A DNA stretch of 64,000 nt from Hydrogenovibrio crunogenus (GTDB lineage Bacteria; Pseudomonadota; Gammaproteobacteria; Thiomicrospirales; Thiomicrospiraceae). The DNA lies in NCBI RefSeq assembly GCF_004786015.1, contig NZ_CP032096.1, positions 124,001 to 188,000 on the forward strand. Direction: 5' to 3'. Within the stretch, counting starts at the first letter, position 1; the number at the start of each line of letters is the position of its first letter. Below the pieces are notes generated by a model. The model searched no databases, was not told where the DNA came from, and saw nothing but the letters and a program-made list of their open reading frames with translations. Of the stretch, positions 1 through 64,000 are shown one piece after another. The translations under genes and the position numbers were made by a program.

Positions 1-1
1 T

Positions 2-1093
2 CAAGCCGAGCTGGTCAAGTTGAAAGCCGCCTCCAAAACACTTAAATCAGAACAAAATACACTTCAGGCGGAGTTAAAATCGTTGGCTGATAACCCTGGC
101 AATCAACCGGTTATCAGCCAAGCGGATGTGGATGCGGTCAAAGAAGATTTAGCGGCATTGAAAAATACCGTGCAAACGGAACTGGATGATTATGCTGAAC
201 AACTGCAAACCCTTGCACAATCCACTACCGAAAAAACACAAACCATGACGGAGACACTGGCACCTTCAGCGGAAACGCAGGAAAAAATGGCAAAAGTGGA
301 ACAAAACCTTAAAGCCAAGCTAGAACAAATGGGGCAACAGGTATCAGAATTGTTTAGTTTTAAAGAAGCTCAGCAGGAACGAAATGAGTGGCAAAAACAA
401 AAGGATACCAACTTGAGTACGGCTTCTATATCGGCAACACCCTTATCTGAAATGCGATTGAAGCAATGGATCATTGAAATTAACACCCAATGGATGTTGG
501 TTGGAAATGTGAATCAGACACGACGTCAGCTGGAAGCGTTAGAGAAAGCCGTTTCAATGAGTGATTATGTGCATAAAACGCAACTGGCTAAGCGTATTGG
601 GCAGGATTTAAGTCGATTGGAAACGTATGTTTCGGTTGAGAACGCGCCTGATCGCACACTGATTGCTCAATTGCGAGAAGCCCTTCAAAGGCTTCCTGAA
701 GAAAAAAGTAGCGGCAATGTTTCACATGAAACCTCGGCATCATCCCCTCAACTTGATTCGAATGCCTCAACGTCTGGATGGGATCGATTCCTAGACAAAG
801 CTGAGAAGGTTTTTAATGTTCGTAAAAGAGAGTCTGATACCGATTTAAGTGATGTTGAAAGTATGATGATGCACGATGTGTTGGCTCAACGAGGCTTGTT
901 ACTTGTAGACCGAATTCAATGGGCACTGGATTCGCAGTCTAATGCTCTATTGAAGAGCAGTCAGGTAGCATTGAATCAATTTATGGTAAAGCATTTTCCA
1001 GAGCAAGCTGAAAAAATTGCACGCTTATTGGCACCTTTGAAACAATTGCAATTTAAAGCCCGTAGCCCGCTTAAGATTGCGGAGGTTGAGTAA
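2..1093 (+). CDS. hemX: HemX-like protein, partial (5' end outside window)
   Basis: The frame is open from the first bases of the window, so the true start lies upstream and only the C-terminal part (about 363 residues) is seen. It is rich in Gln, Glu, Lys and Ala, with a long predicted coiled coil in the first 130 visible residues, as in HemX, an inner-membrane-anchored protein encoded in hemCDXY clusters. Despite the old name (uroporphyrinogen III C-methyltransferase), no methyltransferase motif is visible and HemX has no proven enzyme activity. The hemY gene starts 5 nt after the stop, which is the main support for the name. A TTG at position 20 could be mistaken for a start, but the membrane anchor expected at the N terminus would then be missing. 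Confidence 0.8.
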   Translation, partial: QAELVKLKAASKTLKSEQNTLQAELKSLADNPGNQPVISQADVDAVKEDLAALKNTVQTELDDYAEQLQTLAQSTTEKTQTMTETLAPSAETQEKMAKVEQNLKAKLEQMGQQVSELFSFKEAQQERNEWQKQKDTNLSTASISATPLSEMRLKQWIIEINTQWMLVGNVNQTRRQLEALEKAVSMSDYVHKTQLAKRIGQDLSRLETYVSVENAPDRTLIAQLREALQRLPEEKSSGNVSHETSASSPQLDSNASTSGWDRFLDKAEKVFNVRKRESDTDLSDVESMMMHDVLAQRGLLLVDRIQWALDSQSNALLKSSQVALNQFMVKHFPEQAEKIARLLAPLKQLQFKARSPLKIAEVE

Positions 1094-1098
1094 AGATT

Positions 1099-2274
1099 AT
1101 GTCTAAAATCCTAAAGTGGTCTTTTTTTCTACTGATTGCGACAGGACTGACAACACTCGCATTGTATGATAATGGGCAGGTATCAATGGTCTGGAATGAC
1201 TGGGTAATAGAGACCAGTCTCAGCTTTGCCTTGGCAGCGGTATTGGTGGTTTTCGGTTCGGTGTATTTGCTGATGCGCTTGCTGATTAATATTTGGCATT
1301 TTCCGGCTTATTGGCGGAATCGACAACAACTGAAACGTTATAACAAAGCAGAAACCTCGATTTCAAAGGGGTTGATAGCATTGGAGTATGGCGATTGGCA
1401 AATGGCTGAAAAGCATTTGATTAAGATGGCCAAAAAATCAGATGCCGGCTTGATTCATTATTTAACTGCAGCAAAGATGGCGCATAACCAAGGCGCTTTG
1501 ATGCGACGGGAGCAATATTTGAATGAAGCCAGAAAGCGCTTCCCCCAAGATTATGTCACCATTGGTTTGGTCGAATCCCGTTTATTGGCAAACGAACAGC
1601 CGGATATGGCACTGGTGATTTTGGCTGAACTGCATCAGCAAAACCCCAAAAATAGACCGATTTTGTCCGAGTATGTGCAATTGCTGGAAAAGCAGAAACA
1701 ATGGCAAACACTGGAAGGCTTATTGGGTCAAATTAAAAAAATCCGGGCTATGGACAAAGCGGCCCTTCAGGCGTTGGAAATTCGTCTGATAGCTGGCAAA
1801 GTGGCTAAAGCTGAAAATTTAGATGCGTTAGATACCTTATGGAGAAGCTTGAGTGCGAAACAGCAACTGATGCCAGCGATTTTAGCTGAATTTGTTGAGC
1901 AGCGAATGGGCTGGGGCAAAGAACAAGGCTTGGCGGAGCTGATTGTGAAAAGTGTTTCTAAACAATGGGATGATCGTTTGGTTTATCAGTATGGGCGTAT
2001 TGAACTTGGACCGGCTTTTGAACGCTTAAAACGCGCCGAAAAATGGTTGAAAGAGCAAGCTGACAACCCGATATTATTGCTGACATTAGGAAGGCTGGCT
2101 TGCATGAGTCAGCTTTGGGGGCAAGCAAAGCATTATTTCCAGCAAAGCTTAAAGTTGCAACCGGAATTGGAAACCTTCCACGCCTTGGCGAAATGTTATG
2201 AAGCAGAAGGCTTGGAAACTCAGGCCGCCCTGACATATAAAGAAGCCATTTTGCAGCTTGAAAAAAAATCTTAA
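1099..2274 (+). CDS. hemY: HemY-like TPR membrane protein
   Basis: 391 residues. Two hydrophobic segments (about residues 7-24 and 42-66) are followed by a helical region with tetratricopeptide-like repeats, including a clear one near the C terminus (residues 330-385). This is the architecture of gammaproteobacterial HemY, an inner-membrane protein encoded after hemX and linked to heme/tetrapyrrole metabolism by position; it is not the Bacillus HemY oxidase. It starts 5 nt after hemX, so the two are co-transcribed. The reading frame ends just before a palindromic terminator shared with the convergent gene. Confidence 0.88.
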   Translation: MSKILKWSFFLLIATGLTTLALYDNGQVSMVWNDWVIETSLSFALAAVLVVFGSVYLLMRLLINIWHFPAYWRNRQQLKRYNKAETSISKGLIALEYGDWQMAEKHLIKMAKKSDAGLIHYLTAAKMAHNQGALMRREQYLNEARKRFPQDYVTIGLVESRLLANEQPDMALVILAELHQQNPKNRPILSEYVQLLEKQKQWQTLEGLLGQIKKIRAMDKAALQALEIRLIAGKVAKAENLDALDTLWRSLSAKQQLMPAILAEFVEQRMGWGKEQGLAELIVKSVSKQWDDRLVYQYGRIELGPAFERLKRAEKWLKEQADNPILLLTLGRLACMSQLWGQAKHYFQQSLKLQPELETFHALAKCYEAEGLETQAALTYKEAILQLEKKS

Positions 2275-2275
2275 C

Positions 2276-2297
2276 GAAAGAGGTTTAAACCTCTTTC
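2276..2297. terminator. Bidirectional palindromic terminator
   Basis: A perfect 22-base palindrome (two 11-base arms, GAAAGAGGTTT and its complement) follows hemY and is flanked by A-rich sequence on the left and T-rich sequence on the right. It lies between convergent genes and contains the stop codon of the minus-strand gene, so it probably ends transcription from both sides. Confidence 0.75.
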
Positions 2298-3565
2298 TCT
2301 TTTTCTGTGTTAGTTGGGTCTTCTGTCAATCGTGCTAATGCAGCATGCATCAATTCATTTGCTGTGGTGGCATCATATCCGTAGGATGCGTAACCGATTT
2401 CAATTTTAAAGTTAAAAGAAGCCGATTCGTGTGTGGCAGCGTGAGAAGGTTGAGAAAACCGCTCATAATATTTACGCGTCACAATTCGGATATCATTTTC
2501 ATCAATTTCCGGCATCAGTATCACAAAAAGTTGGTCTCGAACTCTAAACGGCATGTCCACGTTTCTTGTGGCATGGTTGATTAAATCAGCAAACACATGA
2601 ATTTTTTCCGCCACGCTCACTTCATGGTTAGAAGAGGTGCTGATGATTTTAATGAGTTTAATGACAATCATGGACAAAGGGCGTTTGTAGCGTTCTGAAC
2701 GAAAGATTTCAAACTGCAGGCTTTCTTTGAACCTGTCCTGATGAAAAAAGCCACTTTCATGTTCGGTTACCATTAATGCATCCAGTTTTTCATGCACTGC
2801 CTTGAGCATTTGAATGTGCTCTGTGATCATTTCATCGACCATATCGATTTCGGCAATTTTTTGAGGTTGTCTTTGCCACACCATATCGTCTTCATCCAGT
2901 CGTACATGGTCGATGCGTTGAGACAGTTTTTTAAGCGGTTGAATAAAATCTTGTTCCAAAGTGCGGGTCATCATATAAACGCCGATGACAAAGAAGTTCA
3001 GAATAAAGATCAACAAGAAAACACCAAAGATGCTGGTGCCAAAAATCGGTGAAGTGATGCGACGTTCATAGAGCAGGCTTCCAATGAATTTTCCCTTCGG
3101 GTCGGATAATTCGCAGGTCTGACAATTTGGCGAATAATAAAGTGGAATGCCTCCTAATAAGACAGTATGTGTCACATCAAAAACTTGTACGGGGATTCGA
3201 TCAGTTTCGATGGCGCGAGCCAGTTTGTTGAATGTAACCGCGGGTTTGTTACTTTCTTTAATGGCGTAATGTGAGAGACCAGCACCAACGAATTGATAGG
3301 TATTTTGTTTCTCTTTTGGCTGAATTTGCATCAAAAGAGCTTCAATTCGGGATGGATTACCATTGGCCTGTTGAAGTTGAGTTAGAATCATGTCCAGTTC
3401 TGAATGGACTTTTTCGGTGGCTTGTTGATAAGAAAAACCAAGATAAATGCTGCTGACAAGAAGAGTGACAACAAGTGAAGCCAGTATTGCCGCGATAGAG
3501 ACCCAGATGAATTTTTTGAAAGCAAATTTTCGAAAAGCAGTTGGCTTAATGACATCCGTGCTCAT
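2285..3565 (-). CDS. Membrane sensor with degenerate GGDEF domain
   Basis: 426 residues. Transmembrane segments at about residues 19-44 and 177-198 enclose a periplasmic sensor region of about 130 residues with a CxxC pair (C148, C151). A HAMP-like linker and coiled coil follow, then a C-terminal GGDEF-fold domain (about 270-420). The signature loop reads RVRDQLF (341-347) in place of RxGGDEF, so diguanylate cyclase activity is unlikely; such domains usually act as receptors or regulatory partners. It is transcribed alone, converging on hemY. The periplasmic Cys pair suggests redox or metal sensing, but that is inference. The substrate or signal is unknown. Confidence 0.7.
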   Translation of the reverse strand: MSTDVIKPTAFRKFAFKKFIWVSIAAILASLVVTLLVSSIYLGFSYQQATEKVHSELDMILTQLQQANGNPSRIEALLMQIQPKEKQNTYQFVGAGLSHYAIKESNKPAVTFNKLARAIETDRIPVQVFDVTHTVLLGGIPLYYSPNCQTCELSDPKGKFIGSLLYERRITSPIFGTSIFGVFLLIFILNFFVIGVYMMTRTLEQDFIQPLKKLSQRIDHVRLDEDDMVWQRQPQKIAEIDMVDEMITEHIQMLKAVHEKLDALMVTEHESGFFHQDRFKESLQFEIFRSERYKRPLSMIVIKLIKIISTSSNHEVSVAEKIHVFADLINHATRNVDMPFRVRDQLFVILMPEIDENDIRIVTRKYYERFSQPSHAATHESASFNFKIEIGYASYGYDATTANELMHAALARLTEDPTNTEKEKEV

Positions 3566-3756
3566 ATAAATGTTGCGCTCTTAATGATAACTATGAATGA
3601 CTCGTTGATTCAATAGATTGACGCTATGGGTATTCGGTTATGCGTGTTTCTTTGAATACTTTTTAATTTCAATATTCTAAATAGTATACTGCCGGTTCAG
3701 GTTTTTCGATACTTATTTAGGCTGACAGCATCAAAAGAACTCATGAAATTTATCAT

Positions 3757-3783
3757 TCAAGAATGAATCAACCCCGCCGATAC
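3757..3783 (+). promoter_or_regulatory. Candidate sigma-28 (FliA) promoter
   Basis: TCAAGAAT, then 11 bases, then GCCGATAC, against the enterobacterial FliA consensus TAAAGTTT-N11-GCCGATAA (7 of 8 in the -10 element, 5 of 8 in the -35). It lies about 40 bases upstream of the YjfB-like start codon, where a flagellar-class promoter would be expected. Not tested against a background model. Confidence 0.5.
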
Positions 3784-3822
3784 ACTTTGTATGGAACGTT
3801 TATTCTGAAGCTCTGGAGGCAT

Positions 3823-4029
3823 ATGGACATTTCACCGAATGCAGCAGTTTATGCGCATCAACAGCAACAAACTGTCAATACGCATCAGCAAGTACAGGTA
3901 ACAATGCTTAAAAAAGCGATGGATATGCAGGCAGAAGGCGCATTGGCATTGATTCAATCGTTACCGGGAGCACCATCCGCTCAAGCACTCCCTGCGAATT
4001 TAGGGAATCATATCAATACCACTGCTTAA
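3823..4029 (+). CDS. YjfB-family putative motility protein
   Basis: 68 residues beginning MDISPNAAVYAHQQQQ, with a central VTMLKKAMDMQAEGALAL helix and an LGNHINTTA end. This matches the small YjfB family (putative motility proteins found near flagellar genes or under flagellar promoters): MDI start, VLKKAxD core and LGxxID-like tail. The start is ATG at 3823 because GGAGG precedes it by 5 bases and a sigma-28-like promoter lies inside the longer upstream frame. Its molecular role is not known. It stands alone, converging on ackA. Confidence 0.72.
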   Translation: MDISPNAAVYAHQQQQTVNTHQQVQVTMLKKAMDMQAEGALALIQSLPGAPSAQALPANLGNHINTTA

Positions 4030-4051
4030 TTTGAGGCGCTTTTAAAAGGAG

Positions 4052-4061
4052 CCAGGCCTGG
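4052..4061. repeat. CCAGGCCTGG palindrome, copy 1
   Basis: Exact copy in the 52-base gap between the convergent yjfB-like gene and ackA. The flanks extend weak dyad symmetry and may help termination. Confidence 0.85.
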
Positions 4062-4081
4062 TTAAAGTCGATGGGAAGGCT

Positions 4082-5215
4082 TTATGTTAAGCGCTGGAGT
4101 GTTTGTTGGGCGATTTCCCATTCTTCATCGGTTGGAATGACCCAGCATGCAATGGCGCTATCTGATGCAGATATGTCTTGTTCGAGCGTGGGCGCACGAT
4201 TGGCCGAACTATCTAAAGCCAGTCCAAAGAGGGGAGAGAAACCATGGATTGTTTTTTGACGAATTTCCGCAGAATGCTCTCCTATACCGCCTGTAAACAC
4301 CAAAGCGTCCACTGTTGGCATCATCGATAAATAGCCACCCACAGTTTTGATTAAACGGTATATAAACATTTCCACAGCAAGTTGGGCGTGAGAATTTCCT
4401 TGTTGAGCAAGGGATAAAACCGCCTGCATGTCACTGTGTTCTGTCAATCCCATCAATCCACTTTGATGATTGAGTAAGTCATCCACTTCTTGAGTAGAGT
4501 ATCCTAATTTTTCCATCAAATAAACCGGAATGGCCGGGTCAATATCACCACTTCTGGTCCCCATTATTAATCCTTCAAGCGGTGTGAACCCCATGCTGGT
4601 GTCGATGCTCTGTCCATTTTGAATTGCGCAAACACTTGCGCCGTTGCCTAAATGCATTGAAATGATATTGAGCTGGGAAAGAGGTTTTTCTAGGCGTGTG
4701 GCCATGCGTTTGGCAATGTATTGATGAGAAGAACCATGAAAACCATATCGTCGAATCTGATGCTCCTCATATAACGCATTGGGTAACGCATAACGATACG
4801 CCTTTTCTGGCATACTTTGATGGAAAGCGGTATCAAACACAGCAACCTGTTTTAAATCAGGATAGTGCGAGTGGATCATTTCAATCGGTACTAAATTGAA
4901 AGGGTTGTGTAAGGGAGCTAATTGAGACACTGACTTGATGTCTGCAAGCGTTTTGTCATTGATGGTGACCGCTTGGTGAAACAGCTCCCCGCCATGTACC
5001 ACTCGATGTCCGATGGCATCGCAATCGCCCAAGTGTGTGATTAAGCCTTTTTTTTGTAGCGTTTTTTCGACGTTTCCTAAGGCTTCTGTATAGGCTTTTG
5101 AGGAAGGCAGGATAATATGGTCGATGAGACCATGAATGATGAGATGAGAGTCTGCTCCTGAAAATAAACTGTATTTTAAGGAAGAGCTTCCTGCATTTAA
5201 AACCAATATTTTCAT
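4082..5215 (-). CDS. ackA: Acetate kinase
   Basis: 377 residues; interconverts acetate + ATP and acetyl phosphate + ADP in the cytoplasm. Family motifs are clear: LNAGSSSLKYSLF at the start, GHRVVHGG, VFDTAFHQSMP, RYGFHGSSH, HLGNGAS, MGTRSGDIDP and FTGGIGEHS. The start is the ATG at 5215, because the longer frame overlaps pta and adds unrelated residues. One base separates it from the pta stop, so pta and ackA form one transcription unit. In an autotroph the Pta-AckA pair probably balances acetyl-CoA, acetyl phosphate and acetate. Confidence 0.96.
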   Translation of the reverse strand: MKILVLNAGSSSLKYSLFSGADSHLIIHGLIDHIILPSSKAYTEALGNVEKTLQKKGLITHLGDCDAIGHRVVHGGELFHQAVTINDKTLADIKSVSQLAPLHNPFNLVPIEMIHSHYPDLKQVAVFDTAFHQSMPEKAYRYALPNALYEEHQIRRYGFHGSSHQYIAKRMATRLEKPLSQLNIISMHLGNGASVCAIQNGQSIDTSMGFTPLEGLIMGTRSGDIDPAIPVYLMEKLGYSTQEVDDLLNHQSGLMGLTEHSDMQAVLSLAQQGNSHAQLAVEMFIYRLIKTVGGYLSMMPTVDALVFTGGIGEHSAEIRQKTIHGFSPLFGLALDSSANRAPTLEQDISASDSAIACWVIPTDEEWEIAQQTLQRLT

Positions 5216-5216
5216 G

Positions 5217-7322
5217 TTACTGTCCTGCGGAAGACAGGTCTGATTGAGCCTGTGCTTGTATTGCGGTAATCGCAACGGTGTTAATGACGTCGGCCACACT
5301 GCATCCACGACTCAGGTCATTTATCGGTTTTCGCAGCCCTTGAAGTACAGGGCCAATGGCAATGGCACCAGAAGCTCTTTGAACCGCCTTATAGGTGTTA
5401 TTACCGGTGTTTAGATCTGGAAAGATGAATACTGTCGCTTTTCCTGCAACCTGGCTTTCGGGCATTTTTTGTAACGCCACGGTCATGTCAATTGCGGCAT
5501 CGTATTGCAACGGTCCTTCTATGATTAAATCAGGTCGTTTTTGTTGGGCCAGTTGAGTGGCTTGTCTGACTTTATCAACCTCATTACCTTTGCCAGAAAT
5601 TCCTGTTGAATACGATAACAAGGCGACTTTAGGAGCAATACCAAATTGTTCTGCTGTTTGTGCAGAACTGATGGCGATTTCAGATAGTTCGTCAGACGTC
5701 GGGTTTTGATTCACGGCACAGTCACCATAAACCAGTACCCGGGTGTCAAAGCACATGAAAAATACGCTGGAGACTAAGGCTGTGCCAGGTTCTGTCTTAA
5801 TAATCTGTAAAGCAGGTCGTACTGTATCTGCTGTCGTGTGGGTTGCTCCGGAAACCATACCATCGGCATACCCCTTATGAACCATCATGGTTGCAAAATA
5901 ATTAACATGCGTCATTGAATCACGAGCTAAATCATAAGTGATGCCTTTGTGTTTTCGCATTTCATACAATTCATTGATAAAGTCTGATCGCCAGGGGCTG
6001 GTTTCAGGGTCGATCATTTCGACTTCTTTAAGATCGATTCCCAGTAAATTAGCACGATATAAAATTTCATCAGGGTTTCCCAGTAAAATGGGTTTGACCA
6101 CATTACGTTGTAACAATAAATCACAAGCCTTCAAAATCCGATCATCATTGCTTTCGGGAAGGACGATGGTTTGTAAATGAGCACGTGCTTTTTCAAATAA
6201 CCCATATTCGAACATAATAGGCGTGGTGATGTCTTTACTGCGATCTTGAGTTCTGATCAGCAGTTTATCCATTAAATGTTCCCGGTTTACCCATTGATCA
6301 AATAAGCCAAGTGCTAAATTGGTTTTTCGAGGGTTATTAGGTGTGAGATTGGCTCTGACGTTTCCTGCGCTAACGGCAGTGGGGTAAGTATCTGTTTCTA
6401 CCGAAATAATCGGTAAATCAGCCGCTTGATAACTCTTGATCAGATCCATGATGACAGAGCGAGGCGTTAACCCGCCAGTGAGTAGGATGCCAGCAATATT
6501 GGGCATGTTTCGAGCAAACAAACTCATAACCGAAGCAAGCAGAATATCGCTGCGATCCCCCGGCACAATAATTAAATCCCCTTCATTGACGCGGGGTAAA
6601 TAATTTTCAATGGTCATCGCGGCAACAATCGGTTCCTTTACAAGGCGACCGCAACTGCTCTCACTGGAAGATAAAAACTGTCCCTGTAGTGCATCGGCGA
6701 CCTCTTTGACTGTGGGGGTGTTTAAATCTTCAATTTCAGGTAAAAAGTAAATAGGCACATCTTCATGCTGTGGAAATTGAGGAATAAACTCTAAGATATG
6801 GGCAGGGGTTCGGTTAATAAAAAAGGCAAAAGGATCCAGGTTAGAGCTGGCATGTAGCTCCATTTCGATTTCTTTTTCAATGTCATGGATGGCTTTGTTT
6901 TGTCCACTTATGACGGATGCATAAGGGCTATTAAAATGCTTGGCTAAAGCCAGGTTGATGTCAAAATCAATACCGCTGGTTTGATCAGTTAATTCCATGC
7001 CATGCACTAGGACAAAGTCATACTTTTCCTGCAAGGCTTGGAATTGTTCAACCAGCATTTCATATAACGTGTGTTTTTTGTTTTCACTTAACAGTTGTGT
7101 TGCTTCAGACACTTGTAACCCTGTCATCTCGTTTTCAGGTATTTCAAGCTGAAAGGTGTGTTTGAGAAAATGACAATCCGGGTCTTGTTTGTCAGTAATC
7201 AATGGACGGTAGAAAGCAATTTTTTCGAATTTTTGTCTAAGCAGAGACATGAGTCCAAGCGAAATGAGAAGGCTGCCGGCATGACGTTCGCGAGGTGCAA
7301 TAAATAAACTATTCGATTGCAT
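5217..7322 (-). CDS. pta: Phosphate acetyltransferase (long, two-domain form)
   Basis: About 701 residues; converts acetyl-CoA + phosphate to acetyl phosphate + CoA. The N-terminal part is a dethiobiotin-synthetase-like P-loop-fold domain, the middle (about 210-330) is the DRTGG-type domain, and the last ~330 residues, from FEKARAHLQTIVLPES onward, are the catalytic PTA domain with DGMVSGATHTTADTVRPALQ. This is the long proteobacterial form. Start choice is uncertain: ATGs at 7334 and 7322 are both possible, and the 7322 start has a weak GGA ahead. It is the first gene of pta-ackA and diverges from hemW. Confidence 0.94.
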   Translation of the reverse strand: MQSNSLFIAPRERHAGSLLISLGLMSLLRQKFEKIAFYRPLITDKQDPDCHFLKHTFQLEIPENEMTGLQVSEATQLLSENKKHTLYEMLVEQFQALQEKYDFVLVHGMELTDQTSGIDFDINLALAKHFNSPYASVISGQNKAIHDIEKEIEMELHASSNLDPFAFFINRTPAHILEFIPQFPQHEDVPIYFLPEIEDLNTPTVKEVADALQGQFLSSSESSCGRLVKEPIVAAMTIENYLPRVNEGDLIIVPGDRSDILLASVMSLFARNMPNIAGILLTGGLTPRSVIMDLIKSYQAADLPIISVETDTYPTAVSAGNVRANLTPNNPRKTNLALGLFDQWVNREHLMDKLLIRTQDRSKDITTPIMFEYGLFEKARAHLQTIVLPESNDDRILKACDLLLQRNVVKPILLGNPDEILYRANLLGIDLKEVEMIDPETSPWRSDFINELYEMRKHKGITYDLARDSMTHVNYFATMMVHKGYADGMVSGATHTTADTVRPALQIIKTEPGTALVSSVFFMCFDTRVLVYGDCAVNQNPTSDELSEIAISSAQTAEQFGIAPKVALLSYSTGISGKGNEVDKVRQATQLAQQKRPDLIIEGPLQYDAAIDMTVALQKMPESQVAGKATVFIFPDLNTGNNTYKAVQRASGAIAIGPVLQGLRKPINDLSRGCSVADVINTVAITAIQAQAQSDLSSAGQ

Positions 7323-7426
7323 GTTGGATTCCATGATGAAATTTACTAAATTTAAAAGGAAGCTTAACACTTGCAGCTTAAATTTCTATTAAAATAATCC
7401 TTTTAAACCAATAGAGCTGTAACCTT

Positions 7427-8575
7427 TTGAACTTTACTCAACCCGTTCCATTATCCTTATATGTACATTACCCTTGGTGTATTCAAAAATGTCCTTATTG
7501 TGACTTTAACTCACATACTCTTAAGGAGGATCAGGAGCAAAAGTATATTCAGGCAATGGTTCGCCAGCTGGAACAAACGTTGCCGGATATTTGGGGGCGA
7601 CCGATTCAGTCTATCTTTTTTGGCGGCGGCACGCCCAGCCTGATGTCTGAAGCGGGGTTGGACGCTTTTTTGTCTCAAGCCAGAGCATTATTAGGGTTTC
7701 AACCCGATATTGAAATTACTTTGGAAGCCAATCCAGGCACCGTTGATTTTGAAAAATTTTCGGGGTTTCGCCAGGCGGGGGTGAATCGTTTATCGATGGG
7801 AATTCAAAGTTTTGATGACGAAAAGTTACGGGCTTTAGGGCGCATTCACTCTTCTGATGAAGCATATCAAGCTGTAGAAGCTGCCAAGTCAGCGGGGTTT
7901 GATAATTTTAATTTGGATCTGATGTTTGCCTTGCCCAACCAAACGTTAGCGCAAGCAGTACATGACGTTGAAACGGCTTTGGCGTTAGAGCCGCCACACA
8001 TGTCACATTACCAGCTGACACTGGAACCAAACACGCCTTTTTATAAGAATCCACCGGTATTACCGGAGGAAGATTTGGCTTGGGAAATGCAAGAAGCTTG
8101 TCAAACCGCTTTATCAAAGGCGGGTTATCATCATTATGAGGTTTCTGCTTATGCCAAAAAGGACCAGGCCTGCCGTCATAACCTGAATTATTGGCAATTT
8201 GGCGATTATATTGGCTTGGGAGCGGGAGCGCATGGCAAGATTACTCAGCCACCAATTGGTGAAATTTGGCGGACGCAAATGCCGGCTTCGCCAGGTAGTT
8301 ATATGAATATGATTGAAGCTGGTGACATGGGGCGTCAACATGTTTTATCAGATGATGATGCATTGTTTGAATTCATGTTGAATGCGCTCAGGTTACAGGA
8401 TGGATTTCCGCTGACTTTGTTCACATTGCGAACGGGCTTGCCGTTAGAAGTGATAGAACCGCAATTAGAAAAGATGATTTCTAAAGGTTGGGCTGAGCAA
8501 CATCTAAATGAACTACAGTTAACACAAACAGGTAAAACGTATTTAAATGAAGTCTTACAGCTTTTTCTGTCATAA
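7427..8575 (+). CDS. hemW: HemW-like radical SAM heme chaperone
   Basis: 382 residues. Opens with LSLYVHYPWCIQKCPYCDF, carrying the CxxxCxxC cluster motif of radical SAM enzymes, then FFGGGTPSLM, LEANPGT and GVNRLSMGIQSF. This is the HemN/HemW family; the short N terminus and YPWCIQKCPYCDFNSH match HemW, a heme-handling relative often misnamed oxygen-independent coproporphyrinogen oxidase. No ATG is available near the conserved start, so TTG at 7427 is chosen. It is transcribed divergently from pta and followed by the AsmA gene. Confidence 0.88.
   Translation: MNFTQPVPLSLYVHYPWCIQKCPYCDFNSHTLKEDQEQKYIQAMVRQLEQTLPDIWGRPIQSIFFGGGTPSLMSEAGLDAFLSQARALLGFQPDIEITLEANPGTVDFEKFSGFRQAGVNRLSMGIQSFDDEKLRALGRIHSSDEAYQAVEAAKSAGFDNFNLDLMFALPNQTLAQAVHDVETALALEPPHMSHYQLTLEPNTPFYKNPPVLPEEDLAWEMQEACQTALSKAGYHHYEVSAYAKKDQACRHNLNYWQFGDYIGLGAGAHGKITQPPIGEIWRTQMPASPGSYMNMIEAGDMGRQHVLSDDDALFEFMLNALRLQDGFPLTLFTLRTGLPLEVIEPQLEKMISKGWAEQHLNELQLTQTGKTYLNEVLQLFLS
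8164..8173. repeat. Near-match to CCAGGCCTGG (9/10)
   Basis: CCAGGCCTGC inside hemW, translated Gln-Ala-Cys, the same frame as most genic exact copies. A single base differs from the full palindrome. Confidence 0.5.
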
Positions 8576-8636
8576 GAACTGTAGTGACTTTAAAAGCAGC
8601 AAACGGCTGTTAAAAATCGATTAAGAAGGATGGACC

Positions 8637-10922
8637 ATGGAAAAAAAACCGGATTCAGCACTAGATGATAAGGTAACGCAAACAACCGACCAGCAGGACC
8701 TGCCACCTGAAAAAAAAGTGTATTCGGATGATCATGTCTGTCCTATCAAAGAACAGAGAATGGCCAAGCAAAGAGGTAAGCCTGCGCACCCTGTCGTGAA
8801 ATGGTCCAGCCGAATTGTTATGGCGCTGGCTATTATTCCGATTATTTTGGTGTTGGCTTTTATTGGAGCCATTAATTTTATGGACTACAACCAATATAAG
8901 CCCCAAATTGAATCGGAATTCCAAAAACGAACGGGATATGGATTGAAAATTAATGGCCCCATCGATGTCTCTGTCTGGCCATTTGCGCTTGAAGCCAAGC
9001 AGGTTGAGCTTCAAAACAGACCTTCCTTTTCGTCGCCAAATTTGGCACAAATTGACAGCATTCAAGTCGAGCTGTCGCTATGGAGCCTTTTTGTCAATCG
9101 TCACTTAGAACTCTTAGGTGTGGAGTTGGAAAAACCCCACTTGTTTTTGGAAACCAACGCGGCAGGCCAGCATAATTGGCGTTTATTGCAGCAGCGATTG
9201 GCACTGACAGCAGCGCAGCCGAAACCGCCTGGTCTAAGAAAAGTGGCTTATCAGGTGGTGACGGCGCCTGTAGAGGTTTCTGATACAACAGAGCTTGTGG
9301 ACTGGCATCTTGACAGTTTCGTCCTGCAAAATGCGATCATTGAGTGGCAAAACGAGCAGGCAAAGACCCACCTGACAATGGAAGATTTCGATTTGATGGC
9401 ATTTGACATTTCCCCGAATCAGCCATTTAAAGTCTTAACCAATTTTCAATACGACTCATCTGAAATTAAATCCAGCTTCCATTTCAATGTTGCGTCTATG
9501 CTGACGTTAAACAATCGTTTTTCTCAATGGACGCTTTCCGACTGGACAGGCAACGTTCGGCTGGTGTTGCCGAAAACCATGCAAATTCCAGAAGTGCGGA
9601 TTGAAATGGCTGGTGACCTTTTTGAATTGAAGTTCGACCAACAATCGTTTCATGTGGAACAAGCCCGATTTCGCTCGCTCAAAGGAAGCTTAGAAACTTC
9701 AATGTCCGGCACTTATGGGCGTAATGCTGAAACTCAGGGCGCCTTAAAAGCCAACCATATTAATTTACGCAAATGGTTCCGTCATTCTGGCGTAACCTAT
9801 CCAAACTTCGTAGACAAAACCGTTTTAAAAGATGTGTCTGCAGAATTCAACTGGTCTCAAACACCTGATCAGCTTTCGGTTGAAAATCTCGCCCTCCAGC
9901 TCGACCAATCAAAGATCACGGGGAATATCTGGCGCAAGCTGCAGGCTGAAAAGCCACAATACCGATTTGATTTAGCCATCTCCAAATTGGATTTGGATCG
10001 CTATGAAGCCTATGCCGATTCGAAACCCTCGAACCGAACGGTTCAGAAGAATGCTAAGCCGGTGTCAAACTCACCTAAAGCAGCGAAACAAGATTCTTCG
10101 GTTTCTACAAAGGTAGCCAAAGAAGAGACTTATTTACCGGTTGGTTTGCCGATCACAACGCTCAGAGGATTGCAGGCTGAAGGGCATCTTCATATAGCGA
10201 AGTTAAAAGCATGGCAGATGCAAATGCAGGAATTTGAGATCAATCTTTCAGCCAATGCCGGCAAACTTCAACTTGCGCCTTTGGATGCGAATTTATACCA
10301 GGGCACATTGCGTTCCAAATTGTTGGTCGATGTGACAGGCAAAACGCCTCATTATGATTGGTCTGGCAGAATGGAAGGTGTTCAGCTCAAACCGTTTTTA
10401 ACTGATGGGTGGCAATATGAGTTGCTTGAAGGTCAATACGACAGTACGTTTAACTTCAATACGCTAGGGGTAAATAGCTTTTTATTGAAACAGAATTTGA
10501 ATGGGTCCTTTAATGCTAAAGTTCAGGCAGGCCAGTTTAAGGGAATGGATTTAAATAAATTGTTGGCGGGTCAAAAAACCAGCGCAAAAGATGCGACGAC
10601 TTTCAGCCAATTATCTATGGCAGGAGACATTCAATCAGGTGTAATGGCATTACGCCGAATGAATGTGAAAAGTGATCGTTTTTCAGCCATTGGCACTGGA
10701 CAGCTCATTTTGCCGACTGCCCAGTTAAATGCGGTACTGCACACCACTTATCATCGACCGCCCCAAAGACTTCAACAACTGAAAGGGGTGGAAGTACCGG
10801 TTCACTTGAAAGGTGCTTTAGGAAATGTGCAATGGTCTGTCGATCTTAAAAAGTTGTTAAGTAACCCCGCCAATCAACAAAAGCTGTTGAACAGCTTGCA
10901 GCAATTTTTGCAGGCTTCATAA
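8637..10922 (+). CDS. AsmA-family inner-membrane protein
   Basis: 761 residues. A charged cytoplasmic N terminus (about 55 residues) precedes one transmembrane segment (about 58-80), then the conserved AsmA start (KPQIESEFQKRTGYGLKING, WPFALEAKQVEL) and a long beta-rich periplasmic region ending in the AsmA C-terminal domain. AsmA-like proteins are thought to bridge the inner and outer membranes and affect lipid transport and outer-membrane assembly. AAGAAGGA lies ahead of the ATG at 8637; an internal ATG at codon 42 would remove only the cytoplasmic tail. It ends at a terminator shared with trmB. Confidence 0.85.
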   Translation: MEKKPDSALDDKVTQTTDQQDLPPEKKVYSDDHVCPIKEQRMAKQRGKPAHPVVKWSSRIVMALAIIPIILVLAFIGAINFMDYNQYKPQIESEFQKRTGYGLKINGPIDVSVWPFALEAKQVELQNRPSFSSPNLAQIDSIQVELSLWSLFVNRHLELLGVELEKPHLFLETNAAGQHNWRLLQQRLALTAAQPKPPGLRKVAYQVVTAPVEVSDTTELVDWHLDSFVLQNAIIEWQNEQAKTHLTMEDFDLMAFDISPNQPFKVLTNFQYDSSEIKSSFHFNVASMLTLNNRFSQWTLSDWTGNVRLVLPKTMQIPEVRIEMAGDLFELKFDQQSFHVEQARFRSLKGSLETSMSGTYGRNAETQGALKANHINLRKWFRHSGVTYPNFVDKTVLKDVSAEFNWSQTPDQLSVENLALQLDQSKITGNIWRKLQAEKPQYRFDLAISKLDLDRYEAYADSKPSNRTVQKNAKPVSNSPKAAKQDSSVSTKVAKEETYLPVGLPITTLRGLQAEGHLHIAKLKAWQMQMQEFEINLSANAGKLQLAPLDANLYQGTLRSKLLVDVTGKTPHYDWSGRMEGVQLKPFLTDGWQYELLEGQYDSTFNFNTLGVNSFLLKQNLNGSFNAKVQAGQFKGMDLNKLLAGQKTSAKDATTFSQLSMAGDIQSGVMALRRMNVKSDRFSAIGTGQLILPTAQLNAVLHTTYHRPPQRLQQLKGVEVPVHLKGALGNVQWSVDLKKLLSNPANQQKLLNSLQQFLQAS

Positions 10923-10942
10923 AGCCTCTATTGTGAGGGGGT

Positions 10943-10967
10943 AAAATGGCCAGGCCTGGTCATTTTT
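10943..10967. terminator. Bidirectional terminator built on CCAGGCCTGG
   Basis: AAAATG and CATTTT arms surround the palindrome CCAGGCCTGG (10950-10959), giving a near-perfect 24-base inverted repeat ending in five T on the plus strand and preceded by A on the other. It separates the convergent AsmA gene and trmB. Confidence 0.8.
10950..10959. repeat. CCAGGCCTGG palindrome, copy 2
   Basis: Exact copy forming the centre of the terminator between the AsmA-family gene and trmB. Confidence 0.9.
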
Positions 10968-10980
10968 AAAGGGTTATCTT

Positions 10981-11703
10981 TTAGATGCGTTCAAAGACCA
11001 AGTCCCAGACCCCATGCCCTAAGCGTTGGCCGCGTTGTTCAAACTTGGTCAGAGGGCGATAATCGGGACGAGGTGTATACTTACCTTCTCCGGAGATATT
11101 ACGGTACGCCTTCGCAGCGCTCATTACCGCCATCATATGTAAGGCATAGTCTTCCCAATCCGTTGCCATATGGAATTGCCCGCCAGGTTTTAGATATTGA
11201 GCAATTTTTTCAGCAAATTCAGCTTGTAGAATGCGGCGCTTTTTGTGTTTGGTTTTGTGCCAAGGATCGGGAAAAAATAAATACACGGCAGATAGGCTGT
11301 TTTGAGGAATCTGCCGGTTGAGCACCTCTATCGCATCTTCATTAAACACACGTACGTTGGTAAGCCCTTTTTCAGCCACCAGCTTTAACAAGGCTCCCAC
11401 GCCCGGGCGATGGACTTCAATGCCAATGTAATTATTTTCTGGATGCGCTTCTGCCATGGCCGCCAAGCTGTTTCCCATGCCAAACCCAATTTCAATAATG
11501 GTAGGGGCTTCCCGGCCAAACAGGGTATTGAAATCCAGTAGCTTGTCTTCTAATGTTAAGCCGTATTGAGGCCACATTGAATCAATGGCATGTTGCTGTG
11601 CTTGTGACAAGCGGCCTTGGCGCAGTACAAAGCTTTTGATACGTCTTTTGTTTTCCGGTATATCGCTTGCGGCACTTTGAGGGGATTCTGTATTTTCAGT
11701 CAT
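10981..11703 (-). CDS. trmB: tRNA (guanine-N7-)-methyltransferase
   Basis: 240 residues; methylates G46 of tRNA with S-adenosylmethionine. Shows the Rossmann SAM motif [21 protein letters not shown], and the family hallmark [14 protein letters not shown], then WEDYALHM. Length matches the family. The start codon is 72 bases from the divergent mutY start, so the two share a short promoter region. Confidence 0.95.
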
Positions 11704-11775
11704 AGGGTTCTAGTACAATGGCAGTTTAATTTTCCGGCTATTATAGCTCAATTCAGAAGAACATAAAGCAGCGCT

Positions 11776-12828
11776 ATGTCAGACACAGAAGAATTTGCAC
11801 AAACCTTACTGGAATGGTTTGATCGATCAGGACGTCACGACTTACCTTGGCAACAGAATAAGACGCCCTATCGAGTATGGGTATCTGAAATCATGTTACA
11901 GCAGACTCAAGTCCAGACTGTCATTCCATACTATGAACGATTTATGGAAGCTTTTCCAACGGTTGAGGCCTTAGCACAAGCCGATCAGGAAGAGGTGTTA
12001 TCCCATTGGTCCGGGTTGGGCTATTATGCTCGAGGGCGCAACTTGCTGAAGACCGCACAAATTGTGGTGAATGATTTTCAAGGTCACTTTCCACAGGATT
12101 TGGAGGGAATGATGGCCTTACCTGGTATTGGGCGTTCAACGGCAGGTGCGGTTTTGTCCATTGCAAGTCAGCAGCGTCATCCTATTCTGGATGGCAATGT
12201 GAAACGTGTTTTGTGTCGTTATAATGCGGTTGAATCTTGGTCCGGTGAGAAAAAAACCGAAGCGATGCTTTGGAAAAGAGCCGATGAGCTGACGCCAGAA
12301 CAACGATTTGATGACTATACTCAAGCCATTATGGATTTAGGAGCAACGCTGTGCACACGCTCAAAACCAAAATGCGATGCCTGTCCGGTACAAAAAAACT
12401 GCCAGGCCTGGCAGTTAAATCGTGTGGCGGACTTCCCGTATGCCAAGCCAAAAAAAGCGAAGCCGACTCGAGAAAAGGCCATGACGATTTTGTTGAATGA
12501 AAATCGTCAGGTTTTTTTACAACAGAGGCCTCAAAAAGGGATTTGGGGAGGGCTTTGGAGCTTACCGGAAATGTCGCTAGATCAGCATGAAACCCACATT
12601 AAAAGCAAGGTTGAAACCCGCTGTGACAAAGGACTGAATCTGATAGAATGGCCTTTATTCAAACACACTTTTACTCATTATCATTTGATAATTCATCCTT
12701 TTTTTCTGGATGAAGTTTCTTCCATAAAATTGGAAGGAGAGTGGTTTACGGTGTCGGAGGCGTTATCAAAAGGGTTGCCGGCACCAATTCGAAAACTCAT
12801 TAAGCAATTGGAGAGCAGCAATGACTAG
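11776..12828 (+). CDS. mutY: A/G-specific adenine DNA glycosylase
   Basis: 350 residues; removes adenine paired with 8-oxoguanine. The helix-hairpin-helix glycosylase core contains VWVSEIMLQQTQV and LPGIGRSTAGAV, with the catalytic Asp in HPILDGNVKRV. The [4Fe-4S] loop is intact as C-x6-C-x2-C-x5-C (CTRSKPKCDACPVQKNC). The C-terminal part is the NUDIX-like 8-oxoG recognition domain (KGIWGGLWSLPE). Its last 8 bases overlap yggX, a pairing typical of gammaproteobacteria. It contains an exact CCAGGCCTGG just after the cluster loop. Confidence 0.96.
   Translation: MSDTEEFAQTLLEWFDRSGRHDLPWQQNKTPYRVWVSEIMLQQTQVQTVIPYYERFMEAFPTVEALAQADQEEVLSHWSGLGYYARGRNLLKTAQIVVNDFQGHFPQDLEGMMALPGIGRSTAGAVLSIASQQRHPILDGNVKRVLCRYNAVESWSGEKKTEAMLWKRADELTPEQRFDDYTQAIMDLGATLCTRSKPKCDACPVQKNCQAWQLNRVADFPYAKPKKAKPTREKAMTILLNENRQVFLQQRPQKGIWGGLWSLPEMSLDQHETHIKSKVETRCDKGLNLIEWPLFKHTFTHYHLIIHPFFLDEVSSIKLEGEWFTVSEALSKGLPAPIRKLIKQLESSND
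12402..12411. repeat. CCAGGCCTGG palindrome, copy 3 (in mutY)
   Basis: Exact copy within mutY, read as Gln-Ala-Trp just after the last cluster cysteine. Confidence 0.88.
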
Positions 12829-13093
12829 AATGGTGAATTGCGTCAAAATGGAACAAGAACTGGAAGGGTTGGACTTTCCTCCGTTTCCGGGTGAATTAGG
12901 CCAGAAAGTTTATGAAAATGTGTCTAAAGAAGCTTGGAAGCAATGGTTAGCTCAACAAACCATCCTAATTAATGAATACCGCCTATCCAGTTTGGATCCG
13001 AAGGCGCAAAACTTTTTGAAAGAAGAGATGCAGAAGTTTTTGTTTGGAGGGGAAGACCTCGAAATGCCGGAAGACTTCCAAGCCGTTGATTAA
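12821..13093 (+). CDS. yggX: YggX-type Fe(2+)-trafficking / oxidative-damage protection protein
   Basis: 90 residues, family-typical length. Carries VNCVKMEQELEGLDFPPFPGELG, SKEAWKQWLAQQTILINEYRL and FLFGG. YggX protects iron-sulfur proteins from oxidative damage and may help recycle iron. The ATG at 12821 overlaps the mutY stop and has GGAG ahead, so the two are translationally coupled; an ATG three codons later is less likely. Confidence 0.94.
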   Translation: MTRMVNCVKMEQELEGLDFPPFPGELGQKVYENVSKEAWKQWLAQQTILINEYRLSSLDPKAQNFLKEEMQKFLFGGEDLEMPEDFQAVD

Positions 13094-13107
13094 TCTTCAT
13101 TGTCATC

Positions 13108-13153
13108 AATAAGGTCAGCATTGTTCTCGTTCTAAAAAATAGCTGGCCTTATT
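13108..13153 (+). terminator. Hairpin after yggX
   Basis: Arms AATAAGGTCAGC (13108-13119) and GCTGGCCTTATT (13142-13153) pair over 12 positions with one G-U. No strong T run follows at once, so it may be a terminator or a 3' stabilising hairpin for mutY-yggX. Confidence 0.4.
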
Positions 13154-13283
13154 AGCTCCCTCCTTACCGTCCTAATTGTTCCCTTTTTTCTAGGGGTATT
13201 GAAAATATTAAGTGGTCTTTTTTAAAAATTCCAGTATTCTAAAATTGTCGTCATTTTTTGCATATGAATGAGAGCTTTTAGTT

Positions 13284-14486
13284 ATGTCTTCCCTTGTCGA
13301 TATTTATATCGGGCGCCAGCCTATTTTTGATCATTCTGCTGAAGTATGGGCTTATGAATTGCTGTTTCGTTCGGGTGATGGGCAAAATAGCGCCCAAATT
13401 CTAGGAGGCGACCATGCTACTGCGCAAGTAATGTTAAATTTATTTGGCGATATGGGATTAAAAAATGTTGTTGGAGACCATAAAGCCTTTATTAACTTTA
13501 CCGAAGGTTTGTTGTTGAGTGAAAATCAGCCTTTCTTTCCACATAATCAAGTGGTGATTGAAGTATTGGAAGATGTTAAGGTTTCTGAGGAAATGATCGA
13601 AAGTTTAAAGAAACTTCGAAAATCAGGTTATAAAATTGCATTAGATGATTATATTTTCAATCCCGAATTAGCAGAATTTGAAGCCTGTGCTGACTATATC
13701 AAGGTAGACATCTTGGATGTAGGGCCTAAAAAACTTCAAGAACATGTTGGACGGCTCAAAGACCAGGGGATCAAACTCTTAGCAGAAAAAGTGGAGACAC
13801 GGGAGCAATTTGAGTTTTGCAAAAAGATCGGTTTTGACTTGTTTCAGGGGTATTTTTTCGCCAAACCTCAAATTTTGAAAGGACACAGTTTACCTTCTAA
13901 CAAGCTGGCCATCATTCAATTGTTATCTCATGTCTATGATCCTGAAATTGATATGACCGTGTTAAGTGCGACGATTAGCCAAGACGTCGCGTTAAGTCAG
14001 AAATTATTAAAATTTGTCTCTGCGGTGGACAGTCGGTTTCAATTAAGCTCGATTCATGATGCCGTCATGCGGTTTGGTTTAAAGCGTTTACAGAGCTGGG
14101 CGAGTATGTTGGTTTTGTCAAAAGCCGACGATAAGCCAATGGAACTGTTTAAAACGTCTTTAATCCGAGCCAAGTTTTGTGAATTGGTGGGGGCTCAGGT
14201 CGGCGATCATTCGAAAGACAGTTATTTCACGGTAGGGTTGTTTTCGACTTTGGATGCATTAATGGATAAATCTCTGCAAGAACTGTTAGCGGAGTTGAAT
14301 TTTGATGACATCATTAAACAGGCTTTGCTGGAGCAGTCTGGGAGTTTAGGCACGACCTTGGTGGCTGTCAAAGGTATTGAGCAAGGTCGAACAGACTTTG
14401 AATTACCACAAAAAATTTGCGCATCAGAGTTATCAAAATGTTACTTGGAAGCGATGGAATTCGCGAATAAGGTGGATTTAGGATAA
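13284..14486 (+). CDS. EAL-HDOD signalling protein (paralogue 1)
   Basis: 400 residues. An N-terminal YuxH-type EAL domain (about 5-200) is joined to an HDOD domain (about 205-390). Of the EAL catalytic set, ELL (25-27), DD (121-122), K140, E168 and FQGYFF (187-192) are visible, but the usual DDFGTG loop is DDYIFN, as is common in EAL-HDOD proteins, so phosphodiesterase activity is uncertain. Relatives act in c-di-GMP signalling and motility. A full-length paralogue lies near the right end of the window. It stands alone, with a strong terminator after it. Confidence 0.85.
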   Translation: MSSLVDIYIGRQPIFDHSAEVWAYELLFRSGDGQNSAQILGGDHATAQVMLNLFGDMGLKNVVGDHKAFINFTEGLLLSENQPFFPHNQVVIEVLEDVKVSEEMIESLKKLRKSGYKIALDDYIFNPELAEFEACADYIKVDILDVGPKKLQEHVGRLKDQGIKLLAEKVETREQFEFCKKIGFDLFQGYFFAKPQILKGHSLPSNKLAIIQLLSHVYDPEIDMTVLSATISQDVALSQKLLKFVSAVDSRFQLSSIHDAVMRFGLKRLQSWASMLVLSKADDKPMELFKTSLIRAKFCELVGAQVGDHSKDSYFTVGLFSTLDALMDKSLQELLAELNFDDIIKQALLEQSGSLGTTLVAVKGIEQGRTDFELPQKICASELSKCYLEAMEFANKVDLG

Positions 14487-14511
14487 CGTTAATGTGACAG
14501 AAAAGGTTTAT

Positions 14512-14543
14512 AAAAAAAGCCCGAATGATTCGGGCTTTTTTGC
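14512..14543 (+). terminator. Intrinsic terminator after EAL-HDOD gene
   Basis: AAGCCCGAA, loop TGA, TTCGGGCTT followed by a T run, preceded by an A run on the left. Symmetrical, so it can also serve the convergent hemE. Confidence 0.9.
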
Positions 14544-14579
14544 GTGTGGTTATACTGAGTGCTTGCTTAAGAAAATACC

Positions 14580-15644
14580 TTATTTATGGTATTTAGGACT
14601 CAATTCGGTCACCGCTTTGATAAAGGCTCCGGCATGTTCCGGGTCAATTTCAGGGTGGATGCCATGACCCAAGTTAAAGACATGACCTGTTCCTTGGCCG
14701 TATTTCTCCAAAATGGTTGCGACTTCTTCACGAATTCTGGCTGGGGATGCATATAAAACACTTGGGTCCATATTACCTTGCAGTGCAACTTTATCTCCTA
14801 CACGGGCACGAGCTTCATCAATATCCGTTGTCCAATCCAAGCCAAGGGCATCACAGCCTGTTTCTGCCATGGATTCTAGCCATTGACCGCCGCCTTTTGT
14901 GAACAGGATGACAGGAACCTTACGGCCATCATTTTCACGCTTCAGACCATCAACGATTTTGGCCATGTAGTTTAATGAGAATTCTTTGTAATCACGAGGG
15001 GTCAATACACCGCCCCACGTATCAAAAATTTGTACCGCTTGTGCACCGGCTTCAATTTGTGCGTTTAAATAAGCAATAACCGAGTCAGCTAAAACATCTA
15101 AAATATGGTGAAGCGTGGCCGGCTCATCGTACATCATGGCTTTGATTTTGGCGAAGGTTTTGCTGGAGCCGCCTTCCACCATATAAGTCGCTAATGTCCA
15201 AGGGCTACCTGAAAAGCCGATCAGAGGAACGCGGCCATCTAATGCTTTTCGAATGGTGCTGACGGCATCCATGACATATCCTAGCTCTGACGCCATGTCC
15301 GGAACAAATAGTTTTTTCGCATCAGACATGCTTTTGATTGGTTTATCAAAAATAGGGCCTTCACCTGGTTGGAAACGTAGTTCCAATCCCATTGCGTCAG
15401 GAATCGTTAGGATGTCCGAAAACAAAATAGCGGCATCTAACGGATAACGTTCTAGAGGTTGCAAGGTGACTTCGCACGCCAGTTCCTTATTACGGCATAA
15501 ATCCATAAAAGAACCTGCTTGCTTTCGGGTAGCGCGGTACTCTGGTAAATAGCGGCCTGCTTGGCGCATCATCCAAACCGGAGTCTGATCAACGGGTTCT
15601 TTGAGTAGGGCACGTAGGAAACGGTCGTTTTGTAGCTCCGCCAT
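14580..15644 (-). CDS. hemE: Uroporphyrinogen decarboxylase
   Basis: 354 residues; turns uroporphyrinogen III into coproporphyrinogen III in heme synthesis. Diagnostic motifs: [47 protein letters not shown], and [16 protein letters not shown]. Length is standard. It is a single-gene unit converging on the EAL-HDOD gene; hemB, hemX/Y and hemW lie elsewhere in the window rather than in one operon. Confidence 0.97.
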
Positions 15645-15791
15645 AAGGAATCCTTTCTTATATTTAACTAATACGGTTTAAAGTGAGAAGGCTGGTTGTG
15701 GCAGCACGAAGTCTCAAAAAATTTAAGAGGTTATTTTAACGGTTGAAGACCAGAAAATGTCATAAAAAGTGTGTTAAATCTTATCGTCCCG

Positions 15792-16619
15792 TTATTGATT
15801 GACAGGGTTGAGTCGATCAATCGCATAAGGAGAGTGTATTTTGACAAACATAGCGCCTTGAAATAAGAAACCATACCCGCGTGCTTCAATGACTTTTCCC
15901 TCTAGCGCTTCGAGTTGATCGTAATCAAAATGTTCCCAGTCAGCCTTCCGAATTCGGATGCCTGTTGTGTCCATATTGAGGATATAGTTGTTTGAACTTT
16001 TGTCGACTTTGACAATCTTGCCTTTAAAAATATGATAACCCTCGTCATCGGTCGTGATATTAGAAGACGGCGCAATCGGATAATTGAGATCTGGGCGTTT
16101 TTCTACGAGGCTCCATAAAGCGATTTTGTTTTGTCTGGCCGTTTTTTCAGCCTGATAATAGCATTTCTGGTGTAAATTATTTGGTGGTTCTGACTGAGCC
16201 AATGCCAACCCGCTTTCAAGCATCAATTTTTGTAAATTAATGATTTTATTGCCCTCTTTCACATAAAGATGAACATAGGTTCGATAGAATTCGTCAGAAC
16301 GTTTTTGATCGTATTCGACACCAACACGTAAATTATGGTTGGCCAAAATCGTATTCAGTTTTTTTTGTGATTGTTTTGCCAGAGGCTGCCCATTGGTATA
16401 GAACTTTTGTTTCTTTTCAATTTGAGGGGCTTCAACGCCGATTAGACGGTATTGTTTATTTTGAATAATGACGGTATCCCCACTCAAAGCGAAGCTGGCT
16501 TTGACCCAAACATCAATTTTTTTCGGAGCGCAGTCGTCAGCATGCGTTATAAACGGTATACAGAGTAGGGCACTGGTAAAAAACAGCCGAGTAAAGGGTC
16601 TTGAGATAAATGAGTTCAT
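15792..16619 (-). CDS. Secreted thermonuclease-like (SNase-fold) protein
   Basis: 275 residues from the ATG at 16619; the longer frame adds residues ahead of a signal peptide (RLFFTSALLCIPFITHA, cleavage before DDC). The mature protein has an SNase-like domain with YRLIGVEAPQI and YDQKRSDEFYRTYVHLYV, the latter near the position of the second catalytic Arg. A C-terminal extra domain of about 90 residues has no clear match. Probably a periplasmic or secreted nuclease, but active-site conservation is incomplete by eye and a non-catalytic role is possible. Confidence 0.65.
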   Translation of the reverse strand: MNSFISRPFTRLFFTSALLCIPFITHADDCAPKKIDVWVKASFALSGDTVIIQNKQYRLIGVEAPQIEKKQKFYTNGQPLAKQSQKKLNTILANHNLRVGVEYDQKRSDEFYRTYVHLYVKEGNKIINLQKLMLESGLALAQSEPPNNLHQKCYYQAEKTARQNKIALWSLVEKRPDLNYPIAPSSNITTDDEGYHIFKGKIVKVDKSSNNYILNMDTTGIRIRKADWEHFDYDQLEALEGKVIEARGYGFLFQGAMFVKIHSPYAIDRLNPVNQ

Positions 16620-16733
16620 AGAGAGTATTGTATAGCCTTTTGTTTGTATTTGGAAAGCTAAAAGCAAACGTTACGCCACTATACTAATGTTGTGCTGAGA
16701 AAGGAGAGGGACAGAAAATTGGGGGTAGAAAAT

Positions 16734-16764
16734 AAAAAAGGCCGAAAAGACGGCCTTTTTTGAA
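16734..16764 (-). terminator. Intrinsic terminator after rpmE2
   Basis: AAAAAAGGCCG, a short loop and CGGCCTTTTTT make a strong symmetrical hairpin with T tract on either strand, placed just downstream of rpmE2. Confidence 0.88.
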
Positions 16765-16801
16765 TATTTTGTAAATTTTACAAAATAGTAAAGTGAAGTA
16801 C

Positions 16802-17053
16802 TTACTTGCGCATACCGTATTTTTGACGGAATTTTTCAACACGTCCTTCTGTATCCACAAGTGATTGCTTACCTGTGAAGAAAGGATGTGATGCACTAGA
16901 AACTTCGATACGAACTAGTGGGTATTCTTTACCGTCTAAAGTAATGGTGTCGCCAGAAGTCTTTTCAATCGTTGAACGAGTTAAAAAGGTTTCACCAGTA
17001 GAGATATCCTGGAAAACAACTTCATTATATTCTGGATGAATGCCTGCTTGCAT
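16802..17053 (-). CDS. rpmE2: 50S ribosomal protein L31 type B
   Basis: 83 residues: [59 protein letters not shown]. It lacks the zinc-binding CxxC of the type A protein, so it is the zinc-independent form (RpmE2/YkgM). In many bacteria this paralogue is made under zinc limitation; I see no clear Zur box upstream, and it may be the only L31 here. Monocistronic, with its own terminator. Confidence 0.93.
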
Positions 17054-17307
17054 GATGACGGTCCATTGTATTATGTAGCTTTCAATTTACCCTTTATCAT
17101 TTTTGCTGAGTGATTAGGTTGGTAACCAACTTAAGTGAATCACTTGCAATCAGGCAAAGCTGAATAGCCACTATGTTTAAAAAAGAAAGCGAAATTATAG
17201 AACTAAAAAACTAAATTGCAAGAAAAATCATCAATTAATTAATGAATTTACTGCAAATTTTTCCTGCTAAGCACCTTTCAACGCGATTAGCAGGCTTTAT
17301 GAGACGA

Positions 17308-18567
17308 TTATCGTTTCATCGCCGTAAAGAGCTCTTCATTCGTTTTGGTTACTTTTAGTTGATCAATTAAGGTTTCAATTGCTTCAACTTCATTGTTTAA
17401 GCCTTGTAAGAAACGGCGCAAAATCCAGATGTTTTGTAACTCATCCGGTGTGGTGAGTAGCTCTTCTTTACGCGTCCCCGACTTCTCAATATTGATGGCA
17501 GGGAAAGTACGTTTCTCCGCAATGCTACGAGACAAGTGAAGCTCCATGTTACCTGTTCCTTTGAATTCCTCAAAGATCACTTCATCCATTTTCGATCCGG
17601 TATCAACCAGTGCAGTTGCGATAATGGTGAGAGAACCGCCTTCTTCGATGTTTCGAGCGGCACCAAAGAAGCGTTTAGGGCGATGAAGTGCATTGGCATC
17701 CACCCCACCGGTCAAGATTTTCCCTGAAGACGGTACAACCGTATTATAGGCTCGGGCCAGGCGTGTAATGGAATCCAGTAAAATCACCACATCTGTTTTG
17801 TGCTCTACCAAACGCTTCGCTTTCTCGATGACCATTTCAGCAACCTGAACGTGACGTGTCGCAGGTTCATCGAAAGTTGACGAAATCACTTCCCCTTTAA
17901 CGGTTCTTTGCATTTCAGTCACTTCCTCTGGACGCTCGTCAATCAGCAGCACAATTAAGTAAGCTTCAGGGTGGTTTTCAGCAATCGATTGGGCGATTTG
18001 CTGCAGAATAACCGTTTTACCGGATTTCGGCGGTGCCACAATCAAGCCACGTTGCCCCTTACCAAAAGGCGCTGCGATGTCTATGATTCGAGTGGTAATG
18101 TCTTCGGTACTGCCATTGCCCAATTCCATTTTCAAGCGTTCTTGGGCATGCAATGGGGTTAGGTTTTCAAATGCGATTTTCTTACGCGCAACATCTGGAT
18201 CTTCAAAGTTGATACGCTCTACTTTTAACAGGGCAAAATAACGCTCGCTGTCCTTCGGTGGGCGAATCTTTCCTTGAATGGTGTCCCCTTTACGGAGTCC
18301 AAAACGTCTGATTTGACTTGGAGAGACATATAAATCATCCGGTCCAGCTAAGTAAGAGCCATCTCCTGATCTCAGAAACCCAAACCCATCCGGCAGGATT
18401 TCTAAGACGCCTTCACCATAGATGTCTTCCCCACTTTTTGCATGTGCTTTCAGGATGGCGAAGATAATGTCTTGTTTTTTTAGTCGGGCTAGATTTTCTA
18501 GGCCTTTTTCAGCTGCGATGTCTAAAAGAGCGGCGGCTGACATTTTTTTGAGATCGTTTAAATTCAT
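17308..18567 (-). CDS. rho: Transcription termination factor Rho
   Basis: 419 residues; hexameric RNA-dependent ATPase that ends transcription. N-terminal helix bundle and cold-shock-like RNA-binding fold ([11 protein letters not shown]), then the RecA-like motor with Walker A (APPKSGKT) and [16 protein letters not shown]. Standard length. It follows trxA on the same strand, the usual gammaproteobacterial order, with about 120 bases between that hold a perfect 10-bp hairpin. Confidence 0.98.
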
Positions 18568-18646
18568 AAATTTGTAACTGTCTTTGAGTTAATTGAATTG
18601 GGTTTGGAGATTTTTTAGAGAAATGAATTGGATGATTTAGATTTAT

Positions 18647-18668
18647 GGCGTCCTTTGGAAAGGACGCC
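18647..18668 (-). terminator. Hairpin between trxA and rho
   Basis: Perfect 10-base arms GGCGTCCTTT / AAAGGACGCC with only two bases between them. No T run follows on the minus strand, so it may be an attenuator or RNA-stability element in the rho leader rather than a classical terminator. Confidence 0.5.
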
Positions 18669-18688
18669 CCATGCTTTAAGGACGAAGA

Positions 18689-19015
18689 TTATAGGTTTCC
18701 GTCTAAGAAAGCACACAACTGTGATTTTGATAAAGCGCCAACTTGCGTTGCATCGACTTCACCATTTTTAAACAGCACTAATGTTGGGATGCCTCTCACA
18801 CCATACTTTGGTGGTGTGGCTGGATTTTCATCAATGTTTAGTTTAGCGACTTTGATTTTACCAGCATATTCGCCTGCAACTTCGTCTAGGATTGGGGCAA
18901 TCATTTTACAAGGCCCACACCATTCAGCCCAGAAATCCACTAATACTGGAAGGTCAGACTGTAGTACTTCACTGTCAAAATTTGCATCTGATGTCGCGAT
19001 CATGTTGTCACTCAT
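18689..19015 (-). CDS. trxA: Thioredoxin 1
   Basis: 108 residues; small cytoplasmic thiol-disulfide reductase. Active site WCGPC in [18 protein letters not shown], plus the cis-Pro in [11 protein letters not shown]. Length is standard. AAGGAG lies about 9 bases ahead of the ATG at 19015. It precedes rho on the same strand. Confidence 0.97.
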
Positions 19016-19428
19016 TAGCTAGTAACTCCTTAAAATTTGTTTTTCTCACTCTAACGCCTACACGAATACCCGAATAAGTTTGAGGGAGTCGTATGGGAAG
19101 AAGCCAGAATCGAGATAAGATATTTCACCTAGAAATATGGAAGGGAATTTGTAGACAAACACCCAGTTCATTGTATGGTGAACGTTGAATTTTTGAAATT
19201 TCGATAATTATTACATTGTTTTTACCCGTAATGCAAGAAAAATTTGAAAATAGTTTTTGTTTTTCGGTCAAAAATAACATAAAGCCGCTTAGAGCTTGAT
19301 GAAACGGCCTTTTATCCGCCTCTTGCTTGGCAAAATAGGATGCCGAGAGAGGAATAAAAGATGCTCAAAATCATAAAATCCCTTAGGATATGCGCTAATA
19401 AAACGATAACAGTTTGGTTCAAGTTTGA
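19016..19428. other. 413-base intergenic region, trxA / uvrD
   Basis: Divergent promoter region. I see no coding frame. Two adjacent imperfect hairpins lie near the uvrD side (AAAGCCG...CGGCCTTT at 19281-19313 and CCTCT...AGAGG at 19319-19352); together they could be a small RNA or leader structure, without firm support. Confidence 0.4.
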
Positions 19429-21654
19429 ATGGATATTTCACATATATTAAACGACTTAAATGATGCACAACGTGAAGCCGTGACGGTGGACGATCAACAT
19501 GCGTTGATTTTAGCAGGCGCTGGCAGTGGTAAAACGCGGGTTTTGGTGCATCGCATTGCCTGGTTGACTCAGGTAATGGGATTTTCCGCTTACAACATTC
19601 TGGCGGTCACTTTTACCAATAAAGCCGCCAGTGAAATGCGTGGCCGTGTCGAGGCGTTGATCGGCAACCAATCACAAGGTATGACGATGGGGACTTTTCA
19701 TGGCATCGCCTACCGGTTGCTACGCACCCATTATAAAGAAGTCGGGCTACCACAGAGTTTCCAGATTCTCGATTCGGATGACCAGAAACGAGTGATTAAA
19801 CGTCTGTTAAAAGCGTTAGAGCTGGATGAGGCGCAATGGCCTCACAAGCAAGTGCAAGCCTTTATTAATGGTGAGAAGGAAGAAGGGCGACGTCCACATC
19901 ATATTGATCCGGGTCATAACCCTTATGTGCGTCAAATGGTACAAATTTATCAAGCCTATGAGGAGCAGTGTAAACGGGCAGGCCTGGTCGATTTTGCAGA
20001 ACTTTTATTGCGAGCGCATGAACTTTGGTTAAAAAATCCACAAGTATTGGCGCATTACCAAGCGCGGTTTCGGCATATTTTGGTGGACGAGTTTCAAGAC
20101 ACCAACAGCTTACAATATGCTTGGCTTCGGGTATTGGCCGGCGCCAGTGGCCGATTATTCATTGTCGGAGATGACGACCAGTCGATTTATGGGTGGCGTG
20201 GGGCTAAAATTGAAAACATTCGTCGCTTTGATGAAGATTTTTCTGACGTCAAAACCGTTCGTTTGGAGCAAAACTATCGTTCCACCGGCACGATTCTGAA
20301 AGCGGCTAATGGCCTGATTGCGTTCAACCAGGACCGGATGGGGAAAAATCTTTGGAGTGCCGGTGAGGAAGGTGAGCCGATTCGCATCTATGAAGCTTTC
20401 AATGAGTTGGACGAAGCCCGTTATGTGTGTAACCAAATTGAAGGTTGGTGTGAGCAAGGAGGGAGTCGTTCCGAAGTTGCGGTTTTGTATCGTTCCAATG
20501 CGCAATCTCGTGTGATGGAGCAAGCCCTGTTGCAAGCACAGATTCCATATCGCGTGTATGGTGGTCTACGCTTCTATGATCGTGCTGAAATAAAAGATGT
20601 GTTGGCGTATTTACGCTTACTGGTCAATACCGAAGATGATGCCGCTTTTGAGCGGGTTTATAATCATCCGCCGCGAGGAATCGGGAATAAAACAGCCGAC
20701 CAGATTCGAGAAGTGGCCCGCATGCAGGAAATTTCATTATGGCAAGCCGCTTCACAAATGGCGCAGGATGGTTTGACCGCACGCGCAAAAACAGCCGTAA
20801 ATGGATTTTTATCTTTAATCGAGTCGCTAAAAGACAGCACGGCCGAATTAAGTTTACAAGATCAGGTTATTCAGGTGATTTCACGTTCTGGCTTGCAATT
20901 GCATTTTGAAAAAGACACCTCTGAACAAGGTCAAAGCCGGCTTGAAAACCTAGATGAGCTGATTAATGCCGTGAGTGTGTTTAAACCGGCGCAAAATAAT
21001 GAAACCGTGGAGGGCGTTGCGCCGGAAGAGGCGGTGATGACCAAAGCGTTTGATCAACCTAATTTTGAAAACCTCTTGGCGGAGTTCTTGGCACAAGCTG
21101 CTTTGGAAGCGGGTGAACAACAAGCGGACCAGTGGGAATCTTCGGTTCAGCTGATGACGTTACACGCGGCGAAAGGGCTTGAATTTCCGCTGGTGTTTAT
21201 GATTGGCTTGGAGGAAGGGCTTTTTCCCTCTCAACAATCACAGGAAGACCCTTATCGTTTAGAAGAAGAACGTCGCCTGGCCTATGTTGGGGTAACGCGA
21301 GCGGAAAAACAGTTAATGATTTCTTTTGCCAATCGACGTCGAATGCATGGCTCGGAATTTTATCCGTTGCCTTCACGCTTCATTAAAGAAATCCCGGATG
21401 ACTGTGTTCAAATGGTACGTTTAAGTGGTTCGGTTAAGCATTATGGCGACACAACATCCTCTGCCAATCAAGGGTTTGCATTACCGAACGAGTCAGGCTT
21501 TTCTGTTGGCGAAAATGTTTTTCATCAAAAGTTTGGTGAAGGCACGGTGCTCGGAACCGAAGGGGCGGGCGACCATGCCCGTGTTCAAGTCAACTTTACG
21601 CATGCCGGCACGAAATGGTTAGTGGCGGCGTTTGCCAAACTTGAGAAGCGTTAA
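19429..21654 (+). CDS. uvrD: DNA helicase II
   Basis: 741 residues; SF1A 3'-5' helicase of nucleotide-excision and mismatch repair. Motifs: LNDAQREAV (Q motif), LAGAGSGKTRVLVHRIAWL (Walker A), VTFTNKAASEM, VDEFQDTN, VGDDDQSIYGWRGA, LEQNYRST, TLHAAKGLEF and VGVTRAEK. The protein aligns well with E. coli UvrD throughout, including the C-terminal Tudor-like end (GEGTVLGTEGAG), which favours UvrD over Rep. The ATPase gene begins immediately after its stop. Confidence 0.96.
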   Translation: MDISHILNDLNDAQREAVTVDDQHALILAGAGSGKTRVLVHRIAWLTQVMGFSAYNILAVTFTNKAASEMRGRVEALIGNQSQGMTMGTFHGIAYRLLRTHYKEVGLPQSFQILDSDDQKRVIKRLLKALELDEAQWPHKQVQAFINGEKEEGRRPHHIDPGHNPYVRQMVQIYQAYEEQCKRAGLVDFAELLLRAHELWLKNPQVLAHYQARFRHILVDEFQDTNSLQYAWLRVLAGASGRLFIVGDDDQSIYGWRGAKIENIRRFDEDFSDVKTVRLEQNYRSTGTILKAANGLIAFNQDRMGKNLWSAGEEGEPIRIYEAFNELDEARYVCNQIEGWCEQGGSRSEVAVLYRSNAQSRVMEQALLQAQIPYRVYGGLRFYDRAEIKDVLAYLRLLVNTEDDAAFERVYNHPPRGIGNKTADQIREVARMQEISLWQAASQMAQDGLTARAKTAVNGFLSLIESLKDSTAELSLQDQVIQVISRSGLQLHFEKDTSEQGQSRLENLDELINAVSVFKPAQNNETVEGVAPEEAVMTKAFDQPNFENLLAEFLAQAALEAGEQQADQWESSVQLMTLHAAKGLEFPLVFMIGLEEGLFPSQQSQEDPYRLEEERRLAYVGVTRAEKQLMISFANRRRMHGSEFYPLPSRFIKEIPDDCVQMVRLSGSVKHYGDTTSSANQGFALPNESGFSVGENVFHQKFGEGTVLGTEGAGDHARVQVNFTHAGTKWLVAAFAKLEKR
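19978..19987. repeat. Near-match to CCAGGCCTGG (9/10)
   Basis: GCAGGCCTGG inside uvrD, read as part of Arg-Ala-Gly-Leu. One base short of the full palindrome. Confidence 0.5.
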
Positions 21655-22260
21655 ATGTTTCAAGTCGATACTCTTTCAAAACGTCCATTTTTAAATCCGG
21701 TTTCTTTTTCCTTGGCGGTTAATGAGGTGTTGGTCGTTTCCGGCGTTTCAGGTTCTGGAAAGTCGGTTTTGCTGCGCGCGTTGGCCGATTTAGACCCTCA
21801 TGAAGGACGTGTGTTCTTGGATGAGAAAGAGCAAGCAGACTGGAAAGCGACCAAGTGGCGTAAAAAAGTGATGTGGTTTCCCGCAGAAACCGCTTGGTGG
21901 GAAGATTCCGTTGCGGCCCATTTTCCGGAAAGCAATCCAAAAAATACCCAGGCCTGGTGGTCTTCAGCAATCGAAAAACTGTCTTTGCCTGCCAGTATTT
22001 TAAGGCAGTCGGTTGATAAGCTTTCCAGTGGGGAAAAGCAACGCTTGGCACTGATTCGAGGGTTGATTGAAAAGCCACAGGTTTTGTTGTTGGATGAAAT
22101 TACAGCGAATCTTGACCCCCAATCCACCTTAGCGGTCGAAGCGTTGATTTTAGAGTATTTATCTGAACATCAGGCGTGTGCCGTTTGGGTAACGCATGAT
22201 CCGCAACAGGCAGAACGCGTTGCCAGCCAGAAAATTGAACTGGGTCGTGAGAGCGACTAA
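21655..22260 (+). CDS. Orphan ABC transporter ATP-binding protein
   Basis: 201 residues. Complete nucleotide-binding domain: Walker A GVSGSGKS, signature LSSGEKQRLALIRG, Walker B VLLLDEITANLD, and switch His in VTHDP. Short NBDs like this resemble the YbbL/FetA group, but no permease or binding protein is next to it. The ATG directly abuts the uvrD stop (TAAATG), implying coupled translation, and mnmC starts 30 bases later. The substrate is unknown; a partner elsewhere or a non-transport role is possible. Confidence 0.8.
   Translation: MFQVDTLSKRPFLNPVSFSLAVNEVLVVSGVSGSGKSVLLRALADLDPHEGRVFLDEKEQADWKATKWRKKVMWFPAETAWWEDSVAAHFPESNPKNTQAWWSSAIEKLSLPASILRQSVDKLSSGEKQRLALIRGLIEKPQVLLLDEITANLDPQSTLAVEALILEYLSEHQACAVWVTHDPQQAERVASQKIELGRESD
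21948..21957. repeat. CCAGGCCTGG palindrome, copy 4 (in ABC ATPase)
   Basis: Exact copy within the orphan ATPase gene, read Gln-Ala-Trp. Confidence 0.88.
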
Positions 22261-22290
22261 GCACCTTAAATTGAAGAATATCGAGGTCTA

Positions 22291-24321
22291 ATGTCAACTT
22301 CATCTGCTTGTTCTAACGGCTCAAAATTCACACCTAAGCTTGAGCGTGCGCAAATTACCTGGTCTGAGGAAGGTGTGCCCGTATCGACCATGTTTGACGA
22401 TGTGTATTACTCCAGATTAGATGGGTTAGCGGAAGTGGATTATATTTTCTTGGAGCATAATCAGCTTGCCCCGCGATTTGAAGACTTATCTCCTAACAGT
22501 CGGTTTTGCATTATGGAAACAGGGTTTGGCGCGGGGCTGAACTTTCTAAAAACCTGTCAGCTTTGGTTGGAAAAAGCGCCAGCTGATGCGCATCTGCATT
22601 TTATTTCATTTGAAAAATTTCCATTGACGCAATCTGAGTTGGCAAAAGCGCATCAAGTGTTTGGAGAATTAACAGAGCTTTCTAGTGCGTTATTAAATGT
22701 TTATCCGCTTCCTTTACCCGGTTGGCATGATGTGTTCATGTCTGACCCGCGCATTAGATTAACGCTTTGGTTTGGCGATTTGATGAAGGGGTTGCCGGAG
22801 TTTGATGGTCCAGTGGATGCTTGGTTTTTGGATGGGTTTACGCCGCGAAAGAATCCAGGTATGTGGCAAGCGGAATTGTTTTTACAGATGGCTCGTTTGA
22901 GTGATGAACACACAACCTATGCTACTTTTACCGCAGCGGGAGAAGTGAGAAGAGGGCTGGAAAAACATGGGTTTGAAGTTGAAAAAGCCCCTGGCTATGC
23001 GCAAAAGCGGGAAATGTGTTTTGGGCGTTACGTGCACCCACGGCCATTTTCTTCCAAAACGCCTTGGTTCGAAAAACCTAAAAATATCAACCCTTCTCCC
23101 AAAAAAGCGATTGTAATCGGTGCCGGGTTGGCCGGTGCAACGGTGGCGTACCAGTTAGCCACTCAAGGACTGTCGGTGACGGTCTTGGAGCAAGAAGCCG
23201 TTGTTTCGCAGCAAGCTTCCGGTAATCTGGCCGGTGCGATTCACCCTTTGGTGACGGCAGACTGGAATCTACGCAGTCAGTTTTATTTGAAAGGTTTCGA
23301 AAGCAGTTTGCGTTGGCTAAAGCCTTGGTTTGAATCAAACCATATTGTGGGTCAGCAAAATGGATTGATGCAATTGGCCATGACTGAAACCATGCACCAA
23401 CGCTTACAAGAAGCGTTACAAAGGGTCGGTTTGCCGGAGTCTTTTGCCTACTGGTGTAACTCGGAACAAGCCAGTGATTTGATTGGTCAAAAAACCGATC
23501 ATGAAGGGCTTTTTTTTCCAGAAGCTGGCTGGGTTCAGCCGGCTTCGGTGGTGGCTCAGTGTTTGGCACACGAAGCGATTGACTTAAACCTGGAAGAAAC
23601 AGTGGTTGACATGCAACCACTAAAAACTCAAAACAGCCAGGCCTGGCAAGTTTCGACAATCCGTGCCGCTTACCAAGCCGATGTCGTCGTCGTGGCGACG
23701 GGTGCTTTAAATGAAATTTTGAACAATCAATTGAATTTACCCATTCGTCCAGTAAAAGGGCAGGTGTCTCATTTTGAACCAGAAGATTTGAAAGGCATGT
23801 TAAAGACAACGGTAACGCATCGCGGTTATTCTGTTTGTGGTGATTTTGGCGCACAATCGCCCTACACGGCAATCAGTGGAGCAACTTTTGAAGCCCCTGA
23901 TCGGTCGCCGACAATGTCTGAAGCCTCTCATGTAGAGAACCAGCGTTTGGCAAAAGAAGCTTTGCCGGAATGGTTGGCAGATTCTACCGTGACAGCGGGT
24001 AAAGTGGGGTTTCGTCCCACAACGCCGGATCATCTGCCCGTGATTGGAGCTGTGCCTGATTTCGAATGGATGAAAAAGGCCTATTTTGAGCAGTCTCATA
24101 CTCATGCGGTGTATCGTTATGCTGAACAGCAGTATCAGCCTGGGTTGTATGTTTCGAATGGGCATGGTGCACGCGGCTTGATGTCTGTGTTTCTGGCAGC
24201 AGAAATCATTGGCGCGATGGTATCGGGGAATGCGCAGGTAATGCCAAAAAGTTTGTATCATGCCGTGCACCCAGCCCGTTTTGCAATTCGACATTGGCGA
24301 AGCGGAAAAGGGATGCTGTAA
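22291..24321 (+). CDS. mnmC: Bifunctional tRNA wobble-uridine modification enzyme MnmC
   Basis: 676 residues. The N-terminal half is the SAM-dependent methyltransferase (FDDVYYSRLDGLAE, METGFGAGLNFL, DAWFLDGFTPRKNPGMW); the C-terminal half is a FAD oxidoreductase with AIVIGAGLAGATVAYQLA. Together they turn cmnm5s2U34 into mnm5s2U34 in tRNA. Length and fusion order match the gammaproteobacterial enzyme. It sits 30 bases after the ABC ATPase and may be co-transcribed with uvrD. Confidence 0.96.
   Translation: MSTSSACSNGSKFTPKLERAQITWSEEGVPVSTMFDDVYYSRLDGLAEVDYIFLEHNQLAPRFEDLSPNSRFCIMETGFGAGLNFLKTCQLWLEKAPADAHLHFISFEKFPLTQSELAKAHQVFGELTELSSALLNVYPLPLPGWHDVFMSDPRIRLTLWFGDLMKGLPEFDGPVDAWFLDGFTPRKNPGMWQAELFLQMARLSDEHTTYATFTAAGEVRRGLEKHGFEVEKAPGYAQKREMCFGRYVHPRPFSSKTPWFEKPKNINPSPKKAIVIGAGLAGATVAYQLATQGLSVTVLEQEAVVSQQASGNLAGAIHPLVTADWNLRSQFYLKGFESSLRWLKPWFESNHIVGQQNGLMQLAMTETMHQRLQEALQRVGLPESFAYWCNSEQASDLIGQKTDHEGLFFPEAGWVQPASVVAQCLAHEAIDLNLEETVVDMQPLKTQNSQAWQVSTIRAAYQADVVVVATGALNEILNNQLNLPIRPVKGQVSHFEPEDLKGMLKTTVTHRGYSVCGDFGAQSPYTAISGATFEAPDRSPTMSEASHVENQRLAKEALPEWLADSTVTAGKVGFRPTTPDHLPVIGAVPDFEWMKKAYFEQSHTHAVYRYAEQQYQPGLYVSNGHGARGLMSVFLAAEIIGAMVSGNAQVMPKSLYHAVHPARFAIRHWRSGKGML
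23637..23646. repeat. CCAGGCCTGG palindrome, copy 5 (in mnmC)
   Basis: Exact copy within the FAD domain of mnmC, read Gln-Ala-Trp. The flanks extend it to GCCAGGCCTGGC. Confidence 0.88.
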
Positions 24322-24468
24322 AGAGCATTTTTAATAAATTAAGATTTTTAAGACTGTTTCCAATATTCTCATGGTTGGAATCGCATAAAATAATCACCAT
24401 AAAATGTATTTTAAAGTATCGTTTAGGTAAACTACCCTTACTATCGTCATCTTTTATAAGGAATCTGT

Positions 24469-24657
24469 ATGAAAATTGTTTTGATACTCGCAGGGGTCAT
24501 CATCTTAGCCATTATGTTTGATTGGTTTGGTAGTCGGGAGATTATCAGTTCAGGTCTGGAGTCGACACAATCAGCCTTCGATAAAGTTCAGGAGACTGGA
24601 GATGGTATTTCAGAATCCGTAGAAAGAATCAGTAATGCGCAAAAAGGAGCAGAGTAA
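24469..24657 (+). CDS. Small single-pass membrane protein, unknown
   Basis: 62 residues. An N-terminal hydrophobic segment (VLILAGVIILAIMFDWF, about residues 4-20) is followed by an acidic, Ser/Glu-rich amphipathic tail. AAGGAATC precedes the ATG. It ends 2 bases before the YfaZ-like gene, so the two are probably one transcript; it may assist that protein's export or be an independent envelope factor. I do not recognise a family. Confidence 0.6.
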   Translation: MKIVLILAGVIILAIMFDWFGSREIISSGLESTQSAFDKVQETGDGISESVERISNAQKGAE

Positions 24658-24659
24658 GT

Positions 24660-25253
24660 ATGAAATTGTTTAAGCAGTTACGTAAATGTATGTTAATCGT
24701 CGGGATGGGTTCTCTTTCAATGGGGGCTTATGCGATTGAAGGGAATGCCGGTCTGGATTTATCGCTGTCTAATGATGCCGGGAATATTGGACTTTATTCT
24801 TTGCGTGAAACCCCTCATGAATTGACGAATCTGGGGGCGGATTTTCTGTTTAACAGTAAAAGCGATCGTTTTTTAGATATATACGGAAGTTTGGCTAGAA
24901 AAGGCTTGCTAGGAAATAAAAATCTTGAGTTAGGTTTAAAAGGTAAGTTGTTTTATATTGATGAAGATAAAAACAATCGAGATGGTTACGGTCTGATGAT
25001 CGGTGGGTTGGGTCGTTATTGGATGCCGACTGAAATTCCAGCAGCGGTTGCGATGGAATACCTTTATGCGCCGGCTATTGTCACGTCTGGAGACGCTGAT
25101 ACGGCTTCAGAATTCAATGCCCGTGTTGAAATGAGAATTTTGCCAAGTGCGGTTGGTTATGTCGGTTATAGAAAACTTAATATGGAATTCAACAACACTA
25201 ACTATGAAGTGGATGACAGTTTTCATATTGGTGTGAGAGTGGCTTTTCAGTAA
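24660..25253 (+). CDS. YfaZ-family outer-membrane protein
   Basis: 197 residues with a signal peptide (LIVGMGSLSMGAYA, cleavage before IEGN) and then alternating beta-strand sequence ending in Phe-Gln, as in small outer-membrane barrels. Segments such as DRFLDIYGSLARKGLLG, LGLKGKLFYID and YVGYRKLNMEF fit the YfaZ family, whose role is unknown. A strong terminator follows 15 bases later. Confidence 0.68.
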   Translation: MKLFKQLRKCMLIVGMGSLSMGAYAIEGNAGLDLSLSNDAGNIGLYSLRETPHELTNLGADFLFNSKSDRFLDIYGSLARKGLLGNKNLELGLKGKLFYIDEDKNNRDGYGLMIGGLGRYWMPTEIPAAVAMEYLYAPAIVTSGDADTASEFNARVEMRILPSAVGYVGYRKLNMEFNNTNYEVDDSFHIGVRVAFQ

Positions 25254-25267
25254 GATTTGATGTGTTT

Positions 25268-25297
25268 TAAAAAGGCTCCTTAAAGGAGCCTTTTTTA
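25268..25297. terminator. Bidirectional terminator after yfaZ-like gene
   Basis: AAAAAGGCTCCTT and AAGGAGCCTTTTT form a perfect stem with A and T runs on both sides, between convergent genes. Confidence 0.92.
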
Positions 25298-25312
25298 TTT
25301 TTGACGTTCGGA

Positions 25313-26887
25313 TTAACTTTCTTCAAACCCAGGGATCTGACTGTGATCTACTTCATCAATCTGTTCGGGGGTCAGGTAAGCCTTGGCATAGGTCAGATAG
25401 ACTTTTTCTCTAATGAACAGGTTGAATAAATCCGGGTCTATGTGTCCTTCTTGTTTCATGAACCCTAAAATTCGTAGGCTTTCAGAAAGGGTCTTGGCTT
25501 TCTTATAAGGGCGGTCGCCGGCAGATAAAGCCTCGAAAATATCGGCAATACCCATGATTCTGGCAGGGATTGAAAGTTCTTCTCGTGTCAGTTGGTTCGG
25601 GTAGCCTTTACCATCCATTCTTTCATGATGGCCGCCAGCGTATTCGGATACGCGCTGTAATTCCTTAGGGAAAGGCAAAATATCCAACATGTGAATCGAC
25701 ATAGCGGCGTGATCCTGCATGATAGTCCGCTCTTCATCATTGAGGGTGCCTCGGCTAATATTGAGGTTAAGAAATTCATTCTCGCTCAGCATGGGGTTTT
25801 CAGTACCTTCCAGTGTTTGGAAAGTTTCAGATTGAACGGTTTCTAAAAATGTTGCGGATGCTTCTGTGAAGAACTCTTTGCCTATATTGATGTCTTGGAT
25901 CCGTTGGTAGAGTTCATAATATTTTTTTTGCGAGGCTTTGATCTCTTCTAGAGGAATGTTGTGTTGCTTGACCAATGATTGAAAAGCTTTTAAATTTAAG
26001 CGGGTTTTAATGAGCTCAATGCGGTCGAATACAGTTTCAAGTTTAGTGGATTTATCCATAATGTATTCAGGCGTGGTTAATTTGCCGCAATCATGGAGCC
26101 AGGCAGCGGTTTCCAATTCAAAAAAATCACTTTCATCCATCTGAAAATCTTTGAAATCAGGATGGTTTGAATTGGAAGCTGCTTCCGCCAACATCATAGT
26201 AATTACCGGAACTCTTTGACAGTGTTCACCAGTGTAAGGAGATTTTTTATCAATCGCATCGGCAACCATCTTGCTGAAGGCTTCAAAAAGTTGCTTATGT
26301 TCATTAATCAGTTGACGGTTGGTCAGTGCGACAGAGGCTTGTGAAGCCAAAGATCGCGCTAAGCTTTCCGATTCCTTTGAGAAAGGGATAACCTTCCCTT
26401 CTTTGTCGGTCGCATTGACCAGTTGTAATACACCGATGACGTCTTGGTCGAAGTTCTTCAGAGGAATGGTAAGCATCGATTGTGTGCGGTAATGAAATTG
26501 CTGGTCAAATGCTAAGGCGCCAGAGAAATCAAAGTCCTGTGCAGTGTAGATATCTTTCAGGTTAACCGTTTCACCCTTAATTGCGACATAGCTGGAAACG
26601 GTTGTTAGATTTTCGTTACCCGAGGACAGTGTTAAGGGAATTGCTGAAAACGTAATCGGCTCAGAATGATTCCCGCCAAGCCGAATACCAAGAGAGGTAT
26701 TCTGAACCACATCAAAATGGAGCATGTTTTGATCGATTATGCGGTATAGCGTTCCTCCATCAGCATGCGTTAAAGTCTGGGCACTGGTTAATATTTGTTG
26801 TAACAGCGTGGGAGTGTCGCTTTCAGCTGAGAGTGCGATGCCGACTTGATTGAGTTGTTCAATCTTTTCGAGTAAAGAGGCGTTCAT
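25313..26887 (-). CDS. GAF and HD-GYP domain protein
   Basis: 524 residues. An N-terminal GAF domain (about 15-190) is followed by an HD-GYP domain: HCQRV (222-226), HD in WLHDCGK (265-266), HHERMDGKGYP with GYP at 428-430, and ARIMGIADIFEALSAGDRPY. HD-GYP enzymes hydrolyse c-di-GMP or related cyclic dinucleotides, and the metal-site residues look intact. About 85 extra residues (295-380) separate the HD and GYP parts, longer than in simple HD-GYP proteins. The GAF ligand is unknown. Monocistronic; diverges from the MBL-fold gene. Confidence 0.88.
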   Translation of the reverse strand: MNASLLEKIEQLNQVGIALSAESDTPTLLQQILTSAQTLTHADGGTLYRIIDQNMLHFDVVQNTSLGIRLGGNHSEPITFSAIPLTLSSGNENLTTVSSYVAIKGETVNLKDIYTAQDFDFSGALAFDQQFHYRTQSMLTIPLKNFDQDVIGVLQLVNATDKEGKVIPFSKESESLARSLASQASVALTNRQLINEHKQLFEAFSKMVADAIDKKSPYTGEHCQRVPVITMMLAEAASNSNHPDFKDFQMDESDFFELETAAWLHDCGKLTTPEYIMDKSTKLETVFDRIELIKTRLNLKAFQSLVKQHNIPLEEIKASQKKYYELYQRIQDINIGKEFFTEASATFLETVQSETFQTLEGTENPMLSENEFLNLNISRGTLNDEERTIMQDHAAMSIHMLDILPFPKELQRVSEYAGGHHERMDGKGYPNQLTREELSIPARIMGIADIFEALSAGDRPYKKAKTLSESLRILGFMKQEGHIDPDLFNLFIREKVYLTYAKAYLTPEQIDEVDHSQIPGFEES

Positions 26888-27002
26888 TGGAAACCTTTTG
26901 AAAACGGTAGCTCAGTTTGACATAAATTATTTATAATGTAAATTGTGTTAGAAGGCGTCTATTGCGTCAAATTATGGCTCATAATAATCCAGGTTACTGA
27001 GA

Positions 27003-27782
27003 ATGCAGTTACGAATTTTAGGGTGTAGTGGCGGCATTTCGCCAGGACAAGGAACCACTGCGTTTTTAGTGGACCAGACATTGTTGGTGGATGCCGGAAC
27101 AGGTGTGGAATCTCTGACTTATGAAGAGATGCAGCAAATCGAGGCGATTGTTTTAACACACAGTCATTTAGATCATATTTCTCATCTGCCTTTCTTACTG
27201 AAGAATCTTATTGGCAGCACGCATCAAACCCTTCAGGTTTATGCGCTGAGCCATACTGTTGATGCGCTTAAAAATCATATTTTTAATGATGTGATTTGGC
27301 CAGATTTTACCGTATTGCCATCACATGACAGCCCTTGTGTACAGTTAAACATCGTAAAATATGGCGATGTCCTGTCATTAGCAGATAAGCAGGTGGTGGT
27401 TTTGCCTGCTTATCATTCTGTACCCACAGCAGGATATTGGATCGGAAATGAGGACGCAGCGTTTGCCTTTAGTGGTGATTGTTTTCAGAACGATGATTTT
27501 TGGCGTGCTTTAAACAATTTACCTTCCGTCGATATGTTGATTATGGATAGTCAGTTTTCGAAAAAGGATAAGGCGCTTAGTGAATTAGCCAAGCATTATT
27601 ACCCTAGTGCACTCAAATTAGACCTAGAAAAATTGGATTATCGACCTCCGGTGTTTATCTCGCACTTGCCTGTGACGAATAAAGAAAAGCTGTTAACAGA
27701 AATCCGAACAGAACTTGCGCGCTGGACGCCGGAAGTGCTGGAAGCGAATCACGTTTATAATGTGACAAAAACAGAAACATAG
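27003..27782 (+). CDS. Class II 3',5'-cyclic-nucleotide phosphodiesterase-like MBL-fold protein
   Basis: 259 residues of metallo-beta-lactamase fold: LRILGCSGGISPGQGTTAFL, LLVDAGTG, metal-site THSHLDHISHLPFL, FAFSGDC and ISHLPVTNK. The GCSGG start and LDHISHLPFLLKN are characteristic of class II cyclic-nucleotide phosphodiesterases (yeast PDE1/CpdP type). Likely hydrolyses cAMP or a similar cyclic nucleotide. It stands first in a run with a receiver-domain gene 23 bases later, so both may tune second-messenger signalling. Confidence 0.8.
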   Translation: MQLRILGCSGGISPGQGTTAFLVDQTLLVDAGTGVESLTYEEMQQIEAIVLTHSHLDHISHLPFLLKNLIGSTHQTLQVYALSHTVDALKNHIFNDVIWPDFTVLPSHDSPCVQLNIVKYGDVLSLADKQVVVLPAYHSVPTAGYWIGNEDAAFAFSGDCFQNDDFWRALNNLPSVDMLIMDSQFSKKDKALSELAKHYYPSALKLDLEKLDYRPPVFISHLPVTNKEKLLTEIRTELARWTPEVLEANHVYNVTKTET

Positions 27783-27805
27783 CGATTGTTAGGAGTCGTT
27801 GCAGA

Positions 27806-28213
27806 ATGGAATCATTTAAAATTTTGCTGGTAGAGGATAACCTGGTTAACCAAAAAGTGGCGGTCGCACTGTTAGAAAAAATGGGGTATCAGGCTGATAT
27901 CACCGCCAATGGACAAGAAGCTCTGGAGGCACTGGCTCAAACCCCCTATGATTTGATTTTAATGGATTGTCAAATGCCGGTGAAAGATGGGTATGAGACT
28001 ACGCGTGCCATTAGAGCTCTGGACAATCCTTTGTCAGACATTCCCATTATTGCAATGACGGCTAATGCGATGGCTGGCGATGATGAGAAATGTTATGAAG
28101 CGGGTATGAATGACTATATGACCAAGCCTATTAACTCTAAGCTCATGGCGGAAAAAATAGACGCTTTCGCAAAACGAAAAAATGCTGCGAAACAGGTGAA
28201 TAAACATTGTTGA
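27806..28213 (+). CDS. Stand-alone response-regulator receiver domain
   Basis: 135 residues forming one CheY-like domain: LLVEDNLVNQKVA, phospho-acceptor Asp in LILMDCQMPVKDGYE, conserved Thr in AMTANAM, and Lys in MTKPIN. There is no output domain. The form resembles receiver domains of hybrid kinases, so it may shuttle phosphate to an Hpt protein such as the one at 54.2 kb, which is inference. Slightly overlaps the open frame ahead of the next gene. Confidence 0.88.
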   Translation: MESFKILLVEDNLVNQKVAVALLEKMGYQADITANGQEALEALAQTPYDLILMDCQMPVKDGYETTRAIRALDNPLSDIPIIAMTANAMAGDDEKCYEAGMNDYMTKPINSKLMAEKIDAFAKRKNAAKQVNKHC

Positions 28214-28239
28214 ATGAAAGCAGGGTAAACGAGAAAAAC

Positions 28240-28986
28240 ATGGATCAAAAAATCGGTTTGTTGATTATTGGAGACGAAGTGTTGTCAGGCAAGCGGCAAG
28301 ATAAGCACTTGAGCCAAGCCAATACCTTATTAAGACCCAGAGGGCTGGAGCTGGCGTGGGTCAAAATCGTAGGAGATGAACCCGGTTTCTTGGTGGATAC
28401 GCTCCAAGCCAGTTTTGAATCGGGAGATATCGTGTTTTCATTTGGCGGAATTGGCGCGACACCGGATGACAGAACCCGCCAAGCAGCGGCAAAAGCATTA
28501 GGGCTACCGATTGAGCGACACCCGGAAGGGGTTAAAGAAATTGAAGCTCAGTTTGGAGAAGACGCTTATCCTCAACGTATTCGAATGGCGGAATATCCAA
28601 AGGGGGCGACAATCATCCCTAATTTTTATAATCGAGTACCCGGCTTTTCAATTCGGCATCACCACTTTATGCCAGGGTTTCCAATGATGGCTAAGCCGAT
28701 GATGGAATGGGTATTGAATCAATATTATCCGCATCTAAAACTGGAACCTAAAGTGGAAAAAACCATTCGATTGATTGATGGGCATGAATCAGAGTGGGTC
28801 ACCTTTATGGAGGCGTTTGAAATCGAGTTTCCGACTTTGCGTCTATTCAGTTTGCCAAGTATTTCAGAACAAGGTGACCGGACAATTGAACTTGGGGTGG
28901 AAGGGTATGAAGCCGACGCTCAAAAAGGATTGGATGCTTTGATCTGTGAAGCCAATAAGCGAGAAGCTTCGTTTGAACTTATTTAG
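28240..28986 (+). CDS. CinA N-terminal-like molybdopterin-binding-fold protein
   Basis: 248 residues from ATG 28240. Contains the MoCF/CinA N domain: LLIIGDEVLSGKRQDKH, VFSFGGIGATPDDRTR and FMPGFPMM. The C-terminal deamidase (PncC) domain of full CinA is absent, so this is the short COG1058 form. Related proteins include nucleotide pyrophosphatases; the substrate here is unknown. The track-length TTG start at 28207 overlaps the receiver gene and is less likely. A flavoprotein gene follows after 3 bases. Confidence 0.78.
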   Translation: MDQKIGLLIIGDEVLSGKRQDKHLSQANTLLRPRGLELAWVKIVGDEPGFLVDTLQASFESGDIVFSFGGIGATPDDRTRQAAAKALGLPIERHPEGVKEIEAQFGEDAYPQRIRMAEYPKGATIIPNFYNRVPGFSIRHHHFMPGFPMMAKPMMEWVLNQYYPHLKLEPKVEKTIRLIDGHESEWVTFMEAFEIEFPTLRLFSLPSISEQGDRTIELGVEGYEADAQKGLDALICEANKREASFELI

Positions 28987-28989
28987 AGA

Positions 28990-30204
28990 ATGCGGTTGAA
29001 GACGAATACCACGGATGTGCTGATTATTGGTGCCGGCGCATCGGGATTGATGTGCGCTGCCACTGCGGGTTATCGTGGACGAAAGGTCTGGGTATTGGAT
29101 CATGCCCCTAAAGCGGCGGCGAAAATTCGAATTTCCGGCGGTGGGAAGTGTAATTTTACCAATCAGGTGGTTACGCCGAATGAGTTTATTTGCCAAAATC
29201 CGCACTTTGTAAAAAGTGCATTAGCCCGCTATCAGCCTCAGGATTTTATCGATTTGGTTGATCGGCATGGGCTGGAATATGAGGAGCGGGAGCTTGGGAA
29301 GTTGTTTTGCTGCCATCGCGCTGGAGATTTAATTCACATTTTGAAAACCGAATGTGATTGGGCGGGCGTGACCCTGCAATTAAAGACCTCAGTGAAGTCT
29401 ATTGCAAAATTAACACCTAAAACGCCTGATGAAGCCGCATTTCGAATTGAAACCAATGAGTGCTTTATTGAATGTCAATCGTTGGTGATTGCCACTGGTG
29501 CACTGTCTTTTCCCAAGCTTAAAGCCAGCAATTTTGGTTATCAGGTCGCAGAACAGTTTGGCTTAAGGCAAGTGCCTGTCCGACCGGGGTTAGTGCCGTT
29601 AACTTTAAAAGGGAAATGGCGAGACTTTTGTCAAAAGCTGAGTGGGATTGCGCTGGATGTTAAAATCAGTACCTACAATGAACAGACTGAAAAATCGTTT
29701 GAAGAAGCCCTGCTGTTTACCCATCAGGGCATCAGTGGGCCAGGCGTGCTACAGATTTCCAATTATTGGCAACCGGGTCAAGCCATTGAAATTAACTTGT
29801 TGCCAAACGTAGATGTTCTGGCGGAGTTGATGCAGTTAAAGCAAAGTAATGCGTCATTAATACGTTGGCTTCAACAATTCTGGACGAAGAAATTTACCCA
29901 GGCCTGGCTGGAAATGTATCCGATTGCAACCAAGTTGGCTGACTTACCTAACGAAGAAATTGAGCGTTTTGCGCAACAGATAACACACTGGATACTGTAT
30001 CCCAGTGATACTGCTGGTTATGACAAGGCAGAAGTGACTTTAGGGGGCGTCGATACCGATGAAGTATCGTCTAAGAATTTTGAAGTCAAAAATGTGCCCG
30101 GCCTTTACTTTATTGGTGAAGTGTTGGATGTAACAGGTCATCTCGGGGGGTATAACTTTCAATGGGCCTGGTCATCAGGGTTTGCGGCTGGTCAAACAGT
30201 GTAG
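28990..30204 (+). CDS. BaiN/YhiN-like NAD(P)/FAD-dependent oxidoreductase
   Basis: 404 residues. FAD-binding start VLIIGAGASGLMCA, the family hallmark RISGGGKCNFTN, the central LVPLTLKG region and the C-terminal GEVLDVTGHLGGYNFQWAWSSG. This is the HI0933-like flavoprotein family (BaiN/YhiN); the substrate in bacteria such as this is unknown. Three bases separate it from the CinA-like gene, so they are coupled. Confidence 0.85.
   Translation: MRLKTNTTDVLIIGAGASGLMCAATAGYRGRKVWVLDHAPKAAAKIRISGGGKCNFTNQVVTPNEFICQNPHFVKSALARYQPQDFIDLVDRHGLEYEERELGKLFCCHRAGDLIHILKTECDWAGVTLQLKTSVKSIAKLTPKTPDEAAFRIETNECFIECQSLVIATGALSFPKLKASNFGYQVAEQFGLRQVPVRPGLVPLTLKGKWRDFCQKLSGIALDVKISTYNEQTEKSFEEALLFTHQGISGPGVLQISNYWQPGQAIEINLLPNVDVLAELMQLKQSNASLIRWLQQFWTKKFTQAWLEMYPIATKLADLPNEEIERFAQQITHWILYPSDTAGYDKAEVTLGGVDTDEVSSKNFEVKNVPGLYFIGEVLDVTGHLGGYNFQWAWSSGFAAGQTV
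29898..29907. repeat. CCAGGCCTGG palindrome, copy 6 (in flavoprotein gene)
   Basis: Exact copy read Gln-Ala-Trp in the BaiN-like gene. Confidence 0.88.
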
Positions 30205-30242
30205 TAGTTATAATAAGTAACAAGATTTAACAGAGAAAAGAC

Positions 30243-30692
30243 ATGAATTTATTAGATTTAAAACCAGAGACACGTGATCCTTTTTCCAAAACAGTTCAGA
30301 CGCTGATTCAGAAGCATAAGATGGATCCCAATGAGATTTTTATGAACGTCTTGGAAAGCCAAGAAGCACCTGAAATGAATTACTGGATGATGAAGGTATT
30401 GATCCAAGAGCATTTTGTGTCGCCTCAACAAGAAGTGGCTAAGGATGCAGAAGGGGTATCGGTCAAGCCTTTGCAAGCCGCTTGTTTGTTAGGGAATGTT
30501 GGCGCGCTTGCAGCCTTATTGGAAGCCAATGCTTTTTCAGGCGAGGTGACAGGGCATGAGTTTCAACTGGCTGCACGAATCGCTTCAAAGCAGGAAGATC
30601 AAGCTTTGTTGGGGGTGATTATGAAGTACGCCCAAGAAACGGGTAGCTTGGAATTGTTTATGCGTGAATTGCAATCTGCTCCTATGCAATAA
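30243..30692 (+). CDS. Conserved-looking protein of unknown function
   Basis: 149 residues, acidic and mostly helical, no signal peptide or membrane segment. A short stretch, VKPLQAACLLGNVGALAALLE (in part), looks like a single ankyrin-type helix pair but one repeat is not enough to assign. GAGAAAAG precedes the ATG. Located 38 bases after the flavoprotein gene and followed by the peroxiredoxin gene with its own regulatory region. Confidence 0.55.
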   Translation: MNLLDLKPETRDPFSKTVQTLIQKHKMDPNEIFMNVLESQEAPEMNYWMMKVLIQEHFVSPQQEVAKDAEGVSVKPLQAACLLGNVGALAALLEANAFSGEVTGHEFQLAARIASKQEDQALLGVIMKYAQETGSLELFMRELQSAPMQ

Positions 30693-30720
30693 TGGGATTG
30701 ACCGTCATTCATGACTAATG

Positions 30721-30735
30721 ATAGTTAAAAGCTAT
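30721..30735 (+). promoter_or_regulatory. Candidate OxyR half-site
   Basis: ATAGTTAAAAGCTAT fits ATAGnTnnnAnCTAT exactly, the half-site consensus of OxyR, about 135 bases upstream of the peroxiredoxin start. The second half-site expected at a 7-base spacing is not recognisable, so this is tentative. Confidence 0.4.
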
Positions 30736-30868
30736 CATTTTGGTTAAAACAATTAATTTTACTTATTTATGTTTTCACATAGAATGGGCTTTGTATTCAA
30801 CATTAACTGTTTTTAAAAACTTAGCGTTTACTTTAAAAGCGGCTAAGTCCTTAACTAAGGAGAAAAGT

Positions 30869-31612
30869 ATGTCTCAAGCATTAGAAAACAAAGAAGGTCA
30901 AGCTGTTCCAAGTGTTGTCTGGCCAACACGTCAAAACAATGAGTGGGTCAATGTAAAAAGTGATGATATTTTCAAAGGCCGCACGGTTGTTGTGTTCTCT
31001 TTGCCGGGAGCCTTTACGCCAACGTGTTCATCTTCTCATTTACCTCGTTATAACGAACTTGCGCCGGTTTTCTTTGAAAACGGTGTAGATGAAATTGTAT
31101 GTCTATCTGTTAATGATACGTTTGTTATGAATGAGTGGGCAAAAGATCAAGAGTCCACGAATGTGACTTTGATTCCAGATGGGAATGGCGAGTTTACAGA
31201 AGGCATGGGCATGCTGGTTGATAAAGCAGACTTAGGATTTGGTAAGCGTTCATGGCGTTATTCAATGCTGGTGAAAGACGGCGTTGTTGAAAAGATGTTT
31301 ATCGAGCCGAATGTACCTGGTGACCCATTCGAAGTATCGGATGCGGATACCATGTTGAAATACATCAATCCGAACGCTCAACCTAAGAAAGTGGCGACTA
31401 TCTTTACCAAGCCAGGTTGTCCTTTCTGTGCGAAAGCGAAAGCCGCGTTGGAAGATGCTGGAGTTGAGTATGAAGAAATTACGGTTTCTCATGCGGATGT
31501 AACGTCACGTACATTACGTGCCGTCGCCAATGCAGATACGGTTCCGCAAGTCTTTATTGAAGGACAGCATATTGGCGGATCTGACGATTTGGAAGCGTAT
31601 TTAGCTAAATAA
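30869..31612 (+). CDS. Peroxiredoxin-glutaredoxin fusion
   Basis: 247 residues. The Prx5-type peroxiredoxin (1-165) has the peroxidatic Cys53 in [17 protein letters not shown]; the C-terminal glutaredoxin (173-247) has CPFC (184-187) and TVPQVFIEG. The fusion, known from Haemophilus and relatives, reduces peroxides using glutathione. ATG 30869 is chosen because AAGGAG precedes it; the longer frame adds a non-conserved leader. Glutathione reductase is encoded next, completing the electron route NADPH - Gor - glutathione - fusion protein. Confidence 0.95.
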
Positions 31613-31635
31613 TCGATCGTCCTTTAGAGATAAAG

Positions 31636-31662
31636 AAACCACCAGGCCTGGTGGTTTTTTTT
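31636..31662 (+). terminator. Terminator with CCAGGCCTGG stem
   Basis: A perfect 22-base palindrome (31636-31657), AAACCA flanking CCAGGCCTGG, followed by a T run. It ends the peroxiredoxin-glutaredoxin transcript. Confidence 0.92.
31642..31651. repeat. CCAGGCCTGG palindrome, copy 7
   Basis: Exact copy making up the stem centre of the terminator. Confidence 0.92.
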
Positions 31663-31684
31663 ATTAAAATGAATTTTTTAGAAG

Positions 31685-31725
31685 AATAACTATTTATCCA
31701 AATAACACAAAGATAAATAGCTATT
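31685..31725 (+). promoter_or_regulatory. Inverted repeat upstream of gor
   Basis: AATAACTATTTATC (31685-31698) and GATAAATAGCTATT (31712-31725) match as an inverted repeat at 13 of 14 positions, 13 bases apart, ending 18 bases before the gor start. It could be an operator or a hairpin in the leader; ATAG/CTAT elements recall OxyR sites. Confidence 0.45.
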
Positions 31726-31743
31726 TTTAGAAGAGGAAGACAC

Positions 31744-33114
31744 ATGCAATATGATTATGATCTGATTGCCATTGGGGCAGGAAGTGGTGGCTTATCCGTT
31801 GTGGAAAGAGCGGTTGAATATGGCAAAAAATGTGCAGTGGTTGAAGCCAAAAAAATGGGTGGCACTTGCGTAAACATTGGATGTGTTCCTAAAAAGGTCA
31901 TGTGGTTCGGTGCGCATATCGCCGAGTCTTTAAGAGATGCGCCCGACTTTGGGTTCCACGTGGAACGAAAAGGATTTGATTGGTCGGAACTGGTAAAACG
32001 CCGTGAGCAATATATCTCGAATATCACCACTTGGTATGGTGGCTACTTCAAAGAGTTAGGCATTGACGTACTAGAAGGCTGGGGCAGCTTTGTTGATGAG
32101 CATACGGTGTCAGTCGATGGGAAGTTGGTGACGGCAGAAACCATCGTGATTGCACCTGGCGGCACGCCCTTTATTCCTAATGAAACAGAAAATGCCGACC
32201 TGGGGATTACGTCCGATGGTTTTTTTGCATTAACAGAACAGCCTAACAAAGTCGCGGTCATCGGTAGTGGTTATATCGCCGTTGAAATTGCCGGGGTTTT
32301 ACAGGCACTGGGCACTCAAACTACGCTTATCAGTCGAAAAGACCTTGTGTTAAGAGGGTTCGACGATATGGTGCGCGAAACGTTAACCGATGCCATGATT
32401 GAAAGCGGCATTCACAAAGAATACCACTTCAAAGTGAAAAAGCTGATGAAAGCCGATGATGGCACTTTGACAATCGAATCTGAGGACGGTCAGCATTTAG
32501 AAGGCTTTGACGAAGTTATCTGGGCCGTGGGGCGTGAAACTTTGACCGAACCGTTGGCATTAGATAAGGTCGGTATTTCGGCCAATGGACGAGGTTTTAT
32601 TGATGTGAATGATTATCACCAAACCCAAGTGCCGAATATCTATGCGATTGGTGATGTGACAGGACAGGCTCAATTGACGCCGGTCGCGATTCGCGCCGGT
32701 CGTTATTTAGCGGAGCGTTTGTATAATAACCAGCCCGAGTTGAAGATGGATCTATCGAAAGTTCCGACGGTGGTTTTCTCTCATCCACCTGTCGGGGTGA
32801 TTGGGTTGGCAGAACATGATGCCCGTAAACAGTATGGGCATGATAATGTACAGGTTTATAGTTCTGTTTTTACACCCATGCGCTATGCCTTTACAGAACA
32901 TCAGATTAAAACGGCTTTGAAGCTGGTCTGTGTCGGAGAGGAGCAAAAAGTGGTCGGTATTCATATTGTAGGCGATGGGGCAGATGAGATGTTGCAAGGG
33001 TTTGCCGTTGCGGTTCAGATGGGGGCAACCAAAGCTGATTTGGATGCCACGATTGCTATCCACCCTTCCTCTTCGGAAGAGCTGGTGACCATGCGCCCGA
33101 TGATTTTGAAATAA
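31744..33114 (+). CDS. gor: Glutathione-disulfide reductase
   Basis: 456 residues; NADPH-dependent reduction of oxidised glutathione. FAD site [16 protein letters not shown], redox pair C42/C47 in [21 protein letters not shown] site [15 protein letters not shown], and the C-terminal [11 protein letters not shown] with the catalytic His. The VPKKVMW sequence is typical of Gor among the disulfide reductases. GAGGAAG precedes the ATG. Confidence 0.95.
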
Positions 33115-33124
33115 AAGCATATTC

Positions 33125-33158
33125 TGCTTCATGTTCCATGTGAAGCACATGTTTTATT
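33125..33158. terminator. Hairpin between gor and lipoprotein gene
   Basis: TGCTTCA and TGAAGCA arms with a 9-base loop, then CATGTTTT; lies between convergent genes. Moderate strength. Confidence 0.5.
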
Positions 33159-33168
33159 AATCAATCGT

Positions 33169-33498
33169 TTAATGCACTGTGCTGTGATTAGACGGTATTT
33201 TCTTTAAGGTGCCCAAGTTGGTGATGGCTGTCTGGTCATCAATCAGGGTATATCGCATGGTCATGCCTTTGGCCATGCCTTCTAAATAGGTCACCAGAAC
33301 ATCCTTTCCTTCAATTTTATAACGTACTTTTTCGACGACGCCTTTTGCTTCAGTTTCACCAGGGCGAAAGCTGACGGTCATGTCGACCTGTCCTGTGAGT
33401 TGCCATTTGCCTGCTAAAGGTCCTGGATCTGAAGTATTGGAACAGGCGGAGAGGGTAACCAAAAACAAGCTCAAGATAATGGTGTAAAAAGGTTTCAT
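33169..33498 (-). CDS. Small lipoprotein, unknown
   Basis: 109 residues. Signal peptide with lipobox (FLVTLSAC, Cys at 19), so predicted lipid-anchored in the envelope. The mature part begins GPLAGKWQLTG and has alternating strands (DMTVSFRPGETEAKG, VRYKIEGKDVLVTY), reminiscent of small lipocalin-like or META-type folds but without a firm family. It is separate from the HAD gene upstream by 63 bases and may share its transcript. Confidence 0.65.
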   Translation of the reverse strand: MKPFYTIILSLFLVTLSACSNTSDPGPLAGKWQLTGQVDMTVSFRPGETEAKGVVEKVRYKIEGKDVLVTYLEGMAKGMTMRYTLIDDQTAITNLGTLKKIPSNHSTVH

Positions 33499-33561
33499 AT
33501 AAAATCCATTTTGTAGAATAATTTAAGTATTTTAAACTCATTTGAAAGCATTAATCGTATT

Positions 33562-34326
33562 TTATGACAAAGAAAGCTTTTGGATGCTGTCAAATATCCA
33601 AGCCGTATCAGGCAGAAGTGTTTCATCATGGGGTTTGAATTTCCCTGTGCGAACCAGTGCTGCCTGCAAGCCGGCATTGATGGCACCTTCAACATCCCCG
33701 CGGACATCATCTCCAATCATTAAACATTGATTAGCAGGCACGCCTGTCGAAGCCACGACCTCGTCAAAAAAAGTTTTATCCGGCTTTCCTGTAATAATGG
33801 CACGCGTATCACTGGCCCATTCCAAGGCATGAATAAAGGCACCTGCATCCAGCTTGAACCCTTCAGGATCTTTGTAATATTTATTGTTGCCGATGCCAAT
33901 TAAAGGATAACCCTGTTCCAGCAAATTAAAGGCTCTGTTCAAGTTTTGATAAGTCAGATCATCCTGCGCATCGCCTAGCAATACACAATTTGGGTCTGTT
34001 TGATCAATATCTTCGAATTCAGGTTTTAAAAGGGTATGAATTAAGCAGTATGGTCGCAATTGATGGTGTAAAAGGTACTGTTTGGCAGCCCTTGGTGCGG
34101 TAAACAGTTCCGTTTCGTTTACATCAAACCCCAGCTGAATCAGTTGTTGCAAAATCATTTCACTGGGTTGGCTGGCCGTATTGGTGACAAATCGCAGAAT
34201 AAAGCCTTGCTGTTTCAAGTGATGAACCGTTTCAACTGCTCCGGGGAGGGCTTTCGTCCCGATATAGAGAACACCACTGAGATCTAAAAACACGGCTTTA
34301 ATATTGGGGTTGGAAGGGGAATCCAT
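33562..34326 (-). CDS. HAD-IIA phosphatase, LHPP/HDHD2-like
   Basis: About 254 residues. Motif I is FLDLSGVLYIG, in which the usual second Asp is Ser, as in the LHPP/HDHD2 branch; then TNTASQPSEMI (motif II), GKPDKTFF (motif III Lys) and MIGDDVRGDVEGA (motif IV). The C2-type cap lies between. Family members hydrolyse small phosphate or pyrophosphate compounds. ATG 34326 is chosen from three close starts because AGGTG lies 6 bases upstream. It follows thiD by about 60 bases at the end of the thi operon; a role in thiamine phosphate hydrolysis would be a guess. Confidence 0.8.
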   Translation of the reverse strand: MDSPSNPNIKAVFLDLSGVLYIGTKALPGAVETVHHLKQQGFILRFVTNTASQPSEMILQQLIQLGFDVNETELFTAPRAAKQYLLHHQLRPYCLIHTLLKPEFEDIDQTDPNCVLLGDAQDDLTYQNLNRAFNLLEQGYPLIGIGNNKYYKDPEGFKLDAGAFIHALEWASDTRAIITGKPDKTFFDEVVASTGVPANQCLMIGDDVRGDVEGAINAGLQAALVRTGKFKPHDETLLPDTAWIFDSIQKLSLS

Positions 34327-34389
34327 AATCATCACCTTTCAGAATAAGAAGTTTAATCTTAGCAAAAAGGCAGGATGAAACGAAATATC

Positions 34390-35238
34390 TTATTGCTCGT
34401 TTGATTGCCCAGTTATCATGTCCAAATGTAGCAAGGGTTCTTTGCGATGTCCAAGGTTGGACTGATATTGTAATTGGAGTGATTCGCTCTGAGTAAACCA
34501 CTGATGCATTTGGTGTTTGGCTTGCTGGACAGCGGTGGCCAAGTCTTGACCTTGAGCAAGGAAAGTGGCAATGGCGGATGCAAAACTACACCCGGTGCCA
34601 TGCGTATGAGAGGTTTGAATGCGTGGGCTTGAAAAGGGCATCGGAGGGTAATTCGGTTGAAGCAGCACATCAGTGGCAAGGTCTGACTCGGAACCATGTC
34701 CTCCCTTTGCCACTACCGCTTGAGCACCCAGTTTAAAAAAAGCATCACGGATTGTGTCAATCTTTGGTTCGATGTTATGAAAATCTTTGTCCAAGAGGTG
34801 ATTGATCTCAGGTAAATTGGGCGTAATAATCGTGGCGATGGGAAAGAGTCGCTCTATTAAACAGTCAACGGCGCTTTCTTCCAAGAGAGGGTGGCCACTG
34901 GAGCTTATGAGAACGGTGTCTAACACGATATTTTTGAGCGAGTACTGTGCGATTTTGTCAGCGACAACGTTAATTAATTCTGCATTAGCGAGCATACCGA
35001 TTTTGACAGCATCTACCTTGATGTCTTGCAATAAGGTATCCAGCTGATGGCTTAAAGTCTGAGCCGAGGTCGCAACAACGTGTGCAACGCCTTGAGAGTT
35101 CTGTGCAGTGAGAGCGGTAATGCAGGTCAACGCATAGCCTCCTAAGGCATGGATGCTTTTTAAGTCCGCTTGAATACCGGCACCGCCATAAGGATCAGAC
35201 CCTGCAATGCTCAACACGGTGGGCGTGTGGTTAGACAT
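34390..35238 (-). CDS. thiD: Hydroxymethylpyrimidine / phosphomethylpyrimidine kinase
   Basis: 282 residues; phosphorylates HMP and HMP-P for thiamine synthesis. Ribokinase-fold motifs: VLSIAGSDPYGGAGIQADLK, ALTAQNSQGV, VKIGMLAN, ITPNLPE, and GTGCSFASAIA. ATG 35238 is chosen because homologues start just before LSIAGSDP; it overlaps the thiE end by 8 bases, showing tight coupling. It is the sixth biosynthetic gene of the thi operon. Confidence 0.94.
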   Translation of the reverse strand: MSNHTPTVLSIAGSDPYGGAGIQADLKSIHALGGYALTCITALTAQNSQGVAHVVATSAQTLSHQLDTLLQDIKVDAVKIGMLANAELINVVADKIAQYSLKNIVLDTVLISSSGHPLLEESAVDCLIERLFPIATIITPNLPEINHLLDKDFHNIEPKIDTIRDAFFKLGAQAVVAKGGHGSESDLATDVLLQPNYPPMPFSSPRIQTSHTHGTGCSFASAIATFLAQGQDLATAVQQAKHQMHQWFTQSESLQLQYQSNLGHRKEPLLHLDMITGQSNEQ

Positions 35239-35887
35239 AAGACAACGCTCTTGTTTGATAGGCTTCATCAAATATGTGTATGAGATTTTTTACACTTTCC
35301 ATCGCCGTACAGCCTGGCTGGTTGAGTCCATTTATCATGGCGATACCGTTCGCACCTGCTTGTATGACATTTTTAAGATTATGCCGCTGAATCCCCCCAA
35401 TGGCAACCACTGGAACATCCAATGTTTCTACCCAGTGCTGCAGATTCTTTAAACCGATTGTTGGATAAGATAATTGTTTGCTCTGGGTTTCGAAAATGGG
35501 TCCGATCGCAAGGTAAGAGGGCTGTATTGTTAATGCCGAATCAATTTCTGCTGGGGTATGTGTGCTGACGCCCAATCGGATTCCCGCCTGATGGATTGCA
35601 GGTAGGTCGGCATCGAGCACATCTTCTTGTCCTAGGTGCACACCATAACTGTTGAGTTGGAGCGCCATTTTCCAGTAGTCATTGATGAACAGTCTGGCTT
35701 GATAGGACTTTGCAACAGTATCGGCTTGTATCAATTCCTGCTCCAGTCGCTGGCCGGCTAAATCTTTGATACGAATTTGTGCGGTAGTAATACCTGCCTC
35801 AAAAAGGCGTTTTAATTTATCGGCGCGATCGACCAACGGGTAAATGCCCAGTGGTTCTTCAGGAGAGTGACAGGATCGAAATTGCAT
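35231..35887 (-). CDS. thiE: Thiamine phosphate synthase
   Basis: 218 residues; joins HMP-PP and thiazole phosphate. TIM-barrel motifs: YPLVDRADKLKRLFEAGI, QIRIKDL, LFINDYWKMALQL, GVHLGQEDV, LGVSTHTPAEI, LAIGPIFET and VVAIGGI. The gene is 28 bases after thiG, and that gap contains a CCAGGCCTGG copy. Confidence 0.94.
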   Translation of the reverse strand: MQFRSCHSPEEPLGIYPLVDRADKLKRLFEAGITTAQIRIKDLAGQRLEQELIQADTVAKSYQARLFINDYWKMALQLNSYGVHLGQEDVLDADLPAIHQAGIRLGVSTHTPAEIDSALTIQPSYLAIGPIFETQSKQLSYPTIGLKNLQHWVETLDVPVVAIGGIQRHNLKNVIQAGANGIAMINGLNQPGCTAMESVKNLIHIFDEAYQTRALSYV

Positions 35888-35905
35888 GATAGTTCCTTAA
35901 AACGG

Positions 35906-35915
35906 CCAGGCCTGG
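35906..35915. repeat. CCAGGCCTGG palindrome, copy 8
   Basis: Exact copy filling most of the 28-base thiG-thiE gap, inside an operon. A hairpin here could alter expression of thiE-thiD. Confidence 0.88.
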
Positions 35916-36737
35916 TTAATTTTGGTGCCAAAAAGGTGTGCCAAGCACCGGGGTTGAAGGCGATGCCAAATCCCTTTCCTGCATGGTTCCAGCATCAAAT
36001 GCATACACGCCCGCTTCAACAGCGGACTTGAATGCTTTTCCCATATTCACAGGGTTGGGTGATAATGCCACGGCTGAATTCAGCAGAATACCGTCATAAC
36101 CCATTTCCAGCGCTTGAACGGCGTGAGACGGTTTGCCAATGCCGGCATCGACGATGAGTGTTAATTCGGGAAATCGCTGTCGGATTGCGTTCAGGTTGTA
36201 AGGATTCATCAGCCCTTTGCCCGAACCGATTGGCGAGCCCCAAGGCATTAAAATATTACATCCTGCGTCTACTAAGCGTTGGGCTAAGACTAAGTCGTCT
36301 GTTGTGTAGGGAAAGACTTCAAAGCCTTCATTTACTAAAGTTTCAGTGGCTTTCAGTAATTCGAAAGGGTCCGGTTGCAGGTTGTACTGGTCGCCAATCA
36401 CTTCCAATTTGATCCAGTTGGTTTCAAACACTTCACGTGCCATTTGAGCGGTGGTAATGGCTTCTTTGGCCGAATGACAACCTGCCGTATTGGGCAGAAC
36501 ATGGCAGTTTAAAGACTTGATCATGTTCCAAAACGTTTTTCCGGCTTGATCTCCTGCTGATTGCCGACGTAATGAGACAGTGACAATTTCAGCACCAGAG
36601 GCTTCAATCGCTCCTTGCATGGCTTGAGGAGAGGAGTAAAGGGCCGAGCCAATTAATAAACGGCTATTCAGAGTTTTTCCGCCCACCGTCCATGACATGG
36701 GAGACGATTTTTGAGAATGTTCAGACATCTGGTTCAT
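35916..36737 (-). CDS. thiG: Thiazole synthase
   Basis: 273 residues; makes the thiazole phosphate of thiamine with ThiS-thiocarboxylate and dehydroglycine. Motifs: [85 protein letters not shown] and [13 protein letters not shown]. Its ATG follows the thiS stop with no gap. An internal Met could shorten the N terminus by up to 13 residues. Confidence 0.96.
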
Positions 36738-36947
36738 TTAACCTCCTTGCATGGGTGCGACAATTTCGATGCGATCATCGGCTTGTACGCATGTGTTTTT
36801 ATACTGACTGCGGGGGACGAAAGCTTCATTGATGGCAACTGCAAAATTGTGTTCCTGATAGCCCAAATGAATTAACAGATCGGTCAAAGACAACGAGGCC
36901 GGAATGGCCTTTATCTCATCATTGATCTGAACAGTAATGGTGGTCAT
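36738..36947 (-). CDS. thiS: Sulfur carrier protein ThiS
   Basis: 69 residues, ubiquitin-like fold, ending in the required Gly-Gly (APMQGG), which is adenylated and thiocarboxylated to give sulfur to ThiG. Contains VAINEAFVPRSQY and DRIEIVAP. Located between thiO and thiG. Confidence 0.96.
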   Translation of the reverse strand: MTTITVQINDEIKAIPASLSLTDLLIHLGYQEHNFAVAINEAFVPRSQYKNTCVQADDRIEIVAPMQGG

Positions 36948-36969
36948 GTGTCTTTCCTTGTAAGTAAGG

Positions 36970-38022
36970 CTAAGCCGCAGAATCAGACATGAAAGGGATT
37001 TCGTTTAAAGCTTGTTCAACCACGGCAGGGGCTAATAGATAGCCATGGCGATATAAGCCATTAATACGGGTGGTTTTATTTTCATGCAGGATTCGCGGTA
37101 AATTATCTTTTAATGCCGGGCGACAGTTAGTGAGCATTTTCACAATGCGCGCTTCTCCAAACCCGGAATGTACGCTGTAAACGGCTGAAAGCAACTCCAA
37201 ACTGGAGCGCACAGACATGTCACTTTGATCTTCGCTTTCAATTTCAGTGGCGCCCACCACATAACGATGGTTGGGACGTGGCACAATGTAAATTCGATAA
37301 CGCGGGTGCATTAAACGCACCGGTCGAGAAAGGGATACATCCGGTGCGTCGAGCCAAAAAACCTCCCCTCTGACACCACGAAGATCGGCAATATCGGGCT
37401 TAGCGCCCAAGCCTCGGGCATCAAAGACCCAATCGAAATCAACACAGGTTTCATTGGTTTCGATTTGACCGTCCGATACTCGGGACACAACTTGATGAGT
37501 TTTCCATTGAACAGAGGGGTGTTCCTGTAAGAAAAGCGTGCTTTTTTCCATGAACTGCTGCGCATTGACTTGCGCTTCCGTCGGCAGAAAAAATGCTTTT
37601 CTGTGCTGAGCGAGATCCGGTTCCAAAGCCGCAATTCCTGTTTGATCCAATGTCTCTATCGAGGCGGCAGCTGGAATTTTTGACTGTAATTGGGTAATAA
37701 AGTGCATTAACTCAGGCATGTCCGATCGATGAGCCGTGATTAAGCTGCCCTGTTTTTGAAACGCCTGCGGAATCTTTATCTGTGTCAACAGGTCAGGCCA
37801 AAGCTGAATGGATCGCAGGCCGGCATCAAATATGGCGGACTCGGCCGTTTCAAGTTCGGCAAAAGGCGCCAACATGCCTGCAGCCACCAACCCGGCCGCA
37901 TTTTCAGACGCATACGAATCTTTTTCAAATAAGGTTACTTTGTGACCTGATTTGACTAAGTTCAACGCTAAAATACGACCGACAAGTCCTGCCCCGGCAA
38001 TGCCGATGGTGTGTGTTGTCAT
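36970..38022 (-). CDS. thiO: Glycine oxidase ThiO
   Basis: 350 residues; FAD enzyme that oxidises glycine to dehydroglycine for thiazole synthesis under oxic conditions. Starts IGIAGAGLVGRILALNL, with AAGLVAAGMLAPFAE and the C-terminal YRHGYLLAPAV. ATG 38022 is preceded by GAGGAG; the longer frame overlaps noncoding sequence. Use of ThiO rather than ThiH fits an aerobe. Confidence 0.92.
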   Translation of the reverse strand: MTTHTIGIAGAGLVGRILALNLVKSGHKVTLFEKDSYASENAAGLVAAGMLAPFAELETAESAIFDAGLRSIQLWPDLLTQIKIPQAFQKQGSLITAHRSDMPELMHFITQLQSKIPAAASIETLDQTGIAALEPDLAQHRKAFFLPTEAQVNAQQFMEKSTLFLQEHPSVQWKTHQVVSRVSDGQIETNETCVDFDWVFDARGLGAKPDIADLRGVRGEVFWLDAPDVSLSRPVRLMHPRYRIYIVPRPNHRYVVGATEIESEDQSDMSVRSSLELLSAVYSVHSGFGEARIVKMLTNCRPALKDNLPRILHENKTTRINGLYRHGYLLAPAVVEQALNEIPFMSDSAA

Positions 38023-38076
38023 AATCAACTCCTCGCGTTGCGACAATAAGCGCCGCAACGATCTGAATAATCGAGA

Positions 38077-40032
<1,956 letters not shown>

Positions 40033-40075
40033 TTAGTCATTAAGATCATGCACTTGTCATACCGTTGAAAAGTAG

Positions 40076-40175
40076 AAAAAGGGACGTGATGATTGCTTTT
40101 AAAGTCCCTGTCTCTACTTGATGCGAAAGACTTTTACTAAAAAATCTTCTCGCTCAAAGGTATTTAAAAGCAATC
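40076..40175 (-). promoter_or_regulatory. Candidate riboswitch expression platform
   Basis: In the RNA direction: GATTGCTTTTAAA (40175-40163), then AGGGAC (40109-40104), then the exact complement TTTAAAAGCAATC (40103-40091), then GTCCC and five U (40085-40076). The AGGGAC/GTCCC hairpin with U run looks like a terminator, and the 13-base pairing is interleaved with it, so the two exclude each other. This suits transcriptional control downstream of the TPP aptamer. Confidence 0.5.
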
Positions 40176-40205
40176 TACAGAAAACAATCGGAGTGTGTTT
40201 CCTTA

Positions 40206-40324
40206 GAATCTTCTCTTCCCTACGCTGGCTTTAACCAGATCAAGTTCAACGGGCCCGACAGCCGGGAAATTGGTTTCCACTTAGTCGTCTCAGCACTTTG
40301 GTGTGCACCCCGAGAGATGGAAGA
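40206..40324 (-). promoter_or_regulatory. TPP riboswitch (THI element)
   Basis: On the minus strand: TCGGGGTGC, GTGCTGAGA, CCCGTTGAACTTGATCTGG, TTAAAGCCAGCGTAGGGA. These are the conserved blocks of the TPP aptamer, including the CUGAGA pyrimidine-sensor loop and the GCGUAGGGA closing region. It is upstream of thiC and represses the thi operon when thiamine pyrophosphate is plentiful. The aptamer ends about 236 bases before the thiC start, leaving room for an expression platform. Confidence 0.96.
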
Positions 40325-40325
40325 T

Positions 40326-40334
40326 ATTGTAACA
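40326..40334 (-). promoter_or_regulatory. Extended -10 promoter for thi operon
   Basis: TGTTACAAT on the minus strand gives an extended -10 element (TGn + TACAAT) placed so that transcription would start at the 5' edge of the TPP aptamer. No good -35 is visible. Confidence 0.5.
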
Positions 40335-40477
40335 GAAGCAAAACTAAAAACCGATTAAATAAAAAAGTTCAATTGAATCAATTGCTTGTATTCATTTGTA
40401 GTTTGCTTTGATAGATGGGTTTGATTTTGCAAAGCGCTTAGGGTTTAATCATATGAAACATTTTAGAAAGGAAAGAC

Positions 40478-40960
40478 ATGAACTGGGAAACGATGATCTT
40501 GAGCTCTTTGCATGCGATTGCCGCAGTGATTTGGGTTGGCGGAATGTTCTTTGCATATCGTGTTTTAAGGCCCGCAGCGGCTTCTTTAGAATCAAGAGAA
40601 CGCCTTATTTTGTGGGAAAAAGTTTTTCGACGTTTTTTTGGCTGGGTTTGGTTTTTCATCTTCGTATTAGTGATTTCAGGGTATTGGGATTGGTTAACGC
40701 GTCTCGGGCCGATTGAACAGGCTCCGTTATATCTACAGTTGATGGAATGGATTGGCTGGGTGATGGTTGGTTTGTTTACATGGTTGTTTTTCTGGCCGTT
40801 TGCTAAATTCAAAATACGGATGGCACAGTATGAGTTTGCGGAAGCCGGGCATATAATGAATACGAGAATGCGACCAGTGATTGCCATTAATCTGATGCTG
40901 GGGGTCATTGCGGTGGTGATTGGTGCATCAGGGCCTTTTTGGCCGGTGATTCCGTTTTAA
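40478..40960 (+). CDS. CopD-like four-helix membrane protein
   Basis: 160 residues with about four transmembrane segments and conserved LHAIAAVIWVGGMFFAY in the first, like CopD/COG5615 integral membrane proteins. Related proteins carry His residues that may bind heme or copper; H12 is present here. Function not established. AGAAAGGAAAG precedes the ATG. It faces the PilZ gene across a CCAGGCCTGG copy. Confidence 0.72.
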   Translation: MNWETMILSSLHAIAAVIWVGGMFFAYRVLRPAAASLESRERLILWEKVFRRFFGWVWFFIFVLVISGYWDWLTRLGPIEQAPLYLQLMEWIGWVMVGLFTWLFFWPFAKFKIRMAQYEFAEAGHIMNTRMRPVIAINLMLGVIAVVIGASGPFWPVIPF

Positions 40961-40966
40961 AAATAG

Positions 40967-40976
40967 CCAGGCCTGG
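40967..40976. repeat. CCAGGCCTGG palindrome, copy 9
   Basis: Exact copy extended to AGCCAGGCCTGGCT, a 14-base perfect palindrome, between the convergent CopD-like and PilZ genes; preceded by an A run, it may act as a terminator. Confidence 0.9.
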
Positions 40977-41000
40977 CTCAATCAATCGCTTTCTAAGTCG

Positions 41001-41333
41001 TCAGGCCGCATAAATCTCATCAAATAAAGCCGTATATTGGTTTTCATCAATTTTTAAACGCACGCCTACATGGCGTTTGTCTTCTATCTTTAAACAATGC
41101 TTGACGGTGGCTTTAAACTGAAAAGCATGAAACCCTTTTTTGTATGAAATATCGAAGTGCACTTCAACTGTGTCGCCTCGCGTTACATCGGCTTGTGTGA
41201 TAAAGCCAATACCATGTTTTGAAAAATCTGTCATGGTGGCAAAGATACTGGCATCGTTGATGACCATTACCACTGGGCGGTTAGCGGGAATGCGAATGTG
41301 TTGGCGTTTTTCATTTTTAACATGTGTGGTCAC
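41001..41333 (-). CDS. PilZ-domain protein
   Basis: 110 residues, a single PilZ domain with both c-di-GMP binding motifs: RxxxR in KRQHIRIPANR and (D/N)xSxxG in DFSKHGIGF. It is thus a probable c-di-GMP receptor controlling motility, attachment or another process through a partner protein. Monocistronic. Several c-di-GMP enzymes are encoded in the same window. Confidence 0.88.
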   Translation of the reverse strand: MTTHVKNEKRQHIRIPANRPVVMVINDASIFATMTDFSKHGIGFITQADVTRGDTVEVHFDISYKKGFHAFQFKATVKHCLKIEDKRHVGVRLKIDENQYTALFDEIYAA

Positions 41334-41648
41334 GGTGTTTCCTTAATCATTGTCTTGAGTGCTTTTAGTATCATCATAGTAATTCTTGACAAGAATTCAC
41401 AAATCAAAAAATAAGCGCAGGGATAAAAAAACGTTATAACAAAGGGGATGATGAAAGTTAGCTGGTAAAAACCCTTTGATTTTACATGGATTTTTAAAGG
41501 TGTCGGTCGGTAGAAGGTTTGAACAAATGTCATTTGATGTGTTGATAGGGTTTTAAAGTCCGACAAAAAAGGTATAGTATTATTTTAATGAGAACTAATG
41601 CGTAACATGCTTAACTGCACAAATTAGCGCAATAAGGGGTTAAAAAGA

Positions 41649-42188
41649 ATGTCGATTCGTCGTTATAAAGACTTTACGCCGGAAATCGAAAAAACGGCTT
41701 GGGTGGATTCTTCTGCTGTCGTCATTGGTCAATGTCAATTAGCAGAAGATGTCGGCGTTTGGCCAAATGCCACGCTAAGAGGGGATGTAAACGCGATTAA
41801 AATCGGTGCCCGCAGTAATATTCAGGATGGCACTGTTTGTCATACAACCCACGACTCTCCTATGACCAAGGGATCGCAGTGCATTGTGGGTGCGGATGTC
41901 ACGATTGGTCACAATGTGGTGCTTCACGGCTGTGTGATTGAAGATGAATGTCTTATTGGGATGGGATCTGTCGTATTGGATAATGCTGTTGTGCAAAAGC
42001 ATGTCTTGGTGGGGGCGAACAGTCTAGTGCCTGCTGGAAAAGTCCTGGAATCAGGCTATTTATATGTTGGGTCTCCTGTGAAGCAATTAAGACCGTTAAC
42101 GGATGACGAGAAGGCCTTCTTTAAATATTCGGCTGAGCATTACGTTAAACTGAAAAACGATTTTCAACAATCGGTTGAAGAGATTTAA
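41649..42188 (+). CDS. Gamma-carbonic-anhydrase-family hexapeptide-repeat protein
   Basis: 179 residues of left-handed beta-helix: GVWPNATLRGDVNAIKIG, SNIQDGTVCHTTH, VGADVTIGHNVVLHGC, GMGSVVLDN and YVGSPVKQLRPL. The zinc-ligand histidines are present. YrdA-type homologues may hydrate CO2 or have other roles, and activity is often undetectable. In a CO2-fixing organism a carbonic-anhydrase role is attractive but unproven. The GGDEF-EAL gene starts 6 bases downstream. Confidence 0.85.
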   Translation: MSIRRYKDFTPEIEKTAWVDSSAVVIGQCQLAEDVGVWPNATLRGDVNAIKIGARSNIQDGTVCHTTHDSPMTKGSQCIVGADVTIGHNVVLHGCVIEDECLIGMGSVVLDNAVVQKHVLVGANSLVPAGKVLESGYLYVGSPVKQLRPLTDDEKAFFKYSAEHYVKLKNDFQQSVEEI

Positions 42189-42194
42189 AACAGA

Positions 42195-44093
42195 ATGCGA
42201 TTGAAGAACGTGACTCAACTATTTAAAACGCCGAAGTGTCATTGGCAGGTTTATTTAAGCTATATGTTCGGTGCTTGGTTATTGGTTATTGGGTTGGCGA
42301 ATATTCAGTTCTTTTTGGTTTATGAAAATTTTGCGCCCAAGCTTTTAATTGTGCCTAGTGTCGTAGGCTTGCTGGTTGGCTTCTTGGTTGCGAAATACCG
42401 AATCCTCCGAGATCGCATTGAAGCGAAACAAATGGAGTTCTCTTCCATTGTTGAAATGGCTGAAGAAGTATCTTATTTTCAAAATCTTGATCGAAGTTAT
42501 CGTTTTATCTCTCCTTCTGTCTTAAAGCTAACGGGTTATGATGTTTCCACTTTTTACAGTATGCCAAACTTATTTTCGGACCTGGTATATGAAGATGACT
42601 TCCCAAAGTGGCTGGCGTATGAACGGAGCATTGCCGAAGGCCATTCACCTGACCCTATTGATGTCCGTTTAACCACCAAACATAAAGGGTTGATTTGGAT
42701 CCGTCATGTGTCCCGCCCAATTTATGAAAAAGATAAATTGATTGCCGTCAGTTCCACCAATACCGACATTACCGATCAGGTCAGTCAAACGGAAGCCATG
42801 AAAGAATTGGCTTTAAAAGATGCGTTGACCGGTTTGCCTAACCGCCGAAATTTGAGCTATGAAGCACAAAGAATGCTCGATGCGACTTATCCGTTTGTGT
42901 TGATTATGATGGACTTGGACCGCTTTAAAACCATCAACGATTCTCTAGGGCACTCGGTCGGTGATTTGATGTTGCAGAAAATCAAAGATCGGTTTGAGCT
43001 GGTGTTGCCGCAAGGCGCGATGCTTTCAAGATTCGGTGGTGATGAATTTGTGTTTATCATTCCTGGAATCCGTGTGGAGCAGGATGTGGAACAAATGATT
43101 CGCGACTTTTTAAAAGTGGTGGAGCATCCGATGCATTTAAATGGGTTAAATCTGCATATCTCGGCCAGCTTTGGTTGGGTGTACGCACCGGAAGATGGTC
43201 AGGATGTTGAGAGTCTATTGCGATTTGCCGATGTAGCCATGCATATGGCAAAACAGCGCCAAGGCGTTTATTGTCTACGCTATTCGGGGCAAGTGGATCA
43301 CTACCACCAACGTTTACTCGTGATTGAAAACCGGATACGCACGGCGGTGGAAGAGAAAAAAATTGTGCCTTTTTATCAGCCGATGTTTTCGACCCAGACG
43401 GGAGACCTGGTCGGTGTAGAATGTCTCGCTAGGTGGCATGATGAAGAGCTCGGTTGGGTTTCTCCAGAGGAGTTTATTTCCATTGCAGAAGACATTAATT
43501 TGATTGGGAAGCTAGGTGAAACCATTCTAGAACAGGCTATTATCACGGCAAAAAAATTATCTGAATTTTGTCCTTATAAGGATGTGTATTTTTCAGTGAA
43601 TGCCTCGCCATATCAATTATCAGAAATTGGGTTTGTCCAAAAAGTGAAATCATTGTTGGAACAATACGAGTTACCCGCTAAATTATTAAAAATTGAAGTG
43701 ACCGAGTCGTTGTTTATTGGCGGGAATGAATATGCAATCAATGTGCTCAGTGAATTACGGGCCTTGGGTGTGAGTATTGCGCTGGATGATTTTGGTACCG
43801 GGTATTCGGCCTTTGCTGTTTTGCGAGAAGGGTGTATTGATATCTTGAAGGTGGATAAGTCGTTTGTGCAAAATATGGCAGATAATGAACAAGAAAAAGC
43901 ATTGGTGGCAGAGATTATTCAGATGGCGCATATTATGGATTTGACCGTGGTAGCTGAAGGGGTAGAAACCGAAGCTCAAAGAGCTTTACTGACTGAAATC
44001 GGTTGTGATGTGTTACAAGGCTATTTGCTTGCTCGACCGATGTCGGAAGTGGAATTCTGCCCCTATATGAACTGTGCAGGTGCAGCACACTAA
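42195..44093 (+). CDS. PAS-GGDEF-EAL membrane protein
   Basis: 632 residues. Two transmembrane segments (about 21-44 and 48-67), a PAS domain (80-195), GGDEF with intact motif RFGGDEF (279-285) and no visible RxxD inhibitory site, then EAL (from about 375). The EAL signature is ECL (409-411), with DDFGTGYSA and LQGYLLARP present. Both making and breaking c-di-GMP are possible. It lies 6 bases after the gamma-CA gene and converges on aroE. The PAS ligand is unknown. Confidence 0.9.
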   Translation: MRLKNVTQLFKTPKCHWQVYLSYMFGAWLLVIGLANIQFFLVYENFAPKLLIVPSVVGLLVGFLVAKYRILRDRIEAKQMEFSSIVEMAEEVSYFQNLDRSYRFISPSVLKLTGYDVSTFYSMPNLFSDLVYEDDFPKWLAYERSIAEGHSPDPIDVRLTTKHKGLIWIRHVSRPIYEKDKLIAVSSTNTDITDQVSQTEAMKELALKDALTGLPNRRNLSYEAQRMLDATYPFVLIMMDLDRFKTINDSLGHSVGDLMLQKIKDRFELVLPQGAMLSRFGGDEFVFIIPGIRVEQDVEQMIRDFLKVVEHPMHLNGLNLHISASFGWVYAPEDGQDVESLLRFADVAMHMAKQRQGVYCLRYSGQVDHYHQRLLVIENRIRTAVEEKKIVPFYQPMFSTQTGDLVGVECLARWHDEELGWVSPEEFISIAEDINLIGKLGETILEQAIITAKKLSEFCPYKDVYFSVNASPYQLSEIGFVQKVKSLLEQYELPAKLLKIEVTESLFIGGNEYAINVLSELRALGVSIALDDFGTGYSAFAVLREGCIDILKVDKSFVQNMADNEQEKALVAEIIQMAHIMDLTVVAEGVETEAQRALLTEIGCDVLQGYLLARPMSEVEFCPYMNCAGAAH

Positions 44094-44122
44094 GGTATTC
44101 TGCACCATCAGTTTCAATGGGT

Positions 44123-44956
44123 TCAGGCTTGAATTAAGCGACGCACTTCATCAATCACGCTCTGCGTTTGTGGACGCACGCCTCGCCAAATATAGAAAGC
44201 TTCGGCTGCTTGCCCAACCAGCATTCCCAATCCATCTCTGGTTTGGCAGGAAGGTTGGTGCTGTTGTGCCCATTGCATGAAAACGGTCGGCTCAGCGCCA
44301 TACATCATGTCATAAACGAGGCTGTCCTGTCCCAAAATATTCGAATTAATGGGAGGGAGTTTGCCTTCCAAGCTGGCCGAAGTGCCGTTGATGATAATGT
44401 CATAAGTCTCGTCAGGAATGCTCTCCCAGTCGCTGCTGGTAATTGGAGAGAGGGTTTCGAATCGTTTCCCAAGCACTTCTGCTCGCTTGGCTGTGCGATT
44501 GGCAATGTGGACCAGGCCTGGTTGCTTTTCCAGTAATGGCTGCAAAATACCCTGTACAGCGCCGCCTGCTCCTAGTATTAAAACCTTTTGGTCTTTAAAT
44601 GGGCGATTGGCATTTTCTTCGATGTCGGTCACTAAGCCAATGCCATCCGTGTTGTCGCCAAAAATTTTACCGTCCTCAAAACTGAAAGTGTTCACGGCAT
44701 GTGCCACCTCAGCACGAGGGCTTAACTCATCGGCCAATTCAAACGCATCCAGTTTAAAAGGGACGGTAATGTTGATTCCTTTGTAGCCTCTTGCAATCAG
44801 ATCGGAAATAGCAAACTGAAAGGTGGTGTCTTCCGTATCGATCAGTAACGCTTCATAAACCAGATCCTGATCGGTTTGTTCGGCAAATAAACGATGGATC
44901 AGAGGCGACTTTGAATGGGCAATCGGGTTGCCCACTACGGCGTATAAATCTGTCAT
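44123..44956 (-). CDS. aroE: Shikimate dehydrogenase
   Basis: 277 residues; NADPH-dependent reduction of 3-dehydroshikimate. Motifs: VVGNPIAHSKSPLIH, GINITVPFK, NTDGIGLVTDIE, VLILGAGGAVQGIL and NRTAKRAE, with GLGMLVGQAAEAF near the end. It starts 4 bases after hemB, so the two are co-transcribed. Confidence 0.95.
   Translation of the reverse strand: MTDLYAVVGNPIAHSKSPLIHRLFAEQTDQDLVYEALLIDTEDTTFQFAISDLIARGYKGINITVPFKLDAFELADELSPRAEVAHAVNTFSFEDGKIFGDNTDGIGLVTDIEENANRPFKDQKVLILGAGGAVQGILQPLLEKQPGLVHIANRTAKRAEVLGKRFETLSPITSSDWESIPDETYDIIINGTSASLEGKLPPINSNILGQDSLVYDMMYGAEPTVFMQWAQQHQPSCQTRDGLGMLVGQAAEAFYIWRGVRPQTQSVIDEVRRLIQA
44512..44521. repeat. CCAGGCCTGG palindrome, copy 10 (in aroE)
   Basis: Exact copy within aroE, read Pro-Gly-Leu on the minus strand. 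Confidence 0.88.
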
Positions 44957-44960
44957 GGCA

Positions 44961-46531
<1,571 letters not shown>

Positions 46532-46603
46532 GTAATATAGAATTTAATCACAGTGGCATAAAAAAATTATATCAGCAAATCCTAATTTTTAAGTGTCAAA
46601 AAC

Positions 46604-46632
46604 TTGAAGTCACGGCGCATAAAACATATTAT
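46604..46632 (+). promoter_or_regulatory. Candidate sigma-70 promoter for soxCD
   Basis: TTGAAG, 17 bases, TATTAT, in an AT-rich region about 130 bases upstream of soxC. Spacing is ideal and both hexamers match at 4 of 6 or better. Leaves an untranslated leader of about 120 bases. Confidence 0.5.
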
Positions 46633-46759
46633 TACAGGTTAGCAAAACTGTGCTTAGCTCTGCTCGTGCAGTGGAGTTAATAAAAATAAGCTACTATTAA
46701 ATAGTTAAACTCTTGAATCTGAGGTGTTTTTTAGAAAAATGCCAATCAAGGAGCAATAA

Positions 46760-48122
46760 ATGACAGATAAAATCGTTGAAAAGGTTGCAGTTCAGTCTGA
46801 TGAAAGTCGCAACCAAGGCCGTCGTGCTTTCCTAAAAGGAAGCGCGGCTGTTGCCGGTGGGGTTCTTTTTACAAAAGCCGCATCAGCAGCAGAAGGTGCT
46901 AAATATGATCCTGCTAAAGCGGTTGCGCCTTATGCTGGAAAAGAAGAAATGACAGACGTCCTAGATGTGCAAGCAGCACGTAAATCTTTAGGGTTTGGTG
47001 TTCGTAAATATCCTTATGGTATGCCTTCTCCGTATGAGAAAGAAGTGCAACGTCGTACATTAGAGTGGTTAACGCCTGACTCTATGGCTTCTATTACCAT
47101 GACGCCATTACAAAGCCTACACGGTATCATTACCCCTAACGGTCTTCACTTTGAGCGTTTCCACGGTGGTGTGCCAACTATCGATCCAGATAAGCATCGT
47201 TTAGTTATCCACGGTTTGGTTGAACGTCCTCTTATTTTCACAATGGACGACCTAAAGCGCTTCCCATCAATTTCTCGAATTCACTTTGTTGAGTGTCCTG
47301 CGAATGGTGCGATGGAGTGGAAAGGGGGTTCAGTTGAACTCTGTTCAGTGGACACACGGTATGATGTCTTGTGTGGAATACACGGGTGTGCGTTTATCTG
47401 ACCTTCTAAAAGAAGCAGGTATCAAGCCTGAAGGTAAGTGGATCCTTCCAGAAGGTGCAGATGCATCTGGTATGTCACGTTCAATTCCAGTTGATCTAGC
47501 AATGGATGATTGTTTTGTTGCTTACGCACAAAACGGTGAAGCGCTACGTCGTGAGCAAGGTTATCCGATTCGTTTAGTTGTTCCTGGTTGTGAAGCAAAC
47601 ATGTGGGTTAAATACCTACGTCGTATCTATGTACACGATGTGCCTATGCAGCACCGTGAAGAAACATCTAAGTACACTGAATTGATGCCTGATGGAACAG
47701 CACAGCGTTTCTCATGGTACATGGAAGCTAACTCTGTTATCACTTACCCATCTCCTGACTTCAAAATGCAAGGTCCTGGTAAGTACTTTGTACGTGGTTT
47801 GGCATGGTCTGGTCGCGGTAAAGTGGCTCATGTTGATGTGTCTTTTGACGGTGGTAAAAACTGGAAAGAAGCGCATTTCACTTCACCTGTACTAGATAAA
47901 GCTTGGACTCGCTTTGAAGTTGAGTGGGATTGGGATGGCTCAGAAGCCTTTATGATGAGCCGTGTAACTGATGAAACTGGTTACGTTCAGCCACCTATGC
48001 CTCAAATGCGTAAATTAGAAGGTACGAACAACGTTTACCACCGTACTGCGATGGTTACTTGGCGTATCCATGCTTGGGATGGCGGCAAAAACGGAGGTAT
48101 GATTGAAAATGTTCAGTACTAA
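46760..48122 (+). pseudogene. soxC: Sulfane dehydrogenase subunit SoxC, frameshifted
   Basis: The first frame (46760-47401) gives a Tat signal (GRRAFLKG, residues 20-27) and the N-terminal half of a sulfite-oxidase-fold Moco domain with the metal-binding Cys179 in HFVECPANG. It breaks in the G5 run at 47324-47328: deleting one G continues into the second frame (to 48122), giving MEWKGVQLNSVQWTHGM and the dimerisation domain. SoxC with SoxD oxidises sulfane sulfur in the Sox pathway. Codon use is good and there are no other lesions, so a sequencing error or a phase-variable tract is as likely as a true pseudogene. AAGGAG precedes the start; soxD overlaps the end. Confidence 0.88.
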
Positions 48123-49173
48123 TAAAACAATCCTAGCGGCAGGTCTTGCACTTGCGACAACTGGTTCAGCTTTCGCAATGAGCGGAATGCCAGGAAGCGA
48201 ATCTGATGGTAAGTATGCTTCTAACTATGCTGAAATCATTAAAGAAAATGATGGTAAATATCTTGATTCTAAAGTGATTGAAGCAATTTTAGGAAAAGAT
48301 GCCACTCATGGTCGTGCTGGTCTAGAAGGAAAATTGGATCCAGCTAATCCATATTCTTTTGAAGTTGATGACAGCATTGATGGTGGTAACCATGGTAATG
48401 CTCAATGTAAAATTCCTGCGGCGTTCGTTGAAGTTCACGAGAGCGCTGACAAAAACTACTACAACGATGCTGATTTCGTTGCAAATGGTTTTGGTACGCC
48501 AATCGCAGAAGCTGCATTAGCTAAGTGGAATATCACTGTTGATGGTGATGGTAAAGGCTTACCAGATCCTTCAGTCGGGATGACTGTTGAAGAAGGTGCA
48601 CGTGTTTATGTACAGTTCTGTGCAATGTGTCATGGTGAGTTTGGTGAAGGGGCAAAAGGGTATCTGCCATTAGCGGTTGATGAAAACCTTGTTACTTCTG
48701 ACTTCCGTGATCCTGCACCAATGAAAACTGTTGGTAACTACTGGCCATATGCTGTGACGTTCTTTGATTACATTCGTCGTACAATGCCTTTCTGGACGCC
48801 TAATGCACCATTCATCGGTGACAAAGGTTACATGGGGATGACAGGTTACATCATGCAGTCTAACTACATTCCAATTGGTCTTGATGAAAATGGAGATCCA
48901 ATTGAGCTAGAAGACGATGCTTTCTATAACTCTGAATTGCTGATGAAGCAAAACAAGTTCATGAAAAACCAAGGTAACTTCTTCTGTGATCACCGTCCGG
49001 TTATTCATAACGAGCGTTGCATGAAAGACTGTCCTGATGTGATGGTTGGTGATGGTAAAGGAAACGTGAACAACTTCGTTCAAGCGCGTCGTTTACCAGA
49101 TGGAACACCTCAGTATAACGTTCCACAACGTATGCATGAAGATCCACCAGGTGTAGGTCACGCTGGTATGTAA
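48109..49173 (+). CDS. soxD: SoxD cytochrome c subunit of sulfane dehydrogenase
   Basis: 354 residues. Sec signal peptide ending SAFA (residue 23), then a periplasmic domain with one heme-c site, CAMCH (171-175), and the SoxD-like DFRDPAPMKTVGNYWPYAVTFFDYIRRTMPF. It takes electrons from SoxC. ATG 48109 is used; an in-frame TTG at 48103 is closer to GGAGG and is possible. It overlaps soxC by 14 bases, so the pair is translationally coupled. Codon use (CGT, GGT, AAC, TTC) suggests high expression. Confidence 0.9.
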   Translation: MFSTNKTILAAGLALATTGSAFAMSGMPGSESDGKYASNYAEIIKENDGKYLDSKVIEAILGKDATHGRAGLEGKLDPANPYSFEVDDSIDGGNHGNAQCKIPAAFVEVHESADKNYYNDADFVANGFGTPIAEAALAKWNITVDGDGKGLPDPSVGMTVEEGARVYVQFCAMCHGEFGEGAKGYLPLAVDENLVTSDFRDPAPMKTVGNYWPYAVTFFDYIRRTMPFWTPNAPFIGDKGYMGMTGYIMQSNYIPIGLDENGDPIELEDDAFYNSELLMKQNKFMKNQGNFFCDHRPVIHNERCMKDCPDVMVGDGKGNVNNFVQARRLPDGTPQYNVPQRMHEDPPGVGHAGM

Positions 49174-49200
49174 TATTAAGCTTGTCTTAATATGAAAATA

Positions 49201-49226
49201 AAACCCGCCTTGTGCGGGTTTTTTTA
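49201..49226 (+). terminator. Terminator after soxCD
   Basis: AAACCCGC, short loop, GCGGGTTT followed by a T run; 27 bases after the soxD stop. Confidence 0.9.
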
Positions 49227-49351
49227 TGTTCTGATTTTGTCATAACCCCTTTATATTCAAGGGTTTTATCCCATAAAAAGTTTAAAACGATGCTTGCTTT
49301 TACAATTAAAAAAAGTAGAATATACCGTTATTCCCAAATGGATATAACGGT

Positions 49352-50347
49352 ATGGCATTAATAGATCCTTTCAATCGCAAAATTGATTACTTAAGAGTCT
49401 CAGTCACGGATAAGTGTAACTACCGATGCGGGTATTGTATGCCTGAACAAGGAGCGCATCCAGAAGGGCGTCATACAGAGTATTTAGACTATGATGAATT
49501 GGCTCGTATCATCAAGGCATTTGTGGAACTGGGGGTGACCAAAGTTCGTATCACAGGAGGTGAACCTTTAGTACGCAAAGGTTTGCCTGGCTTTATTGAA
49601 GAGATCCAGCCTTATGATGGATTGGAAGAAATAGCATTATCAACTAATGCTCATCATTTGGATAAACATGCGGTGGCATTGAAGAAAGCCGGGCTTTCAC
49701 GTGCCAATGTCTCCATTGATTCTTTACAGCCAGAGAAATTTAATAAAATTACTCGTGGTGGGAACCTTGAAAAAGTATTGGCAGGGGTTGATGCAGGGTT
49801 GTCAGCCGGATTGAACCCTATAAAGTTCAACATGGTAGTCATGAAAGGAACGAACGACGACGAGATTGAAGCCATGGTAGATTATGGCATCGAGAAAGGC
49901 GTTGAAGTACGTTTTATTGAAACCATGCCGATTGGAGAAGCGGGCATCAGCTTGATGGATCAGCATTATCCAATGGAAAAAATTATGGCGAGAGTGAGGG
50001 CGCATGTCGGAACGGATTTAATCCCAGCTACCGGTAAAAGCCATGATGGTCCATCCAAAAACTTTCATATTAAAGGAACAGACGCCAAAATTGGTGTGAT
50101 ATCAGCGGTTTCACAGCATTTCTGTGAATCTTGTAACCGGGTGAGGCTGACGGCAAGAGGGGTGTTGGCCTTGTGCTTGGGTCAAGAGGACTCCGTGGAT
50201 TTGAGAACCCCAATACGAGATGGCATTTCAGATGAAGCGCTGAAACAAATGATTGTCGATGCCATGTTGAAGAAACCGGAGAAGCATTTCTTTAATGAAA
50301 ATGTGCATAATATTGAATTTAGACAAATGGTTTCTTTAGGCGGTTAA
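49352..50347 (+). CDS. moaA: GTP 3',8-cyclase MoaA
   Basis: 331 residues; radical SAM step of molybdenum cofactor synthesis. CxxxCxxC in DKCNYRCGYCMPEQG, GGEPLVRKG, the C-terminal cluster CESCNRVRLTARG...C, and the required Gly-Gly end (SLGG). First of the Moco genes placed after soxCD, but behind its own terminator gap. Confidence 0.97.
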   Translation: MALIDPFNRKIDYLRVSVTDKCNYRCGYCMPEQGAHPEGRHTEYLDYDELARIIKAFVELGVTKVRITGGEPLVRKGLPGFIEEIQPYDGLEEIALSTNAHHLDKHAVALKKAGLSRANVSIDSLQPEKFNKITRGGNLEKVLAGVDAGLSAGLNPIKFNMVVMKGTNDDEIEAMVDYGIEKGVEVRFIETMPIGEAGISLMDQHYPMEKIMARVRAHVGTDLIPATGKSHDGPSKNFHIKGTDAKIGVISAVSQHFCESCNRVRLTARGVLALCLGQEDSVDLRTPIRDGISDEALKQMIVDAMLKKPEKHFFNENVHNIEFRQMVSLGG

Positions 50348-50390
50348 TTAGGGTAGTAGTTGTCTTTTTAGACATTTTTGGAGATAAAAA

Positions 50391-50642
50391 ATGTTAGAAA
50401 TTTTATATTTTGCAAGTTTTAGAGAAGTTTTAGGGAAGGCGCAAGAGCAATTGCCCGTAGAAAATTATAAAACAGTTGAGTGTGTCCTCAAGGATTTAGC
50501 GAGCCGTGGCGAAGCTTGGCAACAAGCATTGAAAGATAATGCTAACTTACAGATTGCTGTAAACCACAGTGTTGCAACACGCCAAACACCATTGAATCCA
50601 GGGGATGAAATTGCATTCTTCCCGCCTGTCACGGGAGGATAG
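50391..50642 (+). CDS. moaD: Molybdopterin synthase sulfur carrier MoaD
   Basis: 83 residues, ubiquitin-like, ending PPVTGG; the terminal glycine carries the thiocarboxylate. GGAGAT lies ahead of the ATG. moaE begins 3 bases after its stop. Confidence 0.95.
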   Translation: MLEILYFASFREVLGKAQEQLPVENYKTVECVLKDLASRGEAWQQALKDNANLQIAVNHSVATRQTPLNPGDEIAFFPPVTGG

Positions 50643-50645
50643 CAA

Positions 50646-51113
50646 TTGAGCTCATATCCCTTTGTTAAGGTGCAAAAAGAAGATTTTGATTTAAGCACAG
50701 AAATTAAAACTTTAAGAGCAGGCCATAAAGACATTGGTGCGGTGGTGTCATTTGTTGGGACAGTACGGGATATTAATGAAGGCGATGATATTTCGGTATT
50801 GGAGCTCGAACATTACCCTGGCATGACTGAAAAAGCATTGGAGGCAATTCGCCTTGAAGCCCATGAACGTTGGCCGTTGCAAAGCAGTTTGATTATTCAT
50901 CGGATTGGTGAAATGCAACCTTGCGACCAAATTGTACTGGTTGCCGTCACGTCACGGCACAGAGAAGCTGCTTTTGAGGCGGCGCATTTTATTATGGATT
51001 ACTTAAAAACCAACGCCCCTTTTTGGAAGAAAGAAACTTTTCCGAATGGGGAGACCCGTTGGGTCGATGCGCGCGTTACGGATAAAGAAGCCGAAGCACG
51101 CTGGTTAAAATAA
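50646..51113 (+). CDS. moaE: Molybdopterin synthase catalytic subunit MoaE
   Basis: 155 residues; adds sulfur to precursor Z with MoaD. Motifs: GAVVSFVGTVRD, LELEHYPGMTEKAL, IHRIGEMQPCD, VAVTSRHREAAFEA and APFWKKETFPNGETRWV. The start is TTG at 50646, with GGAGG (the end of moaD) 4-8 bases ahead; no ATG is near. Confidence 0.95.
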   Translation: MSSYPFVKVQKEDFDLSTEIKTLRAGHKDIGAVVSFVGTVRDINEGDDISVLELEHYPGMTEKALEAIRLEAHERWPLQSSLIIHRIGEMQPCDQIVLVAVTSRHREAAFEAAHFIMDYLKTNAPFWKKETFPNGETRWVDARVTDKEAEARWLK

Positions 51114-51136
51114 ATTAACGATTATTATCTGTCACA

Positions 51137-51165
51137 TTTCCCCGCACCCGCGGGGATTTTTTTTG
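51137..51165 (+). terminator. Terminator between moaE and moeA
   Basis: CCCCG, loop, CGGGG followed by nine T; splits the Moco genes into moaADE and moeA-moaC. Confidence 0.85.
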
Positions 51166-51176
51166 AGAGTTGAACC

Positions 51177-52382
51177 ATGAAAACATTTGATGAAGCCTTA
51201 TCCTACTTAGTCAGTCAGGCTAAAAAAACACAGAAAACTCAAATCTTGCCCATTCAAGAAGCGCTAGGCAAAGTTTTAGCCTCACCCGTTGTTTCAGACG
51301 TCAATGTCCCCCCGCATGACAACAGTCAAATGGACGGGTATGCCATTAATTTATTGGACTTAACACATGAAGATACGTTTCATGTCAGCCAGCGTATTCC
51401 AGCAGGATCAGAACCTGCATCACTGGAGTTGGGAACCGTCGCTAGAATTTTTACAGGCGCGCCAATTCCTGCCGAAGCGAATGCGGTCATTATGCAAGAA
51501 GAAACTGAGCAGGTAGGGGATAAGGTTAAGATTACGGCAAAAGCAACCAGGCCTGGGCAAAATATTCGTCACATAGGAGAAGACATTGAGGTTGGGCGAG
51601 TTGTCTTTGAGAAAGGGCATCGTTTACGCGCAGAAGATTTAGGGTTGATTGCTTCAATCGGCATTCGCGAGGTGAGTGTTTATCAGCCATTGAAAATTGC
51701 CACCTTTACCACAGGTGACGAATTGCTGGAACCAGGTGACCGCCCTGAAAAAGGAAAAATTTATAATGCCAATCGCTATGTGTTAGCGGGTGCCGTTCCA
51801 CAACTAGGGTTTGAGCTGATTGATTTAGGACGGGTTAAAGATACCTTGGAAGATACCATCGAAGCGATGAAGCAAGCTGCAAAAGTCGGCGATGTGGTGA
51901 TGACCACTGGCGGAGTTTCTGTCGGTGAAGAAGACCATATCAAGCCAGCCATCGAATCACTTGGCAAGCTGGATATGTGGAAAGTAAAAATGAAGCCCGG
52001 TAAACCCCTGGCTTTTGGTGATATTGAAGGTACACCCTTTATCGGTTTGCCAGGCAATCCTGTTTCCGCCTTTGCGACATTCAATTTATTTGCACGTTCT
52101 TATCTACTTCGCATGCAGGGCGTTAAAGAGATTTGCATAACCCCCCTTTGGCTTGAAGCCGATTTTGATTGGCCAAAAGCCAACTTTCGTCGTGAGTTCG
52201 CACGTGCTAAATTAAAAGTGGATGAAACTCAGAACAAAACAGTCGTAGAGTTGTTTCCGAATCAGGGGTCCGGTGTGTTAACGTCAGCAGTTTGGGCGGA
52301 AGGTTTTGCGGTGATTCCGGAAGACACGACGATTACGAAAGGGGACAAAGTCGCCTTTTACGCATTTAACGATATGATTTAA
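51177..52382 (+). CDS. moeA: Molybdopterin molybdenumtransferase MoeA
   Basis: 401 residues; inserts molybdate into adenylylated molybdopterin. Motifs: [75 protein letters not shown] and [10 protein letters not shown]. Contains an exact CCAGGCCTGG at RPGQ. moaC follows 14 bases later. Confidence 0.96.
51547..51556. repeat. CCAGGCCTGG palindrome, copy 11 (in moeA)
   Basis: Exact copy within moeA, read Arg-Pro-Gly in a conserved segment. Confidence 0.88.
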
Positions 52383-52396
52383 GACAGGGCATAATT

Positions 52397-52888
52397 ATGC
52401 AAGACAAACAGAAGTTAACGCATTTAGATGAAAAAGGGCAGGCCCGTATGGTCGATGTGAGCGAAAAATCTCACACAGAGCGAGAAGCTCGTGCAATGGC
52501 TGTCATAACCATGTTACCAGAGACATTAAAAATGATTGTGGAAGGGAAACACAAGAAGGGAGATGTCATGGCAACGGCGCGCATTGCAGGAATCATGGCT
52601 GCTAAGCGTACGCCCGACCTGATTCCAATGTGTCACCCTTTAATGTTGACGTCAGTTAAAGTGGATTTGGTCCCTAATGAAGAAAAAAGCTGTGTTGAGA
52701 TCGTGGCAATCTGCAAGCTTGTCGGTCAAACAGGCGTGGAAATGGAAGCTCTGACTGCCGCATCCACTGCCGCTCTAACATTGTATGATATGTGTAAAGC
52801 GGTTGATAAAGGAATGACGATCAACCAAGTCCAATTGCTAGAGAAAAAAGGCGGCAAAAGTGGCTATTGGAAAAAAGAAGCGCTTTAA
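52397..52888 (+). CDS. moaC: Cyclic pyranopterin monophosphate synthase MoaC
   Basis: 163 residues; second enzyme of Moco synthesis. Motifs: [43 protein letters not shown] and [23 protein letters not shown]. With moaA, D, E and moeA the early-to-late Moco route is nearly complete here. Confidence 0.96.
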
Positions 52889-52899
52889 AGAGAGCGCTT
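52878..52899. terminator. Hairpin at the end of moaC
   Basis: AAGCGCT and AGCGCTT arms with an 8-base loop, overlapping the moaC stop and followed by ATCTTTTC; between convergent genes. Confidence 0.45.
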
Positions 52900-52911
52900 A
52901 GATCTTTTCAC

Positions 52912-53568
52912 TCACTTTCTGACTTGTGGGTAGTATTGCAACGCTTCGGGTCCTTCTGGGTCCATAATCAGCTCCAGACCTTTTTCAGGGTAAAACCAGT
53001 GGTCAAGCCCATCAGATTGCTTTTCAATGCGCTGAGGTGCACCAAATCGCATTTTAACGGCTCTTTCCGTTAAGTGTTTCTTAGGAAGTAATGTTACTTG
53101 CTTAATCGGTCGCTGTAATAGAAATTCAATGTTTTCGGTGTTGGGGGTCACTTGGCGGTTGCCGGTCTGAGTGACAGTTGTCTGAATGCCTTGACTGTAA
53201 ATTTCCTCTAACTTGTCTGTATTAACATCCAGCGATAATGCAATCGCGCCACGAATGGTGCCAATATGAACGGACGGGAAGTATACTTCAGCCGTTTTGC
53301 TGGATTCATCCTTGTGCGAGAACAACTTAACTTCAACATCATCGCCAAAAATGGTTTTGGCATCATTCGGCGTACTTTGATTCACAATCAAGCCTAATGC
53401 TTCCAGTTGGTTGTGTGTATTAAAGTGGCTATTCCAGGGTAATAGCTGGTCCTTTACTTCCTCTCTGTGAGGCGGTATCAGGATGAAAATAATTGTTAGA
53501 CCAATGGCTAAAGCAAGAACAACTAGAGAGGTTGGAAAGCTTTTTTTTGCAGGGCGTGTTGAATTCAT
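52912..53568 (-). CDS. Single-pass membrane protein, unknown
   Basis: 218 residues. One transmembrane segment near the N terminus (SLVVLALAIGLTIIFILI, about 14-31) and a periplasmic or cytoplasmic domain with no Cys. The end, RFGAPQRIEKQSDGLDHWFYPEKGLEL, resembles small outer-membrane assembly modules (SmpA/BamE-like GxP...WxY pattern) but is not enough to assign. Its ATG overlaps the upstream gene stop (ATGA), so the two are coupled. Confidence 0.6.
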   Translation of the reverse strand: MNSTRPAKKSFPTSLVVLALAIGLTIIFILIPPHREEVKDQLLPWNSHFNTHNQLEALGLIVNQSTPNDAKTIFGDDVEVKLFSHKDESSKTAEVYFPSVHIGTIRGAIALSLDVNTDKLEEIYSQGIQTTVTQTGNRQVTPNTENIEFLLQRPIKQVTLLPKKHLTERAVKMRFGAPQRIEKQSDGLDHWFYPEKGLELIMDPEGPEALQYYPQVRK

Positions 53569-54182
53569 GCGTCAGAGTTGTCCGTTTCTTTTGAGTTGAG
53601 TTGTTTTTTTCCTTTATGGTGCACCTCATCATCCCCTTCACCTATTTCAGCGTTAGAATCACTATTACGCGATAAGACTTTTTCAATTTTAGGGTCAATA
53701 ATGCCTTTCCCTGCGTCGTAAACAGAGATACCGGTTTGAAGAAAGGTGATCAGCACTGCTAGGAAGATGACCAATGCGGCAAATCGAATGGTGATGATTT
53801 CACCGAGGTTGGTTTGTGTGCCTTCAGCGGAAAAGTCATTCATGGAAAAGCCACCGGGAAATAACGTGTCAATCAATACGTAAAGCAAGACCATGACTAA
53901 GGCAATGCCATAGCTGATTAACAGGGTTTTACTTCGCTGCCAAGCCAATGCCCAGTGGGCAGACACAAACCAAGACCCTTTTTGCTGCACCTTTTTACCA
54001 TGAAAGTATATGTAGGCAAGCACCAGGCTTGATAAAAAAGGAATCACCAGTAACGTCACAGTGCTTCCAATTTCGAGGATGATCATCGATATAAATAAAT
54101 GTGTAATGATGATGTTGATGTTGAATATATGGTGAGGGTTCTTAGCTAGATGGGTTTCTTGGTCGGTCACTTGGTAATGCAT
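53565..54182 (-). CDS. Multi-pass membrane protein, unknown
   Basis: 205 residues with about four hydrophobic segments (24-60 in two, 83-106, 131-153) and a charged C-terminal tail. No recognised family. It lies between the Hpt gene (9 bases away) and the single-pass protein (4-base overlap), so all three probably form one operon with the receiver-GGDEF-EAL gene. Confidence 0.6.
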   Translation of the reverse strand: MHYQVTDQETHLAKNPHHIFNINIIITHLFISMIILEIGSTVTLLVIPFLSSLVLAYIYFHGKKVQQKGSWFVSAHWALAWQRSKTLLISYGIALVMVLLYVLIDTLFPGGFSMNDFSAEGTQTNLGEIITIRFAALVIFLAVLITFLQTGISVYDAGKGIIDPKIEKVLSRNSDSNAEIGEGDDEVHHKGKKQLNSKETDNSDA

Positions 54183-54191
54183 GCGATGTCT

Positions 54192-54545
54192 CTACAGTTG
54201 GCTAAAATGGTTGATTGAATGCTGTAAAAAACGAATCACTTTGTCGGTTTCGTCTTCCACTTGTTTTAACAGACTCTCTTGTCCTTGAGTAATGCCTTCT
54301 CTTCCTTTGGTTTCAAGCGCCAAGCATAAATCAGGCAATGTGGTCGCCCCAATATTCGCCGAGCTACCTTTTAATGTGTGCGCTTGATGCCTTAAAGCCT
54401 CCGGGTCTTCTTCATCAATAGCGGCTTTAATACCCTTTAACGTCTCGGGTGCAATATCCAAAAAGGTTTGTAAAATATCTTTTAAATCTTCTCCAATCAG
54501 TGCTTTTAACTGACTTAAATTCTCTGTATCAACCGGATCAGACAT
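54192..54545 (-). CDS. Histidine phosphotransfer (Hpt) protein
   Basis: 117 residues, single Hpt domain with the phospho-His in RHQAHTLKGSSANIGA. It can pass phosphate between hybrid kinases and receivers; the neighbouring protein with a receiver domain (54.6-56.7 kb) is an obvious candidate partner, as is the lone receiver at 27.8 kb. Confidence 0.88.
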   Translation of the reverse strand: MSDPVDTENLSQLKALIGEDLKDILQTFLDIAPETLKGIKAAIDEEDPEALRHQAHTLKGSSANIGATTLPDLCLALETKGREGITQGQESLLKQVEDETDKVIRFLQHSINHFSQL

Positions 54546-54583
54546 AAATTTTTTTCCTATTCTAGTGAACCTATTATAGCTTA

Positions 54584-56677
54584 CTAAGGCGTTTTCTGAG
54601 ATTTAAGATACTGTTGAAATTCATCAGCAGGCATCGGCTTGCCGAACATAAAGCCTTGGAAAATATCACAGTTCTTATTTTGAAGGAAAGAGACATGGAA
54701 TTCTTCTTCAATCCCTTCTGCAACCACTTTGAGGCTCAAACTGTCGGCCATGGCTAAGATGGTGCGGACAATAGCCTGTCCTTCCTGACTTTCCAAGTTA
54801 TCGATAAAAGAACGGTCGATTTTAATGGCATCAATTGGAAAGCTATGTAGATAGGCGAGAGAAGAATAGCCTGTTCCAAAGTCGTCAATGGACAATGAAA
54901 CCCCCATGGCTTTCAGTCCTTTTAGGATGCTGATATTGTGATCGGCGTTGCTCATAGCCAAGCTTTCTGTGATTTCCAGATCAAGATACTTCGCAGGCAG
55001 AGTTGTGTTTTGCAACACTTCCTGTACTTCTTTGATTAAGTTTGAGCTGGAAAATTGCCGACCTGACAAGTTAACAGCGATACGCATTTCATCAAATCCA
55101 TTCGCATGCCAATTTTCGGCTTCTTTGATGGCATTTTCTAAAACAAATCGACCAATGTTGACAATCATCCCATTGCTTTCTGCCATAGGTATAAAGACAC
55201 CGGGTGAAATAGTCCCTTCGGTTGGGTGTTTCCAACGCACCAAAGCTTCAGCGCCATAAGGTTTTAAAGAGTGACCATCAATCTGAGGCTGGTAGTAAAC
55301 TTCAATCTCATTGCGATCAAGGGCTTTTCTTAAATCATTTTCCAGCATCAGCTGTTCTTTTGATTCGGCATTCATTTCCGCTTGATAGAATAAAAACTGA
55401 TTGCCGCCATTGAGTTTGGCCTGACTTCGAGCGATATTGGCATGCGCAATCAGCTCGCTGGCTTGATCTCCATCCTGGTTGATGATGCTGATGCCGATCG
55501 AGAAAGTGATAAACAATTCTTGATCTTTAACGTTATAGGCTTTCGAAATATCATGAAAAATACGACTGAGAGATAAGTTTAATTCTTGGGCGTCCTCGGC
55601 ATTCTTAATCAAGATAGCAAATTCATCACTACCTAAGCGGGCCACGAAATCATCTTCTCGCGTGACTTTCTTTAAGCGTTGAGCAACGGTGCGAAGTAGC
55701 GCATCCCCATTTTCCTGTCCTAAGTTATCATTGATTTTTTTGAAGCGGTCAATGTCAAGAATCACGGTTGCGCTGTATTTGTCAGGATTGGTTTCTTTTA
55801 TAAAATTCATTAGGTTTTTATTAAAGAAAGAACGGTTAGCCAAATCCGTCAGTTTGTCATGGCTGGATTGGTAATCGATCAGAGTTTCCGCTTTATGCAA
55901 ACGACTGATATCCTGGGCCGACCCTGTAATCTTTGAGATGTCTCCATGTTCATCAAAGCTGACTTCCCCTAAACAATCCACATGAGATAATGAGCTATCA
56001 TGATGCAGAACACGGAAACTGACTTGAATATCATTATAGCCTTGGCTGGCATCGGCAATGGCTTGTTGAATTAATGGCAGGTCTTTCGGAATAATATTGG
56101 AAAAGAATTGCTCTAAGGTGACATCTGCCTGATTCGGAATACCGAAAAGCTCAAAGGCTGAACTCGTGCCCGTCACCTGGTCTGCTTTTGCATCCCACTC
56201 CCAATAGCCCAGTTTTGCCAGTTTTTGGGCATACATAAGTTGAGACTGACTGGCTCTCAGCTGATCTTCGATTAAAGAAGAGTTAATGGCGTATTTAACT
56301 CGCTGACTGAGCAAAGACCAATTAATCGGTTTGGTGATAAAATCTGTCGCGCCACTGGTAAAGGCATGGTCAATTGACCCCATATCATCCTGCGATGTTA
56401 GCATTAAGATAGGGACGGCACGGCTCTTTTCATAGTTCCGGATGGCTTCAGTGGCTGCATACCCATCCATTATGGGCATCATCACATCCATTAAAATTAA
56501 GCAGGGTGACTCGTTGATAAATTTTGAAAAGCCCTCTTGACCATTTTTGGCATCGATGACTTTAAATCCGGATTTGGTTAGGACTTTATTTAGGGTCAAA
56601 CGGGTGGTATCGTCGTCCTCAACTACGAGGATTAAAGAGGGATCAATCTGCTTAGAGCTTGTCTCAGAAAGTGGCAT
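54584..56677 (-). CDS. Receiver-PAS-GGDEF-EAL response regulator
   Basis: 697 residues from ATG 56677. Receiver domain (14-130) with phospho-Asp64 in LILMDVMMPIMDG and FITKPIN; PAS (150-265); GGDEF with altered signature GSDEF (349-353) and an RxxD inhibitory site (340-343); EAL (about 450-690) with EAL at 477-479, DDFGTGYSS and FQGFMFGKP. Phosphodiesterase activity is likely; cyclase activity is uncertain because of GSDEF. The start is ambiguous, since upstream codons could add up to 31 residues. Downstream is the Hpt gene, 38 bases away. Confidence 0.88.
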   Translation of the reverse strand: MPLSETSSKQIDPSLILVVEDDDTTRLTLNKVLTKSGFKVIDAKNGQEGFSKFINESPCLILMDVMMPIMDGYAATEAIRNYEKSRAVPILMLTSQDDMGSIDHAFTSGATDFITKPINWSLLSQRVKYAINSSLIEDQLRASQSQLMYAQKLAKLGYWEWDAKADQVTGTSSAFELFGIPNQADVTLEQFFSNIIPKDLPLIQQAIADASQGYNDIQVSFRVLHHDSSLSHVDCLGEVSFDEHGDISKITGSAQDISRLHKAETLIDYQSSHDKLTDLANRSFFNKNLMNFIKETNPDKYSATVILDIDRFKKINDNLGQENGDALLRTVAQRLKKVTREDDFVARLGSDEFAILIKNAEDAQELNLSLSRIFHDISKAYNVKDQELFITFSIGISIINQDGDQASELIAHANIARSQAKLNGGNQFLFYQAEMNAESKEQLMLENDLRKALDRNEIEVYYQPQIDGHSLKPYGAEALVRWKHPTEGTISPGVFIPMAESNGMIVNIGRFVLENAIKEAENWHANGFDEMRIAVNLSGRQFSSSNLIKEVQEVLQNTTLPAKYLDLEITESLAMSNADHNISILKGLKAMGVSLSIDDFGTGYSSLAYLHSFPIDAIKIDRSFIDNLESQEGQAIVRTILAMADSLSLKVVAEGIEEEFHVSFLQNKNCDIFQGFMFGKPMPADEFQQYLKSQKTP

Positions 56678-56759
56678 GAGAGTTCGTATCACCATTAATT
56701 GTTTGGCTAAGTGTAGCCGCTTTTTGTCGAAATTAAAACCTTTATGCCTTATGAAGATG

Positions 56760-57209
56760 TTAGGTTTCAAGCCAAAAGGTTACAGGCCCATCATTAATTA
56801 AACTGACTTGCATGTTGGCACCGAATTTTCCTGTTTGAGGGGAGCCAAACTTCTCGGTAATTAAGGTGACAAATTGCTTAAAAAGGTCGTGTGCCAAGTC
56901 CGGCGAAGCCGAGGTGTGAAAGCTGGGACGTAGTCCCTTTTTCGTATCGGCTGCTAAGGTAAATTGCGGCACCAGCAGTAATTCACCGCCTTGACCATTG
57001 AAGGCTTGTTGCAGATTGAGGTTCATTTTGTCATCTTCATCACTGAAAACACGGTAATGTAGGAGTTTATGAGCCATCTTTTCTAAGGATTCGGTTGAAT
57101 CATGTGGTTGAAATCCGCATAAAACAACCAAACCCGATGAAATCTGCCCGATGATTTCATCTGAAACCGATACACTTCCTTGAGTCACTCTTTGCAATAA
57201 ACAAATCAT
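56760..57209 (-). CDS. dtd: D-aminoacyl-tRNA deacylase
   Basis: 149 residues, family length; hydrolyses D-aminoacyl-tRNA. Motifs: LLQRVTQGSVSV, GELLLVPQFTLAAD, KKGLRPSF and the cross-subunit Gly-Pro in NDGPVTFWLE. ATG 57209 lies one base after the pip stop region, so coupling is likely; the longer frame overlaps pip. Confidence 0.94.
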   Translation of the reverse strand: MICLLQRVTQGSVSVSDEIIGQISSGLVVLCGFQPHDSTESLEKMAHKLLHYRVFSDEDDKMNLNLQQAFNGQGGELLLVPQFTLAADTKKGLRPSFHTSASPDLAHDLFKQFVTLITEKFGSPQTGKFGANMQVSLINDGPVTFWLET

Positions 57210-57210
57210 A

Positions 57211-58182
57211 TTAAGGAGAGATGTCGCCATCAAGATAGAGTTGATCGGTCGCAGCCACCAGCGCTTGAGCAATTTCCAGCTCAAGGGCAGAGTGCCCTGC
57301 ATGGTCGCATATAATCAGTTGAGCGTTTGGCATGGCTTGTGATAACGCATAGGCTTGATTGACCGGGCAAACCATGTCGTAACGACCTTGAATAATTTGG
57401 GTTGGAATTTTTCGAATATAGCCAATATTAGCTAAAATTTGGTTCGGTTCGATAAAGGCGTTGTATTTAAAATAATGACATTCGATGCGCGCCATAGCCA
57501 GTGCATGAAAGGGATCACCAAAATGATTCACTAGGTCCTTATCGGCTTTGAGTGTGGAGGTTCTTCCTTCCCAGACAGACCAAGCTTCAGCCGCACTCAT
57601 TCGAGCAATTTCATTTTCACTGGTCAGGAGTTCGTAGTAGGCGCCAATCATATCGTTTCGTTTTTCTTCAGGAACCGGGGCAATAAAATCCTGCCAGTAA
57701 TTCGGGTAAAATCGGTTGGCACCTTCTTGATAAAACCAACGAGTGTCTTCATCCCGGCATAAGAAAATGCCGCGTAACACCATAGAAATGACACGCTCTG
57801 GGTAGGCTTCAGCATAGAGTAAACTCAACGTTGACCCCCAGGAGCCACCAAACAATATCCAACGATCAATCTCTAAATGCCGTCGAATTTTTTCGATGTC
57901 TTCAATCAAGTGAGCCGTGGTATTGTTGGTTAAACAGGCATGAGGGCGGGATTTTCCGCACCCACGCTGATCAAATAAGATAATACGATATTCATCCGGA
58001 TTGAAAAAGCGGCGTTGCATTGGGGTGGTGCCCCCACCGGGGCCACCATGGATAAACAAGACTGGCAGACCGAGGGGATTACCGCTTTCTTCGATGTAAA
58101 GCGAATGCGTGTTATCAACCTGTAAGCTATGTTCGCTATACGGCTTGATGGGCGGGTACAAGATCTGTTCTAAAGTCATCAT
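57211..58182 (-). CDS. pip: Proline iminopeptidase
   Basis: 323 residues; alpha/beta-hydrolase removing N-terminal proline. Motifs: LFIHGGPGGGTTP (oxyanion hole), FDQRGCGKSRPH, nucleophile Ser in FGGSWGSTL, Asp in GRYDMVCP and His in DHAGHSALE. Standard length. Upstream of dtd on the same strand. Confidence 0.94.
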   Translation of the reverse strand: MMTLEQILYPPIKPYSEHSLQVDNTHSLYIEESGNPLGLPVLFIHGGPGGGTTPMQRRFFNPDEYRIILFDQRGCGKSRPHACLTNNTTAHLIEDIEKIRRHLEIDRWILFGGSWGSTLSLLYAEAYPERVISMVLRGIFLCRDEDTRWFYQEGANRFYPNYWQDFIAPVPEEKRNDMIGAYYELLTSENEIARMSAAEAWSVWEGRTSTLKADKDLVNHFGDPFHALAMARIECHYFKYNAFIEPNQILANIGYIRKIPTQIIQGRYDMVCPVNQAYALSQAMPNAQLIICDHAGHSALELEIAQALVAATDQLYLDGDISP

Positions 58183-58246
58183 AATGCAATTTTAGCCTAA
58201 ACCGAACGGAAGACCAAAAGAATCTTTTTCAGAAAGCATAAACGAA

Positions 58247-58293
58247 AAAAGCCCCTAAAAAGTAACCAGGCCTGGTCATTTTTAGGGGCTTTT
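58247..58293 (-). terminator. Terminator with CCAGGCCTGG in the apex
   Basis: Arms AAAAGCCCCTAAAAA (58247-58261) and its complement (58279-58293) enclose CCAGGCCTGG, which can fold as an inner stem. It follows typA on the minus strand and has a T run on either strand. Confidence 0.9.
58266..58275. repeat. CCAGGCCTGG palindrome, copy 12
   Basis: Exact copy in the loop of the typA terminator. Confidence 0.92.
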
Positions 58294-58312
58294 AATTTAA
58301 GCAGAGAGAAGC

Positions 58313-60136
58313 TTATAACTTGCTGCGGCCTGCTTTTTTACGTTCGTTTTCAGTCAATAATTTTTTACGAATACGGACGTGATGTGGGGTGACTTCAACC
58401 AGCTCGTCATCATCGATAAATTCAAGCGCTTGTTCCAGCGAGAAAATAATCGGTGGTGTCAAGGTTAGAGCTTCATCCGTTCCTGATGCACGCATATTCG
58501 TTAACTGTTTCCCCTTCAAAGGATTGACGGTTAAGTCATTGGCGCGACTGTGTAGCCCGATGATCATGCCTTCATACACTTCTTCCCCGTGACCGATATA
58601 TAAACGCCCACGGTCTTGCAAGTTGAATAGGGCAAACGCTAAAGCTTTCCCTTGACCAATTGAGATCAATACACCGTTGTTACGCTCACCCAATGTGCCT
58701 GAGAATTTCGGACCATAATGAGAGAAGCTCGAGAAGATCAATCCGTTTCCTTGAGTCGCTGTCATGAACTCAGTACGGAACCCAATCAAGCCGCGAGAAG
58801 GAATGATGAAGTCGATACGTACACGACCATGTCCATCTGGCACCATGTCTTGCATTTCGGCTTTACGCTCACCCAATTTTTCCATGATGGCACCTTGTGC
58901 TTCTTCTGGCACATCTACCGTTAGGTTTTCGTAAGGTTCTTGCGTTTCACCATCAATTTCTCTGAAGATTACTTCTGGACGAGAAATCCCCATTTCAAAG
59001 CCTTCACGACGCATGGTTTCAATCAGAACGGATAAATGTAGTTCACCACGACCGGAAACTCGGAATTTGTTGGCGTCATCCGTTTCTTCAACGCGCAAGG
59101 CAACGTTGGTTAATAATTCTTTATCCAAACGCTCACGAATTTGACGAGAGGTTAGCAACTTACCATCCTGACCGACGAAAGGAGAGTCGTTGACTTGGAA
59201 TGTCATGCTGACCGTTGGTTCATCAACCGTCAAGGCTGGTAAAGCTTCAACATGGTTCGGATCACATAACGTATCTGAAATGTTCAAAGGATCTAGCCCT
59301 GTGAATGCAACGATGTCACCGGCGTGTGCTTCTTCAACACTGACACGCTCAAGACCGTGGTAACCGAACAATTCACCCATTTTACCTTTACGTTCTTTTC
59401 CTTCGGCATCAATGATCACAATTGGCATTCCGGTTTGAACGGCCCCACGTTTGATACGGCCTGTTCCGATAACCCCTTTATAAGTGTCATAATCCAATGA
59501 GATACATTGCAACTGGAATGGTCCGCCCAAATCAACATCTGGTGCAGGTACGTTTTCCGTGATGATCTTGAAAATCGGTGTCATGTCACCTTCGCGAACA
59601 TCTTCATCCAACCCAGCAAAACCATTTAGACCGGATGCATAAATCACATCAAAATCCATCTGTTCATCAGTGGCACCTAGACGGTCAAACAAATCAAATG
59701 TCTGGTCTAAAACCCAGTCAGGACGTGCGCCTGGACGGTCAATTTTATTGATGACAACAATCGGTTTTAGGCCTTGCTTCAATGCTTTTTCCGTCACAAA
59801 ACGTGTTTGTGGCATCGGTCCTTCCACGGAATCGACCAAAAGCAATACCGAATCAACCATCGATAAAATACGTTCAACCTCACCACCGAAATCAGCATGG
59901 CCCGGAGTATCAACGATATTGATACGGAAATCGTTCCATTTGACGGCGGTGTTTTTAGACAGGATCGTGATACCACGTTCTTTTTCTAGATCATTGGAGT
60001 CCATCATACGATCCCCCATGTCTTTACGGATATCGTCAAAGGTGCCAGATTGTCTTAGAAGTTGGTCAACCAACGTGGTTTTACCGTGGTCAACGTGCGC
60101 AATAATGGCAATGTTGCGAATATGATCTGTGTTCAT
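58313..60136 (-). CDS. typA: Translational GTPase TypA/BipA
   Basis: 607 residues. GTPase motifs: [41 protein letters not shown]-terminal [16 protein letters not shown] and [17 protein letters not shown]. BipA/TypA binds ribosomes and aids 50S assembly and stress growth. The ATG at 60136 starts [18 protein letters not shown]; a TTG five codons earlier is less likely. Confidence 0.97.
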
Positions 60137-60338
60137 GCGGGGGACTCTCAATTTTTCAAAAAAACGTATTATACTGGAATGACAATAGAAGTTTGTGTAA
60201 TCTGATGAAATGATTAAGATTTATTGCAGAAAGTCATGCAAAAATGGAAGTAAAGCCCGATATTGTGCGGGAGAGAGATTTTGAGCCAGCGAATTTTGCG
60301 TTGCTGACTTTCATCTCTCAGGGGGTTAAGCTGGCTTC

Positions 60339-60845
60339 TTACGAGTTAGATGTGGTTTTTTGAGCCTTTTCGAGACGAATGTAGCTTTGTAAAATGCCAT
60401 AAGCCATCGTTCCGATCAGTAAGCCGATCAATGCAAAAATACCTGCAATTTTTCCTTCTCCAATCATGGCAGGGATGGTGCCTGGGCAGGAAGCCGTCAT
60501 GCCCCAACCAATCCCAAATAACATGGCACCAGCGATTAACCCTTTCTGATAAGGTTTTTTAACAAAATCCACTTCTGCGCCGGTTGCAACGGCTGTGACA
60601 TGAAATTTTTTCATCAGGGTGACCCCAATCATGGCGATGACCACAGCCATGGCAATGACAATCAGTAATTGGAAGTCCTGAAACAAGAACATCTTGGCAT
60701 GGTAATCATAGGTGGTTGCGCCCGCATGACTCATAAAAAAACCAAAGGCAATTCCCATTAACAAGCCGAAAAAGTTATTGCGATAGACAAAGCTAAAAGA
60801 AACCAGGTATAGCCGAATGCTTTTTAAAATCGGTAGCTTATGCAT
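60339..60845 (-). CDS. YedE/YeeE-type sulfur transporter, half 2
   Basis: 168 residues with about four transmembrane helices. Conserved LFGIGWGMTASCPGTIPAMIG carries the Cys used in substrate passage in YeeE/TsuA-type thiosulfate permeases. It matches the C-terminal half of the long YeeE form and pairs with the upstream half (12 bases away). Likely moves thiosulfate or a related sulfur compound, which fits a sulfur oxidiser, but substrate is not shown by sequence. Confidence 0.8.
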   Translation of the reverse strand: MHKLPILKSIRLYLVSFSFVYRNNFFGLLMGIAFGFFMSHAGATTYDYHAKMFLFQDFQLLIVIAMAVVIAMIGVTLMKKFHVTAVATGAEVDFVKKPYQKGLIAGAMLFGIGWGMTASCPGTIPAMIGEGKIAGIFALIGLLIGTMAYGILQSYIRLEKAQKTTSNS

Positions 60846-60857
60846 TTTGAAATCCCT

Positions 60858-61346
60858 TTAGGTTCCGAATAATAAGTGAGTGGTAAAGAATGCGCTCATA
60901 AAGAACACTGCCCCTGCCAATAAGCTAGGAGGGTTGAGCATGGCACCGCCGACTAATGCGTGACCTGTTGTACATGCGCCCGCTAATCGTGCGCCGAAGC
61001 CAAGGAGGGCACCACCAAAGATTAGCCAAATGGCTTTACCGGCCAACGTTTGGGGTAGAATGTCGTTGTACATACCCATGTCAAAACTAAAATGCCAAGG
61101 CTCAGGGGAACCGAGAGCACTGATGAGTCCTCCTATAGGAATACCTAACAAAAACCAAAGGCGTGAATTGTTTATGTTTTTGTATTCACCTGTTCGAAAA
61201 TATTCGACATTTTTGAACATCATGCCACAAAAGTTCCCATACCCAGTTGAGCACCCCGCAGGCTTGCCCATTAACCAGAAATGAAAAATAACAAATAAGC
61301 CCATGGCTATACCGGCTATCCAAGCGCTCCAAACAACAACTTCCAT
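60858..61346 (-). CDS. YedE/YeeE-type sulfur transporter, half 1
   Basis: 162 residues with about four transmembrane helices. Cys-containing segments KPAGCSTGYGNFCGMM and GARLAGACTTGHALVGG match the N-terminal half of YeeE/YedE permeases. Encoded just upstream of half 2, so the two probably form a two-subunit pore. No tusA-like or rhodanese gene is adjacent. Confidence 0.82.
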   Translation of the reverse strand: MEVVVWSAWIAGIAMGLFVIFHFWLMGKPAGCSTGYGNFCGMMFKNVEYFRTGEYKNINNSRLWFLLGIPIGGLISALGSPEPWHFSFDMGMYNDILPQTLAGKAIWLIFGGALLGFGARLAGACTTGHALVGGAMLNPPSLLAGAVFFMSAFFTTHLLFGT

Positions 61347-61672
61347 GATTTATCCTAGAATAAATTTGTTTAATTAATGGTATTTTTAAACAATGAAAAC
61401 ACAGAGTCAAAAAGAGGTTTTTTGTTAAGCTATAGAAAAATTTTATGGAATATAAAAAATATGAATCAATAAGGTTCGAAAGAGTAAGTAATTGTTATTA
61501 AAGAATAATTGAATTTAGCTTGGCTCTGATTGCTTTTCCCTTGGTATAGAAAGCATCGAAAGAAATATTTTTCAAGGCATAAAAATAATTATCGCTGTCG
61601 GTCAGCAGAAATACTTCGGATAAAAAATAAGCTGTGATATTCTAACAACCAATCTTTTAATTTCAGTCACTT
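61347..61672. other. 326-base intergenic region, sulfur permease / EAL-HDOD
   Basis: AT-rich divergent promoter region. I see no coding frame, RNA gene or strong terminator. GATATTCTAA near 61638 may be part of a promoter for the EAL-HDOD gene; a similar GTATTCTAA lies ahead of its paralogue near 13.23 kb. Confidence 0.4.
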
Positions 61673-62860
61673 ATGTCAAATAATGATTTTTTTATAGGCC
61701 GACAGCCCATTCTAGATGGCAACAGTCAAGTGTATGGGTATGAACTTCTTTTCAGAGGTGGTTTTGACCCTAATGAAGCCGAGTTCGACTCTGCAGAAGG
61801 TGCAACGGCGACAGTTTTACATAACGCTATGATGAACCTGGGGCTCGAAACGATCGTGGGTGACAGAAAAGCGTTTATCAATTTTCCTCAAAGTTTTTTT
61901 TGCATCCATGATGAACCTAGTTTTTCTAATAATATTATTGTGATTGAGATGCTTGAAGATGTTGAGCCTACCGAAGAAGTGATTACCGGTGTGATGTCGC
62001 TTAAAGAAAAAGGTTATACCATCGCGCTAGATGACTTTATCTTCAAACAAAAATTGGTGCCTCTGATCAAGTTAGCCGATCTGATTAAGTTTGACGTTCA
62101 GTATGTCAAATTAGAGAATTTACCGGTCTTGTTTAATAAAGTTAAAACGGTGACCCGAGCAAAAATCGTGGCTGAGCGGGTAGAGACCAAAGAAATGTTT
62201 GCTGCTTGTAAAGAGGCGGGAGCTGATTATTTTCAAGGGTACTTCTTTGCCAAACCGGAAATTATCACGGGGCAGCAACTTAGTGTGAATCAATTGAATT
62301 TGATGCAATTGCTCGAAAAAATTGCGGATGAAGACATTAGCTTGGATGACTTGGTCAATGTCATTGAAAAAGATGTGGGGCTGTCGCACAAGTTAATGAA
62401 GTTTGCCGAGCAATACCGTAACGCCCGGATGCCAACCTTTTCAAGTTTAAAAGAAGTGATGAGTTTATTTGGATTAAAGCGGGTGCAGTCGTGGGCGACG
62501 ATGTTATCGCTGGCCGCATTAAATGATGTCTTACCTGAAGTGTTTAACCTTGCAAGAGTGCGAGCGATTTTTATGCGCCGATTAGCTCAAAATAAAGGCT
62601 TAACGAATGTTGACAGTTATTATTTAGCCGGGCTCTTTTCGTTGCTGGATACTCTGATGGGAAAAGCGTTAGAAGAGCTTTTGTCACAGTTACCCATTAA
62701 TGATGCAATAAAAATAGGTCTTGTTGAAGGGCAAGGAGTGTACGGAGATCTCTTGGCGACGGCTCAGCGATATGAAAATATCGCTGTAGACATTGAAGAA
62801 CCTGGGGTGGCAGCGCTTTATTTTGAGGCGATTGCTGAAGCTTCAAAACAAGCGATTTAA
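61673..62860 (+). CDS. EAL-HDOD signalling protein (paralogue 2)
   Basis: 395 residues, alignable along its length with the EAL-HDOD protein at 13.3 kb (IGRQPI, YELLFR, KAFINF, LEDV, YTIALDDFIF, AERVETKE, FQGYFFAKPEI, FGLKRVQSWA). The EAL part keeps ELL, DD and FQGYFF but has FIFK in place of FGTG. HDOD fills the C-terminal half. Probably a c-di-GMP-linked regulator; duplication relative to paralogue 1 is old given the divergence. Confidence 0.85.
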   Translation: MSNNDFFIGRQPILDGNSQVYGYELLFRGGFDPNEAEFDSAEGATATVLHNAMMNLGLETIVGDRKAFINFPQSFFCIHDEPSFSNNIIVIEMLEDVEPTEEVITGVMSLKEKGYTIALDDFIFKQKLVPLIKLADLIKFDVQYVKLENLPVLFNKVKTVTRAKIVAERVETKEMFAACKEAGADYFQGYFFAKPEIITGQQLSVNQLNLMQLLEKIADEDISLDDLVNVIEKDVGLSHKLMKFAEQYRNARMPTFSSLKEVMSLFGLKRVQSWATMLSLAALNDVLPEVFNLARVRAIFMRRLAQNKGLTNVDSYYLAGLFSLLDTLMGKALEELLSQLPINDAIKIGLVEGQGVYGDLLATAQRYENIAVDIEEPGVAALYFEAIAEASKQAI

Positions 62861-62887
62861 CCTAGGAAGGTATTTAGAGAGGTTAGG

Positions 62888-64000
62888 TTAATTGGCAAAA
62901 TCTTCTGGATCATATCCCAAGTTCGGTGCCAGCCACTTCTCAGTTTCTTCAATTGACCAGCCTTTACGAACTGCATAGTCTTCCACTTGATCTCGGCCAA
63001 TTGATCCGACGCCGAAATAGCGAGATTCTGGGTGGGCGAAATAGGTTCCGGAAACCGCAGCCGTTGGCGTCATCGCAAAACTTTCGGTGATTTCCAACCC
63101 AATTGTCTCATCTGGTTTGATTAAATCCCAGAGAATGCCTTTTTCAGTATGATCTGGGCAGGCTGGGTAACCCGCTGCCGGGCGAATGCCTTGATACCGT
63201 TCACGAATGATGTCTTCGTTTTCAAGCTGTTCATCGGGCGCATAGCCCCAATCTTCCTTACGAACCATTTCATGCAATGTTTCGGCAAAGGCCTCAGCAA
63301 AACGATCTGCCAATGCTTTCAGCATGATCGCATGGTAATCATCATGTTCCTTTTCAAAGCGCTCGACATGTTCATCGATGCCAATACCCGCTGTCACGGC
63401 AAAGAAGCCAATGTAGTCAGCGACGCCACTTTCTTTCGGAGCAATAAAATCGGACAGACAGTTGTTCGCTCCACCGCGTTTTTTCTCCGCTTGTTGACGT
63501 AAATGATGGAAGGTATGAAGCACTTCAGTTCGGCTTTCATCTGTGTAGACTTCAATATCATCCCCAACTCGATTGGCAGGATAGAATCCGTATACGGCTT
63601 TTGCTGTCAGCCAATTTTCATCAATGATTTTGGTCAGCATGGCTTGAGCATCGGCAAACACTTTGCGCGCTTCTTCTCCCACCACTTTGTCGTCTAAAAT
63701 TCTTGGATAAAGACCATGCAACTCCCAAGACTGGAAGAAAGGGGACCAATCAAAGCGTTCCAGTAGTTTGTCTAATGGAAAATTCTCAAGCACTTTGGTG
63801 CCGAGGAAGCTTGGCTTAATAGGTGTGTAATTCTCCCAGGCCTGGTCGTTCAAAGCAGGGTTTAAGCGCGCTTGTTTAATCGGGATGCGCTTGACCTGCT
63901 TGGCGCGTGCTTTACGTTCCTCTCGGACTTGTTCGTATTCGGCTTTGATTTTGGCGGCAAATGTCTCTTTCAAGTCGTTTGAAATTAAGCTTTGCGCGAC
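62888..64000 (-). CDS. metH: Methionine synthase, C-terminal part (5' end outside window)
   Basis: 371 codons open to the window edge, so the N-terminal domains lie outside. What is seen is the AdoMet reactivation domain: YGFYPANRVGDDIEVY, CLSDFIAP, DYIGFFAVTAGIG, HDDYHAIMLKALADRFAEAFAE, and the AdoMet site RPAAGYPACPDHTEK, ending with FYFGVGSIGRDQ-like residues (YFGVGSIGRDQ). Cobalamin-dependent MetH makes methionine from homocysteine. A TTG at 63973 is not the true start. Confidence 0.95.
   Translation of the reverse strand, partial: VAQSLISNDLKETFAAKIKAEYEQVREERKARAKQVKRIPIKQARLNPALNDQAWENYTPIKPSFLGTKVLENFPLDKLLERFDWSPFFQSWELHGLYPRILDDKVVGEEARKVFADAQAMLTKIIDENWLTAKAVYGFYPANRVGDDIEVYTDESRTEVLHTFHHLRQQAEKKRGGANNCLSDFIAPKESGVADYIGFFAVTAGIGIDEHVERFEKEHDDYHAIMLKALADRFAEAFAETLHEMVRKEDWGYAPDEQLENEDIIRERYQGIRPAAGYPACPDHTEKGILWDLIKPDETIGLEITESFAMTPTAAVSGTYFAHPESRYFGVGSIGRDQVEDYAVRKGWSIEETEKWLAPNLGYDPEDFAN
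63836..63845. repeat. CCAGGCCTGG palindrome, copy 13 (in metH)
   Basis: Exact copy in metH, read Gln-Ala-Trp on the minus strand. Confidence 0.88.

Follow-up and report, generated by a model that had tools for sequence, protein, structure and literature searches.

Introduction

The leader of thiC in Hydrogenovibrio crunogenus raises the question of where a TPP riboswitch exerts its control. In the stretch of 64,000 nucleotides analysed here (the window), a TPP aptamer precedes thiC and is followed by two interleaved hairpins, one of them associated with a short run of U. Does TPP decide between these hairpins and thereby terminate transcription, as an initial annotation made from the sequence had suggested, or does control lie elsewhere in the leader? 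From the folding of this leader and its comparison with relatives we consider it fairly probable that it is a TPP OFF riboswitch for thiC, and with it the adjacent thiO-like gene, which would act mainly on translation initiation, possibly with a Rho-dependent follow-on as in E. coli.

Results and Discussion

The locus and the leaders compared

The following features define the locus.

38077–39969, minus strand: thiC, 630 aa (NF006763, Pfam ThiC)
36970–38058, minus strand: thiO-like glycine oxidase gene (TIGR02352, 250.3 bits, just below the cut-off of 250.8)
40200–40322, minus strand: TPP riboswitch aptamer RF00059 (cmscan 69.9 bits, gathering threshold 54.3, E 1.1e-11)
40326–40331, minus strand: –10-like TACAAT with TG directly 5' of it (sequence by eye)

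The aptamer is the only gathering-level Rfam match in the 64-kb window, and the gene that starts about 230 nt 3' of it on the same strand was confirmed as thiC by its match to NF006763 (1060.5 bits) and to Pfam ThiC, which bears out the TPP riboswitch that had been placed before this gene. The thiO-like gene, for which a TTG start is listed, lies 18 bases 3' of thiC and the two probably form one operon. Judging from the sequence, the leader transcript would begin at about 40319. TG-containing –10-like motifs were seen by eye in the same position of the genus leaders; a consensus promoter scan did not list the TACAAT motif of the thiC leader. A small protein encoded divergently (window 40478–40960, plus strand) passes the Pfam CopD cut-off barely, with 33.3 against 32.1 bits.

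TPP aptamers are present in 11/11 genomes of the genus and in 60 of the 62 genomes of the family, and 27 of 80 named thiC loci passed a screen with the TPP pattern. We compared ten thiC leaders from the genus, a small sample with some near-identical members, in which L002 is the window's own; among the 11 genus genomes G004 has a single TPP match and contributed no thiC leader.

Two interleaved hairpins in the spacer

Between aptamer and thiC the window contains a long-range helix (A) and a hairpin (B) with interleaved arms.

40163–40175, minus strand: helix A, 5' arm GAUUGCUUUUAAA (exact complementarity)
40091–40103, minus strand: helix A, 3' arm UUUAAAAGCAAUC, within the loop of hairpin B (exact complementarity)
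40123–40153, minus strand: additional hairpin between the arms of helix A, which appears as an insertion in the window's leader when the ten leaders are aligned
40104–40119, minus strand: hairpin B, 5' arm (folding)
40070–40085, minus strand: hairpin B, 3' arm, including the U5 run 40080–40076 (folding)

The arms of helix A, GAUUGCUUUUAAA and UUUAAAAGCAAUC, are perfectly complementary at 13 bases and not at 14, in exact agreement with the pairing of 40163–40175 and 40091–40103 in the initial annotation. The hairpin described there as a terminator-like AGGGAC/GTCCC-U5 does exist as well and is longer, as B reads AAGUAGAGA-C-AGGGAC / GUCCCU-U-UUUCUACUU with six upper pairs, a loop of 18 nt and nine lower pairs. 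Because of these lower pairs the U5 run (40080–40076) lies mostly within the stem and is not a free tail. Since the 3' arm of A occupies 13 of the 18 loop bases of B, full A and full B exclude each other, as had been proposed; a full pseudoknot with A inside B is unlikely by geometry for full helices, with only five loop bases left. The repeat exceeds chance expectation: an inverted repeat of 13 bases occurred in 48 of 3000 dinucleotide shuffles of 40076–40324, and the 64-kb window has five places with 13-base arms within 250 nt, of which the other four have arm starts just 14–34 nt apart. The folding of hairpin B gave z values of –4.2 to –6.6 against shuffles, varying with the ends chosen.

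Helix A is found at the matching offset in eight of the ten genus leaders, with L016 and L021 lacking it. Among the long-range helices of each leader it ranks first in L002, L007, L005, L006 and L012 and second or third in L014, L010 and L011; it has 12 pairs in L014 and 13/14 in L007, and it is spelled differently in L010–L012. In L005 and L006 it consists of UGAUUGCUUUGGAG with CGCCAAAGCAAUUG, where two pairs are changed on both sides, which counts as one event at most because the two leaders are near twins. Single-leader support is modest to weak for A (p 0.0025 to 0.33 in eight leaders) and stronger for B (p 0.0005 to 0.07 in all seven leaders tested); L006, as the near twin of L005, was omitted from the hairpin B test, the growing-transcript folding, the within-genus swaps and the transience test. 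With regard to the covariation that had been named as a check, recurrence in 8/10 leaders and the two co-changed pairs stand on one side, and the single event at most, p values reaching 0.33 and the two leaders without A on the other. Since both sets of arms exist in the window and turn up again in other leaders of the genus, we can confirm the competing hairpins as something genuine that had been recognised in the thiC leader.

Is the choice between the hairpins made by TPP?

If the pair of hairpins were a ligand-gated intrinsic terminator, A would act as antiterminator without TPP and B with its U5 as terminator with TPP. The exclusiveness of A and B and their recurrence in the genus agree with such a device, and a transcriptional thiC TPP switch is known from Neisseria (PMC7237195). 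We folded growing transcripts with the aptamer either free or closed (consensus pairs held) and repeated this for a free aptamer against one that was cut off or masked. In the window helix A is at 0.94–0.98 at transcript ends 40091 to 40075, including 0.97–0.98 during synthesis of the U-tract, whether the aptamer is free or closed, and B replaces it at 40068 (0.85 free, 0.99 closed) and beyond. In the repeat the two modes agreed up to +18 (A at 0.63 v 0.66) and gave 0.47 v 0.01 at +24, and the latter values indicate a small effect of the aptamer after the U-tract. Helix A has no base in common with the aptamer's P1 and B does not overlap P1 either. The check by folding with and without aptamer closure thus did not support a ligand-controlled terminator/antiterminator, as A is the same both ways while the U-tract of the window is made, with a small aptamer effect afterwards; L007 and L014 differ later.

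When complete, helix A reaches 0.80–0.99 in the leaders run. Five of these seven (L002, L005, L010, L011, L012) lose it in both modes and end at 0.02 or below, with differences between aptamer states confined to the changeover, where L010 and L011 have the lower A when the aptamer is free. In L007 helix A remains at 0.41–0.60 from +36 and at 0.36 at full length with the aptamer free, against at most 0.02 when masked, and in L014 it is 0.41–0.90 from +30 (free) against at most 0.12, and 0.18 v 0.12 at full length. Thus L007, and L014 before full length, do fold in an aptamer-dependent manner and in the direction expected for gated termination, but only after the U-tract; while the U-tract of L007 itself is made, about +13 to +24, the two aptamer states differ little and in the opposite sense. 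In these models the retention of A in both leaders is the best hint of a coupling to the aptamer, even if it does not fit TPP-gated termination.

As a terminator, hairpin B is borderline. When all hairpin-plus-U sites were scored alike, with calibration from the 64-kb window only, its upper stem (–7.1 kcal/mol, tail 3.84) took the 9th place among 37 sites on its strand, behind eight sites of –9.6 to –15.1 kcal/mol and close to sites within ORFs; of these, the best on the same strand has –6.8 kcal/mol and a tail of 3.66, and two from the opposite strand reach –8.7/2.85 and –8.2/2.96. A consensus terminator scan with loops of 3–8 did not list hairpin B, whose loop has 18 nt and whose U's are paired. 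Two of the ten genus leaders combine a hairpin with a U-tract at B, the window's own and L007, where the site is stronger with –10.7 kcal/mol; the other eight have none at this place, B recurring among them without U-tract, and L011 has one weak hairpin-plus-U site away from B. A conserved free U-tract, as well as a strand shared with or controlled by P1 in the window, is therefore missing from the features of an intrinsic terminator of this class. On the growing-transcript folding, the rank of B and the U-tract in only 2/10 leaders, we reject ligand-gated termination as the main mechanism and regard it as very unlikely. Interleaved arms with a short U-run next to them easily mimic a terminator/antiterminator, and it is this tempting misreading that the comparison corrects, since the logic shared by the genus is located at the ribosome-binding site.

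A distal element complementary to the aptamer

Close to the start codon two further features overlap.

40004–40021, minus strand: distal element UCUUUUUACGCUGUUUUU, proposed antisequestor, complementary to the aptamer 3' strand
39969–40010, minus strand: SD-sequestor hairpin GUUUUUUUCA...UGAGAAAAAC (–12.7 kcal/mol), covering the SD-like AAGUGAG (39982–39976)

The distal element can form 13 pairs with CAGCGUA(G)GGAAGA (40227–40214) in the 3' strand of the aptamer, extendable into the aptamer loop, and it overlaps the 5' arm of the SD hairpin. It could be aligned as UUACGC(G/U)GUUUUU, in L016 CUUCGCGGUUUUU, in eight genus leaders (L006 and L021 left out), each with a U-rich arm next to it that is able to pair with the purine-rich SD region. 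In L010–L012 the aptamer AAGACC-GCGUAG...AGAG is complementary to the element CUCU..UUACGCGGUUUUU. When duplexes were scanned along the leader with 26 nt of the aptamer, the element was the best place in eight of the ten genus leaders (–16 to –22 kcal/mol) and second in L005 and L006, within 0.1 kcal/mol of the best place; in a second genus of the family it was best in 8/9 leaders. In favour of the element, 1 to 32 of 500 shuffles of its 32 nt pair equally well in nine leaders. Duplex tests against shuffles of single sequences gave weak significance: when the whole spacer was shuffled, the shorter duplex was equalled by 5 to 71 of 100 shuffles and is unexceptional in the majority of leaders. 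Five leaders of the second genus (L106, L112, L114, L117, L162) carry long insertions between distal element and SD, some with repeat-like palindromes, so that the duplex scan places the element 157–214 nt away from the ATG.

Do element and aptamer change together? In L021, the most divergent leader, both differ from the others and pair with –16.1 kcal/mol, while its aptamer reaches –9.4 to –14.9 on the elements of the others and their aptamers –4.7 to –9.8 on its element. No swap with the other eight leaders equals this pairing of L021 with itself, and L021, a single lineage, is the only leader of the genus with such a preference. The L016 aptamer shows no preference and pairs equally well or better with six other elements. 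Swaps across genera covered the final 75 nt 5' of the ATG; L104, L111 and L124 were dropped for want of an ATG, L009, L021, L107 and L169 were set aside, and in the extraction of family leaders the aptamer end was not recognised in L134, L143, L156, L172, L173, L177, L178, L179 and L180 and was mis-picked in L169. Aptamers of the genus gave means of –13.7 on their own elements, –12.6 on those of the second genus and –11.5 on those of a third, second-genus aptamers gave –13.7 on the genus elements and thus better than the –12.7 on their own, and third-genus aptamers gave –10.4 on their own against –10.2 and –10.7 on the others'. With the second genus preferring foreign elements and the third preferring none, the cross-genus swaps do not support co-change. 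In the third genus CUUCGC stands opposite a GCGAAG aptamer in 15 of 22 rows, with the CUUCGC place being best in only 7/22, and L154 keeps CUUCGC despite a GCGUAG aptamer. The swaps did not bear out a reading of this pair, or of the changes in L016, as compensatory.

A sequestor over the SD and the proposed translational switch

The SD-like AAGUGAG itself is weak. With the aptamer removed, the SD region is unpaired at 0.10–0.25 in nine of the ten genus leaders and at 0.67 in L021, so a hairpin pairing the SD, the mark of a translational switch, is common to the relatives. Forcing the extended duplex between element and aptamer opens the region to 0.47–0.81 in all ten, compared with the aptamer-removed fold (window 0.21 to 0.47, L010 0.11 to 0.64), and in the second genus it raises the openness in 8/9 leaders, L117 being unchanged. 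The forced fold is less favourable than the free minimum by 0 to 12.3 kcal/mol, with 8.1 for the window, and if the core duplex is forced alone the sequestor mostly persists (0.81). At equilibrium the SD region of the full-length window RNA is 0.09 unpaired with the aptamer closed or not. As the sequestor is kept in both states, the ON state would have to be kinetic or assisted by the ribosome. Before the SD is synthesised (ends 40009 to 39980) the duplex is present at 0.53–0.72 in the free ensemble of the window. The layout shared before the ATG, an aptamer-complementary element together with an SD hairpin, points to translational control.

The mechanism that we propose connects parts found by computation (aptamer, A, B, distal complementarity and sequestor, with their recurrence in the genus) through a direction and a means of control that we infer. 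Without TPP the aptamer 3' strand AAAGCCAGCGUAGGGAAGA would pair with the distal element before thiC and disrupt the aptamer, and the extended duplex would capture the U-rich 5' arm of the sequestor, leaving the ribosome-binding site usable; the opportunity for this ON state is most likely a time window that precedes complete synthesis of the sequestor. With TPP bound, the aptamer would retain its 3' strand and the sequestor could form over AAGUGAG-AUG, blocking translation. The spacer of about 180 nt from aptamer to distal element would fold into hairpins, with helix A as an early fold that is superseded by B as transcription proceeds, in the window apparently by timing and not by the ligand.

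Rho-dependent termination in the long G-poor spacer, once TPP has blocked translation, might also be the main control instead of a follow-on. This is known for E. coli thiC (PMC5234074), and by eye the stretch 40070–39990 is G-poor, but the sequestor together with the distal element might be enough to control translation. We regard Rho as the principal means as quite unlikely.

The succession of A and B could itself have been selected: A would keep hold of the spacer at first, and B would afterwards draw the distal element towards the aptamer, which would fix the time available for TPP sensing. Such a folding-order device can be reconciled with the translational switch. It would account for arms at matching offsets in eight leaders with the co-changed pairs of L005/L006, for the support of B in every leader tested, and for a helix A that is highly populated once complete and gone at the end in five of seven leaders. 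Against it stand the weak single-leader support of A, its absence from L016 and L021 and the incomplete exchange in L007 and L014. Moreover, of 198 shuffled spacers 55 showed a transient helix of at least 7 bp, as did just three of nine real leaders when measured alike, and we therefore rejected transience as a signal in itself. We regard a selected folding order as unlikely, and the fuller version, in which the A-to-B exchange sets the aptamer's TPP-sensing time and has become ligand-dependent in the L007/L014 branch, as very doubtful. If functional, the exchange would provide a testable example of folding order being under selection in a riboswitch spacer.

A second TPP riboswitch in the genus

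A second TPP riboswitch of the genus is found at L001:1501–1760 in the window's genome and in L003, L004, L008, L009, L013, L015, L017, L018, L019 and L020. It precedes a long ORF, which in L001, the only one tested, encodes a TonB-dependent receptor (Pfam Plug and beta-barrel). Its leaders are shorter than those of thiC; by eye, 10/11 have CCUGUCC or CCUGUUC 3' of the aptamer, able to pair with AGGAAC(A/G)GG at the end of the aptamer, and a CCUUUU/AAAAGG pairing over the SD is often adjacent. An unconstrained duplex search ranked the CCUGU(C/U)C pairing best in only 4/11. In G009 (L009/L021) about 200 bp separate two divergent TPP aptamers, of which one precedes thiC and the other a receptor-like ORF.

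Conclusion

In summary the switch of the window appears ordinary in kind, and its reading as a terminator is unlikely. A literature search, judged on titles and abstract openings, returned nothing on the Hydrogenovibrio thiC leader. Among Gram-negative bacteria, transcriptional riboswitches are described as rare (PMC7237195), and a general riboswitch survey reports translation attenuation as most common outside Firmicutes (PMC2258182). The switch of Neisseria meningitidis thiC likewise stands before a Gram-negative thiC and has exclusive hairpins; there, according to PMC7237195, TPP-driven P1 formation releases the 5' branch of a terminator whose end lies immediately ahead of the start codon. 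In our leader, on the other hand, A and B lie off P1, and B, which lacks a conserved U-tract, is separated from the ATG by about 100 nt.

The closer parallel is E. coli thiC, for which PMC5234074 describes an anti-P1 stem competing with P1 and an RBS-sequestering stem, together with Rho; by SHAPE the anti-P1 stem was seen in a stalled complex and is reported not to be the main form of full-length RNA without TPP. Both systems have a TPP aptamer before thiC and a pairing between a distal strand and the aptamer that competes with P1 and with a hairpin at the RBS and start. They differ in that the aptamer 5' strand is the protected one in E. coli (C7–G16, which we read as CUUGUCGGA with UCUGACAAG), whereas in our leader it is the 3' strand (CAGCGUAGGGAAGA), and helix A and hairpin B are present in the spacer. 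By this analogy the thiC leader of H. crunogenus is probably a TPP riboswitch with a platform like that of E. coli thiC, built with the other aptamer strand and another spacer.
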